Assembly: GCF_014400405.1 (NCBI RefSeq)
Contig: NZ_CP060496.1
Location: 3,038,001-3,102,000 of the forward strand
Length of the DNA stretch: 64,000 nt
Source of the DNA: Brachybacterium sp. Z12
Lineage (GTDB): Bacteria > Actinomycetota > Actinomycetes > Actinomycetales > Dermabacteraceae
Direction of reading: 5' to 3'
Below the pieces are notes generated by a model. It was not told the origin of the DNA. It did no database searches and saw only the letters and a list, made by a program, of their open reading frames with translations. The stretch's first letter is position 1. Each line of letters begins with the position of its first letter. Below are positions 1 through 64,000 of the stretch, piece after piece. Made by a program: the position numbers and the translations under genes.

Positions 1-128
1 CCGGGGATCAGCACGGCCGGGTGCTGGTTCCCGGGCAGTTCGAGGCGGGCTGGGCCCGGTGCGGGCTCGGCGGCGCGGGGCGTGTCGGTGCGGGGGCGGC
101 GGCGGGGCGAGGTGTCGGCGCGGGTCAT
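1..128 (-). CDS. 5' end of an unidentified gene, cut by the window edge
   Basis: An ATG at 128 overlaps the TGA of the upstream gene (ATGA), and the frame stays open to the window edge. About 42 residues are visible: an Arg/Pro/Ala-rich start (MTRADTSPRRRPRTD) followed by LELPGNQHPAVLIP. The overlap suggests translational coupling with the DUF456 gene. Too little is present to assign a family; an alpha/beta-hydrolase-like start is possible but unsupported. Confidence 0.55.
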   Translation of the reverse strand, partial: MTRADTSPRRRPRTDTPRAAEPAPGPARLELPGNQHPAVLIP

Positions 129-636
129 GCGGTCACGAAGTGGACGACGACCGCGATCGCGAAGGTGATCGTGGAGAGCATGGCCAGGGAGAACTCGATC
201 ATGATGCCGACGCCGAGGGCCTTGATCGCGATCCAGGCGGAGGTGAACCCCTTCTTCCAGTCCCCTGCCGCAGCGCTTCGGAGACGTAGAGCCCGATGAG
301 GAAGCCGATCGGGAGGCCCAGGAAGGGGATCACGAAGATGCCGACGATGCCGGAGGCGATGCCCACGTAGATCGGCCACATCGGCACCTCGGCCGCGTGG
401 AGCTTGCGCCCGGTGAGCACGTAGCTGGTGCCCATGCCGATCGCGCCGAACACGAGCACCAGCCCGAACGCGACCCAGGCGGGCCAGCCGCCCACCACGA
501 TCGCCCAGATCAGGGTCGCGATCACGAGGGTGATGGTGCCGGGCAGGACGGGCACCACGATGCCCACGAGGCCGACGACGTAGGCGAGTCCGGCGAGGAC
601 CGTCACGATGATCTGGACGGTCAGGGAATCCACCAC
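125..636 (-). CDS. DUF456 family membrane protein
   Basis: This encodes a small integral membrane protein of about 170 residues once one break is repaired. The GTG start at 636 is chosen because GGAGG lies just upstream; a longer upstream reading is low-complexity and unlikely. Hydrophobic segments rich in Gly, Val and Ile fill the protein, with the turn VPVLPGT and the stretch IPFLGLPIGFLIGLY typical of DUF456. The frame breaks at the C4 run at 262-265; one more base joins it to a tail with LRQGDWKKGFTSAW and a last membrane segment, ending at 125. The stop overlaps the next gene. No biochemical function is established for the family. Confidence 0.8.
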
Positions 637-877
637 GGTGGTCCTCCAGGGGAATGAGAGGGGGCGTCGGGGCCGCAGCGCCGCTCCGGAACCATCGTGC
701 TCAGGAGACGTCGCGCTCGGGAGCGTTGGGGCTCGGGAGCGTCGGTGCCTGGAGCGGGATGGGTGGGAGAGCGATTGCTGGGCCGCGTCCATCCTAGCGG
801 TGCGGCTGCGTCGCGATGACTGTGCTCACGTCGGGCGAGAGCGGTCACCGTCCAGCCCGGGACCGTACCGTGTTCCT

Positions 878-1503
878 GTGAGCGAGCTGCTGCGACTGGT
901 CCTGGTCGGTATCGCGGGCGGGATCGGCGTCTTCGCCGTGATCCTGCTGCCGGCGATGTGGCTGCAGCGTCGGCGATTCGGGCGGGTGCGGCCGCCGCGT
1001 CTGGCCGGAGTGGCCGTGATCTGCGTGTACACGATGACTCTCGCCGGGCTCACGATCGCTCCGGCCTATGACGTGGCGGTGACCTGTCGCAGCAGGTCCG
1101 GGGCGCGCTGCGCCTGGATCCGTTCCACACCGCGGCCGAGCTGCTCGCCCTGCATCGCGTCGGGGCGGGGTGGTGGGAGATGGCCACCAGCTTCCCGGTG
1201 CTGCAGGTGCTGATGAACGTCGCCCTGTTCGTGCCGCTGGGGATGATCCTGCGCGGCGTGTTCCGCCTGGATGCGACGACGTCGGTGGCGATGGCGCTGC
1301 TGCTCTCGGCGCTGATCGAGGTCACTCAGTACACCGGTGCGTTCGGGATCTATCCGTGCGGGGTGCGGATCGCGGACATCGAGGATCTGCTCGCGAACAC
1401 CGCCGGCGCCTGGGCGGGGGCGCTGTGCGCGCCGCTGCTCACGCGGCTCGGGGTGCCGCTGTTCGATCGCGGCTCCCGCCCGGACGACGGGCCGGCGCGC
1501 TGA
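878..1503 (+). CDS. VanZ-like membrane protein
   Basis: This is a membrane protein of about 208 residues with a GTG start at 878. N-terminal segments (LVLVGIAGGIGVFAVILL) are followed by a second hydrophobic half with VLMNVALFVPLGMILRG and LIEVTQYTGAFG. The pattern NxxLFxPLG followed by an acidic E-x-x-Q is the signature of VanZ-like proteins, which are linked to glycopeptide tolerance in some bacteria but mostly unassigned. The frame breaks near 1080-1086; restoring one base links DVAVT to a middle segment reading RGALRLDPFHTAAELLAL. The gene converges on sbcC with only about 64 bases between stops. Confidence 0.8.
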
Positions 1504-1567
1504 GGCGGTCCCCGCTCGTCGCCGCGCCGGCGTCACTGCGCCGACCAACCCGCGGCCTCTGGCCCGC

Positions 1568-4500
1568 TCACGCGGTGACGGTGAGCGTCGAGCGGGAGTC
1601 GGCGCCGCGGCGCACGTGGATCTGTTCGGCGATCTGGGCCTTCATGTCGCCGACGTGGCTGACGATGCCGATCGTGCGGCCGCTCTCGGCGAGGCGCCCG
1701 ATCTCGCGGACCACGGTCTCGAGGGTCTCGGGGTCGAGGGATCCGAAGCCCTCGTCGATGAAGAGGGTCTCCATCCGCACTCCCCGGCCTCGCCCATGAC
1801 GATGTCCGCCAGGCCCAGCGCGAGCGCGAGGGAGACGAAGAAGGTCTCGCCGCCGGAGAGCGTCTCGGGCACTCGCACCTGGTCGGTGCGGCGATCCAGG
1901 ACCAGCAGGTCGAGGCCCGTCTTCCGCGCGCCGCGAGCTCCGGTGTCGCGCAGCAGCTCAAGATCGGAGCCGGAGAACAGGGCGAGCCGGGAGTTGGCGG
2001 CGTCGATGACCGCGTCCAGGCGCCACATGAGCACGTAGGTGGACAGCTGCACGCGCTCTCCATCGGCGGAGCGGCCGGTGGCGAGGTCGGCGACGCGGAC
2101 GGTCACGCCGGCGCTCTCGCTGACGGCGCGCACCTGAGCCGACGCCTTCTCGAGCGCGGCGCGGGCGGTGCGGCCGCGCTCGGCGATGCCCTCGGTGCGG
2201 GCGGCGAGGCCGGCGGCCTCCCGGGCGGCGGCCTGGGCGGCCGTGAGCGTCTGACCGGCGGCGGCGAGAGCGGCCTCGGCCTGCTCGCGGGATTCGTCGG
2301 TGGCGACTGTGGCCGTGATGCCGTCCTCGGCGAGTCCGTCGGCGAGGCGGGATTCGTCGATGGCGCGGGCCTGAGCAAGCTTCTGGAGCCGGGTGCGCTC
2401 CTCGGCGGGCAGGACCGCGGCACGGACCGCCTCGGCGGTGGCGAACCCGCTGTCTGTGAGGGCACGGTCGGCCTCGGCGGCGGCGTCGGCGGCGCGCTGT
2501 TCGGCGTCGATGCGGCGGCGCAGCGCTTCGCACAGCGTGGTCGCAGCGCGGGCGCGGGCGCTGTGGGCGCGGCGGCGGTCGGCGATCGAGGCATCGTCGC
2601 CACGGGCTTCGGCGACCTTGGCACGGTCGGCCTCGAGGGTGCGGGCGGCTTCGTCGATCGCGGTGCGCTCGCGCTCGACGGTGAGGGCGGTCCTCTCCTT
2701 CGCTGCGGTGAGCTGCTGGGTCTCCTCCTCGTGCGCGCTGATGCGCTTCTCGAGGGCTGCGGCCTGCTGCTCGGCGGTGAGGGCGGCCTCGACGGCCTGC
2801 TTCGCCTTGGTGACAGCGACCTGTGCGGACTCGGGGGTGTGGTCCCCGGCGTTCTCGCGCAGCTGCTGGAGCTGCTGGCGGGCGAGGGCATGGGCCTGCT
2901 CGGAGCGGGCCTGGGCCTGTTCGGCCTGCTGCCGCTGGGTCTCGGCAGCCTCGACCTGCTCGGGGCTGACGGCGTCGTCGGCCGGGTCGGCGGGGTGGGG
3001 GTGCTCGAGGGCACCGCAGACGGGGCAGGCCGCTTCGTCCTCGAGGTCGGCGGCGAGCTCGGCCGCGATGCCGGCGAAGCGGCGGCGGCGCAGCTCGGCC
3101 TCGGCCTCGGCGTGCTGTTTCGCGGTGCGCAGCGTGTCCTCGGCGGCGGTACGGGCCGTCTCGACGGTCTTCTCCTGCGCGACGGCGGCTGTGGTGGCCC
3201 GCTGAACCTCCTGCGCGGTGCGGTGGGCGGCCCGGGCGTCGCCGAGGCCGGCGGCGGCGGTTCGGGCGGCATCCCGCTGCTCGAGCAGCGCCGTGCGCTG
3301 CGCCGGGCGGGCCGCGAGCTGGGTGACTGCGGCGTCGAGCTGCTTCTGCTGTGTGCTGAGGGCTTCGCGGCGGGCGCTGAGCTGCTTCTCCCGTGCGGGC
3401 AGCCCGGATTCGAGCTCGACCAGCTCACGCAGCGCCCCGGCGGCGCCGGTCGCCTCCTCCGCGGCAGCGGTCAGCGTCTCGGAAGCACCGTCCGGGGTCG
3501 CGGCGGCAGGTGCAGCCTCGGCGTCTGCTCCATCGTGCGGAGCTGCGAAGAGAGCGGGTGCCTCGTCGGCATCGGCGTCGGCGTCGGATGTTGTCGCGTC
3601 CAGGTCGCGTGCTGGGTCGAGCAGCTCGACGAGCTGGGGGTGTGCGGCGCGGGTCTCGGTGGCGAGGGCGGCGAGCGCCGCGATCGTCTCCTCCGCGGTG
3701 GATGAGGCGAGGTCGCGACGGCGCAGCAGCTCGGCGACGGGGCGGGCGGCCTCGTCCCGCTGCAGGGCCGTGTGCGCCTGTGCTGCGGCGGGCTTCTCGG
3801 TCTCGAGGCGGGTGGCAAGCGCATCGAGTTCGCGGCGCCGGTCGATGCGGCGGCGGGCGAGCGTGGCGGCCTCGGCGGCGGTGCGGGCGGCCTGTTCCTG
3901 GGCCCCTGCCTTCTGGGCGGCGTCGCGGGTCTCCTCGGCGCGGGAGGTGACCGCGGCGAGGTGCTCCTCGGCGCGCACGGCGAGAGGTTCCAGGCGCAGG
4001 GCCGTCGCATGCTCCTGGAGTGCGGTGACCTGTTCGTCCTCGAGGGCGGTGGCTTCGGTGAAGCGGGCGAGCGCCGTGCCGAGGGTCTGCTGGGCGGCGT
4101 CGACCTCGCGCTTGGCCTGCTTGCGCATCTCCTCCAGCTGCTTCTCGACCTGCGCGTAGGTCTCGGTGCCGAAGACGCGCTGGAGGACCGCCTGCCGCTC
4201 ACCGGTGCCCGCGCGCAGGAAGCGGGCGAACTCGTTCTGGGGCAGCAGCACGGTCTGGGTGAACTGGTCGCGGGACAGGCCCACGGCGCGTTGGATCTCG
4301 CGGCCCACCTCGTCGATGCGGCTGGCGATGACCTCGACGCCGGCGCCACCGCCGGCGGTGTCGGCGACGACGCCCGCGATCAGCTGCGGGGAACCGATCC
4401 GCCACAGCAGCGCTTTCGCCTGTTCCTTGGTGGTGCCGGTGCCGCGCCTCTTGAGGCGCTGGAATTCGGGTTGCCGGCGCACCCGGTAGATGCCGGAGGG

Positions 4501-4755
4501 AACCTCGAACACGAGGTCCACGATGCTCGGCTCGGTGGGTGCGGCGAACTGGGAACGGATCCTGTCCGCGCTGGTGGCGACGCCTGCAACCTGCCCGTAG
4601 AGGGCGTAGACGATCGCGTCGAGGATCGTGGACTTGCCGGATCCTGTTGGCCCTTCGAGCAGGAACATGCCGCTCGCGCCGAGGGCGGCGAGGTCGATCT
4701 CGGCCGTGCCGGCGAAGGGGCCGATGCCGGTCAGTCGCAGGTGGTGGAGCTTCAC
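1568..4755 (-). CDS. sbcC: Exonuclease subunit SbcC (SMC-like ATPase)
   Basis: SbcC is the ATPase subunit of the SbcCD (bacterial Mre11-Rad50) nuclease, which opens hairpins and processes DNA ends. The 1,062-residue protein starts MKLHHLRLTGIGPFAG and has the Walker A loop LLEGPTGSGKST at about residues 33-44. A very long Ala/Glu/Arg-rich coiled coil is interrupted near residue 577 by the zinc hook CPVCG. The C-terminal lobe carries the ABC signature LSGGETFFVSLALALGLAD and the Walker B/D-loop FIDEGFGSLDPETLE. The signature and Walker B halves are split by a break at the C4 run at 1782-1785. The GTG start overlaps the sbcD stop. Length and motifs fit an active enzyme if the break is an assembly error. 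Confidence 0.95.
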
Positions 4756-5914
4756 GAGGCCTCCTGCTGACGGCGCACGGCGGTGTAGGCGCGGTCCAGC
4801 ACCTCGTGCTCGGCAGTGGTGGGAGCGGCGCCGGTGACGTGGGCGAGGAACTCGTCCATGACTTCAAGCGGGTTCTGCTCACGACGCACCACGGGGTGCC
4901 CTCGCGGGCTTCACGCCCCTCGGGCGCATATTCGGTCACCAGCAGGTGCGGGTAGGCGTCGCGCAGCTGTTCCTGGAGGTGGGCGGGGCGTGCGGGGTCC
5001 GTGACGATGGCTTTCAGCCAGTCTCCGCCGTGCTCGTCGCGGCGGGCGAGGATCTGTTCGAGCGTGCCGCGCAGCTCGGTGAGGGGGCGTGGCACGGGGG
5101 TCTCGATCCGTCGGACCTCCGCTGGGGTCCCCGGGGCGCCGAGCTCGACCATGAGCACGGATTTGCGGTGGTTGCGCTCGGAGAAGGAGAACGCGAGCGG
5201 GGAGCCGGAGTACCAGGCCGGGGCGCCGATGGTGCGGGTGAGGTCCTGGCAGCCGTGGAGGTGGCCGAGGGCGAGGTAGTCGATGCCGCCGAGCACTCCG
5301 GCGGGGACGGAGTCGACGCCGCCGACGGAGAGGTCTCGTTCGGAGTCGCTGGCTTCGCCGCCGGTGACGAAGGTGTGGGCGAGCACGACGGTGCGGGCGC
5401 CGGAGTGGGTGGCGACGCGGTCGCGCACGCGGTCCAGGGCGGCGCGGGTGACGGCCTCGTGGCTGCGTGCCAAGGGTGGTTCCCCGTCGGCGACGAGCTC
5501 GGTGCGGGCGCGGTCGGGTTCAAGGTAGGGCAGGCCGAAGAAGAGCACCTCGCCGTGCTCATCGTTGACGGAGACGGGGTGGTCGATGCCGGGGACATCG
5601 GTGAGCAGGTGGATGCCGGGGCGCATGAACGAGCGACCGAATCCGAGTCGTTCCGGGGAGTCGTGGTTGCCGGAGGTGAGCACCACGGTGGCGCCGGTGC
5701 CGGCGAGGCGAGCCAGGGCGCTGTCGAGCAGCTTCACGCTGGTCACGGCGGGCACGGCTCGGTCGTAGACGTCTCCGGGGATGACGACGACGTCGACGCG
5801 CTCGGCCTCGACCAGCGCGACCAGCCAGTCGAGGAAGGCTTCCTGGTGCTCGTGCAGGTCGACCTTGTGCAGGGTGCGCCCGAGGTGCCAGTCCGAGGTG
5901 TGCAGGATCTTCAT
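4752..5914 (-). CDS. sbcD: Exonuclease subunit SbcD (Mre11-like nuclease)
   Basis: SbcD is the metallophosphoesterase subunit of SbcCD and acts with the downstream SbcC. It starts MKILHTSDWHLGRTLH. The metal-binding motifs are visible in order: DWHLG, GDVYDRAVP, SGNHDSPERLGFG, AHTFVTGGE and ALGHLHGCQDL. The full protein is about 387 residues. The frame breaks at the G4 run at 4893-4896; repair gives a C-terminal tail with VVRREQNPLEVMDEFLAHV that stops at 4752, overlapping the sbcC GTG. Without repair the reading runs far into sbcC in the wrong frame, so the long version should be disregarded. Confidence 0.95.
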
Positions 5915-6049
5915 GCCCCTGACTCTACGAGCGGGGGCCGACAGCCGGCGCGAGCGTGCACATCCTGCACGTCGCGGGCATGCCGATGCCCCGGCGCACG
6001 GGGGTGCGCGCCGGGTTCGGCGTGGGGTGGGAGGCGGGATCCTCCCCTG

Positions 6050-7734
6050 TCAGAAGGGTGGTGGTCCCTGACCGCCCCAGGGGTCGGGAGACGTCTCCTC
6101 ATCACCGGGGAAGGTCGCTGAGGGGGCGGTGCGGATGGTGGATGCAGGTCCGGTGGCGGTGGTGGTGGGGGTTCCGCTGTCCGGCCACCTGTGAGGGGCG
6201 GTGCTGTGCGGAACGGTTCCTCGCCTGCAGGGACGGGCGGTGTGGCGACGTTCCCGGCGTGGGTGCCTCGCAGGAAGCAGGTCCAGGCGAGGGTGAGGTC
6301 CTCGGCCATCTGGATGCTGGCGGTGTCGATCTCGTCGGTGACGGTGACAGCGTCGCCGTGGGAGCCGATGCGCCAGTGCGAGCGACCTGGTTCGGCGGCT
6401 CCGGTGGGGAGACGGGTGGGGTCCAGCAGGCCGTTGGTCTTGTCGAGGTGGTGCTGCCAGCACAGCAGGTGGAGGTTCTCGACCTCGGTGAGCGCGCCTG
6501 TGCCGGGGTGCCGCGCCGGCACTCCTCGATGTGGTCGCATTCGGAGGCCCAGGAGGTGGGCCGGGTGCAGCCGGGCACGGCGCACAGGCTGTTGCGCAGG
6601 CGGAGGTGCTCGAGCATCGACGCGGTGGGCACGTATCTGTCTGCGGGCAACGGGAGGAAGGCGCCGCTGGTGGGTTCGGTGAGGACCCGGTGCCAGACCT
6701 GGGCGCTGCCGGCGAGAGAGCGCGCCATCGACGGCGGCAACGGGGTGGTGCCGTCGAGGGTGCCGGGCTCGTCGGAGGCTCCGAGGAGGGTGAGGACGGG
6801 CACCGTGATGTTGAGACGGAAGCGCTCGGTGGGCACCTCCACGCCCTCGAGGTCGAGCTCAGCGAGGCTCATGAGCAGGTAGCGCAGCTGGGTCAGCGGC
6901 AATGCGCGCCCCGTGGCCAGCACGTCACCGTCCGGATCGTGCGGAATGGGTGTGCCCTCGCGCAGGGCGGTGCGCTGGGCAGTCTGGATCGCTCTGGCGG
7001 CTTCGTCGAGCGTCTTCCATCGCGAGAGGATCTCGGGGATGGGGCCGACGATCTGCAGGATCCCGGTACCCGGCTCGTGGCCGGGGAGCAGCCTGGCCGA
7101 TCGTTCGAGGCGTGAGCTCGGGTGGGGCTTCTCCTCACGGTGCTCGAGCAGGTCGATCAATGCACTCAGCAGCGTGAAGAACCGCTCGGCAGGGATATCC
7201 ATCGACCAGGCCTGGACAGCGATATCGAGATTCCTGCGCGAGGAATCGTTGAGGGGCGGGATGATTTCAGCATTTTCTGGAACCATGCCGACGGCATGGC
7301 CCCGGATTCGAGCATCTCGAGGGCTCGTGGGAAGAGGTGCACGGCCTGGTGGGCGTCCCGCAGCTGCCAGCTGGCGGCGTTCTTCGTGACCCTCAGCGCG
7401 AGCGCGGCACGGAGCGGATCGACGTCATCGAGCTCCGCCGCCTCCTCGTAGCTCCCGTCCAGCTCGTGCAGTGCTGCGAGGGCGCGGTACTGCGCAGCGA
7501 GAGCGGCGGCGGTCCGCTTCTCCGCGTCCCACACCCGCTGAGCGGCAGCGCTGAGCTGGGGGTCCCCGCGCTGTTGCTGCGCCTGGGCAGGGAGTCGCGC
7601 GTCATCTCCTCCCGTGCGCGGACCACTCGCAGGCGACGCGGGAGGGACTCGAGGAAGATCTCCGCGTCGCTGTGGTTCTCGCGCGGCGCCTCGTCATCGC
7701 CGAACAGCGCGCCACGCTTCTGCACCTCGCTCAT
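6050..7734 (-). CDS. DUF222/HNH endonuclease domain protein
   Basis: This is an actinobacterial DUF222-HNH (13E12-type) protein of about 562 residues after repair. It starts MSEVQKRGALFGDDEAP at 7734. The middle holds the DUF222 helical region (RAALALRVTKNAASWQLRDAH). The HNH nuclease follows, with LCAVPGCTRPTSWASECDHIEE then ENLHLLCWQHHLDKTNG, placing Cys/His metal ligands and the catalytic His. The tail ends GDEETSPDPWGGQGPPPF, usual for this family. Four one-base losses are inferred near 7560 (run of G), 7274 (T4), 6505 (G4) and 6190. That is many for one gene, so genuine decay cannot be excluded. The family is often multicopy; its role (mobile-element-like or defence) is unproven. Confidence 0.85.
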
Positions 7735-7866
7735 CGCATCCCACCCCTTGACTCTCCCGGTGTTCGAACGGTCCCTGATGCGGGCCCTGACCATCGGGCG
7801 ACCACTGCCATCCCGACCCCTACAGAGTATTGGCGGCACATTCGACGCGGAAGGCCGAGCCGGAAA

Positions 7867-8038
7867 TGTGGATACCCAGCGTGACTGCTATCCACATTCC
7901 ACACCATGACCCCCGAGAATGTGGACAACTTTCATTTCTCCTCCACAGCAATGGGTTGTCCACAACCTCCTGCGCAGAAGGCGTTCGAAGGACGTCCGAG
8001 GGCGGAGAAGCGGGGACCAGAAGGGGGCTTTGTCCACA
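7867..8038. promoter_or_regulatory. Cluster of five DnaA-box-like nonamers
   Basis: Between the HNH gene and the flavoprotein gene there are five close matches to the actinobacterial DnaA box. On the plus strand: CTATCCACA at 7888-7896, TTGTCCACA at 7956-7964 and TTGTCCACA at 8030-8038. On the minus strand: GTATCCACA (7875-7867) and TTGTCCACA (7928-7920). Three are identical to TTGTCCACA. The neighbours are not dnaA or dnaN, so this is unlikely to be oriC. DnaA titration or DnaA control of either flanking gene is possible. Confidence 0.6.
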
Positions 8039-8089
8039 GCGCGGCCCGACCCGGGTGACGTCGTGCCCGGAGCGGCGTAGCGTGCCGTC

Positions 8090-9601
8090 ATGGCCACCGA
8101 CGTCCCGTCCACGCCCGCCACCACCTCCGAAGTCACCGCCGACGTCGTCGTGCTCGGCGGGGGTCCTGTCGGGGAGAACCTCGCCCAGTACGCGATCGAG
8201 GGCACCGATCTCTCCGCCGTGATCATCGAGTCCGAGCTGCTCGGCGGCGAGTGCTCCTACTACGCGTGCATCCCCTCCAAGGTGCTGCTGCGACCACCGA
8301 CGATCGCCGACACCGCGGCCCATCTGCCAGGGCTCTCCACCCCGGTGCTCGAACGGGAGGAGCTGCTGGCGAGCCGGGATCAGTGGGTCTCGCACTACGA
8401 CGACGCCGGGCAGGTGGAATGGGCCGAGGGAGCCGGCATCCAGGTGCTTCGCGGTCACGGCCGGATCGTCGGTGAACGGGAAGTGCTGGTCACACCCGCT
8501 GAAGGACCGGACGGCGCCGCGGCCACAGGCGGCTCGACCCGCGTGCTCGCCCGCCGCGCGGTCGTCATCGCCACCGGTTCGAGCGCGACGATCCCCGAGG
8601 AGCTCGCGCCGCTCACCCCGTGGACCTCACGCGATGCGACCGGGGTACGGGAGATCCCTGACCGGCTGGCGATCGTCGGCGGTGGTGTGGTGGCCGTCGA
8701 AGCCGCGACCTGGATGGCGGCTCTCGGGAGCGAGGTCACCCTGCTGGTGCGCGGCGACGCACTGCTCAGCGGGTTCGAACCCTTCGCGGGGAAGCATGTT
8801 CTGGATGCTCTGCGTCACCGCGCGATCACCGTCGAGCTCGGCACCACGGTGCTCTCCGGGAAGCGCGAGGACTCCCGCGCGGCGGGTCTCGGCCGCCTCC
8901 ACGGCGGCCCCGTGACTCTGCGTGTCCAGGACGCGAGCGGCAGCCGGGAGATCGTGGTCGACGAGGTTCTGGCCGCGACCGGGCGTCGCCCGCGCCTCGA
9001 TGACGTCGGCCTCGAGGCGATCGGGCTCACCGCGGATGACATCACCGACGCCGAGCATCCTCCCGCCGACGACGGGGCCGGGACACCCTTGCCGTCGTGG
9101 CTGCACGCGGTGGGTGACGCGAGCGGGGAGGTGCCGCTGACGCACTGGGGCAAATATCGTGCCCGCGTGATCGGGCAGAGCATCCGCGCGGGTGCGACCG
9201 GTGAGGGGCTCGAACCGGTCCCCGAGAACGTGCCGGTCCCCCAGGTGGTGTTCACGGATCCGCAGGTCGCCTCCGTCGGCCTCACCGCCGCGGCGGCCCG
9301 CGATGCGGGACACGAGGTGGTCACCGCGCGTGTCCCCTACAGCGGGGCGGCGGGCACGGCGCTGCTGCGCGACGACGTCAACGGCACCGCGCAGCTGGTG
9401 ATCGATGCGCGCACGCAGCTGCTGGTGGGTGCGACATTCGTGGGCCCGGAGGCCTCGGAGCTGCTCCACGGGGCGACCATCGCGATCGTCGGCGCGGTGC
9501 CTGTGCACGTGCTGCGGCACGCGGTGCCGAGCTTCCCCACCGCCTCCGAGCTGTGGCTGCGCCTGCTTGAGGAGCTGCCGCCCGAGATGCGTCGCAGCTG
9601 A
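8090..9601 (+). CDS. FAD-dependent pyridine nucleotide-disulfide oxidoreductase
   Basis: This 503-residue protein is intact and belongs to the dihydrolipoamide dehydrogenase/mercuric reductase superfamily. It has an N-terminal FAD-binding motif VVVLGGGPVGENLAQYA, the redox disulfide region GGECSYYACIPSK (two Cys four residues apart) and an NAD(P)-binding motif AIVGGGVVAVEAATWMAALG. The second FAD contact is WLHAVGDASGEVPLTHWGKY, followed by a dimerisation domain. Near the C-terminus the sequence is HAVPSFPTASELW, where the usual catalytic His of the HPT-xSE motif is Phe. The Cys pair is therefore kept but the general base appears lost. The substrate is unknown; it is not adjacent to any 2-oxoacid dehydrogenase genes. 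A hairpin follows the stop. Confidence 0.85.
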   Translation: MATDVPSTPATTSEVTADVVVLGGGPVGENLAQYAIEGTDLSAVIIESELLGGECSYYACIPSKVLLRPPTIADTAAHLPGLSTPVLEREELLASRDQWVSHYDDAGQVEWAEGAGIQVLRGHGRIVGEREVLVTPAEGPDGAAATGGSTRVLARRAVVIATGSSATIPEELAPLTPWTSRDATGVREIPDRLAIVGGGVVAVEAATWMAALGSEVTLLVRGDALLSGFEPFAGKHVLDALRHRAITVELGTTVLSGKREDSRAAGLGRLHGGPVTLRVQDASGSREIVVDEVLAATGRRPRLDDVGLEAIGLTADDITDAEHPPADDGAGTPLPSWLHAVGDASGEVPLTHWGKYRARVIGQSIRAGATGEGLEPVPENVPVPQVVFTDPQVASVGLTAAAARDAGHEVVTARVPYSGAAGTALLRDDVNGTAQLVIDARTQLLVGATFVGPEASELLHGATIAIVGAVPVHVLRHAVPSFPTASELWLRLLEELPPEMRRS

Positions 9602-9616
9602 GCGACCGCGACGTTC

Positions 9617-9645
9617 GGGATCCGCGCCGCTCCGGCACGGATCCC
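9617..9645 (+). terminator. Hairpin after the flavoprotein gene
   Basis: GGGATCCG at 9617-9624 pairs with CGGATCCC at 9638-9645 across a 13-base loop, 16 bases after the stop codon. There is no T-tract, as is common for high-GC actinobacterial terminators. Confidence 0.5.
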
Positions 9646-9903
9646 TCGGCGCCTGACTACGTCCGACATCCGCAGTCCCCTCTATGGCACGGTCCGTCCG
9701 AGCGGGATAGATCGAGATCCCCCGCAGGTTCCGGGCCCGGCCGATCCCTGGGCCGTCGCTCGCTCCGGCAATTCGCGCTTCTCAGCCGCCGGGCTCCTCC
9801 CTTCGGAGGAGATGACAGATCGCACTGGTCAGAGAGCCGATGGATCGGGTGAAATGGGACCGTGCCGCAGAACTGCGGCGTCATGCCGTTCCCCGGGAGG
9901 ACC
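9646..9903. other. Non-coding spacer with two small inverted repeats
   Basis: No gene is seen in this stretch. It contains a tight hairpin, CTCCTCC at 9794-9800 and GGAGGAG at 9805-9811 around a CTTC tetraloop. It also has an inverted repeat, CCGCAG (9865-9870) and CTGCGG (9873-9878) separated by AA, 26 bases upstream of the next start. The second could be an operator; both are unproven. Confidence 0.4.
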
Positions 9904-10599
9904 ATGTTCACGCGACTGAAGCGCTCCCGTAAGCTCCGGCGGGCGAAGCCGGGTGACGGCAGCGCGTTGAAGGATCTGGGCTGGTGGCAGCTGCTCACCC
10001 GCACTCAGTTCTTCCTGGATCCGTCCGAGCATGAGGGTCGCACCTCGTTCTATGCCGTCGATGTCCGCTACCTCGCCGCCGAGCTCGAGGGCGGGAAGAT
10101 CGCCGAGGGTTTCCGGCACGCCCCCATCGCGCTGTACCGGGACGGCCATCAGCAACAGATCGCGAATCCGCCGGTGGCCTTCGCGGTGCCGGGCGGGGTG
10201 ATCGAGGTGGGGACCAGCGATTACGGGCTGACGCGGATGCACCACGTTCCAGATGACGGCAGTCCGGCCAGGGCGCTGCGCCCGCATCGGCGCTCGCTCG
10301 AGGGTCTGCGTGCACGGTTCGACCGTCGCCATCCGACGGTCAGCAGGATGGTCGGCCTGCTGGCGGTGCTGATCCTCCTGGTGGGCCTCGTGCTGATGGT
10401 GCCGCAGGCCGCGGAGCTCGTGACGAGCCTGGACATGGTGGCCGAGCGAGTGGGGACCTTCACCTCCCCGGTCCAGTTGCCCACCTGGGTGAACACGTCA
10501 CTGATCATCGCCGGTGTGCTCGCGGCGACGGAGCGTGCGCTGACCCTGCGCAATCACTGGCTGATCGACGCCGACACCACCTGGACCTCCTTCACCTGA
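9904..10599 (+). CDS. Hypothetical membrane protein
   Basis: This 231-residue protein starts at 9904, chosen for the GGGAGG just upstream. The N-terminal part is soluble and basic (MFTRLKRSRKLRRAKPGDG), then a domain of about 130 residues has no recognised motif. Two hydrophobic segments follow: VGLLAVLILLVGLVLMVP and SLIIAGVLAATERALTL. It ends WLIDADTTWTSFT. A membrane protein with a large cytoplasmic N-terminal domain is likely. I do not recognise the family. A strong palindromic terminator follows immediately after the stop. Confidence 0.75.
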   Translation: MFTRLKRSRKLRRAKPGDGSALKDLGWWQLLTRTQFFLDPSEHEGRTSFYAVDVRYLAAELEGGKIAEGFRHAPIALYRDGHQQQIANPPVAFAVPGGVIEVGTSDYGLTRMHHVPDDGSPARALRPHRRSLEGLRARFDRRHPTVSRMVGLLAVLILLVGLVLMVPQAAELVTSLDMVAERVGTFTSPVQLPTWVNTSLIIAGVLAATERALTLRNHWLIDADTTWTSFT

Positions 10600-10600
10600 G

Positions 10601-10625
10601 CCGGGGCGGCGCCGCCCCGGTTTCT
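10601..10625 (+). terminator. Palindromic terminator, possibly bidirectional
   Basis: A perfect 20-base palindrome, CCGGGGCGGC followed by GCCGCCCCGG, spans 10601-10620 and is followed by TTTCT. It begins one base after the stop of the membrane protein gene. Confidence 0.75.
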
Positions 10626-10654
10626 CGCCGGCACGGCATCCACTGTCCTCCGCG

Positions 10655-10691
10655 CATACGCCGCTCGTACACCGCGGGAACTGTACGTATG
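10655..10691. promoter_or_regulatory. Nested inverted repeat in a convergent spacer
   Basis: CATACG (10655-10660) mirrors CGTATG (10686-10691). Inside it CGTAC (10666-10670) mirrors GTACG (10683-10687). Another ACGTACG lies about 15 bases downstream. The spacer (10626-10852) sits between convergent genes and has no recognisable coding sequence, so the presence of an operator-like element is unexplained. Confidence 0.3.
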
Positions 10692-10852
10692 AGGCCGGTG
10701 GATACACGTACGCGCGGCGCGGATCAGCCGAAATCCGCTCGCGCCGCTGACCTCCGCCGCCGTACGGTCGCCCCATGCCGCAGCAGCCTGCCCCGCCGCC
10801 CAGCGCCCGGGCGGGGGCCGGGTGATAGCCCGCGCCGTGTGAGCGCCGGGCC

Positions 10853-11535
10853 TCAGCTCTCCTGGTCAGCTCCGGAGTCACCCCGGTGCCGGTGTAGAAG
10901 CCGTAGGTGGCGTCGGCGCGCTGCTGGGCGACTTCGGCGTCCTCGCCGGAGGCGGTGTGGGCCACGGCCCAGCCGTCTGCCGCGCCGCGGTAGAAGGAAC
11001 GGCCCTCCTCGGTGCCTGCCCAGGCCTCGGCCTCGCCGGGGGCGAGCGATCCCTCGGTCGCGCCGAGATGGAGGCCCAGACCCAGCATGCCTCCGTCCCA
11101 GCCCACGCCGGTGGCGCCGGGGCCGAAGGTCTCCCACATCTCCGCGGGGATGTCGGCGGTGCGGGAGATGTGCTCGAGCTCGACGCGGGTGGCGGCCTCG
11201 CCGTCGGCGGCCAGGCGGAGCGTCACCCAGGACACCGCGCCCATCATCTCCCAGGTCACGGCGACCTCTGCGGCACCATCGGCGGGTGGCTCGCACACCA
11301 GGATCTCGCCGCCTGCGTTGCCCTCGAACTGGTAGCGGCCGCCCTGCTGCAGGTCACCGCTGATCGGCAGGAACCAGCGTTCGATTCGCTCGGCTGTGGT
11401 GACCGCCGCCCAGACGTCGGCGAGCGGGGCGGGGTAGGTCTGCTCGAGGGACTGGACGTGCGCAGGGGCACCCTCGCGCTCCTCGGTGCGGTAGGTGCGG
11501 GTGACGGACTGCAGCTGGGTGGGGACGTCGACCAT
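10853..11535 (-). CDS. SRPBCC (AHSA1-like) family protein
   Basis: This is a START-like ligand-binding fold protein of the AHSA1 group, about 227 residues. It starts at 11535 after a GGAG box. The N-terminal domain shows the family pattern: LEQTYPAPLADVWAAVTTAE, RIERWFLPISGDLQQGGRYQ, then CEPPADGAAEVAVTWEM. A second half has EMWETFGPGATGVGWDGGM and a helical region ending in YGFYTGTGV. Beyond this the frame loses protein character. A shift near 10865 leads to a stop at 10853 (tail ending QES), which I prefer to the longer reading to 10498. It is often a neighbour of ArsR regulators, but none is seen here. Confidence 0.75.
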
Positions 11536-11633
11536 GTCAGATCTCCTTCAGAGGTGGAGCGGAAGGCCAGGTGGAGCGGGGGTACAGACGAACCGGCAAA
11601 GAGCGGAGCCGCCGACGGGCGCGGCCCTCCGCC

Positions 11634-13039
11634 TCAGCGGCGCACGGCCAGCACGATCCCCCGGTAGAGGACGCCGATCAGCACCAGTCCCACGCCTGAG
11701 ACGACCGTACTCCCCGGCAGCGCCGCGACCAGCAGCAGGCAGCCGATCAGTCCTGCCACCTGCATGGCCTTGGGGAACAGGCGCCACTGGCCCACCTGGG
11801 TGAGCGCGGCGAGGTTCGCGACCGCGTAGTAGAGCAGCACGCCGAAGGAGGAGGCGGCGATCGCGACCAGCACGTCGGAGGCCAGCAGCACCAGCAGCAT
11901 GATCGCGATGCCGGCGACGACCTCGGCCCGCTGCGGTACCCCGTACCGGTTGCTGGAGCGGGAGAGCGGTCGGGGCAGGTCGCCGCCCCGGGCCATCGCG
12001 AGCATCGTGCGGGAGACCCCCGCGACCAGGGCGAGCAGTGCTCCGGCGGCGGCCGCCACCGCGCCGACGGTGATGATCGCACTCCAGGCCCCGCCGGCGC
12101 CCACAGCCTGCAGAGCGGTGAGGAACGGTGCGGGGCCCCAGCCCTGCGAGCCAGGGGCGGGGCCTGCGAGGACCAGCACGATCGACAGCGCCAGGTACAG
12201 CACGGCCACCACGGCCAGGGCTGTGTGACGATGGCGCGGGGGATGGTGCGGCGCGGGGAGATGACCTCCTCGCCGAGGGTCGCGACCCTCGCGTATCCGG
12301 CGAAGGCGAAGAACATCAGCGCCGCGGCCTGCACCACGGCGAGCGCGATCCCGACGATGCCGCCGGTCCCGGCGCCGAGCACCGCGGCCAGTCCCCCGTC
12401 CCACAGGCCCGTGCTGCTGCCGGCGAGGGGACCGGGAGCGGTCCACGGGCTCGCCGCCTCGCCGTCTCCCGCCGACTGCGCACCCGTCGCCAGCCCGACC
12501 ACGAGCCGCGCACCGGTGAGCACCAGCGCAGCGAGCGCCACGGTGACCAGCACCCGGGCCAGCGCCGCGGTGCGGGTGACGCCCACGAGGTTCACACCGA
12601 CCAGTGCCGCCACCACGAGCGCTGCCACGATCCGTTGGAGCGGTTCGGGCACCAGGTAGGCGGAGATGACCAGGGCCATCGCGGCGCAGGAGGCGATCTT
12701 GCCGATCACGAAGCACCAGCCGGCGAGGAAGCCCCACCATGGACCGAGCTGCTCGCGCCCGTAGTGGTAGGTGCCACCGGAGCTGGGGTGCTGGGCCGCG
12801 AGCTGAGCGGTGGAGGTCGCGTTGCACAGGGCGACCGCGGCGGCGATCAGCACGGCCAGCGGGGCGAGCGCCCCGGCGAGGTCCTGCGCGGCGCCGAGGG
12901 ACACGAAGGCGCCGGCGCCGATCATCGAGGCGAGGCCGATCACCACGGCATCGCGCAGGCCGAGCCGGCGGACGAGGCCGCCCTGGACCGGGGTCCCGAT
13001 GCTGCTGCCGGCGGGCAGGCGGCCGTGGGAGGTGCTCAT
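11634..13039 (-). CDS. APC superfamily amino acid permease
   Basis: This is a transporter of about 468 residues with around 12 hydrophobic segments, of the amino acid/polyamine/organocation superfamily. The start at 13039 (MSTSHGRLPAG) is preferred over a longer Pro/Arg-rich extension. The diagnostic first helix is LGLRDAVVIGLASMIGAGAFVSLG (Gly-rich unwound substrate site). Next come ATSTAQLAAQHPSSGGTYHYG and, in the middle, FFAFAGYARVATLGEEV. The frame breaks near 12219 just after RRTIPRAIVT and resumes with ALAVVAVLYLALSIVLVL. Substrate specificity cannot be read from the sequence; cationic or small neutral amino acids are typical. Confidence 0.88.
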
Positions 13040-13111
13040 GGCATCCGTTCTCGAGGGGGTCGACGGCCGACGGGCCGGGGGGGAGCGCAGCGTGCGCAGG
13101 CTGCGCATGGG

Positions 13112-13144
13112 GACGGGACCGGGCGGCATCGGCCCGGTCCCGTC
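13112..13144 (-). terminator. Hairpin terminator downstream of the nuclease gene
   Basis: GACGGGACCGGGC at 13112-13124 pairs perfectly with GCCCGGTCCCGTC at 13132-13144 across a 7-base loop. It lies 13 bases beyond the nuclease stop codon in the direction of transcription. Confidence 0.75.
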
Positions 13145-13156
13145 TAGGACATCAGA

Positions 13157-16155
13157 TCACCCGCGGGGCAGTCGACCCTGCAGGCGCATCGCGCCGAGTC
13201 CCGCGAGCACCAGCAGCCGGGCGCCCGCCGCGAAGGGCAGGGCACCGAAGCCGGTGCGTGCGAGAGCGGAGGCGGTGCCGCCGGGACGCGAGCCCTCGGT
13301 CGAGGAGCCGGACCCCGACGTGTCGGCCGAGCCTGCGCCATCGGCCGAACCCGCGCCATCGGCCGGGCCTGCGCCGTCCGTCGGGCCTGCGCCGTCCTGC
13401 CCCTCGGTGCCGCCGCCGGGTGTGGTCGCGTCGTCGTCCCCGTCGGCGGGAGGCGTCGTGCCCTCGTCGTCCTCGCCCTCGTCGCCCTCGTCATCTCCGC
13501 CCTCGGCAGGAGGCGTGGGGGCCTCCTCCTCGGGGAAGCCGGCCTCGAGGCCCACGATGATCGGGTCGTGATCGGAGGAAGCGAAGGGGCCGGCCTCGTA
13601 GAGGTCGGTGGTGTTGTTCTGGTAGCGGCCGTACTGGGCCATCACCGGCTCGGCGCCGTTGATCTGCCAGTCGGTCGCGCCGGTGACGCGCTCCGCGGCG
13701 GTCGCGCTGCCGATCACGTGGTCCAGGGAGCCGATCATCCCGCCGAAGCTGTAGGACCAGCCGCCCCCGTCATGCTCCTCACCGAAGTTCACGAAGCCCT
13801 GCTCGTAGAAGAGCTGCAGCGGCTCCTCCTGCGTGTAGGCGTTGAAGTCGCCGCCATGGAGGACGTCCTCGACGCCCAGCTCAGCAGCGGTCTGCTCGCC
13901 CCAGGTCAGCAGCGCCTCGGCCTGCTGGAGGCGGGAGGTGCGGGCATTGCCCTGGACGGGATCCTCGGCGAGACCCGCATCCTCGGCGTCGCCCGAGCCC
14001 TTGGACTTGAAGTGGTTGATGGTGAAGAAGAACGGCTCCCCCTCGACCTGCGCCTCCCCCTCGACCTGCTCCTCACCCTCGACCTGCCCCGCACCCTCGC
14101 CCTCGGCCTGGACGGGCACGAAGACCTGGCCGATGGGCTCGCGGGCGTTGTCGAAGGCGTCATCACCGGCGAGGATCTGCGCGTCACCCTGCGGGGCGAC
14201 CGCGGCGGGCTGGTAGATGATCGCGTTGGTGATCGCGTCCTGGCCGCCGTCCAGCCCGTGCGCGGCGTAGGCGTCACCGGTGGGGACGTATGCCCAGGTG
14301 CCCTCGCCGTCCTTCTCGTTGAGCGCGGCGACCAGGGTGGCGGTGGCCTCGTCGGCCTCCTCCCCCAGGCGGGCCGAGTTCTCGATCTCGGTCAGGCCCA
14401 CCACGGCCGCGTCGGTGCCGGAGATCGCGTCGACGATCTTGGACTGCTGGCGCTCGAGGTCGTCGGCTCCCCAGGCACCGCGCAGGTCGCAGCCGCCGCG
14501 CACGGTGGTGCCCTCGCCGTGCATGTTCGTGTACGGCTCGCAGCCGGGGGTGTCCTCGCCGAGGGTGGTGAAGTAGTTCAGCACGTTGAACGTGGCGACC
14601 TTCAGATCGCCGCCGACATCGTCGGGAGCGTCCTGGCGGGTGTTCTCGAAGTCCACGCCGTCGGTGTCCGCGGAGGTCCATGGGGTGGTGACGTTCAGCC
14701 GCCACTGGTCGAAGTTGTAAGCGACCACGACCGGCTCGGTGAAGGTCGCCGCGGCGCCCACGCGCACCGGCTCCTCGGTGGTCAGCCAGCTCATCGGCTG
14801 ATCGGCGTTGTTCCGGAAGTCCGTGGTGCGGCCGTCGTCCAGCAGCACCTTCAGCGGGTCGCGACTCTCGAAGTAGGCGGTGGCCTCCTCGCCCGGGCGC
14901 ATGATGTCCCCGGCCTGCAGCAGCGGCTGGTCGCCGATCGCGAGGGTCACCTCGCCATGGTTCGCGGTGTTGTAGACGTCGGTGACGGTGAAGTCGCCCT
15001 CGCCCGGCAGGTACAGCATGTGCTCGAGGCTCTCGCGCTGCGTCTCCTCGACGGGGAAGCCGCCCTCGAGGGTCGCGGGCTCGACCGGGTCGAGCGGCTC
15101 GGTGAGGATCTCGAGGCCCTCCTCGCCGACGGTGATCTGGGTGGAGTCGTAGTACTCGGAGACCTCGCCGGTGACCCGCACGGAGTCGCCGATCTGCACG
15201 TCAGAAGCTGTCGCGGAGGAGTAGACGAGACGAACACGGCGGTGGAGCCGTCGTGGCTGGAGAAGTCCAGCGCACCGCCGGTGCCGCCGGTCTGGATGAC
15301 GTAGCCGTTCAGGCCGCCGGTGGCGTACACCGCGGTGACGACGCCCTCGGTGATGACGGGCTGCCCTGCGAGGGGGCTGGCCGGGCCGGTGCCCTGGATC
15401 TCGGCAATCGAAGCTGCGGTGGGGTCGGCCGGCGGCTGCTCGGGGTCCTCCGGGCCTCCCGGATCGCCCGGATCGCCCGGCTCCGCGCCTGCGCTCTCGC
15501 CTGCGGAGTTCGTGGGCGTCGGCTCGCCGGCCTCGAAGTCGGTGGAGTTCTCACCTGTCGCGGCGATGCGGGAGAGGGAGGTGGTGTTCGAGGTGGCGGC
15601 GGCCGGGGCCTCGCCGGAGAACTTGTTCGCACCGTTGCCCCAGCCCACGAGGTCGACCACGGTCGGGTCCTCGGAGCAGGCCGCTGCGGAGCAGACGAGC
15701 GCCCCCTCGGTGTCCGTCAGGGCGATGGTGCCGCTCGAGCCGCCCATGGCGAGGGTGCCGGTCGCATCCGGAGCAGGCAGGGCGGTGCTGCCGCCGTTGC
15801 CCTGGGCGAGCTGGATCAGGAAGGTCCCGCCCGCCGGGATGGTCCCGGACAGCGCCATCGAGCTGTTGCCGAAGCTGCCGGTGGCCGAGGCGTAGTCCAG
15901 GGTCCAGCCGGTGATGTCGACGTCGGTGTCCGAGCTGTTGGTCAGCTCCACGAAGTCGTGGGTGAGCTCGGCGCCGCTGTTGCCGCCGCCTCCGTAGACC
16001 TCGTTGATGCGGATGTCGTCGGGGGTGATGACGGCGGCCTGCGCCGCGATGGTGAGGCCGGGCGCGAGGCTCAGGCCGAGAGCGAGGGCGGCGGCGGTGG
16101 CGCCGGCGCGTGCGAGGCGTGGGCGGAGGCCGGAGACGTGGGCAGTGCTTCTCAT
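13157..16155 (-). CDS. Secreted, sortase-anchored extracellular nuclease (lamin-tail + EEP domain)
   Basis: This is an ExeM/NucH-like exported nuclease of about 999 residues. Order: signal peptide (MRSTAHVSGLRPRLARAG, then a hydrophobic core ending TIAAQA); lamin-tail domain (DDIRINEVYGGGGNSGAEL, DFVELTNSSDTDVDITGWTL); OB-fold-like segment (AEIQGTGPASPLAGQPV); and the endonuclease/exonuclease/phosphatase domain (KVATFNVLNYFTTLGEDTP, VGLTEIENS, INHFKSKGSGDAEDAG, LHGGDFNAYTQEEP, SSDHDPIIVGLE). A Gly/Asp/Ala-rich linker leads to LARTG, a hydrophobic helix and a basic tail. It probably degrades extracellular DNA or RNA. One break near 15229 separates the two halves. A QVEGE-type repeat is inserted in the catalytic domain. 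Confidence 0.9.
14040..14100 (-). repeat. In-frame 15-base repeat inside the nuclease catalytic domain
   Basis: CTCGACCTG recurs about every 15 bases across 14040-14100. On the coding strand it encodes a near-tandem QVEGE, QVEGE, QVEGE acidic stretch directly before the conserved FFFTINHFKSKG strand, so it would form a loop on the EEP fold. Confidence 0.75.
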
Positions 16156-16221
16156 GGGGAGATGCTCCTGGGTGGGGTGGAGAGCGGGGCCGACGGGGCG
16201 GTGTGGGGAGCACCGCAGACA

Positions 16222-16263
16222 GGAGGAGGGGCCGGGCCTCGGTGAGGGTCCGGCCCCTCCTCC
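16222..16263 (-). terminator. Hairpin terminator downstream of the 5'-nucleotidase gene
   Basis: GGAGGAGGGGCCGG at 16222-16235 is the exact complement of CCGGCCCCTCCTCC at 16250-16263, with a 14-base loop. It lies just past the nucleotidase stop and before the nuclease gene. Confidence 0.75.
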
Positions 16264-16277
16264 GTCAGGGGTGCGGG

Positions 16278-18698
16278 TCAGTGCCGCGTCATGCGGTGGC
16301 GCAGCCCCAGTGCGCCGGCGCCGGCGAGGGAGAGCAGTCCGGCCGCTGCGATCATCGAGCCGGCGCTCACGCCGGTGCGGGCGAGGTCGGAGCGGGAGCC
16401 GCCTGCGGAGGTGTCGTCGCCGACGGGGAGGACGGCGGCCGGGTCGTCGTCCCGGGAGCTGTCATCGCCCTGGTCGGCGCCGCCCTGGTCAGCATCGCCC
16501 TGGTCGTCGCTGCCCTGGTCGTCGCCATCGCCCGCGGGCGGGGTGGTCGCGTCGTCGTTATCGCCGTCGCCCGGGGGCGGGGTGGTGGCGTCGTCGTCAT
16601 CGCCGCACTCGGCGGGAGCTCCGCCGACGGTCCACTCGAAGGCCGGGATGTCGATGACGATCTCGGTGCCGACCTCGGGGATCGCGGTGATCGTCAGCGG
16701 CACCACGGCACCCTCGGGCACGCGCCAGCCAGTCGGCGAGCGTGACGTCGGCGACCAGACGGCCCGTTTCCTCGTCGGCGGCGTAGGGAGCCTCGAAGGT
16801 GCCGTGCTCACCGGCGTCCACGACGACGGTCTCGATCTCGGGTGCGCCGAGGCTCTGGGACTCGACGTTGCCGATGCGGAGCACCGGGTCGCGGTCCACG
16901 CCGGCTGCGGAGTCGTACTCGCCGCCTTCGAGGATCTGCAGCTCGAGCTGACGCTGCGCGAAGCCGGGGCGAGCTCCGGGTTCGCCTCGAGGTAGCTGAT
17001 GAAGGCATCGCGGTCCAGCACGCCGGAGTCGCGCACATTCTGCGCCTCGGACAGTGCCCACATGTTGTCGCCGCCCTCGAACAGGAAGCTCGCGGTGACG
17101 ATCGTGTAGGTGGCGTCGGGGTCGATCGACTCGCCGTTGATGCGGATGTCGACGATGCGGTCGTCGAGCTCGCGGGTGGAGTCGAAGACGTACTCGACGT
17201 TCTCGGAGACGTTGAAGGCCAGGAACGCCTCATCGCCCGAGTCGACGTCGCCGCCGTCGGCGGTGCGCTGCCACTGCTCCTCGAGCATCTGCTTGAACTG
17301 GGCGCCGGAGACGTCGCCGGAGTTCAGGGTGTTGCCGAAGGGCACCATCCCATTGGCCTCGGCGTAGGTGACCACGCCATCGCCCTCGCCGGCGGCGGAC
17401 TGCTCGTGCCAGAGCTCGGCGCGGATGCCGCCGGGGTTCATGAAGCCGATGACCTCGTGCTCGCCGTCCAGGCCGACATCCTCGAGATACCACTTCATGG
17501 AGTCGGCGAGCATGTCGCCCGCGGCGGAGTGGCGCGTGCGGTCGTCACCCTTGGTGGTGGCCTGGTTGCCGACCGGGTCGTTCGCGGTGCGGACGCCGTC
17601 GACGTAGGAGGCCTTGGAGTCGTCCCACGAGGTGGTGACGTCCCCGGCGACGGAGCCGACGGGCTCGGCACCGACCACAGCGGCCTCGGCGATCGCGTCG
17701 TCGGCGAGCTGGGTGACGTTCTGGGACCTCGGTGTCGATCGCGCATTCCTCGCCTTCGGCCAGGGCCGTGGGGCGCAGCTCGGGGTCGCCGAGCACGGAC
17801 CAGTCGCCGTCCTCGCCGTATTCGAGGGTGACCACGCCGAGGTTCGCGGCGCTGGAGCCCGTCTGGACGACCGGGCGGACCGCGCCGTCCTGGCCGGGGA
17901 CCGGAGCGTTGTAGTTGTAGGCGCGGTGCGAGTCGCCGTTGAAGATCGCGTCGACCTCAGCGGAGGTCTCGCCCACGATCTTGTCGAAGATCGGGTCGGT
18001 GTTGTTCGGGGCGACGCCCGGATCGGCGTTCGCGCTGGCACCCTCGTGGTACGAGGCGACGAGCACGTCGTACTCGTCGCCGGAGGCGTTGAGCTCGTCG
18101 ATCGCGGCGTTGACCGAGTCGACCGGGTCGCGGAAATCGAGGCCCTGGATGGCGACGGGGCTGACCTTGCCGACGGTCTTGGTGGTGACCGCACCGACCA
18201 CGGCGACCCGCACACCTTCACGCTCGACGATCGTGTACGCCTCGTGGACGCGCTCCCCGGTCGCGGTGTCGTAGACGTTCGCGGCGAGGTCGGGGAAGTC
18301 GGTGCGGGGTTCGATGCGGTCCAGGAGGTCGCCGATGCCCTGGTCGTACTCGTGGTTCCCGATCGCGGTGGCGTCCACGCCCATCGCGTTCAGCACGTCG
18401 ATGGTGGGCTCGTCGTTCTGCACGGCGGATTCGAAGGCGGTGCCGCCGACGTTGTCCCCCGCGGAGAAGAGGAACGAGGCGGGGTTGTCCGCGCGCACGG
18501 TCTCGACCGCGCAGACGAGACCGCCAGCGCCGCCGAGCGCGCCGTGGAAGTCGTTGAAGGTCATCAGCGAAACCTGGTCACCGGTCTCGGCGGCGGCTGC
18601 GGCGCCGAGCGGCACGACGGCAGAGGCGAACGCCACCGCTGCGGCGCCCAGGCCGACGGTTGCGCCCCGCACGAAGCGCCGGGGGAGGGGACGGGCAT
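16278..18698 (-). CDS. Secreted, sortase-anchored bifunctional 5'-nucleotidase/UDP-sugar hydrolase-like enzyme
   Basis: This exported metallophosphoesterase has about 806 residues after repair. The ATG at 18698 follows a GGAG box. Signal peptide: RRFVRGATVG then an Ala/Val core ending AAAAAETG. Catalytic motifs: LMTFNDFHGALGG, FSAGDNVGGT, AIGNHEYDQGIGDLLDRI, DAIFNGDSHRAY. The C-terminal 5'-nucleotidase domain has MNPGGIRAELWHE, NGMVPFGNTLNSGD and YTIVTASFLFEGGDNMW. The C-terminus has an acidic linker, LARTG, a hydrophobic helix and HRMTRH. It hydrolyses extracellular nucleotides to nucleoside and phosphate. Four indels are inferred: losses near 18683 and 16967, gains near 17727 and 16727. It is transcribed toward the secreted nuclease, suggesting joint nucleic-acid scavenging. 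Confidence 0.88.
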
Positions 18699-19224
18699 GG
18701 GTGTCTCCTGGGAACGAAGCGAGAAGCGGATGTACGAGGGCTGTGCACCAGCTATCTCACCGCATGCGACTCAGGACACGCCGACGGGTCGCCCTCCAGG
18801 CCAACAGCTGTCATCAGATGTTCACCCACCGCTGTGACCGGCGCCCCACGATTGGCCAAGTCGCGGCCAACACTTTGCGCGCCCTTGAACCGTTCGGTCC
18901 GGGCCGCGCAGGAACGCGGACCTCCACGGAACTTCCCTGTGATCACGCTCGGAAGCGTGTGAGTCGTGCCCGGAACCGACCGTCCGGCCTCCCTCGTCGG
19001 CACCGAATGGGTAGCATCGACAGGGACTTCGGACGGCCCGCCCCCGCGATCCGTCACCGGCTCCGAGCTCGACCGATCTCGAGCTCGCATCCCCGGGTCG
19101 CCGCCCGGCACCGACCGCAGCCCGCCGACTTCTCCCATCTCCCGCCGACGCCGGCACCCTGCACCGGGACGCCACAAGCATCCCGCCCGGGCGCCGTCCA
19201 CCGTCATCCCAAGGAGGCCGTCTC
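18699..19224. other. Divergent intergenic region with possible regulatory sites
   Basis: No gene is supported in these 526 bases between the nucleotidase and ndh. GTTCACCCACC at 18820-18830 resembles one unit of an actinobacterial PhoP box, but I cannot see a clean second repeat. CACGCT (18944-18949) and AGCGTG (18954-18959) form a hairpin around CGGA. AAGGAGG just before 19225 is the ribosome-binding site of ndh. Confidence 0.4.
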
Positions 19225-20675
19225 ATGGTCATGCCGCTGCCGTTCCTCACCCGCCGCCCCACCGTCCCCGCGAAGGACGGCGCGAGCTGGCCGCACGTGA
19301 TCATCCTCGGCGGCGGTTTCGCCGGAGCCCACGCAGTGGGTGCCCTGCGCGATGCCCGTGTGCGCGTGACCCTGATCGACCGCAACGTCTACAAGACGTT
19401 CCAGCCGCTGCTGTACCAGGTCGCCACCGCCGGCCTGAACCCGGGCGACGTCACCATGTTCCTGCGCGGCCTCTCGCTGAAGGTGCCGAACATGCGCTAC
19501 CGCCAGGGCGAGGTCGAGGGCGTGGATCCCGAGCGGAAGGTGGTGCGGCTCGACGAGGGCCAGAAGGGCATCCACGAGCTCTCCTACGACTACCTGATCG
19601 TCGCCAACGGCGCGACCACCACCTACTTCGGCACCCCGGGCGCCGAAGAGCACGCGATGCCGATGTACACCCGCAGCCAGGCGCTCTCGATCCGTGATCG
19701 CATCTTCTCGGAGCTGGAGCGCTCGAGCCGCGAGGCCGGGATCAGCCACGACAAGCTGCATGTGTGCATCGTCGGCGGCGGGCCGACGGGCGTGGAGATC
19801 GCCGGCGCCCTCGCAGACTTCCGCATGCAGGAGCTGGACATCCTCTACCCCGAGATGGATCCGGGGACCCTGCAGGTCACGGTGCTGCAGCGCGGCGACG
19901 AGGTGCTGAAGGAGTTCAGCACCAAGTACCGCCAGTACGCGGCCGACGAGCTGCGTGATCGCGGAGTGCAGCTGCGCCTGGGCCACGGCGTGAAGGAAGT
20001 GGGCTACGACCACGTGGTCCTCGATGACGGCTCGATCCTCGAATCGGACATCACCATCTGGGCGGCAGGCGTCGCGATCCCCGAGTCGGTCGCCGCCTGG
20101 GGCTTCCCCCAGGACAAGCGCGGCCGCCTCGCTGTGGACGATTATCTGCAGGTCAAGGGCTTCCCGGGGTCTACGCCGCCGGAGACATCGCCGGCCAGGA
20201 CGAGCCGCTCCCCCAGCTGGCCCAGCCCGCGATCCAGTCCGGTCAGGCGGCGGCCCGCGCCATCGCCGCCGAGGTCTCCGGCAAGCCGCGCAAGAAGTTC
20301 AAGTACACCGACCTCGGCACCATGGCCACCATCGGTCGTCACGCCGCGATCGCGGAGATCCCCGTACTAGGCGGGCTCTCGGGCTCCCTGGGCTGGGCCG
20401 CCTGGCTGGGCGTGCACATCACCAAGATGATCGGTCACCGCAACCAGCGCGCCGTCGCGATGAACCTGGTCTCCCTGTACGGCGGCACCCGCGCCACGCA
20501 TCAGCCGAACCCCGTGGTGGGCGAGGTGAACTCGCTGCGTGCGGCCCGCATCTTCGAGGAGCAGGCCGCGCACCGCATGTTCGGCGCGAACGCCGGGGCC
20601 AGCTGCCCCTCCGACGAGATCGCCGCCGACGAGGCCGAGGGCGGCGCCGACGTCGCCGAGCCGACGAAGGACTGA
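19225..20675 (+). CDS. ndh: Type II NADH dehydrogenase (NDH-2)
   Basis: NDH-2 oxidises NADH and passes electrons to quinone without pumping protons; it is peripheral to the inner face of the membrane. The protein has about 483 residues. Two dinucleotide folds are clear: HVIILGGGFAGAHAVGALRD with VTLIDRNVYKTFQPLLYQVAT (FAD), and VCIVGGGPTGVEIAGALADF (NADH). DSDITIWAAGVAIPESV-like sequence leads to the FAD contact GVYAAGDIAGQDEPLPQLAQ, which is split by a break at the G4 run at 20166-20169. The last part holds KKFKYTDLGTMATIGRHAAIA and a hydrophobic, amphipathic C-terminal region for membrane association. The start is supported by AAGGAGG. Confidence 0.93.
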
Positions 20676-20743
20676 CCTCCCGAGACAGGCTGGGCGAAGG
20701 GCTGGCCTCCCGGGGATGACGACGGAATCGCCCCCGGGGCCGG

Positions 20744-23330
20744 TCATCGCGCGGTGCGGATGAGCTCCACGATCTGGTCCGCGTCGTAGCGCAGCGGATG
20801 CGTCCCCGTGGCCGGGCTGCTCGAGCGTTGCGTACTTGGCGTTATGGGGGCCTCATTCCGCCCACTGTGCAACGGTCGGCCCGTGGTGGTGCCGCTGCCG
20901 GCGGTGGTCGCGGCGGGCAGCGGCGGGGCGTAGGTGGCGTCGGTGTAGGCCTCGGCGATGCGGGCCGCGGCGGCGCGCTGCTCCGGGCTGACGTCGAGCT
21001 CGCCGGCGGCGATCTGATCGAGCAGGTCGTCGAGCGCACGAGCGGGTGGCAACGTGGGGTCGAGACCGATGCGGGTGGGCGGCCTCCCCAGGCCCCGGTG
21101 ATGGCGAGCCAGCGGATCGCGGTCTCGCGCACAGCCAGCTCACGGGTCAGCTCGGACCAGGCCAGCTCGCCGGCGCGGCGATGCATCCGCTCCCTGGCCA
21201 GCGCCGATGCGGCCCCGCCAGCCGCGCCAGTCCCGTCAGTCCCGCCATCCCCGCCACCCCCGTCAGCCGCACCGTCCAGCAGTGCCGCCCAGCGCTCCTC
21301 GCGGGCCTGCACGCGTCGGCGCCGGATGAGGATCACCGTCATCGCGGCCGCAGCGGCCAGCAGCGCGCCCAGGGCGAGCGTGAGCACCACTCCCCCTCGA
21401 TGCGCTGGACGGTCTCTTCGGAGGGGCCGGCGTCGCCGCTGTCGGAGGACTCCGCGGCGGAGGTGTCCTCGGTGTTCTCCTCGTCGGTGGTGCCCTCCTC
21501 GCTGCTGGGCTCCTCCTCGGTGGGCTCGTCCTGCTCCTCGGTGTCCTCAGGGGTCTCGGGGCTGTCCTCCTCGGCGCTCGCCTCGGTCACGCCTGGGGTG
21601 TCCACACCGTTGGCTGCTGCGGCGGGCGTCGGCTCGAAGCGCACCCAGCCGTGCTCGGGCCCGAACCACACCTCGGGCCAGGCGTGGGCGTTCTTCGCGC
21701 TGACCGACCACTGGTCGCCGTCCTGCTGGCTGGCCGGTGTGAAGCCGATGACCACGCGGGAGGGATAGCCCTGGGAGGTCATCATCAGCGCGAACGCGGC
21801 GGCGAACTGCTCGCAGTAGCCGATGCGGTCCGTGAGGAAGGAATCCAGCGGGTCTTCCCCGGGACCGGTGTTGACGGTCAGCGAGTACGCGAAGGAGTTG
21901 CGGAAGTAGTCCTGGTAGGCGACTGCGGTGTCGAAGCCGTTCTCGGCGCCCGCGCTGGCGGCGACGGTGGCGGCGAGCTCGGTCGCGATCTCGGGAACCT
22001 CGTCCTGCGAGGTGTAGCCCGCCTCGAAGGGCTGCTGGAACACGGCCGGGTCGACGGCCCGCAGCTGCTCGGCGGTCGCGGTGCGCTGCTCGGACTCGAT
22101 GGTGTAGCGCTGTCCGAGCAGTGCGGTGGGGCCCTGGCCGAGGGCGACCTCGCCGTTGGAGGGCTGCAGCACCAGCGACTCGTCCAGCACACCGTCGGCG
22201 GCGTCCACGGAGCGCACGTTGTCCGGCACGGGGAGGCGGTCCCCGGCGAGGTTGGTGATCTCCACGTCGGTGTCGATGAAGTCCCCGGCGCTGCCGTGCA
22301 CGGGCACGCTGTCGTCGCGGGCGTCGCTGAAGGCGGCCAGTCCCAGCGCGAGCGCCTCACCCTCCACGTTCCCGCGGTAGGTCTCGCCGTCGAAGGTGTT
22401 CAGGGTGCGCAGGCGCAGGTAGGAGGGCTCTTCGGCGGTGGTCGTGTAGCGCAGCACCTCGGTGTCCTCCTGCTCCAGGAGGGAGCGGCGCACGGAGACG
22501 TCGTCGTCGATCATGACCGGGCCGAGCGCGGGGGCGTTGGGGTCCTGCCAGCGCCGCAGCACGTCGATGTTCAGGGCGATCCGCGCCGGTGCCAGCTGCG
22601 GGAGGGCCGAGCCCAGCAGCGGCGTGAGCCCGGCGATAAGCGCCACGCACAGGGCGGTCGCGGCGAGGGTGCGGCCGGGGTGGGCGGCAGGTCCCGCCTG
22701 CGGGCGACGGTCGCCGCGGATATAGCGCGGATCAGGGTGGACGGTGCGGGTGGCGAGGATCGCGACACCGGCGAGCACCGGCGCGGCGATGGTCCACCAG
22801 GGTCCGCCTGCGGGCTGCTGCAGGGCGGGGATGAACATCGCGCCGATCAGCAGCAGACCGGTGGGGGTGTGCCAGCCCAGGTCCAGGTACATCACGGCCA
22901 GCAGCAGCGCCACCAGGGCGATCACAGAGACGACCATCACGATGCCGTGCGCGCCGAGGGTCAGCGGGGCCATCCCGCTGGCGAGCTCGTTGACAGCGGC
23001 GGTGAAGATCTCGCCCTGGGCACGGATCACCGCGATCGGGCCCTCGGACCAGCGGATCAGGCCCTGGGCGGTCTCGACCACCAGCACCAGCACCACGATC
23101 AGGCCCGCCTGGGCCACCGGTACCAGCATCGGGCGGCGCAGCAGGTGGCGCAGCACGACGCCGCCGAGGATCACGGGCGCGGCGGCGGTGAAGGTCACCG
23201 TCAGCCAGGAGGAGCCGGCCAGCAGCTGGGAGACGGGCGCCGCGGCGCACAGCATCGCTGCCAGCAGCAGCAGGGCGCGGCCGGTGAGGTGGTGGCCCTC
23301 GAGGGAGGGGCGGCCCACCAGGGGGCTCAC
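20744..23330 (-). CDS. Transglutaminase-like membrane protein (TgpA family, DUF3488/DUF4129)
   Basis: This multi-pass membrane protein of about 862 residues has an extracytoplasmic transglutaminase-like domain. Six or so hydrophobic segments fill residues 20-250. The catalytic Cys is in DRIGYCEQFAAAFALMMTSQ, the His in SAKNAHAWPEVWF and the Asp equivalent near GWVRFEPTP. A Glu-rich disordered stretch (EDTEEQDEPTEEEPSSEE) leads to a last helix (LTLALGALLAAAAAMTVILI) and a DUF4129-like tail (AWSELTRELAVRETAIRW). Breaks lie at C5 21392-21396 and G4 21056-21059. The GTG start overlaps the upstream stop (GTGA). The MoxR-DUF58-TgpA set is a widespread conserved operon; its molecular role is not established. 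Confidence 0.88.
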
Positions 23331-24679
23331 GGTCGCACCTCCTCGTCGGCTGCGGTCAGGAGGTCGTTGAGGGTATCGGCGCTGGTACCGCGCACCAGCG
23401 TCCAGGAGCCGAGCCGTGAACGGGTGGGAGGGTGTCTTTCGCGGGCGTGCTGCAGCTCGCGCGCGTGCTGTTCGTGGGCGTGGCCGAAGTCGTCGCCGTC
23501 GGCCGGGCCGATGCGGCGGGCCGGGGGCCGGTTCTCGGTGGGCTCGTCCTCGTCGAGCGCGGGGCGCAGGGCGACCGCGGTGCGGTGGGTGGAGCGGCCG
23601 GCGAAGCGGTCGAGGTCCAGGCCCGAGAAGGGTTCGCCGTCGTCGGGGCCGAGCGCGATCGCGAGCGCGGTGTGGCCGGCGGCGTGGTCCTGGCCGATGC
23701 CCACGGAGTCGTCGTCGAAGTCGACTTCGGCGAGCGCGAGCAGGGAGGCGCGCTGCTCGACGGCATCCGCCGCGCTGCCCAGCGGGGAGGGTCCGGGGAT
23801 GCCGCGGCGGCGCCCGGTGCGGGTGATCTCGTCGCCGGAGGCGTCCACGATCCGCACCTCCCAGCCGTTCAGCCCCAGGGCGTTCAGGACGGTCGCGGCG
23901 TGGGAGACCAGGGCGTCCTCGACCTGCCCGGAGGGGTTCTCGCGCCGGCTGGTGTCGAGCATGATCACGGCGCTGTGCCCGGCGGCGGGTTCGTCCTCGC
24001 GGGTCATCAGCTGGCCGGTGCGGGCGCTCGCGCGCCAGTGGATGCGGCGAATATCGTCGCCGGCGGTGTAGGGGCGTGAGATGGGGCCGATCTCGCCGAC
24101 GCCGGGAGCGGCGGCGGCGCTGATGGCACCCTCCCGGGTGATGCCGGTGGCGCGCTCGGCGCCCGGGGCCATCTCGGAGATCACCGGCAGCCCGTTCAGC
24201 ACAAGGCCGTCGGCGACGGTGCGGCGCAGATGGAACAGCCCCAGCACGTCGCGGACGATGAGCGAATAGGGGCCGAGCTCGTGCGGTCCGCGCCGGCCGA
24301 TGCGCAGCACGTGCGGCATGCGCTGGTCCAGCGGCAGGTCGCCCTGGCCGCCGAGCGCTTCGGGCAGGTGCTCCCGGGCGATGCCGCGGCCCAGCGGCAC
24401 CACGGTGATCCAGGCGGTGCGGGTCAGCTCGAGCATCACGCGGGCGACGCCGCCGACGGGCACGGCGTCGTCCACCAGGCGGCGGTGGGGGCGCAGCCCC
24501 ACGCTGCTCACCGCGATCCCGATCGCCCCGATCAGCAGCATCAGCAGCCCGGCGGCGGCGGCGTGGCGCAGCGGCATCACCCGGGCGAGGTCGCCGAGCA
24601 CCCACAGCAGCAGGGTGCCCACGAACACGGCGATGCCGCGCCCGGTGGGACGCAGGACCGTGCCCGGGCGCGGGTTCAC
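23327..24679 (-). CDS. DUF58 domain-containing protein
   Basis: This is a 450-residue, intact middle gene of the MoxR operon. The GTG start at 24679 overlaps the MoxR stop and its own TGA overlaps the next GTG, so all three are likely translationally coupled. Two N-terminal membrane segments (GIAVFVGTLLLWVLGDLA; AAGLLMLLIGAIGIAVSS) precede a domain with the DUF58 hallmark YTAGDDIRRIHWRASARTGQL and then TREDEPAAGHSAVIMLDTS, a vWA-like metal site region. The C-terminal part is Asp/Arg-rich and probably unstructured. DUF58 proteins are thought to be partners of MoxR AAA+ ATPases. Confidence 0.9.
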   Translation of the reverse strand: MNPRPGTVLRPTGRGIAVFVGTLLLWVLGDLARVMPLRHAAAAGLLMLLIGAIGIAVSSVGLRPHRRLVDDAVPVGGVARVMLELTRTAWITVVPLGRGIAREHLPEALGGQGDLPLDQRMPHVLRIGRRGPHELGPYSLIVRDVLGLFHLRRTVADGLVLNGLPVISEMAPGAERATGITREGAISAAAAPGVGEIGPISRPYTAGDDIRRIHWRASARTGQLMTREDEPAAGHSAVIMLDTSRRENPSGQVEDALVSHAATVLNALGLNGWEVRIVDASGDEITRTGRRRGIPGPSPLGSAADAVEQRASLLALAEVDFDDDSVGIGQDHAAGHTALAIALGPDDGEPFSGLDLDRFAGRSTHRTAVALRPALDEDEPTENRPPARRIGPADGDDFGHAHEQHARELQHARERHPPTRSRLGSWTLVRGTSADTLNDLLTAADEEVRP

Positions 24680-25721
24680 GTCTGTGGGGTGCTGCGCAGC
24701 ACCTGGTCGACGAGCTCGCCCGCGCTCGCCCCGCGTGAGAGGGCCTGCGGGGTCAGGTGCATGCGGTGGCGCCACACCGGCATGATCACGTCGGCGATGT
24801 CCTGCGGGGTGACGAAGGTGCGGGCCCCCAGCGCGGCGTTGGCCTTCGCGGCGCGCACCAGGTGCACGGCGGCGCGGGGCGAGGCACCGAGGGTGACCTG
24901 CGGGTGGGATCGCGTGGCTTCCGCGAGGCGGACCACGTAGTCCAGGATCGTGGGGAGGCATAGACGTTGCGCACCGCGCGCACATGGGCGGCGATCCGTT
25001 CGGGGGTGGTGCGCTCGGCGACCGTGTCCAGCAGGTCGTGGTCCCCTTCGCGTACGGGGCCGGCCTGGGCGGCGAGCATGCGTGCCTCGGCCGCGGGGAC
25101 CGGGTATCCCATCGTGGTCTGGGCGAGGAAGCGGTCGCGCTGCGCCTCGGGCAGGCGGTAGGTGCCCTCCATCTCGACGGGGTTCGCAGTGGCGACCACC
25201 ATGAACGGCTCGGCCAGCGGGTAGGTGGTCCCGTCGACGCTGACCTGCCGCTCCTCCATCGCCTCGAGCAGGGCGGACTGGGTCTTCGGGGAGGCGCGGT
25301 TGATCTCGTCGGCCAGCAGGATCTGGGTGAACACTGCACCGCGGCGGAACTCGAACTCACTGGTGGCCTGGTTGAACACGCTCGCGCCGGTGACATCGCC
25401 GGGCAGCAGGTCGGGGGTGAACTGGATGCGGTGGCGCTCGGCGCCGAGAGCGGCGGCCAGGGACTTGGCAAGCATGGTCTTGCCCACGCCGGGGATGTCC
25501 TCGATGAGCAGGTGACCGCCCGCGAGCAGCACCAGCACCGCGATCCGGGCCACCTCGTCCTTGCCCTCGACGATGGTGGCGATCTCCTCGACCAGAGAGT
25601 CCGCCTCGGCGGCGATCTCCCGCGCCTCCTTCTCGCTGAGCGCGCCACCGAACTCGCGCTCACGATTCTGCGGGTACCAAGGGTCGACAGCGACCTCGAC
25701 AGAGGCGTCTTCCTGAGTCAT
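24676..25721 (-). CDS. MoxR family AAA+ ATPase
   Basis: This is an AAA+ chaperone-like ATPase of about 348 residues. Walker A is IEDIPGVGKTMLAKSLA, followed by RIQFTPDLLPGDVTG, a hallmark of MoxR. Walker B is ILLADEINRASPKTQSALLEAM, then sensor 1 (MVVATANPVEMEGTYRLPEA) and the arginine finger region AQRDRFL. The lid domain contains VTLGASPRAAVHLVRAAKA. A break at the G4 run at 24952-24955 separates the lid from the core; repair gives NVYASPTILDYVVRLAEAT. MoxR proteins remodel or activate partners, usually the DUF58/vWA proteins encoded next to them. Confidence 0.92.
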
Positions 25722-25811
25722 GTCGAGCTCCTTGTGGTCACCATTGGTTCAGGTGTTCATCAGAAATTTGCCCCGGGATGAACTGTCCGGGAAGCAGATG
25801 GCGGCGTTGCC

Positions 25812-25824
25812 TCATACAGTATGA
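25812..25824. promoter_or_regulatory. 13-base palindrome upstream of the LAETG surface protein
   Basis: TCATAC-A-GTATGA is a perfect inverted repeat centred about 37 bases before the start codon at 25855. It lies in a 133-base divergent spacer shared with moxR, so it could act as an operator for either gene. Confidence 0.45.
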
Positions 25825-25854
25825 CCGGTTCCATGTGTCTTCCGAGGAGTTCTG

Positions 25855-26988
25855 ATGTTCGACCGCCGTGGCCCTGTCGCCGTGCGCCTGGGTGCTGGGC
25901 TCCTCCTGGCCGCTGCCTGCGCTGTGGGGCCGGCGGCCGCACAGGCCGCGCCGGTGCCTGGGGAGTTCGTGCCGATGCAGGGTGGTGCGGAGTGCGCGAA
26001 CGATGCGACGCCGAGCGCCTCGGCCCCGACCGTCGAGGCCGGAGGGACCGTCACGGTCACGGGCAGCTGCTTCGCGCCGTACGAACCGGGCACGATCACG
26101 ATCTTCATGAGCGACGACTCCTCGACGCAGAGGATGGAGAGCGTCACGGCCAGTGGCAACGGGACCGTCTCGGCAGAGCTCGAGACGACCTCGCCCGGCG
26201 ACTACACGATCGACATCAAGGTGGGCGCGCAGCAGGCGTCCGGGACGTTCACGGCCACGGGCGATCCGGAACCGACCCCGGAACCGGACCCCGAGCCGAC
26301 GCCCGACCCTGAGCCCACGCCTGCCCCGGAACCGGACCCCGAGTCGACTCCCGACCCCGAGCCCACGCCGGATCCCGAGCCCGAGCCGGAGGAGCCGACG
26401 GACGAGCCCACCGAGCCCGAGGATCCGACCGACGAGCCCACCGAACCGGACGAGCCAACCGATCCCACCACACCGCCGGAGGGCACCGAGGAGCCCAGCG
26501 AGGATCCGACGACCGGCACAGGCGATGACGATCAGTCGGCGAGCCCCACGCCCGCGGAGACCTCTCCGAGCGAGGACGGCTCCGGCGACGCAGGGCCGAC
26601 GGCAGGCGAGCAGCCCTCTGCCTCGCAGCCGAGCCCTACGCCGGCGGGCCCGGCCGCGCCCGCCCCGGGCACCAATCCCTTCCCGGAACCTCCGGACGAG
26701 CAGCGGGAGACCGCGGCTCTCGCCGCGCTGATGGCCTCGCTGTTCGCGCACGGAGTCTCCGGCGGCGAGGTGGGCACCTCACCCGCCGAGGCCGGTAACC
26801 CGGAGAGCGGCGGCACCGCAGAGGGCGGCGCGGAGGACGGCGCTTCGTCGAGCGGCAGCGACTCCTCGGACGGTGGCGGCGAGCTCGCCGAGACCGGCAC
26901 GGAGCTCAGTGGTCCCCTGGCACTGGCCGCGCTGACGGTTGCCGCCGGTGCCGGTCTGCTCTGGCATCACCGCCGCCGCGAGAGCTGA
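25855..26988 (+). CDS. Sortase-anchored surface protein with Pro/Glu/Asp-rich stalk
   Basis: This 377-residue, intact protein has an N-terminal signal peptide (basic MFDRRGPVAVRLGAG, hydrophobic core, AQAAP cleavage region). An Ig-like domain of about 90 residues (APTVEAGGTVTVTGSCFAPY; TSPGDYTIDIKVG) follows. Then comes a PEPTPDP-type wall-spanning stalk and a Ser/Gly-rich spacer. The sorting signal is ELAETG, a hydrophobic helix (LALAALTVAAGAGLLW) and a basic HHRRRES tail. LAxTG rather than LPxTG fits class E sortases of high-GC actinobacteria. GAGGAG precedes the start. Adhesion or wall-structure roles are plausible but not shown. Confidence 0.85.
   Translation: MFDRRGPVAVRLGAGLLLAAACAVGPAAAQAAPVPGEFVPMQGGAECANDATPSASAPTVEAGGTVTVTGSCFAPYEPGTITIFMSDDSSTQRMESVTASGNGTVSAELETTSPGDYTIDIKVGAQQASGTFTATGDPEPTPEPDPEPTPDPEPTPAPEPDPESTPDPEPTPDPEPEPEEPTDEPTEPEDPTDEPTEPDEPTDPTTPPEGTEEPSEDPTTGTGDDDQSASPTPAETSPSEDGSGDAGPTAGEQPSASQPSPTPAGPAAPAPGTNPFPEPPDEQRETAALAALMASLFAHGVSGGEVGTSPAEAGNPESGGTAEGGAEDGASSSGSDSSDGGGELAETGTELSGPLALAALTVAAGAGLLWHHRRRES
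26265..26470 (+). repeat. Pro-Glu-Asp stalk repeat in the surface protein gene
   Basis: Six-to-twelve-base units rich in CCGGAACC, CCCGAG and GACCCC are repeated in frame and encode alternating PEPTPDPEP, then EPTDEP/EPEDPTDEP motifs. Repeat number in such stalks often varies between strains. Confidence 0.7.
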
Positions 26989-27057
26989 CGAGAGCTGCAC
27001 GGCCAGCGCCGGCGCGGGACGTCCCGTCGGTCGGCACCTCCGTCGCAGCGATAGTGC

Positions 27058-28432
27058 TCAGGCGGTGCGGCCGCGGCGGGTCTGCAGCGCGATCAGTGCC
27101 GCGATCAGCAGCGCGCCCGCGACCAGCGCGACCCCGCCCACGGCCACCGCGCCGCTGACGCCCACCAGGGCGCCGAGCCAGGCCAGGGTGATGCCGTTGC
27201 CGGTGCGCATGCCGTTGCCGATCATCGAGTACACGCCCACCACGCGCCCGCGCTGGTCCTCGGGGGCGCGCAGCTGCACCAGCGCCTGACCGATCGCGGT
27301 GGCGGCGAGGTTCGCGATTCCGCCGATCACGAGCGCGGTGATCGCGATGGCGTAGTGGGTGGTGGTGGCGACGATCAGGGAGGTCAGCCCGAAGGTCACC
27401 GCCGCGATCACGGCGCCGCGCACGTCGACCTTGAGGATGCCGGTGGCCTCGAGCAGGAAGCCGCCCACCACTCCCCCGATGCCGTTGGCGAACAGCAGCG
27501 CGCCGTAGCCGAGGCCGCCCTCCTCGCCGGCACCGAGGGTGTCGGCGAAGTTCGGCATCGCCACCTGGAGGAGGCGCCCACGCACACGGCGATGAGTCCG
27601 GCGAGCGCGATCATGCCCACCAGCACCTTGTCCCCGCCCACGGTGCGCAGCACCCGCGGGGTGTCCAGGATCGAGACCTTCTCGCGGCGCACGATGCCGC
27701 TGCGGGTGTGGCCGGTGAAGGGGTGCGCAGCATCAGCACCGTCATCGGCAGGTAGAACAGGATGTTGGCGAGGATACCGAACGTGGGCCCGAGCAGCAGC
27801 ATCAGCACCGAGCCCACCACCGGGCCGGCCAGCACGCCGAGGCTCTTGAAGGTGGCGTTCAGGCGCACGGCGCTGGGCAGCTCGCGCGGCTCGGCGAAGT
27901 CGTGGAGCATCAGCTGCTCGGCCGGGCCCCACAGCGCACCGGCGCAGCCGTGCAGCACCAGCAGCACGCACGCGCTCCACATCTCGAGCGTGCCGGTGAG
28001 GAACAGCAGCCCCCAGGCCAGGGACACGAAGGCGAACAGGCCCTGGGCGATCTGGATGATGCGCCGGCAGTCGTACTTCTCGGCGAGAGAGCCGAACAGC
28101 ACCGAGAACATCAGGAACGGCAGCCAGTGGCTGATCACCTGGAAGCCCACCAGCCACGGCGATGCGAACACCTGCCACAGCACCCAATAGGTGATGACGT
28201 GCTCGATGTTGTCGCCCATCATCGACAGTCCGGCGGTGACCAGGTAGGGGCGGGAGTGCTTGTCGCGCAGCGGACCGAAACGGCGCGGGGCCTGCAGGTT
28301 CGTGGGACTCAGCCTTCTTTCGGACTCGATGGCGGCGCCTGGCGAACGTCGACTGCGGCCGCGCCGGGCCCTGGTGCAGTCTCCCCGAGGGCGGGCGCCG
28401 GTCCCGAGATACGCCGTAAGGTGGGCGCCCAC
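27058..28432 (-). CDS. Major facilitator superfamily transporter
   Basis: This is a transporter of up to 458 residues with about 11-12 hydrophobic segments. Recognisable parts: RPYLVTAGLSMMGDNIEHVI, ITYWVLWQVFASPWLVGFQ, FGSLAEKYDCRRIIQIAQG (the loop 2-3 MFS motif), FKSLGVLAGPVVGSVLMLLL and, after the second break, FANGIGGVVGGFLLEATG. Breaks are at the G4 run at 27720-27723 and near 27578. The true start is unclear: the outermost ATG at 28432 gives an atypical Arg-rich extension, and protein-like sequence only begins near 28290, where GAAAGAAGG could be a ribosome-binding site for a rare start. The topology resembles three-helix 'enterobactin exporter-like' MFS proteins; the substrate is unknown. 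Confidence 0.82.
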
Positions 28433-28455
28433 GGGTCAGCGTCCAACTTTACGGC
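28413..28455. promoter_or_regulatory. Inverted repeat between ldh and the MFS gene
   Basis: GCCGTAA (28413-28419) mirrors TTACGGC (28449-28455) over a 29-base gap. A perfect palindrome GTGGGCGCCCAC occupies 28421-28432 inside it. Position fits an operator or an attenuator-like structure ahead of the MFS gene. Confidence 0.35.
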
Positions 28456-28514
28456 TTATCCTTGGACCCTCACGGCGCTGCGGTGCGCGATCAACGGCCT
28501 CCTGCGGCCCCGGC

Positions 28515-29462
28515 TCAGCCTCGCAGGCCCGCAGCGACCTCCCGGAGGGACTCCGCAGAGCGGCGGAGCAGCTCGAGCTCGTGCGAGGAGAACGATGTCT
28601 GGGCGATGGGGTGCGCGCCGGAGCGGTTGACCACGCAGGGCACCGACAGAGCGACACCGTCCAGACCGAAGACCCCCGTGAGCACCGGCGCGACTGGCAG
28701 CACGGCGTTCTCATCGCTGAGGATCGCCTCGACGATCCGTGTGCTCGACAGGCCGATCGCGTAGTTCGTCGCGCCCTTGCCCTGGATCACGGCGTAGGCG
28801 GCATCGCGCACGTCCACGGCGATCCGGTCGAGGGTCTCCGGGTCGAAGAGGTGCTCGCCGTCGGTGAGCCAGTCCCCCAGTGGGACGGTGCCGATGCTGG
28901 CGCTGGACCACAGCGGGAACTCGGTGTCCCCGTGCTCGCCGACGATCATCGCGTGCACGCTCGAGGCGGAGACGCGGGCACGCCGGCCGATCTCCCAGCG
29001 CAGGCGAGAGGTGTCCAAGGTCGTGCCAGAGGCGAAGATCCGTTCGACGGGCAGTCCGCTGGCCTCCTGGGCGAGCATGGTGAGCACGTCGCAGGGGTTG
29101 GAGACGATCACGTAGATCGCATCCGGCGAAACAGCGACCAGATCCTCCATGAGGCTGCCGATGATGCGGGCATTCGTGGCAGCGAGCTCGAGGCGGGTCT
29201 GACCGGGCCTCTGCTTGGCCCCGGCGGTGATGACCACGACGTCGGAACCGGCCGTGACGGCGATGTCGCTGCCGCCGTCGATCTCCGTGGCGCCGATGAA
29301 CTTCGCGCCGTGGGCGAGATCGAGCACCTCCGCGCGGGTCTTCTCCTCCGCGATGTCGTACAGGGCGATGTGGCGGGCCACGCCGCGGATCATCGCGGCG
29401 TAGGCGACGCTCGATCCCACGGCGCCGGCCCCGACGACGGTCAGCTTGCTCACTGTGCTCAT
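28515..29462 (-). CDS. ldh: L-lactate dehydrogenase
   Basis: This NAD-dependent enzyme interconverts pyruvate and L-lactate. It has 315 residues and is intact. The Rossmann motif is LTVVGAGAVGSSVAYAAM with acidic DIAEEKTRAEVLDL. The mobile loop has TAGAKQRPGQTRLEL, where Gln before RPG marks lactate rather than malate specificity. VSNPCDVLTMLAQ and the catalytic His in MIVGEHGDTEFPLW follow. ASGTTLDTSRLRWEIG contains the substrate-binding Arg. The gene stands between a TetR regulator and an MFS gene on the same strand. Confidence 0.93.
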   Translation of the reverse strand: MSTVSKLTVVGAGAVGSSVAYAAMIRGVARHIALYDIAEEKTRAEVLDLAHGAKFIGATEIDGGSDIAVTAGSDVVVITAGAKQRPGQTRLELAATNARIIGSLMEDLVAVSPDAIYVIVSNPCDVLTMLAQEASGLPVERIFASGTTLDTSRLRWEIGRRARVSASSVHAMIVGEHGDTEFPLWSSASIGTVPLGDWLTDGEHLFDPETLDRIAVDVRDAAYAVIQGKGATNYAIGLSSTRIVEAILSDENAVLPVAPVLTGVFGLDGVALSVPCVVNRSGAHPIAQTSFSSHELELLRRSAESLREVAAGLRG

Positions 29463-29511
29463 GCCACGAATCTACGCGTTGCCGGCGCGTGGGGCGAGGG
29501 CTCGCTTCCCC

Positions 29512-30129
29512 TCACGGGGCCAGCAGCACTGCGAAGGTCTCGAGCGTCTCCTTGAGCTCGATCGTCGGTTCGAGCAGCCACTGGATCTGCAGACCGTCCG
29601 AGGCGGCGACGATCAGCGCGGCCATGCGCGCGGCGTCCACGTCGGAGCGCACGATCCCGCCCTGCTGGTCCTCGCGCAGCTTCCGCTCGAGGCTTGAGCG
29701 CACCCGCTCGAAGCGGGCGGTGAAGTACTCCTTGGCGGGCCCGGCCTCCGCCTCGAGGGAGGTCGCCACCAGGGTCGAGTAGAGCTGGACCAGTCCCGGC
29801 ACCTCGAGGTTCGCGAGCGCGGCGTTGGCCATGACGTCCACCGAGCGCTCGGGGACGCGCCCCTCCTTGTCCACGTCGCGGCGGTGCTCGGCGTGCTCGT
29901 AGACGGCCACCAGCAACTCTTCGCGGGAGGAGAAGTAGTGCAGCAGCGCGCCGTGGGAGACGCCGATCGCGCCGGCGATGCGGCGCAGGGAGGTCCCGTC
30001 GGCCCCGCGCTGGCGGAACACCTCGATCGCGCGGTCGAGGATCTCCTGGCGGCGGGCAATGCCCTTGGAATAGGAGCCGGCCCGACCGATGCGCGGGGGC
30101 GTGATCGCTGCGTCGTCCTCGGCACTCAT
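29512..30129 (-). CDS. TetR family transcriptional regulator
   Basis: This is a 205-residue repressor-type protein starting MSAEDDAAITPPRIG at 30129; a 16-residue longer version is possible. The helix-turn-helix lies in residues 25-70: RQEILDRAIEVFRQRGADGT, SLRRIAGAIGVSHGALLHYF, SSREELLVAVYEHAE. The C-terminal ligand domain is helical, with EVPGLVQLYSTLVATSLEAE and VDAARMAALIVAASDGLQIQ. It is divergent from the sugar isomerase/Gfo-Idh pair and probably controls it; the inducer may be the sugar substrate or product. Confidence 0.9.
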   Translation of the reverse strand: MSAEDDAAITPPRIGRAGSYSKGIARRQEILDRAIEVFRQRGADGTSLRRIAGAIGVSHGALLHYFSSREELLVAVYEHAEHRRDVDKEGRVPERSVDVMANAALANLEVPGLVQLYSTLVATSLEAEAGPAKEYFTARFERVRSSLERKLREDQQGGIVRSDVDAARMAALIVAASDGLQIQWLLEPTIELKETLETFAVLLAP

Positions 30130-30168
30130 GGCCTCACCGTCCCCTTCAGCAAAGTGTTCCACCCGGAA

Positions 30169-30187
30169 AACCTCCAACCGGTGGGTT
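30169..30187. promoter_or_regulatory. Candidate TetR operator in the divergent spacer
   Basis: AACCTCCAACCGGTGGGTT has a palindromic core ACCGGT with partly mirrored flanks (AACC and GGTT). It sits 40 bases upstream of the TetR start and 78 bases upstream of the isomerase start. Confidence 0.35.
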
Positions 30188-30264
30188 TGCTGTTACTGTA
30201 GCCCGTGAACGCCTCGCGTGACGCGGGGCACTTCCAGACGACGACGTATGAAAGCAGGTTCGAC

Positions 30265-31088
30265 GTGGCACTGCCCCTCGCCTCCGTCCAGCTGTACACG
30301 CTGGCTGCGGAGTTCTCCGCCGACATGAGCGGCTCCCTGGACAAGCTCGCGAAGATCGGGCTGAAGAACGTCGAGGCCTTCGACTTCGTGCGCCGCCCGG
30401 CCGAGATCCGCGCCGCGCTGGACGCTTCCGGCCTGGCCTCCCCCACCGGCCACGCGCCGCTGCTCTCCGATGAGCTGTGGACGCCGGACGGCTCGATCCC
30501 CACCCCTCGAACGAGGTCGTGTTCGAGGCCGCGGCCGAGATCGGCATGAAGACGGTCATCGACCCGATGGTCCCCACCGAGCGCTGGCTCACCGAGGACG
30601 GCGTGAAGGACATCGCGGAGCGCCTCAACGCCGCCTCGCAGAAGGCCGCCGAGTTCGGGCTGAAGGTGGGCTACCACAACCACGCCCAGGAGTTCCTCGC
30701 GGACTTCGACGGCCAGAGCGCCTACCAGCGTTTCCTGTCGCTGGTCGACCCGTCGGTCGAGATCGAGCTGGACCTGTTCTGGGCGCTCGTGGGCGGTCAG
30801 GACGTGGTGGGCCTGGTGAAGGAGCTCGGCGATCGCCTGGTCGCGATCCACGTCAAGGACGGCATCAAGCCGCCGACGAACCCGTTCGCGCCGGACGCGC
30901 CGAAGTTCAACTCCTCGAGCCTGGACCAGCGCCACGCCGGCCAGGGAGAGGTTCCCACCGTCGAGGCGATGAACGCCGCGACGAACGTCAAGTACGCCGT
31001 CATCGAGTACGACAACGCCCCCGGCGACGTGTTCGAGGACATCGAGAACAGCTACCGCTTCCTGATCGACGGAGGACTCGCAGCATGA
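30265..31088 (+). CDS. Sugar phosphate isomerase/epimerase (xylose isomerase-like TIM barrel)
   Basis: This TIM-barrel protein has about 274 residues. The GTG at 30265 follows AAGCAGG at good spacing. Family features include ASVQLYTLAAEFSADMSGSL, LAKIGLKNVEAFDF, AEFGLKVGYHNHAQEF, EIELDLFWALVGGQD and LVAIHVKDGI, with the metal-binding Glu, His and Asp positions usual for the group. A break at the C4 run at 30498-30501 splits the first fifth from the rest; repair reads GSIPHPSNEVVFEAAAEIG. The stop overlaps the following ATG (ATGA), so it is coupled to the oxidoreductase. The exact sugar is unknown; inositol or keto-sugar catabolism is typical. Confidence 0.85.
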
Positions 31089-32224
31089 CCACTCTCTCCC
31101 CTTCTCCGGCCCGGTGGGCATCGGCTTCATCGGCGTCGGCGTCATCTCCGACACCTACCTGGAGAACCTCGGCTCCTTCCCGGACGTCGAGGTGCTGATC
31201 CTCGGCGATCTGGACACCGACCGGGCAAATCCCAGGCGGAGAAGCACGGCGTGCCCGCCTCGGGCACCGCACAGGACGTGCTCGACCACCCGGGCGTGCA
31301 GGTCGTGGTGAACCTGACCATCCCCGCCGTGCATGCGGAGGTCTCCTCTGCGGCGATCGCCGCGGGCAAGCATGTGTGGACCGAGAAGCCGCTGGGCCTG
31401 GACCGCGAGTCCACCGCCGCACTGCTCACGGCGGCCGACGAGGCCGGCCTGCGGGTGGGCTGCGCACCGGACACCGTGCTCGGCGCCGGCGTGCAGACCG
31501 CCAAGCGCGCGATCGTGGACGGCCTGATCGGCCGGCCGCTGTTCGCGCAGACCTCGATGCAGTGGCAGGGCCCCGAGGTGTTCCACCCGAACCCCGCCTT
31601 CCTGTTCGCCAAGGGTGCGGGCCCGCTGCTGGACATCGGCCCGTACTACTTCACCACCCTGGTGAGCCTGTTCGGCACCGTGGACAAGGTCGCCGCGATG
31701 GGCCTGAAGGCCCGTGAAGAGCGCGAGATCCTGGTGGGCCCGAACGCCGGGCAGACCTTCCCCGTCGGCCCGCCGTCGACGATCTCCGTGCTCACCCAGT
31801 TCGAGGGCGGCCAGACCGGCACCTCGCTGGTCAGCTTCGACTCGCCGCTGGCGCGTCAGGGCGTCGTGGAGATCCACGGCACCGAGGGCTCCCTGGTGGT
31901 GCCCGATCCGAACACCTTTGAGGGCCGGATCGCCTACGTGCGCCCCTTCGCCGCCTTCGGCGAGGCTCCCCGGAGCAGGAGTGGATCGAGATCCCGCAGG
32001 CCGGTCCGGTCACCGGCCGCGGCCTGGGCCTGCTGGACATGATCCGCGCGATCGCCGAGGGCCGCCCCCATGTGGCCAGCGGCGAGGTGGGCTACCACGT
32101 GCTCGACGTGATGCTCTCGGCCGAGGAGTCCGCAGCGTCGGGCGAGTTCGTCACCGTGAACTCCTCGGTGTCCGAGGTGCCCGTGGTCCCTGCCGATTTC
32201 GATCCGCTGGCTCGCACCGTCTGA
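31085..32224 (+). CDS. Gfo/Idh/MocA family oxidoreductase
   Basis: This NAD(P)-dependent sugar or inositol dehydrogenase-like protein has about 380 residues. The Rossmann motif is VGIGFIGVGVISDTYLENL, then VLILGDLDTDRA, VVVNLTIPAVHAEVSSAAI and the family motif GKHVWTEKPLGLDRES containing the catalytic Lys (EKP). The C-terminal domain has FLFAKGAGPLLDIGPYYFTT, with the Asp-Ile-Gly-x-Tyr/His pattern. Three one-base losses are inferred: at the C4 run 31098-31101 (N-terminus), near 31226 and at C4 31968-31971. It ends at 32224 and is followed by a strong terminator, closing a two-gene operon with the isomerase. Confidence 0.87.
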
Positions 32225-32256
32225 CACCGGTCGCCGCCTGACGCGGCCCGGCCTGC

Positions 32257-32298
32257 GGCCCAGCGACGGATGCGTTCACGCGCATCGGTCGCTGGGCC
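32257..32298 (+). terminator. Long-stem terminator after the Gfo/Idh gene
   Basis: An 18-base stem with one mismatch forms between 32257-32274 (GGCCCAGCGACGGATGCG) and 32281-32298, with loop TTCACG, followed by GTTCTTC. Confidence 0.85.
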
Positions 32299-32368
32299 GT
32301 TCTTCGTCTCCGGTGCCGGGCCGCGGAGGCTCCGCCGGGGCGTCGCACCGCTCCCCTAACCTGAGGCC

Positions 32369-33424
32369 ATGATGACCGCCGCGCCCGTCCCCGCTCCCGA
32401 TTCCGCGCAGCGTGTGGACCTGGTGATGGAGGGCGGCGGAGTGAAGGGCATCGCCCTGGCCGGCGCACTCGAGGTGCTCGAGGAGCGCGGCTACCGGGTG
32501 AACCGCGTGGCGGGTTCCTCGGCCGGGTCGATCGCGGGGGCGCTGACGACTGCCGGGATCCCCGCGAGCACGATGGTGCAGATCCTGCGGGAGACGGACT
32601 ACCGGGAGTTCGAGGACGGTCCGTGGTGGACACGGTCGATGCTCGGCAAGGGGCTCGGCATCCTGCTGCACAACGGGGTCCACCGCGGCACCGTCCTCGC
32701 CCGCTGGTTGGAGGAGCTGCTGGTCGAGCATGCAGGGCCCGGCCGCACCGGTACCTTCGCGGATCTGCGCTACCGCGATCCCGATCCGGAGCAGCGGCTG
32801 GCCGGTCCGCAGGGCTACCGCCTGGTGGTCACCGCCTCGGATCTCACGGCGGGGCGGCTGCGCTACCTGCCCACGGATGCGGAAGCGCTCGGCAGCGCCC
32901 CGGAGCAGCTGCGAGTGGTGGATGCGGTGCGGGCTTCCGCGTCGATCCCGCTGTTCTTCCGCCCGGTGCGGTGGAAGAACGTGCACGGCCGGCCGACGGT
33001 GCTGGTCGATGGCGGCATGCTCTCGAACTTCCCGGTCTCGGTGTTCGACCGGCCCGATGAGCAACTGCCGCGCTGGCCCACCTTCGGGATCAAGCTCTCC
33101 GCGAAGCCGGAGGCGGATTTCGGGGTGGAGAACCGCATCCGCGGGCCGCTGTCTTTCGGGAAGGCGGTGGTGGACACCGTGACCGGCTTCTACGACCGCA
33201 TGCACATCGACGCCTCCCACGCCGTGGCGCGCACGATCTTCATCGACACCGACGCCGTGCGCCCCACCCAGTTCGACCTCTCCGATGAGGAGCGCGAGCT
33301 GCTGTACCGGAAGGGTCGCAAGGCGGCGACGGCCTTCCTGGATGGCGATCACGAGCAGGAGGCGTGGGACTTCGAGCGGTACGTGGAGCGGTACCGCAGC
33401 AGCCCCGACCCGCGGAGCCACTGA
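32369..33424 (+). CDS. Patatin-like phospholipase
   Basis: This is an intact 351-residue patatin-family acyl hydrolase. The oxyanion loop is LVMEGGGVKGIALAGAL (Gly-Gly-Gly-x-Lys-Gly). The nucleophile elbow is VAGSSAGSIAGAL (G-x-S-x-G, Ser in SSAGS). The catalytic Asp is in LVDGGMLSNFPVSVF (D-G-G), completing the Ser-Asp dyad. There is no signal peptide, so it acts in the cytoplasm or at the inner membrane face, probably on phospholipid or other acyl esters. It stands alone, between a terminator and the repeat-rich spacer. Confidence 0.92.
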   Translation: MMTAAPVPAPDSAQRVDLVMEGGGVKGIALAGALEVLEERGYRVNRVAGSSAGSIAGALTTAGIPASTMVQILRETDYREFEDGPWWTRSMLGKGLGILLHNGVHRGTVLARWLEELLVEHAGPGRTGTFADLRYRDPDPEQRLAGPQGYRLVVTASDLTAGRLRYLPTDAEALGSAPEQLRVVDAVRASASIPLFFRPVRWKNVHGRPTVLVDGGMLSNFPVSVFDRPDEQLPRWPTFGIKLSAKPEADFGVENRIRGPLSFGKAVVDTVTGFYDRMHIDASHAVARTIFIDTDAVRPTQFDLSDEERELLYRKGRKAATAFLDGDHEQEAWDFERYVERYRSSPDPRSH

Positions 33425-33530
33425 GAACCCGCGAGGCCGTGGAGTCGGCGGCGCGGTCCGGCACGGGCTAACAGCGCCGGGAGTAGCGCCGGGCCTGGCG
33501 ATACATGACGGTCCGGGCTCGTGTGCAACC

Positions 33531-33564
33531 GTTCAGCGAATTGCGTATCTGCAATTCTCTGAAC
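33531..33564. repeat. 34-base imperfect palindrome, copy 1
   Basis: GTTCAGCGAATTGC pairs with GCAATTCTCTGAAC around the loop GTATCT, with one mismatch in the 14-base stem. It matches the second copy at 33710-33743 in nearly every position. Confidence 0.8.
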
Positions 33565-33603
33565 ATCGACACCACAAGCGCCCAGCGCTACCGGCTGCAC
33601 CAG

Positions 33604-33666
33604 CTACAAGAGCTACAAGAGCTACAAGAGTTACAAGAGTTACAAGAGTTACAAGATCTACAAGAT
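33604..33666. repeat. Tandem 9-base repeat, seven units
   Basis: Seven consecutive units of YTACAAGAK: three CTACAAGAG, two TTACAAGAG, one TTACAAGAT and one CTACAAGAT. The period is a multiple of three, so one frame reads Leu-Gln-Glu repeats. No gene context supports translation. Confidence 0.9.
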
Positions 33667-33709
33667 CATTCGGGCGGCGATGCGGGGCAGCGCGGGACCG
33701 TACGTCGCC

Positions 33710-33743
33710 GTTCAGTGAGTTGCGTGTCCGCAATTCGCTGAAC
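33710..33743. repeat. 34-base imperfect palindrome, copy 2
   Basis: GTTCAGTGAGTTGC pairs with GCAATTCGCTGAAC around GTGTCC, with two mismatches (both allow G-T wobble on one strand). It is in the same orientation as copy 1, 146 bases downstream of that copy's end. Confidence 0.8.
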
Positions 33744-33811
33744 AACTCGGACAGCACCGGTGTCGGGCCTTCGAGAGCGCGGGAGATCGGAGCACCCGAC
33801 GTCGGAAGTTG

Positions 33812-33853
33812 GAGCACCGATCACCGAGCACCGAGCACCAGGCACCAGGCACA
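33812..33853. repeat. Tandem 7-base repeat
   Basis: About six units with the shared core CACC: GAGCACC, GATCACC, GAGCACC, GAGCACC, AGGCACC, AGGCACA. It lies 68 bases after the second palindrome. Confidence 0.75.
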
Positions 33854-34001
33854 GGCCGGCAAGCCCCCTAACCCGGGTGAGCACGGCATTGTGCACAGCC
33901 GTGAGGCCATCTGCGCTCGGCGGGTAGTGTCCCTCTTCCGCACTGGCGCGCCCCAGGTGACGCGATTCCCGCCCCCTTCCGCGCGCAGAGGAAGGAGGGC
34001 C

Positions 34002-34978
34002 ATGGACGCAGCGGACATGCTCCACCGGATCCGGACCATCCTCGAGATCACCCGAGCGGAACTGGCGCGCCTTGCACAGCTGAGCCCCTCCACCGTCGGC
34101 CGCATCGAGAAGAGGACCCTCGACCCCACGTGGGGGACCCTCACACGAATCCTCGAGGAGACGGGGTTCCGCATCCAGGGGACGACGTCGTTCCACTGTG
34201 CGACCGGTCGGCTGCCGCTGCTGCGCGCATCGAGCTGGACAAGGTCTTTTACGCCGACGACGAGGATTTCCCGCCGCTGACCCCCTCCGAGGCCGCGGAG
34301 GTCTGGCGGGAGAGATGGCGCCGCGCCGGCTGGATCACAGACCCGCCCTCGTTCCTGCACCTCGGCAGGATGGCGAGCGTGGCGGCCACACTCGCGGACC
34401 ACGCCGGCCTCCCCGGGCCCACCCTCAGCATCGGGCACGCACGGCGGTGGCGGGAGATCGCGCTGCGGATCGACGAGATCGGGGCCGACTATGCGGTGTC
34501 GGATCTGGCCATGGCGCTCGAAGTCCCGCGCGCCTCCCTCCAGGTGCAGCCGAAGATCTACGTGCGCGACCCCGCGACCGTCGCTGCTCTGCTGCGCGAG
34601 GAGGAGTCTCCTCCGGGGCACGGCGTGCTTCTGATCGGCACGGAGGGACCGGAGCTCGAGGGCGCCGCGGACGGGCATGCACTGCGCTTCACCTCCATCG
34701 GCCAGGCACTCATCGACGGCCTCGCCGGGACGGGCCGTGGTTCTGCCCGGGCCGAAGTGGCCCTCCACTGGTGGCTCCTGGAGAACCTGCGCCCATGGGA
34801 GAGATGGGAAGGGCGCAGCGCACGGCTCGGCCCGACCGATCGGACCGTGCCGGAGAGCCGCGCGAGAGCCGCGCACGCTAGCGTGGACGCCCCGACCGAC
34901 ACCGGCACACGGAGGAGCACGTATGAGCACGAAGAAGAACGTCTTCGTCCTGGGGCTGACGGACGTGCAGCGCCGTGA
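34002..34978 (+). CDS. XRE-type HTH protein with possible AbiEi-like C-terminal domain
   Basis: The start at 34002 has a strong AGGAAGGAGG box. Residues 5-60 form a Cro/CI-type helix-turn-helix (MLHRIRTILEITRAELARLA, LSPSTVGRIEKRTLDPTWG). A break between about 34185 and 34215 shifts the frame. The remainder has DKVFYADDEDFPPLTPSEAA, then PKIYVRDPATVAALL, GVLLIGTEGPELEG and ALRFTSIGQALIDGLAGTGR. The 'YVRDP ... S-x-x-Q-ALIDGL-x-G-x-GR' order resembles AbiEi-type antitoxin domains; this is inference from pattern memory. No AbiEii toxin gene follows. The stop at 34978 overlaps the ATP-grasp gene by 56 bases, so the true end may be earlier (34881 is possible with one more indel). Confidence 0.6.
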
Positions 34979-36224
34979 GCTCGAGACGGTGAGGCAGGCC
35001 GAGGAGTACGCCTTCCACGGCGTGCTCGACTACGACACCCTGGTGAACACCACAGATCTGGACTTTGAACAGCTGATGCGCGACGCCCGGGCGGAGCTCG
35101 ATGCCTTCGACGGCAGCATCGACGCGATCATCGCGCACTGGGACTTCCCGGTCAGCGTGATGAGCACGATGCTCGCCGCGGAGCACGACCTGCCCGCCCC
35201 CTCGCTGACCAGCCTGCTCAAGAGCGAGCACAAGGGGTGGAGCCGGCTCGAGCAGAAGAAGTCGGTGCCCGAGTGCGTGCCCGGCTTCGCCGTCTTCGAC
35301 CCGTTCGAGGACGATGCGCTGGCAGGCATCGATCTGGAGTTCCCGTTCTGGGTCAAGCCAGTCAAGGCGCACTCCTCCGCCCTCGGCTTCAAGGTGGAGG
35401 ACGAGGCCGGGTTCAACGAGGCAGTGGTGGAGATCCGCGAGCACATCGGCGAGATCGGCGATGCGTTCAACGAGGTGCTCCAGCAGGTGGAGCTGCCGCC
35501 CGAGCTCGCCGGGGCCGGGGGCAACAGCTGCCTGGCCGAGCAGTTCGTGGAGGGCATCCAGGCCGCGCCGGAGGGCACGATGTTCCGCGGCGAGTACCGT
35601 GTCCATGGCGTGTTCGACATGCACAAGGACGAGGCCGGCACCAGCTTCTCGCGGCTCGACTACCCCGCCAGCACCGTGCCCGAGCATGTGCAGCAGCGGA
35701 TGATCGACCTCACCGAGCGCTACCTGCGCCAGGTGGGGTACGACAACGGCTGCTTCAACTCCGAGTTCATGTGGGACGAGGCGAACGATCAGCTGTGGCT
35801 GATCGAGATCAACACCCGCATCTCGCAGTCCCACAGCGACCTGTTCGCGAAGGTGGATGGCAGCTCGAACCATGAGGTCGCGATCGACATCGCGCTCGGC
35901 GAGCCGCCGCGGATGCCGCACCGCGAGGGTGACTTCGCTGTCGCCTCGCAGGCGATGATCTTCCACGATGAGGACGCGATCGTCACCCGCGTCCCCTCCG
36001 AAGAGGACAAGGCGGAGATCGAGCGCCGTTTCCCCGGGACCGTGCTCACCTTGATGGTGGGTGAGGGCGACCGACTCTCGGAGCTTCCGGGGCAGGACAG
36101 CTACCGGTTCGTGCTGGGCAAGCTGTACCTCGGCGCGAACAGCACCGAGCAGATGCTGGAGAACTACGCCGCGATCACCGCCGAGCTCCCCTTCGAGTTC
36201 GCCCCGGCCCCGACGGACGACTGA
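34923..36224 (+). CDS. ATP-grasp domain ligase
   Basis: This intact 433-residue protein starts MSTKKNVFVLGLTDVQ at 34923 after GGAGG. An N-terminal pre-ATP-grasp domain (DFPVSVMSTMLAAEHDLPAP) precedes an ATP-grasp fold: PFWVKPVKAHSSALGFKVED contains the ATP-binding Lys, CLAEQFVEGIQAAPEG gives the adenine-side strand, and LWLIEINTRISQSHSDLF supplies the Glu-x-Asn magnesium ligands. ATP-grasp enzymes join a carboxylate to an amine or similar nucleophile through an acyl phosphate. It is followed 38 bases later by an S15/CocE hydrolase, so the pair may make and cleave the same amide or peptide bond. The substrate is unknown. Confidence 0.88.
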   Translation: MSTKKNVFVLGLTDVQRRELETVRQAEEYAFHGVLDYDTLVNTTDLDFEQLMRDARAELDAFDGSIDAIIAHWDFPVSVMSTMLAAEHDLPAPSLTSLLKSEHKGWSRLEQKKSVPECVPGFAVFDPFEDDALAGIDLEFPFWVKPVKAHSSALGFKVEDEAGFNEAVVEIREHIGEIGDAFNEVLQQVELPPELAGAGGNSCLAEQFVEGIQAAPEGTMFRGEYRVHGVFDMHKDEAGTSFSRLDYPASTVPEHVQQRMIDLTERYLRQVGYDNGCFNSEFMWDEANDQLWLIEINTRISQSHSDLFAKVDGSSNHEVAIDIALGEPPRMPHREGDFAVASQAMIFHDEDAIVTRVPSEEDKAEIERRFPGTVLTLMVGEGDRLSELPGQDSYRFVLGKLYLGANSTEQMLENYAAITAELPFEFAPAPTDD

Positions 36225-36262
36225 CCACCGCACCCTCAAGGACGACCAGGAGGCGACCACGC

Positions 36263-38300
36263 ATGAGGACCGTCACCGAGTTCCCCTACGAGATCCGCGA
36301 GATCGAGAACGTGTTCATCCCGATGCGGGATGGCGCCCGTCTCGCGGCCCGGCTCTGGCTGCCCGTCGATGCGGAGCAGCGGCCGGTGCCCGCCGTGCTG
36401 GAGTACATCCCGTACCGCAAACGCGACTCGAGCCGGGCCCGCGACGATCTGAACCATCCCTACATCGCCGGTCACGGCTACGTGTGCGCGCGGGTGGATC
36501 TGCGCGGCAGCGGTGACAGCGACGGGGTGATGGTCGACGAGTACCGGCCCCAGGAGCACGAGGACGCCGAGGACGTCATCGCCTGGCTCGCCGAGCAGCC
36601 CTGGTGCGACGGGAATGTGGGGATGATGGGCATCTCCTGGGGCGGGTTCAACAGCCTCCAGCTCGCGGCCCGTCGGCCCCCGGCGCTGAAGGCGATCATC
36701 AGCGCGTCGGCGACGGACGATCTCTACGTCGACAACATGCACTACATGGGCGGCGCGCTGCTGGCGGACAACCTCTCCGAGGCGACGGTGATGTTCGCCT
36801 TCAACTCGCTGCCGCCGGATCCGCAGATCGTCGGCGAGCGCTGGCGCGAGATGTGGCATGAGCGCCTCGCCGGCAGCGGGCTGTGGCTGGAGACCTGGCT
36901 GACGCATCAGCGGCGGGACGACTACTGGAAGCCGGCGTCCGTCTGCGAGGACTACAGCCAGGTGCAGTGCCCGGTGATGGCCGTGGGCGGCTGGGCCGAC
37001 GGGTACACCAACGCGATCTTCCGCCTGATGGAGAACCTGGATGTGCCGCGCAAGGGCCTGATCGGCCCGTGGGGCCACAAGTACCCGCACATCGGGGTGC
37101 CGGGCCCGGCGATCGGGTTCCTGCAGGAGGTGGTGCGCTGGTGGGACCACTGGCTCAAGGGCACCGACACCGGCGTGATGGATGAGCCGATGGTGCGGGC
37201 GTGGATGCAGGACAGCGTCTCCCCGCCGCCGCGTCCTACGAGGATCGCCCGGGGCGCTGGATCGGGGAGGACCAGTGGCCCTCCCCGCGGATCACCGAGC
37301 GCGAGTACGTGCTGCGCGGCCACCATCTCGAGGAGGGTCCGGCCGGCGAACCGGATCGTGAGGTCGAGGTGCAGTCCCCGCTGAGCGTGGGGATGTTCGC
37401 CGGCAAGTGGGCCTCCTACGCGGCGGTGCCGGATCTGCCCTTCGACCAGCGGGAGGAGGATGGCGGTGCGCTGTTCTTCGAGTCTGCGGAGCTGACGGAG
37501 GAGCTGGAGATCTTCGGCCGGCCCACCTGCGTGCTCGAGGTCAGCGCGGACAAGCCCGTCGCGCAGCTCGCAGTGCGCCTCTCGGACGTGAACCCGGCCG
37601 GGGAGGCGACCCGCGTGACCTACGGCGTGCTGAACCTGACCCACCGTGATAGCAGCGAGGAGCCGCAGCCGCTCGAGCCGGGGAAGAAGTACCGGGTGGA
37701 GGTGCCGCTGAACGGCATCGCCCAGTCCTTCCCCGCCGGGCACCGCCTGCGGCTGTCGATCTCCACCTCGTACTGGCCGCTGATCTGGCCGGCCCCCGAG
37801 GCGGCGACGGTCACGCTGACCACCGGGTCGAGCAGCCTGCGCCTGCCGGTGCGACCGGTTCGCGGCGAGGACGCGCACCTGCGTGAGTTCGGCGAGCCCG
37901 AGGCTGCGGAGCCGCTCGAGGTCACCGACGTCTCCCCGGCGAGCACCACTGGCGGGTCACCCGTGACCTGGCGACGAACGAGTCCGTGCTCGAGGTCGCC
38001 AATGACCAGGGTGAGTTCGTGATCGAGGAGACCGGCAGCCGGATCCGTCGCGCCACCACCGAGTGGTACAGCTTCCGCTGGAACGACGTGAACTCGGTGC
38101 GGGGCGAGACCCGCACGGTGCGCCGGGTGGAGCGGGAGGACTGGGGCGCGATGATCAGCACGCGCACGATCCTCACTTCCACGAGCGAAGAGTTCGTGAT
38201 CGACGCGCAGCTGGACGCCTTCGAGCTGGACGCCGAGCGCGGTGACCCGCGGGTGTACTCGCAGAACTGGGAGCGGAGGATCCCGCGGGATCTGGTGTGA
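36263..38300 (+). CDS. CocE/NonD family hydrolase (X-prolyl dipeptidyl-peptidase S15-like)
   Basis: This alpha/beta-hydrolase has about 679 residues. The N-terminal half carries IPMRDGARLAARLWLPVDA, RVDLRGSGDSDGVMVDEY (oxyanion region), the nucleophile GMMGISWGGFNSLQLAARRP and the catalytic Asp/His regions GGWADGYTNAIFRLM and GPWGHKYPHIG. The C-terminal jelly-roll has VPDLPFDQREEDGG, YGVLNLTHRDSSEEP and HRLRLSISTSYWPLIWP. Two breaks occur, at the C4 run 37221-37224 and near 37950. Relatives cleave X-Pro peptides, cocaine or glutaryl-amides. No signal peptide is present. The spacing places it in one operon with the ATP-grasp gene. Confidence 0.88.
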
Positions 38301-38462
38301 GAGCGGCGAGCCCGGGATCAGCTTCGTGACTGCTGCGGCGCCGCTCAGCTCGCCTCGTCGATAACTCGGGCGCGGCTCCGTGACCTCGATGTCAGTTATC
38401 GTTTCAGCACGGCACGCAACCAGTCCTGGGCTAGCACTCAGCGATCAGAAGGAGCGCACACC
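38301..38462. other. Spacer with weak hairpin and GATAACT inverted repeat
   Basis: GAGCGGCG (38301-38308) can pair with CGCCGCTC (38339-38346), a poor terminator for the hydrolase gene. GATAACT (38360-38366) mirrors AGTTATC (38394-38400) over 27 bases and may be a regulator site for the next gene. GAAGGAG precedes the start at 38463. Confidence 0.4.
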
Positions 38463-38915
38463 ATGGCCGGAAAGAGTCTGATCCCGGGCCCGTCCACGAC
38501 GAAGTCGGTCATCCACACCGCGAAGTGGCTGCTCCCGCTGCTGGCTGCGGGGGCGCGCTGGCTCTCCTCTCACCCCGAGGTGTGGGAGTCGATCAAGGAG
38601 CAGGGCGCGAAGCTGCAGAAGGTCACCACCGATAAGCCCGACGGCGTGCTCACCACGGTGGGCATCCTCCGCGAGCAGGTGGGTTATCTCGCGGACTCAG
38701 CAGACGATGCCGGCGAGGCGCGACGGGCCGAGGATTGGGCGAAGCGCCTGGACAGCTGCCAGCGCGCCGCCCAGCTGCTGAAGGCGCCGGGCACCACCCG
38801 GAAGGACCGCAAGACGCTGAAGAAGCGCGTCGAAGCGCTGCGCGAGGAGATCTTCTCCGCGTACATCGCGGAGATGGGCGAGGATGCGGAGGCCGGGACG
38901 GCGCCGAAACGCTGA
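38463..38915 (+). CDS. Hypothetical protein, 150 residues
   Basis: This is an intact reading with a good GAAGGAG box. The N-terminal part has one short hydrophobic stretch (AKWLLPLLAAGARWLSS). The rest is charged and helical (EVWESIKEQGAKLQKVTT; RRAEDWAKRLDSCQRAAQLL; RKDRKTLKKRVEALREEIFS). It looks like a small helical-bundle, possibly membrane-associated protein. I do not recognise the family. The preceding inverted repeat suggests its own regulation. Confidence 0.75.
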   Translation: MAGKSLIPGPSTTKSVIHTAKWLLPLLAAGARWLSSHPEVWESIKEQGAKLQKVTTDKPDGVLTTVGILREQVGYLADSADDAGEARRAEDWAKRLDSCQRAAQLLKAPGTTRKDRKTLKKRVEALREEIFSAYIAEMGEDAEAGTAPKR

Positions 38916-38919
38916 GCTG

Positions 38920-39237
38920 CGGCGCTTGCCCCGTCAGGTTCTCGCAGGTTCCGATCCCGAGATCGATGGATCGCGCTTCGATGATCGCGGTGTCCAATCG
39001 CCGCCCGCTCGGATCCTCGACCGTGATGCCGAAGCGCATCGTGGATCCGAGCCCGAGCAGGCCGAGCAGGCCAGCGGGGATCGTCGTGGTGTAGGTGCCG
39101 TCGCCGTTCTGTGTCGTGTTCGAGCTGACGCTGAATCCGAGGACAGGCTCGAGGATCGAGCCGACGCCGCCGGTCGCCTGCTGCAGGGTTGTCTGCTGGA
39201 GCGTGTACCCCTCCGGGTGATCCCAATAGATGCGCAC
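38920..39237 (-). pseudogene. Possible remnant of a minus-strand gene
   Basis: Read leftward from a GTG at 39237, this gives about 105 residues of well-behaved protein sequence: RIYWDHPEGYTLQQTTLQQA, VLGFSVSSNTTQNGDGTYTT, MRFGITVEDPSGRRLDTAII, DLGIGTCENLTG. There is no Shine-Dalgarno sequence, no clear N-terminus and no stop before it runs into the opposite gene out of character. It may be the tail of an older gene truncated by the acyltransferase region, or a real gene damaged by indels. I do not recognise the family. Confidence 0.4.
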
Positions 39238-39350
39238 ACAGCTGCTCGAGACATCGGCACGCGGGATAGGTCACGGCACGCCGAGCCTCACCCCGCCCAG
39301 CCGTGACCTTTTCGTTATCCTCGCGGGTGCTGTCCATCCCGAGGAGTTCC

Positions 39351-41399
39351 GTGACCGCCCCTGCCGTCTCTGCCCCGCGAACAGGCCCTGCGCACAGGCC
39401 TGGCTTCCGCCCTGACATCCAGGGGCTGCGGGCGATCGCGGTGATGCTGGTGCTGCTCTACCACGCCGGTGTCTCGGTGCTTTCCGGCGGGTTCGTGGGC
39501 GTGGACGTCTTCTTCGTGATCTCCGGCTTCCTCATCACCACCCACCTGCTGGAGGCGCTCGCGCGGGAGGGCCGGATCAGCTTCGGCGCCTTCTACGCCA
39601 AGCGGGCCCGGCGCATCCTGCCGGCCGCACTGCTGGTCGCGCTCCTGACGATGCTCGCGGCCTGGATCTGGATGTCCCCGCTGCTGATGCAGGACGTCCT
39701 GCGGGGCGCGGCCGCGACCGCGCTGTATGTGCCGAACTACCTCTTCGCGCAGGAGGGCACGGACTATCTCGCCGAGACCACCCCCTCGGTGTTCCAGCAC
39801 TACTGGTCCCTCGGCATCGAGGAGCAGTTCTACCTGTTCTGGCCGCTGCTGCTGGCGGCAGGCTTCTGGCTGCTGCGGCGCAGCGAGCGGCGCCTGATGA
39901 TCGGTGCCGCGGTGCTCACCGCCGCGTCCTTCCTCGCCTGCGTGCTGCTGATGGACGTCTCCCAGCCGTGGACCTTCTTCTCCCTGCCCACCCGTGCCTG
40001 GGAGCTCGGAGCGGGGGCGCTGGTCGCCTTCGGCCTGAGGTCCGGGGCGCGCTGGCTGCGCGCCGAGCGCACGGGCCTGCTGGCCTGGCTGGGCCTGGCG
40101 GGGCTGGCGCTGGTGGCGCTGGGCTTCGATGAGGGCACCCCGTTCCCGGGCTGGACCGCGGCGCTGCCGGTGCTGGCCACGGCGCTGCTCATCGTCGGCG
40201 GCGCCGCTCCGGGGCGGTGGCATGCCGGGCGCGTGCTGGGGCTCGCACCGATGCAGTTCCTCGGCACGATCTCGTACTCGCTGTACCTGGTGCACTGGCC
40301 GCTGCAGGTGATCCCCCAGGCCGCCACCTTCTCCGAGGAGCCCCTGCCACTGTGGATCCGGCTGCTGCTCGGAGCGGCGGCGGTGCCGCTGGCCTGGTTG
40401 CTGCACCGGTTCGTCGAGCGGCCCGTGCTGCGCTGGCCCTCCCTGAGGCGCCGACCGTCCTGGGTGACCGGCGCCCTGGCGGCCGCAGCATCGCTCGCGG
40501 TGATCGCGACCTCGGCGGGCATCGCCATCGCCGTCCCCCAGCAGGCGGTGTCCTCCGAGCGCACGGCGGCCCCTGAGAAGCAGGCCCTCGATCCCGTGGG
40601 CACGGACTTCGTCCCTTCGAACCTCTCCCCCACCCTCGACGCGGTCGCCGCGGACAACCCCTCCGTCTACGACGCGGGCTGCCACCGCGACGAGGAGAAT
40701 TCCGATCCCAGCGGTTGCCGGATCGGGGAGGAGGCCGAGGCGCCGCTGGTGTTCCTGGTGGGCGATTCCCACGCCGCCAGCTGGTATCCGGCCCTCGAAC
40801 AGCTCGCGGACGAGGGGAAGATCCGGCTGGACAGCAACACCAAGAACTCCTGCCTGCCGCTCGAGACGGAGCAGCAGTTCCTGGACCGGCCGTACGACTC
40901 GTGCGCGCAGTGGCGCGACGGGGTGCTGGACCGGATCGAGGCGGAGCAGCCGGACCTGGTGGTCCTCGCCGGCTTCAACAATCGCGAACGGCTCATGCCG
41001 GGTTCGGGCGCCGACGCCGACGCGCAGTGGCGAGCGGGGCTGGCCGAGACGATCACCCGGATCGACGGCCCGCAGGTGGCGGTGATGAGGGACGTGCCCA
41101 CCCAGGTCCAGACACCGAACCACTGCCTGGCCAAGCACCTCGAGACCGCGAACAGCTGCGCCGCCCCGCGCCAGGACGCGTTCGATGAGCCTCTCGTCGC
41201 CGCGGAGGCCGAGGCCGTGGCCCACTCCGGCACGGACGCGCAGTACGTGGACCTCACCCGGTACTTCTGCAACGACGCCACCTGCCCCGCGATCATCGGG
41301 AACACCGTGGTGTTCCGCGATCAGCACCACCTCACGCAGACCTTCAGCCGCGAGATGGCCCAGCCCCTGTGGGAGCAGATCGGGCCGATGGTGGCGTGA
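39351..41399 (+). CDS. OafA/YrhL-type acyltransferase with SGNH domain
   Basis: This is an intact membrane O-acyltransferase of about 682 residues (GTG at 39351 after GAGGAG; an in-frame ATG at 39303 is the alternative). The N-terminal acyltransferase-3 domain has the signature FRPDIQGLRAIAVMLVLLYH, GFVGVDVFFVISGFLITTHL and YAKRARRILPAALLVALLTM, with about ten membrane segments plus an additional one. The C-terminal extracytoplasmic SGNH domain has VFLVGDSHAASWYPALEQL (Ser nucleophile) and DQHHLTQTF (Asp-x-x-His). Such two-domain proteins acetylate cell-surface polysaccharide or peptidoglycan; here it may modify the glycan made by the 54-64 kb locus, which is inference. Confidence 0.92.
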   Translation: MTAPAVSAPRTGPAHRPGFRPDIQGLRAIAVMLVLLYHAGVSVLSGGFVGVDVFFVISGFLITTHLLEALAREGRISFGAFYAKRARRILPAALLVALLTMLAAWIWMSPLLMQDVLRGAAATALYVPNYLFAQEGTDYLAETTPSVFQHYWSLGIEEQFYLFWPLLLAAGFWLLRRSERRLMIGAAVLTAASFLACVLLMDVSQPWTFFSLPTRAWELGAGALVAFGLRSGARWLRAERTGLLAWLGLAGLALVALGFDEGTPFPGWTAALPVLATALLIVGGAAPGRWHAGRVLGLAPMQFLGTISYSLYLVHWPLQVIPQAATFSEEPLPLWIRLLLGAAAVPLAWLLHRFVERPVLRWPSLRRRPSWVTGALAAAASLAVIATSAGIAIAVPQQAVSSERTAAPEKQALDPVGTDFVPSNLSPTLDAVAADNPSVYDAGCHRDEENSDPSGCRIGEEAEAPLVFLVGDSHAASWYPALEQLADEGKIRLDSNTKNSCLPLETEQQFLDRPYDSCAQWRDGVLDRIEAEQPDLVVLAGFNNRERLMPGSGADADAQWRAGLAETITRIDGPQVAVMRDVPTQVQTPNHCLAKHLETANSCAAPRQDAFDEPLVAAEAEAVAHSGTDAQYVDLTRYFCNDATCPAIIGNTVVFRDQHHLTQTFSREMAQPLWEQIGPMVA

Positions 41400-41408
41400 C
41401 GGGCAGGA

Positions 41409-41430
41409 GAGCCCCCGGGCACCCGGGCTC
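41409..41430 (+). terminator. Hairpin after the acyltransferase gene
   Basis: GAGCCC (41409-41414) pairs with GGGCTC (41425-41430); GGG/CCC extends the stem inside after a two-base bulge. It starts nine bases after the stop and has no T-tract. Confidence 0.45.
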
Positions 41431-41559
41431 AGGAGCGTCGATCCTGCTCCGCAGACGGATCCGTCAGGCAGCGGCGAGACTCTGACCGCCCGAGTCTTCT
41501 CGGTACCGCGGCGGGGAGCTGAGTGACGGCGCGGAAGCAGTCACCCGCTGCGCCGCTCG

Positions 41560-42017
41560 TCACCGCCCGTGGCGGTACACCCGGTCCCAGGGCCAGTCCT
41601 CGGCGAGCCACTGCGCGACGGCACCCGCGAGCGGTCCGTCCAGCTCGGCGTGGGAGGCCCGCACCCAGGACTGCACCTCCGCGTCGTGCTCCTTCGAGGG
41701 CGTGGGATAGATGTACACGCAGCCGATCACATCGCCGCCTTCCGGATCCAGCACGGTGAAGGTGAAGCCTCGGCGCGCAGCGAAGTCGGAGGCGTGGCGT
41801 TCGAGGTCCTGCCGGTTGCGCTCGGGGGTCATGCCCTCGGGCGGCGGCCAGGAGCCGTCGGGGTAGCCGGGGTCGCGCGGATGTGCGCGACGCTCGAGGT
41901 CCAGGCGGCGAGATCGGCCGCGTTGTGCTGGGGGCCGAGCGGCTCGAGGCGGAAGCGTTCGTGTGCCAGCGAAGTGGGCGGCACGAAGTCGACGGGAACG
42001 AAGGCGTCGGAGTCCAT
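41560..42017 (-). CDS. GNAT family N-acetyltransferase-like protein
   Basis: This small protein has about 152 residues starting MDSDAFVPVDFVPPTSLAHE at 42017. It has FRLEPLGPQHNAADLAAWTS, then after a break at the G4 run 41869-41872 GYPDGSWPPPEGMTPERNRQ, RRGFTFTVLDPEGGDVIGCV (central GNAT beta strands) and YIYPTPSKEHDAEVQSWVRA. The acetyl-CoA loop is not clear-cut, so activity is uncertain. Its 5' end and upstream DNA are the part copied in the degenerate duplication near 52.45 kb. It is divergent from the M23 peptidase gene. Confidence 0.75.
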
Positions 42018-42122
42018 GTCCCGACCGTATCTGCGGCCCGTCGCTTCGACCACGGGTTTTCCGCTCGGCCTGCGGCGCGTACGGTGCAGGCATCCCGGCC
42101 CCTCTCGAGACAAGGCTTCACC

Positions 42123-43010
42123 GTGGCCCTGCTGCTCCGCCTCTCCGGTCCCGCGATCGCCCTCGGCGCGGTGCTGATCATCGTGACCGTCTCATTCGGG
42201 TACGGGATCGGTCCGCTGTACTTCGCGGGCGTGGCGCTGGTGGTGCTGGGGCTGGTGGGGCAGTTCCTGAGTGCGGGCCGCCAGCGCCCGACGCAGGAGC
42301 GGGCACCGCTGCTGATCGAGGCGCCGGTGACCGGGCGGTGGCGGGGCCTGAACTCCCCCGCTTCGAAGGTCCCCTCGCACACGCACGCCCTCGCCCAGAC
42401 GTACGCCCTCGACATCACGCACGAGCCGCCGGGCACCTCGCCGCGGGCGATGGACTGGTTGTGGCCGCCGATGCGCCGGCCGCAGGAGTTCCCGTCGTTC
42501 GGCCAGCCGGTCCTCGCCCCCTTCGACGGCGTGGTCGTCGCGACGCGCAGCACCAGCCGGGACCACCTCACGCGCCTGTCCCCGCTCGGGCTGATCGTCA
42601 TGCTCGTCGAGAGCGTCGTGCGCAGCGCGGGCACGCCCCGTCATCTGCTGGGAAATCACGTGCTCCTGCGCGCCGAGGCCGACGGGTCGGCCGGTGGGGC
42701 GGCTACCGGCGGCACGCCCGACGGCTCCGTGGTCGCCGTGCTGGCGCACCTGCGTCGCGGCTCGGTCCAGGTGGTGCGCGGCGAGCGCGTGACGGCGGGG
42801 CAGCAGATCGCCGAGTGCGGGAACTCCGGCAACTCCTCGGACCCGCACGTGCACTTCCAGCTGATGGACGGGACGGACATCACCACCGCGCACGGCCTGC
42901 CGTTCGAGTGGGAGTACGTCTCCGACGAGGGTGCCCCGCAGCGCGGCGTGCCGGCCAACGAGGAGCTGTTCGTGGTGCCGCCGGCGGGAGCGGACCCTGG
43001 CGAGCGCTGA
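42123..43010 (+). CDS. Membrane-anchored M23 family peptidase
   Basis: This intact protein has 295 residues and a GTG start. Two N-terminal membrane segments (RLSGPAIALGAVLIIVTVSF; LYFAGVALVVLGLVGQFL) precede an extracytoplasmic LytM-type domain. AQTYALDITHEPPG carries the His-x(n)-Asp zinc region in degenerate form (YALDI). SFGQPVLAPFDGVVVATRS is the typical 'G-x-P-V-x-A-x-x-G-x-V' strand. VLAHLRRGSVQVVRGERVTA and NSGNSSDPHVHFQLMDG give the H-x-H zinc/catalytic site. Members cut peptidoglycan cross-bridges or serve as inactive scaffolds. A truncated second copy lies at 52.5 kb. Confidence 0.88.
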   Translation: MALLLRLSGPAIALGAVLIIVTVSFGYGIGPLYFAGVALVVLGLVGQFLSAGRQRPTQERAPLLIEAPVTGRWRGLNSPASKVPSHTHALAQTYALDITHEPPGTSPRAMDWLWPPMRRPQEFPSFGQPVLAPFDGVVVATRSTSRDHLTRLSPLGLIVMLVESVVRSAGTPRHLLGNHVLLRAEADGSAGGAATGGTPDGSVVAVLAHLRRGSVQVVRGERVTAGQQIAECGNSGNSSDPHVHFQLMDGTDITTAHGLPFEWEYVSDEGAPQRGVPANEELFVVPPAGADPGER

Positions 43011-43055
43011 CCACGATTCAGCCCGTGTCCGCAGCCCACCGCGATGACGCAGATG

Positions 43056-44083
43056 TCAGTTCTTGCCGACCAGCGGGAAGAGGTCGGTGGCGATCCGCTC
43101 GAGCTCCTCGTGCAGCGGTGAGGCCTGGATGAGCAGCAGGTTCACGCCCGCCTCCTCGTAGGCGCGGATCTTCTCCGCCACCTGCTCAGGGGTGCCGACC
43201 AGCTCGGGGCGCAGCGCCCGGGTGCCGACGGAGTACTCACGGGCGGAGACCTCCACGTCGAGGTTCGAGTGCTTGGTGAACTCTTCGAAGGACGCGTATC
43301 CGGGCGAGTCCGGGTTGATGGTCGTGATGCGCTCGAGCTCGGCGCGTGCCTCGGCCTCGCTGTCGCGGATGATGACGTAGGCGCTCATGCCGATGGAGTC
43401 GAAGGCGGCGCCCTGGAGGCGCTCGCGGCGGGCGTTGACGTCAGCGACCTTCTTCCGCAGCTCGTCGACGGTCCCTCCGTGGGTCACGTAGGAGTCGGAG
43501 AAGGCTGCGATCGCCTCGCGCCCGCCCTCGGATTCCCCTCCGGCATAGATGGGGGCAGCGTGGCCGGCTTCGGTTCGACCACGGTCGAGTCGATGTCGAA
43601 ATAGCGTCCGTGCTGGCTGTAAGGGGTCTCGGTCCACAGTCCACGCAGGGCATCGACGAATTCGGTGCAGTGCACGTACCGATCGTCGTGGGAGGGGAAG
43701 ACCCCGCCGAACTGCGAGGCCTCCTCCGCCCACCAGGCTGCGACGACGTTGAGGGAGAGGCGGTCGCCAGAGATGTCCGCCAGGGTGGACAGCCTCTTCG
43801 CCGTGACCTGCGGGTTGTGGTAGCCGGGCCTGATCGCGGTGAGGATCTCGAGATTCTCGGTGACGGCCGAGATGGCGGTCGCGAGCGACCAGGCCTCGAG
43901 GCTCGGCGCCTCGGGCCCCTTGCGGTCGTTGAGGTAGAGCTCGGGGACGAGCGTCAGCTCGAACCCCAGGCGATCGGCGAGCGTGCTCACCTTCCGAACA
44001 TACTCCCAGGTGGCAGGCATGCCTTCATCCTCGACGTTGCGGAGGAAGCCGCCGTACACCGGGGTCCAGTAGCCGAATCTCAT
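43056..44083 (-). CDS. LLM-class flavin monooxygenase, SfnG-like
   Basis: This FMNH2-dependent luciferase-like monooxygenase has about 342 residues. The N-terminus MRFGYWTPVYGGFLRNVEDE, EILTAIRPGYHNPQVTAKRL, SGDRLSLNVVAAWWAEEASQ and DDRYVHCTEFVDALRGLW follow the dimethylsulfone monooxygenase (SfnG) pattern closely. After a break at G5 43551-43555, PIYAGGESEGGREAIAAFSD and LVGTPEQVAEKIRAYEEAGV complete the TIM barrel. It probably releases sulfite or sulfinate from a small organosulfur compound. It lies downstream of metY on the same strand, with repeats between them. Substrate assignment is inference. Confidence 0.85.
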
Positions 44084-44121
44084 GTCTCTCCTGACGTGGG
44101 TGCGAGCCCGGAAGGCACGCG

Positions 44122-44250
44122 GGTGGAATACAGGCCCGTGGGCCGGGCGTGTGGAATACAGGCCCGAGAGTCGGGCGGGGGGGGAAGGCGGACCCGAGAG
44201 CCGGGAGGATGGTCAACAGGCCCGAGGTCCGGGCGGTGGTCAACGAACCC
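44122..44250. repeat. Degenerate tandem repeat, about 29-base period, hairpin-forming
   Basis: Four to five units lie between metY and the monooxygenase gene. Each contains a variant of ACAGGCCCGAGNGYCGGGCG, a small GC hairpin. Units begin near 44123 (GGTGGAATACAGGCCCG), 44152 (same start), 44182 (AAGGCGGACCCGAGAGCCGGG), 44211 (GGTCAACAGGCCCGAGGTCC) and 44238 (degraded). Adjacent units are alike in pairs, suggesting recent slippage. Confidence 0.75.
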
Positions 44251-44291
44251 AGGAGCCGCCCGCGAGTGGGGTCCGCGGAGGAAGGGGCCGA

Positions 44292-45706
44292 TCAGTGCGG
44301 TGCGGGGGCCTCCGTTGCGGCCGCGGTCGCTCTGGCCCCCGCCTGCAGCGCCTGGGCGAGGTCGGCGCGAAGGTCGTCGGGATCCTCGACGCCGATCGAC
44401 AGGCGAATGGTGGTGAGGTCGATGCCGGCGTCGGCCCGGCCTTTCTCATCCAGGCGCGAATGAGTCGTGGTCGCGGGGTGGACGACGAGGGAGCGCACGT
44501 CGCCGATGTTGGCGACCAGGGCGAACAGCTCGAGGGAATCGATGAACGTCTCGACGACGTCCGGACCTCCCGCCAGATCGAAGGAGAAGACGCTGCCCAA
44601 CCCTTCGGGCAGCAGGCTGCTCACGAGCTCGTGCTCGGGATGCCCGTCCAGCCCAGGGTGGTGGACGCGGGCCACCTCGTGCCGCTCATCGAGGAAGCGA
44701 GCCAGCTCGAGAGCCGTCGCCGTCTGTCGGCGCACGCGCAGCTCGAGGGTCTCGATGCCGAGCAGGATCTGCGAGGCGCTGGTCGGCGAGAGCGTGGGCC
44801 CGAGGTCGTGGACGCTCTTGGCCCGGGCCAGGACCAGGAAGGGGTGCGGCCCTCGCTGCCGTCGAAGGCGTCGGTGAACACGATGCCGTCGAACCGACGA
44901 TAGGGCTCCGTCAGGCGCGGCCAGCGCGCGGGACCGGCGGTGAAGTCGAACGTGCCGCCGTCCACGATCACGCCCGCGATCGCCGTCCCGTGGCCACCGA
45001 GGTACTTGGTCGCGGAGTGCACCACGATGTCGGCGCCGTGCTCGAAGGGGCGCAGCAGCACCGGGGTGGCCATGGTGTTGTCCACGACGACGGGGATGTG
45101 CGCGGCGTGGGCGACGTCCGCGATCGCGCGGAGATCCGGCACGGTGAGAACCGGGTTGCCGATCGACTCGAGGAAGAAGCCACGAGTGGTGTCGCGGATC
45201 GCCCCACGCCATGCCTCGGAGTCGAGGGGATCCACGAAGGTGACCTCGATGCCGAGATCGGCGAAACTGTCGCCGAGCAGGTCCGAGGTGCCGCCGTAGA
45301 GCTTGTTCGAGGCCACGAAGTGGTGCGCGCCCGGCCCTGCGGCGGCGATGAGGGTCAGCAGGGAGACGGCGACGGCCGCCTGCCCGGAGCCGAGGGCAAG
45401 AGCGCCGGCCCCGCCCTCGAGGTCGCTCACCCGGCGTTCGAGCACCGCATTGGTGGGGTTCCCGTTGCGGCTGTAGATGTTGCCGGGCCGGCTCAGGGCG
45501 AAGGTGTCGCGGGCGGTCGCGAAGTCCGCGAACTCGTAGGCCACCGACTGGTACACGGGAACGGCCACCGTGTTCTGCGGGACGCCCGGCGTGTACCCGG
45601 CGTGGACCTGACGCGTGGACAGCGCCCTGGCGCGGCCCGTCGGGGCTCCTGGGGGCCGCGTCCTCTGGGTGTCCTGCTCCGAGGTCGCAGCGGTGCGGTG
45701 TGTCAT
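44292..45706 (-). CDS. metY: O-acetylhomoserine sulfhydrylase (PLP enzyme)
   Basis: This PLP enzyme makes homocysteine from O-acetylhomoserine and sulfide, in direct sulfhydrylation for methionine. It has about 471 residues. Motifs: [80 protein letters not shown] (PLP Asp), and the Schiff-base Lys in [18 protein letters not shown]. After the break at G4 44841-44844: [56 protein letters not shown]. It is divergent from the ABC operon across a palindromic element, so both may answer to sulfur supply. Confidence 0.92.
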
Positions 45707-45777
45707 CGCGGTGAGTTCCTCTCTGATCGCTGCCCGTCATCCTGCGTCACGACGCCACCTCCCCGCACCCTCGTGAA

Positions 45778-45796
45778 ACTTATTGGCCCCATAAGT
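45778..45796. promoter_or_regulatory. Palindromic operator candidate between metY and the ABC operon
   Basis: ACTTAT (45778-45783) and ATAAGT (45791-45796) are perfect mirror arms around TGGCCCC. It is 72 bases upstream of metY and 126 bases upstream of the binding-protein start. It stands out as AT-rich in a GC-rich region. It differs from the McbR site (TAGAC-N6-GTCTA) of corynebacteria. Confidence 0.55.
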
Positions 45797-45921
45797 CCAA
45801 CCATGAACGCGAAGCGGCGCTAAGGCTCTCTCCCGTGCCACCGTGTGCCCCAGCGCTCCCTCGGGAGACGGCCCGGGCCCCGCGCCCCGGTGACCGATCC
45901 AGTCGACCAGTCAGAGGCAAG

Positions 45922-47520
45922 ATGGTTCCCCAGCCCCCGCAGAACCCAGCAGCGGTCCCGCAGCGAGGACGCATGCTGCCGCGCCGGGCCCTGATGCTCG
46001 GCGGGCTGCTCGGCGCCGCCGCCCTCACCGCCGGCTGCGCCCCTGCCTCGGGAGCCCTCGGCGGGCTCGGCGGGCGGGGCGGGGACTCCGAGGGACTGCC
46101 CAACTCCCTCACCTGGGGGTGGCGGCTGCCGACCACATGGGACTCCGCCCGCGGCATCGGCTACGACGTCCACGTCCTGTCCCTCGTCCACTCGGGCCTG
46201 ACCCGCCTGGATCCCGACGGTGAGCTCGCCCCGGACCTCGCGCACTCGTGGACCTACAACGACGCGGGCGATGCCGTGACCTTCCACCTGCGGCCGGGCC
46301 TGACCTTCAGCGACGGCACCGCGGTGGATGCCGCGGCGGTCAAGGCCGGGCTGGAGCGCAGCCGGGACCTGCCCGGGGCCACGAGCGCGCAGTCCCTCGC
46401 GGTCATCGTGGACATCACCGCCGACTCCGAAACCGATGTGACGCTGCACCTGGCCGGGGTGAACCACCAGGTTCCCCTGCTGCTGGCCGGTCTCATCGGC
46501 CATCTGGTCTCGCCCGCGGCGATCGCCGCGGGTGTCGAGCTGAACGTGGCGCCGGTGGGGGCTGGCCCGTTCGTCCTGGACGGGTACGTCCCTGGATCGC
46601 ACGCCCGCCTCGTTCGCAACCCGGAGCACTGGAACGCCGGGGAGATCCTCCTGGACGAGCTGCGGGTGGTGCCGCGACCGGCGGAGGCGGTGACCTACGC
46701 AGGCCTGAGCTCCGGCCAGTACGACATCGCCCACATCGACGACTCCCAGATCGAGCCGCTCGAGCAGGCGGGGTTCGGGATCACCACGGGCACGTGCTTC
46801 AACGTCCACACCATCGAGGTCAACAATCGCCACGCTCCCTTCGACGATCCGCGGGTGGTCGAGGCGTTCAACCGCGCGATCGACCGCGACGCGATCATCG
46901 AGAGCGTCTTCTTCGGGCACGGCGAACCGGACTGGCAGCCCTTCACCCGCGACCTGCAGGGTTACGACCCCGCACTGGACCGGCACTGGGACCACGACGT
47001 GGAGCGGGCGCGCAGCCTGCTGGCCGAGGCCGGTCACACCGACCCGATCTCCGTCACCTTCCACGTGCTCAGCGAAGGGGATGACACCTCCTCGAGGATC
47101 GCCGAGGTGATCCAGGCCCAGACCGCCGCGGCGGGTTTCGACCTCACCCTGGAGATGGCGCCGCCGGGCTCCGGCCAGAAGGCGGCGCACTCGTACACCT
47201 TGTACATGTCCTCCTTCTCCGGCCGGGAATCACCGGTCCAGGCGCTCGAGGTCCTCTATGACGAAGACGGGTGGATGAACATCTCCGAGCAGCATCCGAG
47301 CGGCTTCGACGAGGCCCTCGACCTGGCCCGCCGCACCCCGCTGGACTCCCCCGACTACACCTCGAACCTGCAGGCCGCGACCCAGCTCGCCGTGGTCGGT
47401 GCGACCCCGCACGCCTGGATCGCGAACTGGAACCGCGCCCATGCGATGAACGGGCGGGTCACCGGCTTCACGCACTGCCGGCACACGCAGCGCTTCGAGG
47501 GCGTGGGGGTGCGGTCATGA
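45922..47520 (+). CDS. ABC transporter substrate-binding lipoprotein (family 5)
   Basis: This extracytoplasmic binding protein of the peptide/nickel (SBP_bac_5) family has about 532 residues. A twin-arginine/lipoprotein signal (LPRRALMLGGLLGAAALTAGC) ends in the lipobox LTAGC. The family signature is VHSGLTRLDPDGELAPDLAH, SWTYNDAGDAVTFHLRPGLT and FSDGTAVDAAAVKAGLERSR. Then come PVGAGPFVLDGYVPGSHARL and RHAPFDDPRVVEAFNRAIDR. Start codons at 45922 and 45973 both have GAGG four bases upstream. The TGA overlaps the permease ATG. The ligand is probably an organosulfur compound given the neighbours, but this is inferred. Confidence 0.88.
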   Translation: MVPQPPQNPAAVPQRGRMLPRRALMLGGLLGAAALTAGCAPASGALGGLGGRGGDSEGLPNSLTWGWRLPTTWDSARGIGYDVHVLSLVHSGLTRLDPDGELAPDLAHSWTYNDAGDAVTFHLRPGLTFSDGTAVDAAAVKAGLERSRDLPGATSAQSLAVIVDITADSETDVTLHLAGVNHQVPLLLAGLIGHLVSPAAIAAGVELNVAPVGAGPFVLDGYVPGSHARLVRNPEHWNAGEILLDELRVVPRPAEAVTYAGLSSGQYDIAHIDDSQIEPLEQAGFGITTGTCFNVHTIEVNNRHAPFDDPRVVEAFNRAIDRDAIIESVFFGHGEPDWQPFTRDLQGYDPALDRHWDHDVERARSLLAEAGHTDPISVTFHVLSEGDDTSSRIAEVIQAQTAAAGFDLTLEMAPPGSGQKAAHSYTLYMSSFSGRESPVQALEVLYDEDGWMNISEQHPSGFDEALDLARRTPLDSPDYTSNLQAATQLAVVGATPHAWIANWNRAHAMNGRVTGFTHCRHTQRFEGVGVRS

Positions 47521-48485
47521 GGCGCATCGTGCCCCGCGCGCTCCTGCGCGCCGTCCCGGTGCTGCTGGTCACCGCCGCGATCACCTTCCTGCTCGGCGCG
47601 TTCGCGAAGCAGGAACCGGCCGAGCTGCTGCTGGGCGAATCGGCCACCGCCGAGGCGGTCGCCGCGCTCGACCACGAGCTGGGCCGGGACCGACCGCTCG
47701 TGGTGCAGTTCCTCACGTGGATCGGCGATGCGCTGCAGGGAGACCTCGGCGCGAGCTGGTTCACCGGCATCGCGGTGACGGACACGATCACCCAGCGCCT
47801 GCCGGTGAGCCTGTCGATCGCCGGCCTGGCGCTGCTGCTCGCGGTCGCGCTCGGAGCAGGTGCGGGGATCCTCGCCGCCCTGCACCGTGGCAGCTGGATC
47901 GACACCGCGGTCACCCTCGCTGCGTCGACGCTGGCGACCCTGCCGCCGTTCGTGGTCTCGATCATGCTGATCCTGGTGTTCGGCGTGGCCGTGCCGGTCC
48001 TGCCCACCGGCGGTTTCGTCCCCTTCACCCAGGATCCGGCGGGCTGGCTGGCCTGCATCATCCTGCCGGCGATCGCCCTCTCGCTCGAGGCCGCAGCGGA
48101 TATCGCCCGTCAGCTGCGCACCGCCCTGGTGGCGACCTACGAGGAGAACTTCGTGATCGGCGCCCGGCTGCGCGGCCACTCCGAGGCACGGATCCTGCTG
48201 CGCCATGCACTGCCCCATGCCGCCGGCCCGGCGCTGTCGGTGGTCGGCCTCCAGGTGCCGCGGCTGATCGGTGGTGCGATCATCGCCGAGCAGATCTTCT
48301 CCCTGCCGGGCCTGGGCCTGATGGCCTTCGAGGGAGCGACCCAGGGTGACATGCCGGTGGTGCTCGGCGCGGTGATGGTGACCGTCCTGGCCGTGCTGCT
48401 GAGCACCTTCGTGATCGACCTCCTCCTGACCGCGCTGAACCCCGAGGAGCGCACTGCCGCCCGCACCGAGAGGACCTTCGCATGA
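47517..48485 (+). CDS. ABC transporter permease (DppB/OppB type)
   Basis: This intact 322-residue inner-membrane subunit has about six helices. MRRIVPRALLRAVPVLLVTA starts the typical DppB helix. LGRDRPLVVQFLTWIGDALQ, GDLGASWFTGIAVTDTITQR and LPVSLSIAGLALLLAVALGA follow the family order. The EAA loop that contacts the ATPase is TYEENFVIGARLRGHSEARI with LLRHALPHAAGPALSVVGLQ. IIAEQIFSLPGLGLMAFEGA closes the conserved region. It is ATGA-coupled to both neighbours. Confidence 0.93.
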   Translation: MRRIVPRALLRAVPVLLVTAAITFLLGAFAKQEPAELLLGESATAEAVAALDHELGRDRPLVVQFLTWIGDALQGDLGASWFTGIAVTDTITQRLPVSLSIAGLALLLAVALGAGAGILAALHRGSWIDTAVTLAASTLATLPPFVVSIMLILVFGVAVPVLPTGGFVPFTQDPAGWLACIILPAIALSLEAAADIARQLRTALVATYEENFVIGARLRGHSEARILLRHALPHAAGPALSVVGLQVPRLIGGAIIAEQIFSLPGLGLMAFEGATQGDMPVVLGAVMVTVLAVLLSTFVIDLLLTALNPEERTAARTERTFA

Positions 48486-50298
48486 CCACCTTCCGTGCTC
48501 TGCTGGCCCGGCCGACGGCCCTCGCGGCCCTGCTCGTCCTCGGCGTCGTGGCAGTCCTGACCGTGTGCGGCGGGTTCATCGCCCCGCATGACCCGCTCGC
48601 GCAGAACACCTCGGACGTGCTGGCCGCGCCGTCGGCGGCGCACTGGCTGGGCACCGACTACCTCGGCCGCGACATCCTCTCGCGGCTGCTGGCCGGTTCC
48701 CGGCTGTCCGTGCTGGCCGCCCTCGAGGCGGTGCTGATCGCCCTCGTGCTCGGCACCGGCGCGGCCCTGGTGGCGGTCTTCGCGGTGCGGCCGGTGCGCT
48801 GGCTGATCGAGCGGATCTTCGACTCGTTCATGGCGCTCCCCTTCATCACCTTCGCCGTGGCGATCGGTGCGCTGCTGGGCAACAGCATCCATGCCGCGAT
48901 GATCGCCGTGGGGATCCTGGCCGCGCCCACCTACTTCCGAGTGGTGCGGGCCGCGGTGCTCGAGACCGTCCACACGCAGTTCGTGGAGGCGGCGCGGCTG
49001 TTCGGGGTCCCGGTCCCGCGGATCGTCGTCACCCACGTGCTGCCGCGGATCGTGCCGGTGCTGCTGGTGACCTCGGCGAGCGCGCTCGCGGCGAGCCTGC
49101 TGGTGGTGGCGAGCCTGACCTTCCTCGGGGTGGGGGTCCAGCCGCCCACCCCCACCTGGGGCGGCATGCTCGCCGCCGATCTGTCCTATCTCGCCGCGCG
49201 GCCCGCCAATCCGGTGGGCCCGGCGCTGGCGATCATGGTCACGGTGGCGGCGCTGGGCGTCCTGGTCGACAGGCTCCGCGATGTGCGCACCGGGGCAGGG
49301 GCCCGCCCCGACGGGACGGCGCAGGACGCCCCCGCCGAGCTCTCCGAACGCGCCGCCACTACCGACGACGCCGACGGCGCGCGCACCACCGAGACGACCA
49401 CGACCCCACCGCTGCAGCGACCCCGCTCGGGCGGCGCGGAGGTCGAGACCGACCGGGCACTGGTCGAGATCGAGGATCTGCACGTCCATGCCGAGTCCTC
49501 CGATGCGCACCTGGTGCGCGGCGTGAGCCTGCGCGTCCCCCGCGGCTCGAGCGTCGGGATCCTGGGCGAATCCGGGTCCGGGAAGACGATGACGGTCAAG
49601 TCGCTGCTCGGGGTCCTGCCCGACGGCGTCTCCGTCACCGGGGGAGCATCGCCTTCGACGGCCACGACCTCACCGCGGGTGAGGCCTCGTGGAAGGACCT
49701 GCACGGGCGCCGTATCGGCACCGTCTTCCAGGATCCGGCCACCTGGTTCACCCCACACCTGACGGTCGGCGCCCAGGTCGACGAGGTGCTGCGCCACACG
49801 CTCGGCCTGAGCCGGAGCGAGGCGGCCGCCACCCGCGCCGAGCTGCTGGCCCATGTGGGCCTGCGCGAGGTGTCCAGGGTGGCCGGCCAGTACCCGCATG
49901 AGCTCTCGGGCGGGATGCTGCAGCGAATCCTGCTGGCGATCGCGGTGAGCGGCGAACCAGATCTGCTCGTGGCCGATGAGGCCACCACCGCGCTAGACGT
50001 GACGGTGCAGGCGGAGGTCCTCGCCCTGGTGCGCAGGCTGCGCCGCGAGCATGCGCTCACGGTGCTGATGATCTCCCACGATCTGGCCGTACTGGCCCAC
50101 AGCTGCGACTACCTCTACGTGTTCCGCCACGGCGTGGTGGTCGAGGAGGGACCGACGGACGCCGTCCTGCGCGCCCCGCAGCACCCCTACACCCGCACTC
50201 TCGTCGCCGACCACACCGTGTTCGGGATCGAGGCCGTCCGCGCCGCCGGAGCGGCGTCGGGCGAGCCGGCCCGTCAGAAGGAGGCAGCACCGCTATGA
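48482..50298 (+). CDS. ABC permease (DppC type) fused to an ATPase domain (DppD type)
   Basis: This is one polypeptide of about 605 residues. Residues 1-270 are a DppC-like permease: GGFIAPHDPLAQNTSDVLAA, HWLGTDYLGRDILSRLLAGS, the EAA loop FVEAARLFGVPVPRIVVTHV, TFLGVGVQPPTPTWGGML. A Thr/Ala/Asp-rich linker of about 50 residues leads to the ATPase: Walker A LGESGSGKTMTVKSLLG, Q-loop TVFQDPATWFTPHLTVG, signature ELSGGMLQRILLAIAVSGEP, Walker B LLVADEATTALDVTVQAEVL, H-loop MISHDLAVLAHSCDYLYV. The ATPase is split by a break at G5 49640-49644. Permease-ATPase fusions occur in actinobacterial family-5 systems. Confidence 0.9.
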
Positions 50299-51158
50299 CC
50301 ACCACCGCGATCACCGACACCGCCCTCGCCCGGGCTCCCGAGCACCCGGCGGTCCTCGACAGTCCACCGCACCCCGCCCTGGCCGTGCACGATCTCGCCA
50401 TCCGCTACGGCGACCGGGAGGTGCTCCATGGCGTCAGCCTGGAGGTCGCGCCCGGCGAGGTGGTGGGCCTGATCGGCGAATCCGGCTCGGGGAAGACCTC
50501 GCTCGCACGCAGCGTGCTGGGGCTGGTGCCCACCACCCGGGGCACGGTCGCCGTCGACGCCCACGAGGTCAGCGGCTACACCCGCGCACGCTGGCGTGCG
50601 TTCCGCCGGGCCGGGCACGCCCAGTACGTGTTCCAGGATCCGCTGCGCAGCCTCGACGGGCGTTTCACCGCCCGGGACTCGGTGCTCGAAGGGGCCCGCC
50701 AGACGTTCCCAGCCGCCCAGGCCACGCAGCATGCCGAGGACGCCCTGCGCACCGTCGGCCTGGCCCGCTCGCTGTGGGACTCCCGGCCCGCCCAGCTCTC
50801 GGGCGGTCAGCGGCAACGGGTCGCGATCGCACGGGCCCTGGCCGTGGACCCGGTGCTGCTGGTCTGCGATGAGCCGGTCAGCGCACTGGATGCCTCCAGC
50901 CGCATCGAAGTGGTCCGCACGATCGAGGCCGCGGCCCGGGCCGGCACCGGCATCCTGCTCATCTCCCACGATCTGTCCTCGCTCGGCGCGATCGCCGATC
51001 GGGTCCTGGTCCTCCATGACGGCGGGATCGTGGAGAGCGGGACCGCCGCCGAGGTGCTGGGCGCTCCCCGGCACCCCTACACGCGCCGCCTCATCGACGC
51101 GATCCCCACCCTCGAGGGCGCTCGCGCACCGCGTTCGCCCCGCCACACCTCTCACTGA
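50295..51158 (+). CDS. ABC transporter ATP-binding protein (DppF type)
   Basis: This intact 287-residue second ATPase pairs with the fused ATPase domain. Walker A is LIGESGSGKTSLARSVLGLV. The Q-loop is QYVFQDPLRSLDGRFTARDS, the signature QLSGGQRQRVAIARALAVDP, Walker B LLVCDEPVSALDASSRIEVV and the switch His GILLISHDLSSLGAIADRVL. The C-terminus has HPYTRRLIDAIPTLEG, typical of oligopeptide/nickel ATPases. It overlaps the upstream stop by four bases and ends 11 bases before the monooxygenase gene. Confidence 0.93.
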   Translation: MTTTAITDTALARAPEHPAVLDSPPHPALAVHDLAIRYGDREVLHGVSLEVAPGEVVGLIGESGSGKTSLARSVLGLVPTTRGTVAVDAHEVSGYTRARWRAFRRAGHAQYVFQDPLRSLDGRFTARDSVLEGARQTFPAAQATQHAEDALRTVGLARSLWDSRPAQLSGGQRQRVAIARALAVDPVLLVCDEPVSALDASSRIEVVRTIEAAARAGTGILLISHDLSSLGAIADRVLVLHDGGIVESGTAAEVLGAPRHPYTRRLIDAIPTLEGARAPRSPRHTSH

Positions 51159-51169
51159 AGGAGTCAGCA

Positions 51170-52294
51170 ATGGCAGAGATCCTCGGCATGCTCTCGTCCC
51201 AGCGCGGATCCGAGACCGATCCGGTCACCGGCCCCGCCGTCGACCCCGGGTGGATCCGCGAATTCGCCCGCGCCCACGAGGAGGCCGGCTTCGACCGGGT
51301 GCTCATCGGGTACTCCTCCGCCTCGCCGGATGGGTTCGCACTCGCCTCCGCCGTGCTGCAGGCGACCGAGCACCTGGGCGTGCTCATCGCCCACCGGCCG
51401 GGCTTCGTCGCGCCGACGGTGGTGGCGCGCAAGCTCGCGACTCTCGACCAGCTCTCCGGCGGCGGGCGGGTGGCGATCCACCACATCTCCGGCGGGTCCG
51501 ACGCCGATCAGGCGCGCGACGGGGACTTTTCCACCAAACCCGAGCGCTACCGCCGCACCGCGGAGTTCATGGACCTGCTGCGCCGTGCCCTGGATTCCCA
51601 CGAGCCGCTGGACTACTCCGGGGAGCACTACCGGGTCCAGGACGCGCAGAGCGCCGTGCATCCGGTGACCCCGGGCGGGATCCCGCTGTGGTTCGGTGGA
51701 CTCTCGGAGGACGCGGTGCAGGTGGGCGGCGAGCACGCCGACGTCTACGCGCTCTTCGGCGAGACGAAGGCGGAGGTGGCCGGCCGCACCGCGGAGATCC
51801 GCCGGGTGGCCGCGGCCGCCGGCAACGAGGCGCTGAGGTTCTCGCTGTCGACCCGGCCGGTCGTCGCCGAGACCGAGGAGGCCGCCTGGGAGAAGGCCGA
51901 TGCGTACCTCGAGCAGGCGCGGACCCTCAAGGAGGCCGGCGCCGTGAACAACCCGCTGCGGCTGCGCCGCCACGCCCCGAGCGAGCCGACCGCCGTCTCC
52001 GCCGATCGCCTCCAGCGCCTCGCGCATGAGCGGGACGTGCACGACGAGCGGCTGTGGTTCGGGATCACCAAGCTGATGGGTCCGCAGGGCAACTCCAGCG
52101 GGCATGTGGGCACCGGCCAGCAGGTCGCCGACGCGCTGCTGGAGTATTGGGACCTTGGCGTGGAGAACTTCCTCATCCGCGGCTTCGACCAGCTCGGCGA
52201 TGTGCAGGACTGGGGTGAGCTGCTGATCCCGGCGCTCCGGGCCGGGATCGCGGAGAAGCAGGCGGCGCAGAGGGAGGTGCTGGCGGGGGTGTGA
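51170..52294 (+). CDS. LLM-class flavin monooxygenase, SsuD-like
   Basis: This intact 374-residue luciferase-family enzyme is the last gene of the transporter operon (AAGGAG box). LGVLIAHRPGFVAPTVVARK, LATLDQLSGGGRVAIHHISG, YRRTAEFMDLLRRALDSHEP, LDYSGEHYRVQDAQSAVHPV and GIPLWFGGLSEDAVQVGGEH follow alkanesulfonate monooxygenase. The C-terminal NFLIRGFDQLGDVQDWGELL matches the SsuD-type end. It would use FMNH2 and oxygen to release sulfite from an imported sulfonate or related compound. Linking it to a family-5 rather than SsuABC-type transporter is unusual. Confidence 0.9.
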   Translation: MAEILGMLSSQRGSETDPVTGPAVDPGWIREFARAHEEAGFDRVLIGYSSASPDGFALASAVLQATEHLGVLIAHRPGFVAPTVVARKLATLDQLSGGGRVAIHHISGGSDADQARDGDFSTKPERYRRTAEFMDLLRRALDSHEPLDYSGEHYRVQDAQSAVHPVTPGGIPLWFGGLSEDAVQVGGEHADVYALFGETKAEVAGRTAEIRRVAAAAGNEALRFSLSTRPVVAETEEAAWEKADAYLEQARTLKEAGAVNNPLRLRRHAPSEPTAVSADRLQRLAHERDVHDERLWFGITKLMGPQGNSSGHVGTGQQVADALLEYWDLGVENFLIRGFDQLGDVQDWGELLIPALRAGIAEKQAAQREVLAGV

Positions 52295-52439
52295 GACGAG
52301 AGGTGCCTGCGCTACACCACTATGCGGGACTCAACTCAGGTCGCTCGGCGCCGAGACGTCGTCCAGCACCTCAGAAGGCGTCCTAACCAGATCATAGGGG
52401 ACCCTCCGCACAGCAAGATCGACCATCGCAATCTGTGAC

Positions 52440-52983
52440 GGCTTCGGCGGAAACGAAGGCGTCGGGCCCATGTCCCGACCGTCGCCGCGGCCCGTCACCG
52501 CGGCCACAGGCTTCCCGCCCGGCCCTCGGCACGTAAGGCGCAGGGAGCCCGCCCCTCGTGACAAGGACGCCCCTGGGGGTGGTCGTCATGCTCCTCGAGG
52601 GCTTCGTGCGTAGTCTGGGCGCGCCCCGGCACCTGCTGGGCGATCACGTGTTGCTACGAGCAGACGGTGCCGGCTTGGCGGCGAGGGCCGACGGCCCAGC
52701 ACCCGACGTCCCGCCCGACGGCACCGTGGTCGCCGTGCTGGCACACCTGCGCCGCGGCTCGCTGCAGGTGGCGCCCGGCGAGCGGGTGGCCGCGGGGCAG
52801 CAGCTCGCCGAATGCGGGAACTCCGGCAACTCCTCGGACCCGCACGTGCACTTCCAGCTGATGGACGGCCCGGACATCACCACAGCGCACGGCCTGCCGT
52901 TCGAGTGGGAGTACCTCGGCGAGGACGGTGCGCCGAGGCGCGGGGTGCCGGCGAACGAGGAGCTGTTCGTCGTGGGGATTTGA
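52440..52983 (+). pseudogene. Degenerate, internally deleted copy of the M23 peptidase region
   Basis: The last 135 or so codons repeat the C-terminal half of the M23 protein at 42123-43010: LEGFVRSLGAPRHLLGDHVL, VVAVLAHLRRGSLQVAPGER and NSGNSSDPHVHFQLMDG are nearly identical. Upstream, 52440-52560 matches the start of the GNAT gene and the promoter (GAAACGAAGGCGTCGG; CCATGTCCCGACCGT; ACAAGG). About 465 bases, covering the membrane segments and first zinc-site region, are missing at the junction near 52560. The remaining reading (GTG/ATG near 52558) lacks an anchor and half the active site. Confidence 0.75.
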
Positions 52984-53026
52984 GCCGAAGGATGCGCCCG
53001 ACGGAGGTGGACGAGGAACGCCGGCG

Positions 53027-54072
53027 CTACTCCCCATTACGACGAGCGACGAGTTCGAACGATGCACGACCACCGGCGCGGGCCCTTCGTTGTGCACGCT
53101 CACGCTCCACCGCACGATCTCTCCGCACGGCTCCTGGGGCACTGCCTCGACGAGCTCGAGCGACAGCAGCCGGTGGTGCCTCCAGATATCGATGTGGTCC
53201 GGCGTCGTCGACTCGGCACCCAGGACACCGCACACCGCTCCGCTCGCATCGACCAGCGCAGCCTGCAGCTCGGCGCTGACGGTGCTGCCGTCCTCGTCGA
53301 GGGCGTCTTCCGAGCACCAGACGCGACCGTCCTCTCGGGAGCCATTGAGGCCGGTGCAGGCGGTCAGGTGGAGCGTGGTGAGTGCCTGCAGCTCCTCCTC
53401 ATCAGCGGCCTCCAAGGGCAGGTCCACTGTCATGACGACTTCGTCGGCGCCGACGGCGACGGTGCGGGGAAGCCCCGCCTCCGAGTTCTCGAGCGTCTCC
53501 CCGTCCACGGGTTCGGCGCGCCAGGTGCCTTCGATCTGGAAGGTGGTGCCGTTGGAGGCGACGTCGTCGTAGGGGGCGGAGGCCTTGATGCTGCAGTCGA
53601 TCGCGCCGTCCTCGGGCACGCTGATGATCCCCTGGTTGCGGTACGGCGTCACTTCGCCGGTGAGCATGTTCTGGGTGCCGCCCACCGAGATGCCGGGGCC
53701 GCCCGCCTGCGGTGAGCAGCTCAGTGTGATCCCCAGGTACATGGAGCGTCCGCCGCTGCCCTCAGGTTTCATGCTTTCGAGGTCCATGGTCACCACGTAG
53801 GTGGCGCCGGCCTCGGCCCAGAAGGTGTTCTGCGCAAAGCGGGTCTCCTCGGGCACGGTGAGCGTGACGTCGTCCACGGTGGAGACGGGGGCGAGGGGAA
53901 ACGGTGGCGGCGTGACCGGAGCAGCCGACGGTTCCGGAGCGGTCTGCGAGGCGCCATCTCCCTCACGGTTCAGCATCACAGCGAGAACCACCACGAGCGC
54001 CACCGCAAAGAGCCCTCCGAGGAGGAGCCGAACCCGACGGCGCCATACGACGTGCGGGTCGACCTCGGTCAT
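53027..54072 (-). CDS. Hypothetical membrane-anchored extracytoplasmic protein
   Basis: This protein has about 348 residues and starts MTEVDPHVVWRRRVRLLLGG at 54072. One N-terminal helix (LLLGGLFAVALVVVLAVML) is followed by a Pro/Ala/Ser linker and a beta-rich exported domain (VDDVTLTVPEETRFAQNTFW, GATYVVTMDLESM, ITLSCSPQAGGPGISVGGTQ) with several Cys that could form disulfides. Near the end, SLVVMG is followed by a C4 run at 53032-53035; one extra base gives a stop at 53027. The longer unshifted reading runs antisense through the M23 remnant and is rejected. I do not recognise the family. Confidence 0.7.
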
Positions 54073-54203
54073 CGCCGTCCTTCGGGGAGTCAGGGCTGCT
54101 GGCCCGTGCCACAGTACTGGGCAGCACGCACGCGGGCGACGTCGGGGCGCTCCTGATGCCATCTAAGATGAGCGCCAGCCCATTCCCATCTCGGAGGTCC
54201 GCT

Positions 54204-55764
54204 GTGCCCGTCCCGTTGTCCAAGAGCATTGCGTCTCTCCGCAAGGCCTTCTGGCATTTCCGGCAAGGTGGTGCCGCCCAGGTCAAGCTCTGGTGGAGCC
54301 GCGAGGACTCGACGAGGCTGGCCTCATTCCGCAAGGGCCTCTGGCATCTTCGCCATGGCGGCATCTCGGGGTTCCGCACCTGGCGAAGCCGTCAGGCCAC
54401 CCGGCGCGCACAGCCGTCGGGAGCGCACGGAGAGCGGTCGGGAGCGCACGCGAGCTCAGGATCTGCAGTCCGCAACTCCGACCTGGCACGTGAGGGCTTC
54501 CCCTTCCCCGAGATGCGGCCCGAGCCGGAGTACGCGCCGCGGCAGGATCACGTGCTGTACATGCTGCACAACGCCCTCCCCCACCACTCCGGTGGGTACG
54601 CGACCCGCACGCACGGTCTGCTCACCGAGCTGAACCGTGCTGGCTGGGATGTGGACGGCGTGACGCGCCTGGGCTACCCCTACGACATGCCGAAGATGGC
54701 GGATGTCCCCGATCTGCCGCACCACGAGCGCGTGGGCGAGGTCGACTACCACCACCTGCTCACGGGTCGCCAGATCGAGAAGAAGAACCCGATGTTCGAC
54801 TACACCGAGCGGTACACGGAGGCTCTCCTCCCGCTCGCCCGGGCGGAGCGCGCGGCGATCCTCCACGGGGCCTCGAACCACTGGAACGGTCTGGCCGCGG
54901 TGAAGGCCGGCCGCATCCTCGGGATCCCCTCGGTCTACGAGGTGCGTGGGCTGTGGGAGGTCACTCGAGCATCGCGCGATCCCGAATGGGGTCGCAGCGA
55001 TCAGTACAAGTACCTCGCACGGATGGAGGCGGACACCGCTCGCGGCGCCACCCGCGTGCTCGCCATCACCGAGGCGCTCAAGGCGGAGCTTGTGGACCGC
55101 GGCGTCGACGCCGACAAGATCACGCTCGTCCCCAACGGCGTGGACTCCGAGCGCTTCACCCCCATCCCCCGCGACGAAGAGCTCGCCGCTCAGCTCGGAG
55201 TCACCGGCAGGACGGTGATCGGCTATGTGGGCACCGTCGTGGACTACGAAGGCCTGGACCTGCTGCTCGAATCCGCCGCCGCCCTGAAGCGCACCCGCGA
55301 GGATTTCCACGTCCTGATCATCGGGGACGGCGCCAAGCTCGAGGAGCTGCAGGCCGCGGCGAAGGCTGACGAACTCGGGGATGTCATCACCTTCACCGGG
55401 CGGGTGCCGCATGAGGAGGTGGAGCGCTACTACTCGATCATCGACATCACGCCCTTCCCCCGCCTGCCGCTGCCGGTGTGCGAGATGGTCTCCCCCTGAA
55501 GCCCTTCGAGGCGATGGCGATGGGCAAGGCCGTGGTCGCCTCCGACGTCGCTGCGCTGGCGGAGATCGTCACCCCGGAGTGAATGGTCTGCTGCATGAGA
55601 AGGGCAGCGCCGAGTCGTTGACCGAACAGCTCACGACCTTGCTCGACCAGCAGGACCAGGTCCAGCTGCTCGGCAAGCAGGCCCGCCAGTGGGTCGTGGA
55701 GAACCGCGACTGGCGGCAGCTCTCGGCGCGGATCGCAGAGGTCTACTCCGAGGTGACCCGCTGA
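54204..55764 (+). CDS. GT4-type glycosyltransferase with N-terminal W/H-rich repeats
   Basis: This protein has about 520 residues; the GTG at 54204 has GGAGG six bases upstream and is preferred to an ATG at 54156. Residues 8-60 hold two copies of a basic motif (LRKAFWHFRQGG; FRKGLWHLRHGG). The GT-B domain follows: YMLHNALPHHSGGYATRTHG (Gly-rich acceptor loop), GIPSVYEVRGLWEVTRASRD, KITLVPNGVDSERFTPIP and VIGYVGTVVDYEGLDLLLES. The donor-site motif is PLPVCEMVSPLKPFEAMAMG then KAVVASDVAALAEIV (E-x7-E). Breaks are at C5 55492-55496 and C4 55572-55575. It is paralogous to the first GT module of the giant protein at 59.2 kb. Confidence 0.9.
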
Positions 55765-55798
55765 ATACTTCGATGCTCCTCCGACGGACGGCCAGCCG

Positions 55799-57512
55799 AT
55801 GACCCTTGATCTACTCGCGGCGACCCGCCAGGACTTCGTCACCTCGTTCCGCCCAGCAGATGTGAAGCAGCTGCTCACTGGGCGACTTCATATGTCACCT
55901 CATCCGGCGTGGGCCCTCCCAGAGGAGCCCACCTGGAAGGAGGACCCGTTCACAGACAGGAACTGGACCTTCCAGTACCACATGCTCCGCTGGTTGGAGC
56001 CGCTGCGTCGCGCCGCGGCGAAGGGTGACCAGCGGGCGTACGCGATGTGGTGGCGATGGACAAAGGACTGGGTGGAGAAGAACCCTCGGTCAGCACCCCA
56101 GTCTCCCTGGGCGTGGACTGATATGTCCGACGGGATCCGCGCACAGCAGCTCTGCCTCGCCGCTCCACTGATCGCGAGGCAGGACCCGCAGCAGCTGGAA
56201 TGGCTCGAAGCAGTGATCCGTGACCATGCCGAGCACCTCGCCGACCCGAAGTTCATGGGAAACGCGAACCATGCCCTGCACCAGCAGGAATCGCTCTTCG
56301 TCTGCGGCCGCGTGCTGGGGGACGAAGGCCTGTGGACGCTCGCCGCCGACCGCATGAGCGCTCTTCTGCACGAGCAGTATGACGAGCAGGGCGTCAATGC
56401 CGAGGGCGCTGTCGCTTATCACTACAACAACTACCTGTGGTGGGAGCGTGCGCTCAAGCGCTTCGATGCGGAGCGGATGCCCCGCCCAGATGGCGCGGAC
56501 CGTCACCTCCATGCCCCCGAGGAAATCGCCCACGCCACGCGACCCGACGGGACGCTGGTCTCCATCGGGGACACCGATCTTCAGAATCCGAAGATGGTCG
56601 AGAGCCCGTTCACGACATTCGTGACGTCCAATGGCAGATCGGGCACCGCCCCCAAGGACCTGGTGAAGGTCTACGACGCGGGCTATGTGTTCGGTCGCAG
56701 CGGCTGGGGCACTCGATCGCGGCCGTACGCCGACCAGACCTTCTACTCTCTTCGTTTCGGTCCGTCGCGCCGGGTGCACGGCCATCCCGACGGAACATCG
56801 CTCACCTATTCGGCGAGCGGTGTGAACTGGCTGGTAGATCCTGGGAAGTACCAGTACGACAAGAGTCCAGCGCGCGCCCATTTCACGTCGCGCGCTGCCC
56901 ATTCCGTGCTCACGATCGAGAACCGCAAGGTCTTCAGGAACGCCGATGTCCAGCTGGTGAGTCAGCTGACGACCTCCCGGATCCACGACTTCACCCTGGA
57001 GGACGACAGCTTCTCTGGCGTCGAGCTGCGCCGCCGGGTCATCTTCTCGATCACTGGCGAGTACCTCGTGGTCATCGACCATGTGGCATCGAAGCGGAAG
57101 GTGACCGGAAACCCAGCGTTGGCAGTTGGGGCCGGATGTCGAGGCCACGGTGGGAGACCACCAGGTCGGCCTCGCCTCGGGCGAGCGCCGTGGGGCCCTC
57201 TGGTTCGACCAGGCACCATTGGATCTGTCGACGGTCACCGCGCAGGACGAACCCTTTGACGGCTTCGTCTCGACCGGGTGGAAGAAGATGGCGCCGGCGA
57301 CGGCAGTTCTGGCTCGACGCTCCGGCACGGAGCTCCGTTTCGTCACCGTGCTCGCTGCGGGCCCCGGCGGCACTCCGACGGTCGATCCCGTGCCCTTCGG
57401 CCAGCCTGACTGGATCTGCTTGGACATCGATACCGGGAGGCTCCGTGAACGGATCCTGATCTCCCCGACCGCGGTGTCCCTCCCCACCATCCCGTCCACC
57501 ACGCGGCTGTAG
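55799..57512 (+). CDS. Heparinase II/III-like protein
   Basis: This protein of about 570 residues has an alpha/alpha-toroid N-terminal half and a beta-sandwich C-terminal half. Family features: YAMWWRWTKDWVEKNPRSAP, SPWAWTDMSDGIRAQQLCLA, MGNANHALHQQESLFVCGRV (Asn-His site), YDEQGVNAEGAVAYHYNNYL (catalytic Tyr region) and RVHGHPDGTSLTYSASGVNW with LVDPGKYQYD (His). There is no signal peptide, so it may act in the cytoplasm or be exported by another route. An extra base in the CCC at 57112-57114 shifts the frame; removing it reads KVTGNQRWQLGPDVEATVGD. It may cleave the uronate-containing polymer made by this locus. Confidence 0.88.
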
Positions 57513-57572
57513 AGGACGTCCCCGTTCAGGAATGCGGAGTGGTGATGACTCAGCGGTAATTTTTCGTGCAGG

Positions 57573-57599
57573 TGTCACGATGATGTTGTCTAGGTGACA
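57573..57599. promoter_or_regulatory. Inverted repeat upstream of the UDP-ManNAc dehydrogenase gene
   Basis: TGTCAC (57573-57578) mirrors GTGACA (57594-57599) over 15 bases, in an AT-rich spot after TAATTTTTCG. It is about 90 bases before the start codon and may be an operator. Confidence 0.4.
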
Positions 57600-57686
57600 A
57601 TCGGGCCATTGCCGTCCGTTCGGGATCCCCCGCGAGATACGGTGACCTGAGCACGCCCTATCCCCCCTCATGTCCAGGAGTTCACG

Positions 57687-58940
57687 ATGAGCCCGAACGC
57701 TCCCCTCGATACCGTCAGCGTCATCGGTCTCGGCTATATCGGTCTGCCGACGGCCGCAGTCCTCGCGCAGGCGGGCAAGACGGTCATCGGGGTCGACGTG
57801 AAGCAGGCGAACGTCGACGCGATCAATGCCGGCACCGTCCCCTTCGTTGAAGAAGGGCTCGAGACCGTCGTCGCGGGCGTCGTCGCCCAGGGCAAGCTCT
57901 CCGCGCAGTTGGAGACGCCGAAGGCTGATGCGTACATCGTCTCCGTACCCACCCCGTTCAAGGGCGACCATGACGCGGACCTCTCCTACATCGAGGCTGC
58001 CGCTCGCGGAATCGCTCCTCAGCTCTCCGGTGGTGAACTGGTAGTCCTCGAGTCCACCGCCCCTCCCGGAGCGACCGAGCACATGGCCCAGGTGATCCTG
58101 GATGCCCGGCCCGAGTTCACGCTCGAGCCGAACCTCCCCAACTCCCTCTACGTCTCGCACGCCCCGGAGCGGGTGCTTCCCGGCCGCATCATGATCGAGA
58201 TGGTGGAGAACGACCGCATCATCGGCGGCATGACGAAGGAAGCCGCGGAGATGAACCGCGAGCTCTACGCGAGCTTCTGCCGCGGCGAGCTGCTGCTCAC
58301 CGACGCGAAGACGGCGGAGATGGCGAAGCTGACCGAGAACGCCTTCCGTGACGTGAACATTGCCTTCGCGAACGAGCTGTCGATCATTGCGGACCGCCAG
58401 GGCATCGACGTCTGGGAGCTCATCGAGCTCGCCAACCACCACCCGCGCGTGAACATCCTCCAGCCCGGCCCGGGCGTGGGTGGACACTGCATCGCCGTGG
58501 ACCCGTGGTTCATCGTCTCTGCCGACCGTCAGTTCTCCAACCTGATCCGTACGGCCCGCGAGGTCAATGACTCCAAGCCTGAGCTCGTGATCGAGAAGGT
58601 GCTCGAGAAGGCTGACCGTTTCACGAACCCGACTGTCGCGGCCCTCGGCATCGCGTTCAAGGCCAACATCGACGATCTGCGCGAGTCCCCCAGCCGCAAC
58701 ATCGCCGGGGCCCTCGCCGAGAAGCTCACCGAAGGCACCGTGCTCGTCGTGGAACCCAACGTGGACGAGCTCCCTGCAGAGCTCGCGGCGAAGGACAACG
58801 TCGAGCTGACCGAGCTCAGCTCCGCCCTCGAGCGCGCTGACATCGTGCTGCTGATGGTGGATCACGCCCCCTTCAAGGAGGTCGACCGCGATCTCCTCCA
58901 GGAGAAGATCGTCATCGATACCAAGGGCCTGTGGCGCTGA
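57687..58940 (+). CDS. wecC: UDP-N-acetyl-D-mannosamine dehydrogenase (WecC-like nucleotide sugar dehydrogenase)
   Basis: This 417-residue intact enzyme oxidises UDP-ManNAc to UDP-ManNAcA with two NAD. The Rossmann motif is VSVIGLGYIGLPTAAVLAQA with GVDVKQANVDAINAG. STAPPGATEHMAQVIL and LYVSHAPERVLPGRIMIEMV are typical of the WecC/Ugd family. The substrate Lys is in MAKLTENAFRDVNIAFANEL and the catalytic Cys in GPGVGGHCIAVDPWFIV. The C-terminal domain includes TVAALGIAFKANIDDLRESP. WecC rather than Ugd is preferred for HCIAVDPWF and EMVENDRIIGG. It supplies an acidic sugar donor to the nearby glycosyltransferases. Confidence 0.92.
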   Translation: MSPNAPLDTVSVIGLGYIGLPTAAVLAQAGKTVIGVDVKQANVDAINAGTVPFVEEGLETVVAGVVAQGKLSAQLETPKADAYIVSVPTPFKGDHDADLSYIEAAARGIAPQLSGGELVVLESTAPPGATEHMAQVILDARPEFTLEPNLPNSLYVSHAPERVLPGRIMIEMVENDRIIGGMTKEAAEMNRELYASFCRGELLLTDAKTAEMAKLTENAFRDVNIAFANELSIIADRQGIDVWELIELANHHPRVNILQPGPGVGGHCIAVDPWFIVSADRQFSNLIRTAREVNDSKPELVIEKVLEKADRFTNPTVAALGIAFKANIDDLRESPSRNIAGALAEKLTEGTVLVVEPNVDELPAELAAKDNVELTELSSALERADIVLLMVDHAPFKEVDRDLLQEKIVIDTKGLWR

Positions 58941-58965
58941 GCGCTTCTGCATTTCCGTGGTCACC

Positions 58966-59005
58966 CTGCCTCACGACGCTGCGGCCTCCGCGCGTCGTGG
59001 GGCAG
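58966..59005 (+). terminator. Hairpin after the dehydrogenase gene
   Basis: CTGCCTCACGACG (58966-58978) pairs with CGTCGTGGGGCAG (58993-59005), with one T-G wobble and a 14-base loop. It follows the stop by 25 bases. The rest of the spacer to 59209 shows nothing else I can support. Confidence 0.7.
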
Positions 59006-59209
59006 AGGCGTGTCCCGCGGGCCTGCGCACGGCAGTCCCACGACTCTGGGCGCGACCTATAGCGCTCCTCCGGCGCGCTGTCTCCTGGGACAGTAGATTC
59101 AGACGCACCGCGTTCTGTTCACGAGACCTGAGTGCCCGGACGCCGTGCACTGCCATCGGCCTGTGACACCCACCCTCCCCCGCTCCCCTGGACTGAAACG
59201 GAACGAGTC

Positions 59210-62200
59210 ATGAACTACGACGAGACCCGCCCTGCCGATGAGATTCAGCTCCTCCGCGCCCAGGAAGCGATGTCCGATCCGGTCTCCTTCCTCCGGCGAT
59301 TCGAGGGGCTCGCCGCTCGTGACCGCCGTCAGAGGCAGCAGATCAAGACTCTGGAGACGCAGCTCAAGTCCGCTGCGAGGACAGCGGAGACTGCCACACA
59401 GCAGAAGGTGACGATCCGTCGGCTCGAGCAGAAGCTGCAGAAGCTCGAGCAGATGCACCGCACCAAGCGGGACGAGCTCCTGGAGCGCCTGACAGACGCG
59501 CAGGAACGGCACGTGGAGAGCGTGCGGGAGAGTCGACGGCTTCGTGAGGACCTCGAGCGGGTACGCGGGTCACGGACATTCCGTGTCGGCAAGGCCGTGC
59601 TGAGCCCCACCAAGATCTTCCGCGGATCCACAACGGCACCGAACGAGGGGCCCGTCACCGACCAGTCTCCGGAGCTTCCCCCGCGACGGCCGCAGGCGAC
59701 GCAGCGCCCCTGCAGTCCCCTGAGGAACTGACGCCAAAAAGGCCCCACAGCCTGTCGCCAGCAAGGCCGTTGACTCGGAGCTCACCACGGCGCCGGCAGC
59801 GATCGTCGCGCACGCCCCGCAGGCGACGTCTCCCTCGGTTCGCGCCGACGCCCCGGCAGCAGAGGAACCCGCGTGGGAGTCCCCGCTTCCGGTGGGACAG
59901 CGCGATCTGGAGACCTTGCGCCACGAGCTCGAGGTCCATCCGGACCCGGCGACCTTCTACCGGGTCCTGAACCGCAGCTGGTACGGGCACGGCATGATCG
60001 ATGAGCCCGCACAGCTGATACTCGACCACCCCGAGCTCGTCGATGCGCTCGCCGCCCGGGAGCGGTCGATCGCCGATCGCATCCTCGGCGATCACCGGCT
60101 CCGCCATGACGGCGTCCCGGTGCCGCCTCGCGCCGAGGGGATCGCCTACCTGCCCGAGCCCGAGCGGGTCATGTATTGCGTGCACTCCACTCCGGCGTTC
60201 AACTCCAACGGGTACTCGACGCGCACCCGCGGTGTCGCGAACGGATTCCATGATTCAGGCACCGACGTTCGCGTCGTCGCACGCGCCGGCTACCCGTGGG
60301 ATACCCGCGCCGATGTGCCCAAGCCCGCCGCGGTGCGCTCCGTGCGAACCCTCGATGAGGTGCCGTACGTGCATCTGCCCGGCACCGGTCTCGGCACCGT
60401 GCCCATGGACCGCTATCTCATCGAAGCTGCAGATGCCTTCACCAGGGAAGCACTGCTCCAGCGCCCGTCGGTGATCCAGGCCGCGTCGAACTACCGGACT
60501 GCGATGCCCGCTCTGATCGCGGCTCGACGGGTTGGCGTTCCCTTCGTCTACGAGATCCGCGGCTTCTGGGAGATGTCCCAGGCTGCGGACAAGCCCGCAT
60601 GGGACGGAAGCGAGCAGTACCGCACCATCGAGCAGCTCGAGACTCAGGTCGCGCAGGAGGCGGATCACGTTCTCGCGATCACCCGTCAGGTCAAGGACGA
60701 GCTCCTCCGGCGAGGGATCCCCGAGCACAAGATCACCGTCGCGCCCAACGCTGTGGACACGGACGAGTTCGTGCCGCTCCCCAAGGACGCCACCTACGCG
60801 AAGTCCCGGAAGATCCGCACAGACGTCCCGGTGATCGGCTTCGCCGGCAGCATGGTCGGATACGAGGGACTCGCCACGCTCATCGAGGCGTCCTCCACCC
60901 TCTCGAGCCAGGGTGTGGACCATCAGGTGGTCATCGCGGGCTCCGGCCCGGCGGACAAGGACCTCCGTGCCCTGCGCGCAGAACTCGGTGCGAAGGAGGT
61001 GATGTTCTTGGGTCGGCGTCCGATCGAGGAGATGCCGCGCCTGCTGAGCACCTTCGACATCGTGCCGCTGCCCCGCCTCTCCCTGCCGGTGACCGAGATG
61101 GTCTCGCCGCTGAAGCCCCTCGAAGCGTTCTCCACCATGAAGGCGGTGCTGCTCTCCGATGTGGCTCCGCATCGGGACCTCGCTGGGAAGACGGAGGGCC
61201 GGGCGCGTCTGTTCCGGGCCGGCGATGCGGAGTCCCTCTCCAAGGCTCTAGCGGAGCTGCTCACCAACGCGGACGCACGTCGCGACCTCGGACGGTCGGC
61301 CCGCCTCTGGGTCCTCGACGAGCGCACCTGGACCACCGTCGCCCGCACGATGAGCGCTGCTCACCGCTCGGCGGTCGCGGACTATGCGGCCTCGGTCGCG
61401 CCCATGAGCGTCGACCTCAGCGACGTCACGATCGGCCTCATTGCCGACGAGTTCACGACCAAGTCGATCTCCGCCTCGGTGAACACGGTCGCCATCGATC
61501 GCGAGCGCTGGCTCGCCCAGCTCGAGCAGGATCCGGTCGATCTCGTGCTGGTCGAATCCGCCTGGTCAGGGAACAACGGGCAGTGGCATCGTGCTGTGGG
61601 CGCGTACGAGCCCCATGAGCATCAGGACATCCAGGACCTGCTCGGCTACTGCCGGGAGAACGGGATCCCGACCGCCTTCTGGAACAAGGAGGATCCGATC
61701 CACTTCCAGCGGTTCGAAGCGACCGCTGCGCTGTGCGATCACGTGTTCACCACCGATGGCGGAATCATTGGCCGCTATCTCGCCACCCCCGGCTCGGTCG
61801 CACGCACCGTGTCCTCGATGCCGTTCTACGCGCAGCCCGCGATCCACAACCCGCTGCCCACCGAGCGCGCCTATCGCCACACGGTCGCCTACGCGGGGAC
61901 CTACTACGGTGACCGATACAAGGAACGCTCGCGGGATCTGTACCGCATGCTGGAGGTCGCAGCAGGGTTCGGACTCACGATCTATGACCGGCAGGCCGCC
62001 TTCCCGGACTCCCCGTACAAGTTCCCGCCGGAGTTCGCCCGCTTCAGCGACGGAGCACTGCCGTATGACGAGGTGATCGATTCCTACAAGTCTCACCTCG
62101 CTCATCTGAACGGCAACTCGGTGATGAACTCCCCGTCGATGTTCTCGCGCCGCGTGGTCGAGATCGCCGCCTGCGGCGGCATCGCACTGTCTGGCCCCGG

Positions 62201-63917
62201 CCGGGGAGTCGAGGAGACGTTCGGCGGGCTCATCCCCGCCTCGAAGGATGCCCTGTACTGGCGAGCCCTCCTCCACTCATGGTCCACGGACCCGGAGGCC
62301 CGGGTGCGCGAGGCCTGGCGCCAGATGCGTGCGGTGCACCGTTCGCACACGGTGCTGACCGCGATGACGCTGCTGCTGCGCACTGCGGGAGTACCGGTGC
62401 GGGCCCCTCGGCTCGACGACTACGCCGTGGTGCTCACCGCGAGCTCGGCCGATCTCGTCAACGGGGTCCTCACGCAGTCGTACCGGCCCCGTGAGGTGTT
62501 CGTTCCCGGTGGTTCGACCGAGACCACGCGCCGGCTTGAACTCGCCGGGATCACCGTCCGTGACTCCTCCGAGGCGGGCCAGGCCGATTCTCGCTGGATC
62601 GGGCTCATGGATGCTCCGCTCCCCCGCACCTGGTTCGAGGACCTGCTTCTGGCCACCCGCTTCGGGAGCTGGGACCGCATCGACGCGGAGAGGGCCGGTG
62701 CTGATTCAGTGGGTCGCACCCTGGCCGCGCCCGGTGCCTCGGAAGGCTCCTCCACAGGGCTCGTGGCCACGGTGATCTCGAACGGATCCCCCACGGTGGA
62801 GGACGCCCTGCGTACTCGCACCGAAGACGCCGTCACGCTCCTGGTGGCCGCGCCCCGCGCGGAAGAACTCTCTGCCCGCACCGCCGCAGACAGCCATGCT
62901 CTGGATGCTCCGCCAGCCGCGCCACAGACGATCATCGTGGCGGGTCACGACCTGAAGTTCGTGGGACCGCTGGTCGGCGCCCTCGAGTCCGCCGGGCACA
63001 CGGTGCTGATCGACCAGTGGGAGAGCCACACCCAGCATGACGAGGAACGCTCAATCGAGCTGCTGGCTCAGGCCGACACCGTCTTCTGCGAGTGGGGGCT
63101 CGGCAACGCGATCTGGTACTCGAAGCATGTGCGACCCCAGCAGCGGCTCGTCGTGCGGGTGCACTCCCAGGAGCTGTTCCGCCCCTATCTGAGCCGGGTC
63201 GACCACTCCCGCGTGGATCGCTATATCTTCGTGGGCGAGCTGATCCGCCGCGCCGCCGTGGAGGGGCACGGGGTCCCGGAGGCGAAGACGCAGCTGGTCC
63301 CGAACTTCGTGCGCACCGAGGATTTCGCTCTCGAGAAGCGAGAAGGCGCCGCCAAGACCATCGGGTTCGTCGGAATCGTCCCCCGCGCCAAACGCCTGGA
63401 CCTCGCGGTGGACGTGCTCGCCAAGCTTCTCGAGGTGGACCCGGAGTACCGCCTGGTCATCAAGGGACGCCGCCCGGAGGATTTCCCCTGGATGGTGAAC
63501 CGCCCGGACGAGATGGACTGGTACCGCGAGCAGTACTCCCGTATCGAGGAGATCAACGCCGCTCACCCGGGGGCAGTCACCTTCGACCCTCAGAGCGATG
63601 ACATGCCCGAGTGGTATCGAAAGATCGGGATCGCGCTCTCGGTCTCCGATTTCGAGTCGTTCCACCTGACCATCGCCGATGGCGCGGCCTCCGGGGCGCT
63701 TCCCGCATTGCTGGCCTGGGCAGGAAGCGACTTCCTGTACCCACGGGAATGGCTGAGCGCTACCGTCGACGGGACGGTCGCATCGATCCATGCGCGCCAG
63801 GAACTGGTGCGCACCGAGCATGAAGAGATCGAGAGGCGGTATGCCATGAGCACATCGATGCCCGCGCTCCTGAATGCTCTCGAGGCGGCGGACGTACAGA
63901 CCGGGCGCCCCTCATGA
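59210..63917 (+). CDS. Giant multi-module glycosyltransferase (coiled coil + GT4 + CgeB-like + GT-A-like + GT-B)
   Basis: Joined across two homopolymer breaks (C5 59688-59692, A5 59736-59740), this is one protein of about 1,569 residues. Residues 34-121: coiled coil (KTLETQLKSAARTAETATQQ). 150-230: Pro/Ala-rich linker. About 320-725: GT4 module (YCVHSTPAFNSNGYSTRTRG, GVPFVYEIRGFWEMSQAADK, PLPRLSLPVTEMVSPLKPLE). About 738-1061: CgeB-like module (VLVESAWSGNNGQWHRAVGA, VVEIAACGGIALSGPGRGVE). About 1069-1220: degenerate GT2-like part (GVLTQSYRPREVFVP). About 1241-1557: third GT-B module (TIGFVGIVPRAKRLDLAVDV, SDFESFHLTIADGAASGALP). No membrane segment. The stop overlaps the next ATG. If the breaks are real, it would be a 173-residue coiled-coil protein plus a 1,341-residue transferase. 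Confidence 0.85.
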
Positions 63918-64000
63918 ACAGCGCGGATCCCACGACCCCGGCACGGCGCTTCTCTCGCGAGATGGCCGAACAGCTCGCCTTCGGCGCGCCGTTCGCACCG
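63914..64000 (+). CDS. 5' end of the next polysaccharide-locus gene (partial)
   Basis: An ATG at 63914 overlaps the stop of the giant transferase (ATGA) and stays open to the window end: MNSADPTTPARRFSREMAEQ, then LAFGAPFAP. It is too short to classify. The coupling implies it belongs to the same locus. Confidence 0.65.
   Translation, partial: MNSADPTTPARRFSREMAEQLAFGAPFAP

Follow-up and report, generated by a model that had tools for sequence, protein, structure and literature searches.

The locus at 59210-63917 of Brachybacterium sp. Z12, within the window of 64,000 nucleotides that we analysed, is best explained as encoding one polypeptide of ~1,500–1,570 residues, in which an N-terminal coiled coil is followed by three glycosyltransferase (GT) modules. 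By sequence comparison, this fused protein is a member of a conserved actinobacterial family. We put at about 0.6 the probability that it is a self-scaffolded, single-chain cytoplasmic polymerase of an ABC-exported, ManNAcA-containing (teichuronic-acid-like) wall or surface polymer. Through its coil the protein would oligomerise, possibly at the membrane, and its three modules would add in turn the two or three repeat sugars to the growing chain; once finished, the chain would be exported by the cluster's ABC transporter. Sugar specificities, polymerisation, processivity, oligomerisation or self-scaffolding and membrane contact are properties that we infer for the fused protein, and we know of no activity for any member of its family.

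As deposited, the window carries the locus as two ORFs in different frames, both on the plus strand: a piece of 173 residues with the coiled coil and the start of the linker (59210-59731; start codon ATG at 59210 and stop codon at 59729-59731, within a mechanical ORF that opens at 59132), and a main ORF of 1,341 residues holding the three GT modules (59892-63917). By positional G+C, the first frame prevails clearly up to ~59600 and weakly up to ~59720, then the second frame weakly from ~59750 and clearly from ~59870. This switch places the frame change within 59650-59750 (plus strand), a segment with five-base homopolymer runs at 59678 and 59736, and either one or two changes may have occurred, both fitting the positional data. 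The homologue in the same-genus genome G010 (L006:1483-6123, minus strand) is a single ORF of 1,546 residues that is 75% identical to the main ORF across query residues 1-1330, and its residues 1-151 are 53% identical to the coil piece. Neighbouring genes are likewise frame-broken in the window and whole in G010: of 10 genes set against intact homologues from G010, five are broken in the window. Assembly indel errors are therefore the best reading of the breaks, as the first-pass annotation had proposed on seeing the sequence. It is very unlikely that the window copy is genuinely a pseudogene, or a pair of separate genes, in strain Z12: the two deposited ORFs would agree with this, as would Corynebacterium lubricantis, where a coil ORF (5568-5930) lies upstream of, and separate from, 5989-9891, but the same broken neighbours argue against it, as do the 85.7% completeness of the single-contig Z12 assembly, versus 99-100% in 33 of the 38 genomes of the genus, and the 1,341 downstream codons, which are still open and conserved. 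We also considered programmed frameshifting across the linker but rejected it, as 14 of 16 homologues need none and unrelated neighbours in the window are broken too.

The same architecture was sought in related genomes and found in 16 intact homologues, each holding the GT4, CgeB-like and C-terminal GT-B modules in one ORF; this excludes chance as the source of the module set and upholds the earlier claim of a single polypeptide. Coil and transferase are not consistently separate genes, since a coil-like N-terminal region is fused in 14 of the 16 (lengths of 1,466–1,546 residues), the exceptions being C. lubricantis, with its separate coil ORF, and G054, which is without a clear coil. In quick module trees, the 17 fused proteins (window included) fall on one side of one branch, with SH-aLRT support of 100 for GT4, 99 for CgeB and only 64 for the C-terminal GT-B, a pattern that would fit a single origin of the fusion. 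These trees were built after removing identical rows (GT-B, 76 to 63; CgeB, 35 to 34; all 55 GT4 rows kept), and all three leave out matches covering <70% of the module.

To describe the conserved core, we divide it into its three modules, all on the plus strand, with invariant columns counted over 17 sequences; G054 was aligned without the first 470 residues of its ORF, a stretch that runs antisense to its UDP-ManNAc dehydrogenase. First, the GT4 module (60162-61391; 69/410 columns, or 17%, invariant) matches PF00534 at 89.7 bits (cut-off 26.4) and PF13439 at 87.3 bits (cut-off 28.5). The usual spacing of the paired acidic residues close to the nucleotide site of GT4 enzymes is x7; here E402 and E411, invariant in 17/17, form an E-x8-E pair. 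Second, the CgeB-like GT-B module (61419-62390; 72/324 columns, 22%) matches PF13524 at 61.9 bits (cut-off 25) and aligns with the standalone CgeB-GT2 family at an hhalign probability of 100%. Third, the C-terminal GT-B module (62922-63851; 70/310 columns, 23%) contains an invariant E1255 and D1263 (E-x7-D) and passes PF13692 at 28.3 bits (cut-off 27), with PF13439 and PF00534 below their cut-offs in the Pfam search. Its fold matches BshA (Z 24.1, rmsd 3.4, 305 residues), then TarM (21.6) and PimA (21.1); no WbbB or WbdA chain is among the 50 matches listed in this fold comparison, which in practice concerns the C-terminal module. Searches of PDB sequences gave no match up to E 1 with the CgeB module and two weak matches (E 0.02-0.03) with the C-terminal module alone, and with a profile built from four full-length proteins, the 12 PDB sequences recovered all align to the GT4 module. 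Against TIGR04063, the XrtA-system GT4 model, the G010 homologue scores 235.5 bits, below the curated cut-off of 442.

The first-pass annotation had also counted a degenerate, GT2-like fourth module, and in this respect it did not stand: the profile search recovered the three GT-B modules above cut-off and nothing for 62415-62921, where no Pfam match was found up to E 1, GT2 (PF00535) included. This region consists of a poorly conserved piece (62415-62696, plus strand; 4/94 columns invariant), in place of the GT2 domain of standalone relatives, and a disordered linker (62697-62921, plus strand; 0/75 columns invariant in 17 sequences, mostly pLDDT <50). Comparison of the whole region with the standalone CgeB-GT2 family gave an hhalign probability of 0.4% and no profile match. 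The same clusters also encode standalone CgeB-GT2 proteins (L036:2170-4089 and others), which share the CgeB module and carry a GT2 domain with D502-D505 invariant in 7 of 7 aligned, whereas the acidic DDD motif occurs in the post-CgeB piece of 0/17 fused proteins; a D-x-D triplet is found in five of the 17, at scattered positions, and is absent from the window protein. A GT2 identity is suggested solely by the position of the piece after CgeB and by a predicted half-Rossmann fold in a low-confidence model. The piece is probably a non-catalytic remnant or spacer, and a fourth GT module was rejected on the missing Pfam and profile matches, the invariant columns and the lack of a conserved DDD or D-x-D. 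Because 17%, 22% and 23% of columns are invariant in the three modules, versus 4% in the ‘GT2-like’ piece, it is three GT modules, not four, that sequence conservation indicates to be under constraint.

The gene neighbourhood points to an acidic surface polymer. On the plus strand, the window encodes a UDP-N-acetyl-D-mannosamine dehydrogenase, which makes UDP-ManNAcA (57687-58940; NF008286 at 564.4 bits, cut-off 459), a heparinase II/III-like protein (55799-57512; frame-broken in the window, intact in G010), a separate GT4 gene that is a paralogue of the GT4 module (54156-55764; ~40% identity, frame-broken in the window) and the start of a second heparinase II/III-like gene (63914-64000) that continues past the window end. 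WecB (456.6 bits, cut-off 210.15) and ABC exporter genes lie downstream of the fused-protein locus in the same genome; the exporter proteins fall short of the curated cut-offs in the models for teichoic-acid and galactan exporters. Uronic-acid sugar nucleotide supply, a feature of teichuronic acid biosynthesis, is thus present at the locus in the form of the dehydrogenase and WecB. Across 17 loci (the 16 homologues and our own), in stretches of 12–60 kb (46 kb for the window's own), we matched an ABC permease at 14 (two at only ~30% identity), an ABC ATPase at 12, UDP-ManNAc dehydrogenase at 11 and WecB at nine. Five loci (Arthrobacter sp. SX1312, G131, G547, G559 and G746) share one gene order on one strand: permease, ATPase, CgeB-GT2, UDP-ManNAc dehydrogenase and fused protein. 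No dehydrogenase was found in the stretch taken for C. lubricantis, G139, G524, G598 and G637, and within its 20 kb G620 lacks every neighbour gene that was tested. Since the fused protein usually lies near genes for acidic surface-sugar synthesis and export, it probably builds that polymer; a polymer-assembling role, already put forward in the first-pass annotation, is the most likely one because the UDP-ManNAcA genes and the ABC exporter occur in the same cluster.

GT4 and CgeB-type domains also occur in protein glycosylation systems, for instance those acting on surface-layer proteins, but that the fused protein glycosylates a protein and not a wall polymer is scarcely probable, given the ABC exporter, the UDP-ManNAcA genes and the heparinase II/III-like genes of the cluster. 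A search for flippases, limited to PF01943 and to eight of the 17 carriers, found none in four genomes and none near the locus in the other four; with ABC-exporter genes nearby, this indicates whole-chain assembly inside the cell, and assembly of the Wzx/Wzy type is unlikely. The same observations weigh against a non-processive builder of linkers or repeat units, in which each module would act once, in sequence, and together they would make an adaptor or oligosaccharide for extension by other transferases of the cluster. We consider this reading unlikely, although the separate GT4 gene of the cluster, the separate CgeB-GT2 gene on the same strand at 5/17 loci and the occurrence of the GT4 and CgeB modules as separate genes in the genus mates examined speak for it, and other GT genes of the cluster could still be the polymerase instead.

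A polymerase that scaffolds itself would depend on the N-terminal region, where a coiled coil of ~90 residues followed by a disordered linker is the best explanation of the data. The heptad signal of the window coil peaks in 59288-59557 and is matched by 9 of 500 shuffles, scanned in the same way as the real sequences. In 14 of the 17 N-terminal regions, G054 included, at most 21/500 shuffles reach the observed periodicity; the other three, G598 (42/500), the C. lubricantis coil (114/500) and G524 (125/500), give a weak signal. G054 has a heptad value of 19/500, but its longest proline-free stretch is only 38 residues; among the 14 fused members, this stretch measures 75 residues in G524 and 76–112 in the other 13. 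The model of the Arthrobacter homologue shows a single helix over residues 12-110, and its α-hairpins at residues 196-266 correspond to the helical stretch preceding GT4 (59949-60161, plus strand; 1/71 columns invariant in 17 sequences); both structure models have low mean confidence (pLDDT 62 and 59, from alignments of five and three rows). Pfam, fold match and heptad signal together bear out the coil, linker and three complete GT-B modules read initially from the sequence.

Gram-negative ABC-dependent pathways already include known polymerases that carry several GTs in a single chain, with coiled coils (PMC11231755), and calling the locus an undescribed system, as was done at first, was therefore too strong. 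In the Klebsiella enzymes, WbdA has one GT module per linkage, with three modules in O5 (PMC11231755). The fused protein has in common with WbbB (Klebsiella pneumoniae O12) and WbdA (O3/O5) several GT modules in one chain and an ABC exporter; the coiled coil is in the same chain in WbbB, as in the fused protein, and in the partner WbdD for WbdA (PMC11231755). This likeness, of a multi-GT chain with a coiled coil at an ABC-exporter locus, is one of architecture and would extend to the way of working. Unlike WbbB and WbdA, the fused protein combines GT4, CgeB-like and second GT4-like GT-B modules in a Gram-positive setting with UDP-ManNAcA genes, and its coil is N-terminal. None of the 14 fused homologues has a domain on the N-terminal side of its coil-like region, which excludes a terminator in the same chain and leaves a separate partner as a possible one. 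It is accordingly rather doubtful that the coil acts as a molecular ruler of the WbdD and WbbB kind, setting chain length by spacing the terminator from the polymerase: the presence of a coil in a multi-GT protein encoded next to ABC-exporter genes and the length of the proline-free stretches are in keeping with a ruler, but the terminator would need to come from another gene. The coil could also be an anchor only.

ManNAcA polymerisation has precedents in actinobacteria. The Micrococcus luteus teichuronic acid synthetase is a particle that polymerises a ManNAcA polymer with two transferase activities together; its subunits of 52.5 and 54 kDa, four of each, are two separate proteins for which no genes are named in what is described, whereas the fused family has one chain, of the length given above in 14 of 16 homologues (PMC3005890). 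The Streptomyces utr cluster, also actinobacterial and with its own UDP-sugar dehydrogenase, directs a teichuronic-acid-like wall polymer with diacetamido-mannuronic acid through separate transferases, two of them like TarS and TarM, and no fused three-module protein appears in the portion of the account available (PMC13274773). A literature search, with most subscription journals outside its scope, found no description of the coil/GT4/CgeB-like/GT-B order. We tentatively propose, at somewhat short of even odds, an undescribed actinobacterial family of coil-assembled, single-chain, three-transferase polymerases that complete a ManNAcA-containing wall polymer in the cytoplasm before its ABC export. 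Such a family would be the Gram-positive equivalent of Gram-negative WbdA/WbbB, having arisen by fusion of separate GT4, CgeB and GT-B genes and loss of the GT2 domain that accompanied CgeB. If true, the logic of a coil with multiple GTs reaches beyond Gram-negative O-antigens. The gene-level basis of teichuronic-type polymerisation in actinobacteria is poorly known; with all modules in one protein, polymerisation, sugar order and chain length would become testable on a single purified enzyme, and the recurring gene set could serve to predict such polymers from genomes.

The fusion would also show which of the separate proteins in more distant actinobacteria assemble into the same complex, because there a separate coil-bearing protein adjoins a two-GT-B protein. 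These separate coil proteins may carry a decayed CgeB domain, for which the hhalign probabilities, 33% with the CgeB-GT2 family and 45% with the fused one, are only suggestive.

In the window, the fused protein is encoded by a coil piece (59210–59731) and a main ORF of 1,341 residues (59892–63917), with one or two frame changes between them, in the linker. Positional G+C favors frame 1 to ~59600 and weakly to 59720, then frame 2 from ~59750 and clearly from ~59870; five-base homopolymer runs occur at 59678 and 59736. In G010, a genome of the same genus, the neighboring genes follow the same order as in G000, the genome of the window, and the whole protein is a single ORF of 1,546 residues. We compared the frames of ten G010 proteins with matches over most of their length in G000. 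Five are broken there: the GT4 gene (54162), a heparinase-like gene (55799), the fused protein, the second heparinase-like gene (63911), and a gene at 73564 (window numbering carried on beyond the window end). The other five are whole, namely the genes at 38463, 53032, 65740, and 67233 and that of the UDP-ManNAc dehydrogenase. The window lies within one 3.51 Mb contig, and G000 is 85.7% complete, against 99–100% for 33 of the 38 genus genomes. Assembly indels are the best explanation of the breaks because G010 is intact, half of the compared genes are broken, and G000 completeness is low for the genus, which supports the first-pass annotation's view of sequence errors in one reading frame. Several cluster genes (54156–57512 and 63911 onward) are frame-broken in the window but intact in G010, and other 'broken gene' findings in the window are read as likely assembly errors.

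The single-chain architecture recurs across a family. All 16 intact homologues examined hold GT4, CgeB, and the C-terminal GT-B module (GTB) in a single ORF, and 14 carry an N-terminal coil-like region in that same ORF, so the proposal that coil and transferases form one polypeptide stands. A heptad test, in which observed and shuffled sequences were scanned alike (500 shuffles, 17 N-terminal regions), found the signal reached by at most 21/500 shuffles in 14 regions and by at most 13/500 in 12; it is weakest in genome G598 (42/500), Corynebacterium lubricantis (114/500), and genome G524 (125/500). The ORF of genome G054 has a long start antisense to its dehydrogenase gene, and a clear coil was not found in it. 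A scan of named genomes identified two relatives: the Arthrobacter sp. SX1312 homologue is one ORF of 1,521 residues, and that of C. lubricantis has 1,300 residues and a separate coil ORF, a split that may be genuine or an artifact of sequencing. This coil ORF (L035:5568–5930 on the C. lubricantis stretch; at most 120 residues) lies directly upstream of the transferase ORF. Genome searches, with the C-terminal module as query in the order, covered partly overlapping order, class, and phylum sets. Matches at E 1e-40 or better were found in 23 of 396 genomes of the order, 14 (own included) at 52% identity or more in ORFs of 1,397–1,908 residues and nine weaker. In the class (394 genomes), 47 genomes matched at E 1e-25, three of the same kind as those 14 (own included) and 44 at 34–43% identity, and in the phylum (296 genomes) 14 matched at E 1e-40, namely the own genome and 13 at 37–44% identity.

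Pfam detects the GT4 and CgeB-like (PF13524) modules, and the C-terminal module alone scores slightly above the PF13692 cut-off; its model resembles BshA (Z 24.1), TarM (Z 21.6), and PimA (Z 21.1). The first 703 residues of the Arthrobacter homologue are predicted (mean pLDDT 59) as a helix (12–110), a disordered linker, and alpha-hairpins, then GT-B. When 17 sequences were aligned, 69/410 columns of GT4, 72/324 of CgeB, and 70/310 of GTB proved invariant; the linker has 0/75 and the helical stretch 1/71. E402 and E411 in GT4, and E1255 and D1263 in GTB, are kept in all 17. The 'GT2-like' piece, which the first-pass annotation had counted as a degenerate transferase module, does not hold up as one: 4/94 of its columns are invariant, DDD is present in none of the 17 fused proteins, and a model of the last 830 residues (mean pLDDT 62, low-confidence stretch 386–497) places at most half a Rossmann fold after CgeB. 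A standalone CgeB-GT2 gene adjoins the fused gene in 5/17 loci, and the GT2 domain of such proteins has D502–D505 in 7/7 aligned. We infer that a CgeB-GT2 gene entered the fusion and that its GT2 part then decayed; sequence comparison of the piece with standalone CgeB-GT2 revealed no relation.

Quick trees place all 17 fused proteins together on one side of a single branch (SH-aLRT 100 for GT4, 99 for CgeB, and a weak 64 for GTB), and therefore one fusion, inherited as a unit, would be the simplest reading. Among the 38 genus genomes, two have the fusion and 16 a separate CgeB-type match at E <1e-50.

The gene directly upstream encodes UDP-ManNAc dehydrogenase (564.4 bits; cut-off 459). Lying 24 kb beyond the window end are WecB (456.6, cut-off 210.15), an ABC-2 permease, and an ABC ATPase whose best models, teichoic-acid and galactan exporters, score below their cut-offs. 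Of the 17 loci, 11 have a match to the dehydrogenase, 14 to the permease, 12 to the ATPase, and nine to WecB; a 20 kb stretch of genome G620 matched none of the four. PF01943 flippases were not found in four of eight carriers searched; in the remaining four they are on different contigs or distant from the locus. Because a chain exported by an ABC-dependent pathway is completed inside the cell and requires a polymerase, the fused protein would be the natural candidate for that cytoplasmic enzyme, and a polymerase function is likely. We infer that three active modules would build a repeat unit with two or three sugars, ManNAcA among them.

Klebsiella WbdA is described as having two or three GT modules, each making one linkage, and WbbB as joining polymerase and terminator in a single chain with a coiled-coil ruler (PMC11231755). 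The fused family may work in a similar way but, against those descriptions, begins with its coil, with no terminator in the chain, and carries other GT modules. In M. luteus, teichuronic acid synthetase is reported as an octamer of 52.5 and 54 kDa subunits (PMC3005890), whereas the fused family is one chain; the enzymes of the Streptomyces utr cluster are described as separate proteins, including two that resemble TarS and TarM (PMC13274773), in contrast to the fused modules here.

In six other, more distant class members examined (stretches L091–L094, L096, and L097), an ORF of 734–926 residues contains the C-terminal module, with two GT-B-type Pfam stretches in L092. The neighboring gene encodes a 534–620-residue protein whose relation to CgeB is at most suggestive and whose start is coil-like by eye in the three printed (L092:3385–5196, L093:4079–5788, and L094:4726–6327); those of L092 and L094 have no Pfam match. 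These adjoining proteins are candidates for the same complex, unfused.

Two heparinase II/III-like genes (55799–57512 and 63914 onward) are ~38% identical in G010. One lies 3' of the separate GT4 gene and the other 3' of the fused gene; the GT4–heparinase pair may therefore be duplicated. Downstream of the window, a 612-residue protein (G000:3103740–3105572, stretch L039) adjoins the cluster, as it also does in G010 and genome G726; its G010 orthologue has weak asparagine synthase likeness (28.8 bits, cut-off 267), and the protein may serve to amidate the uronic acid. Within the downstream part of the cluster lies an integrase-core (rve) transposase-type gene (L039:12189–13238). Standalone GT4 and CgeB proteins open with a conserved motif resembling WHxRxGGxxxx(R/K)xW, seen by eye in 5/5 GT4s with short N-terminal extensions and 5/5 CgeB proteins; for 10 GT4s with long extensions, it was not seen in the portion displayed. 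The motif, perhaps a helix that targets the protein to a membrane or complex, was seen in standalone proteins of stretches L007–L010, L013, L023, L024, and L026–L028 and at the N-terminus of the window's GT4 (54156–55499), where it occurs twice.
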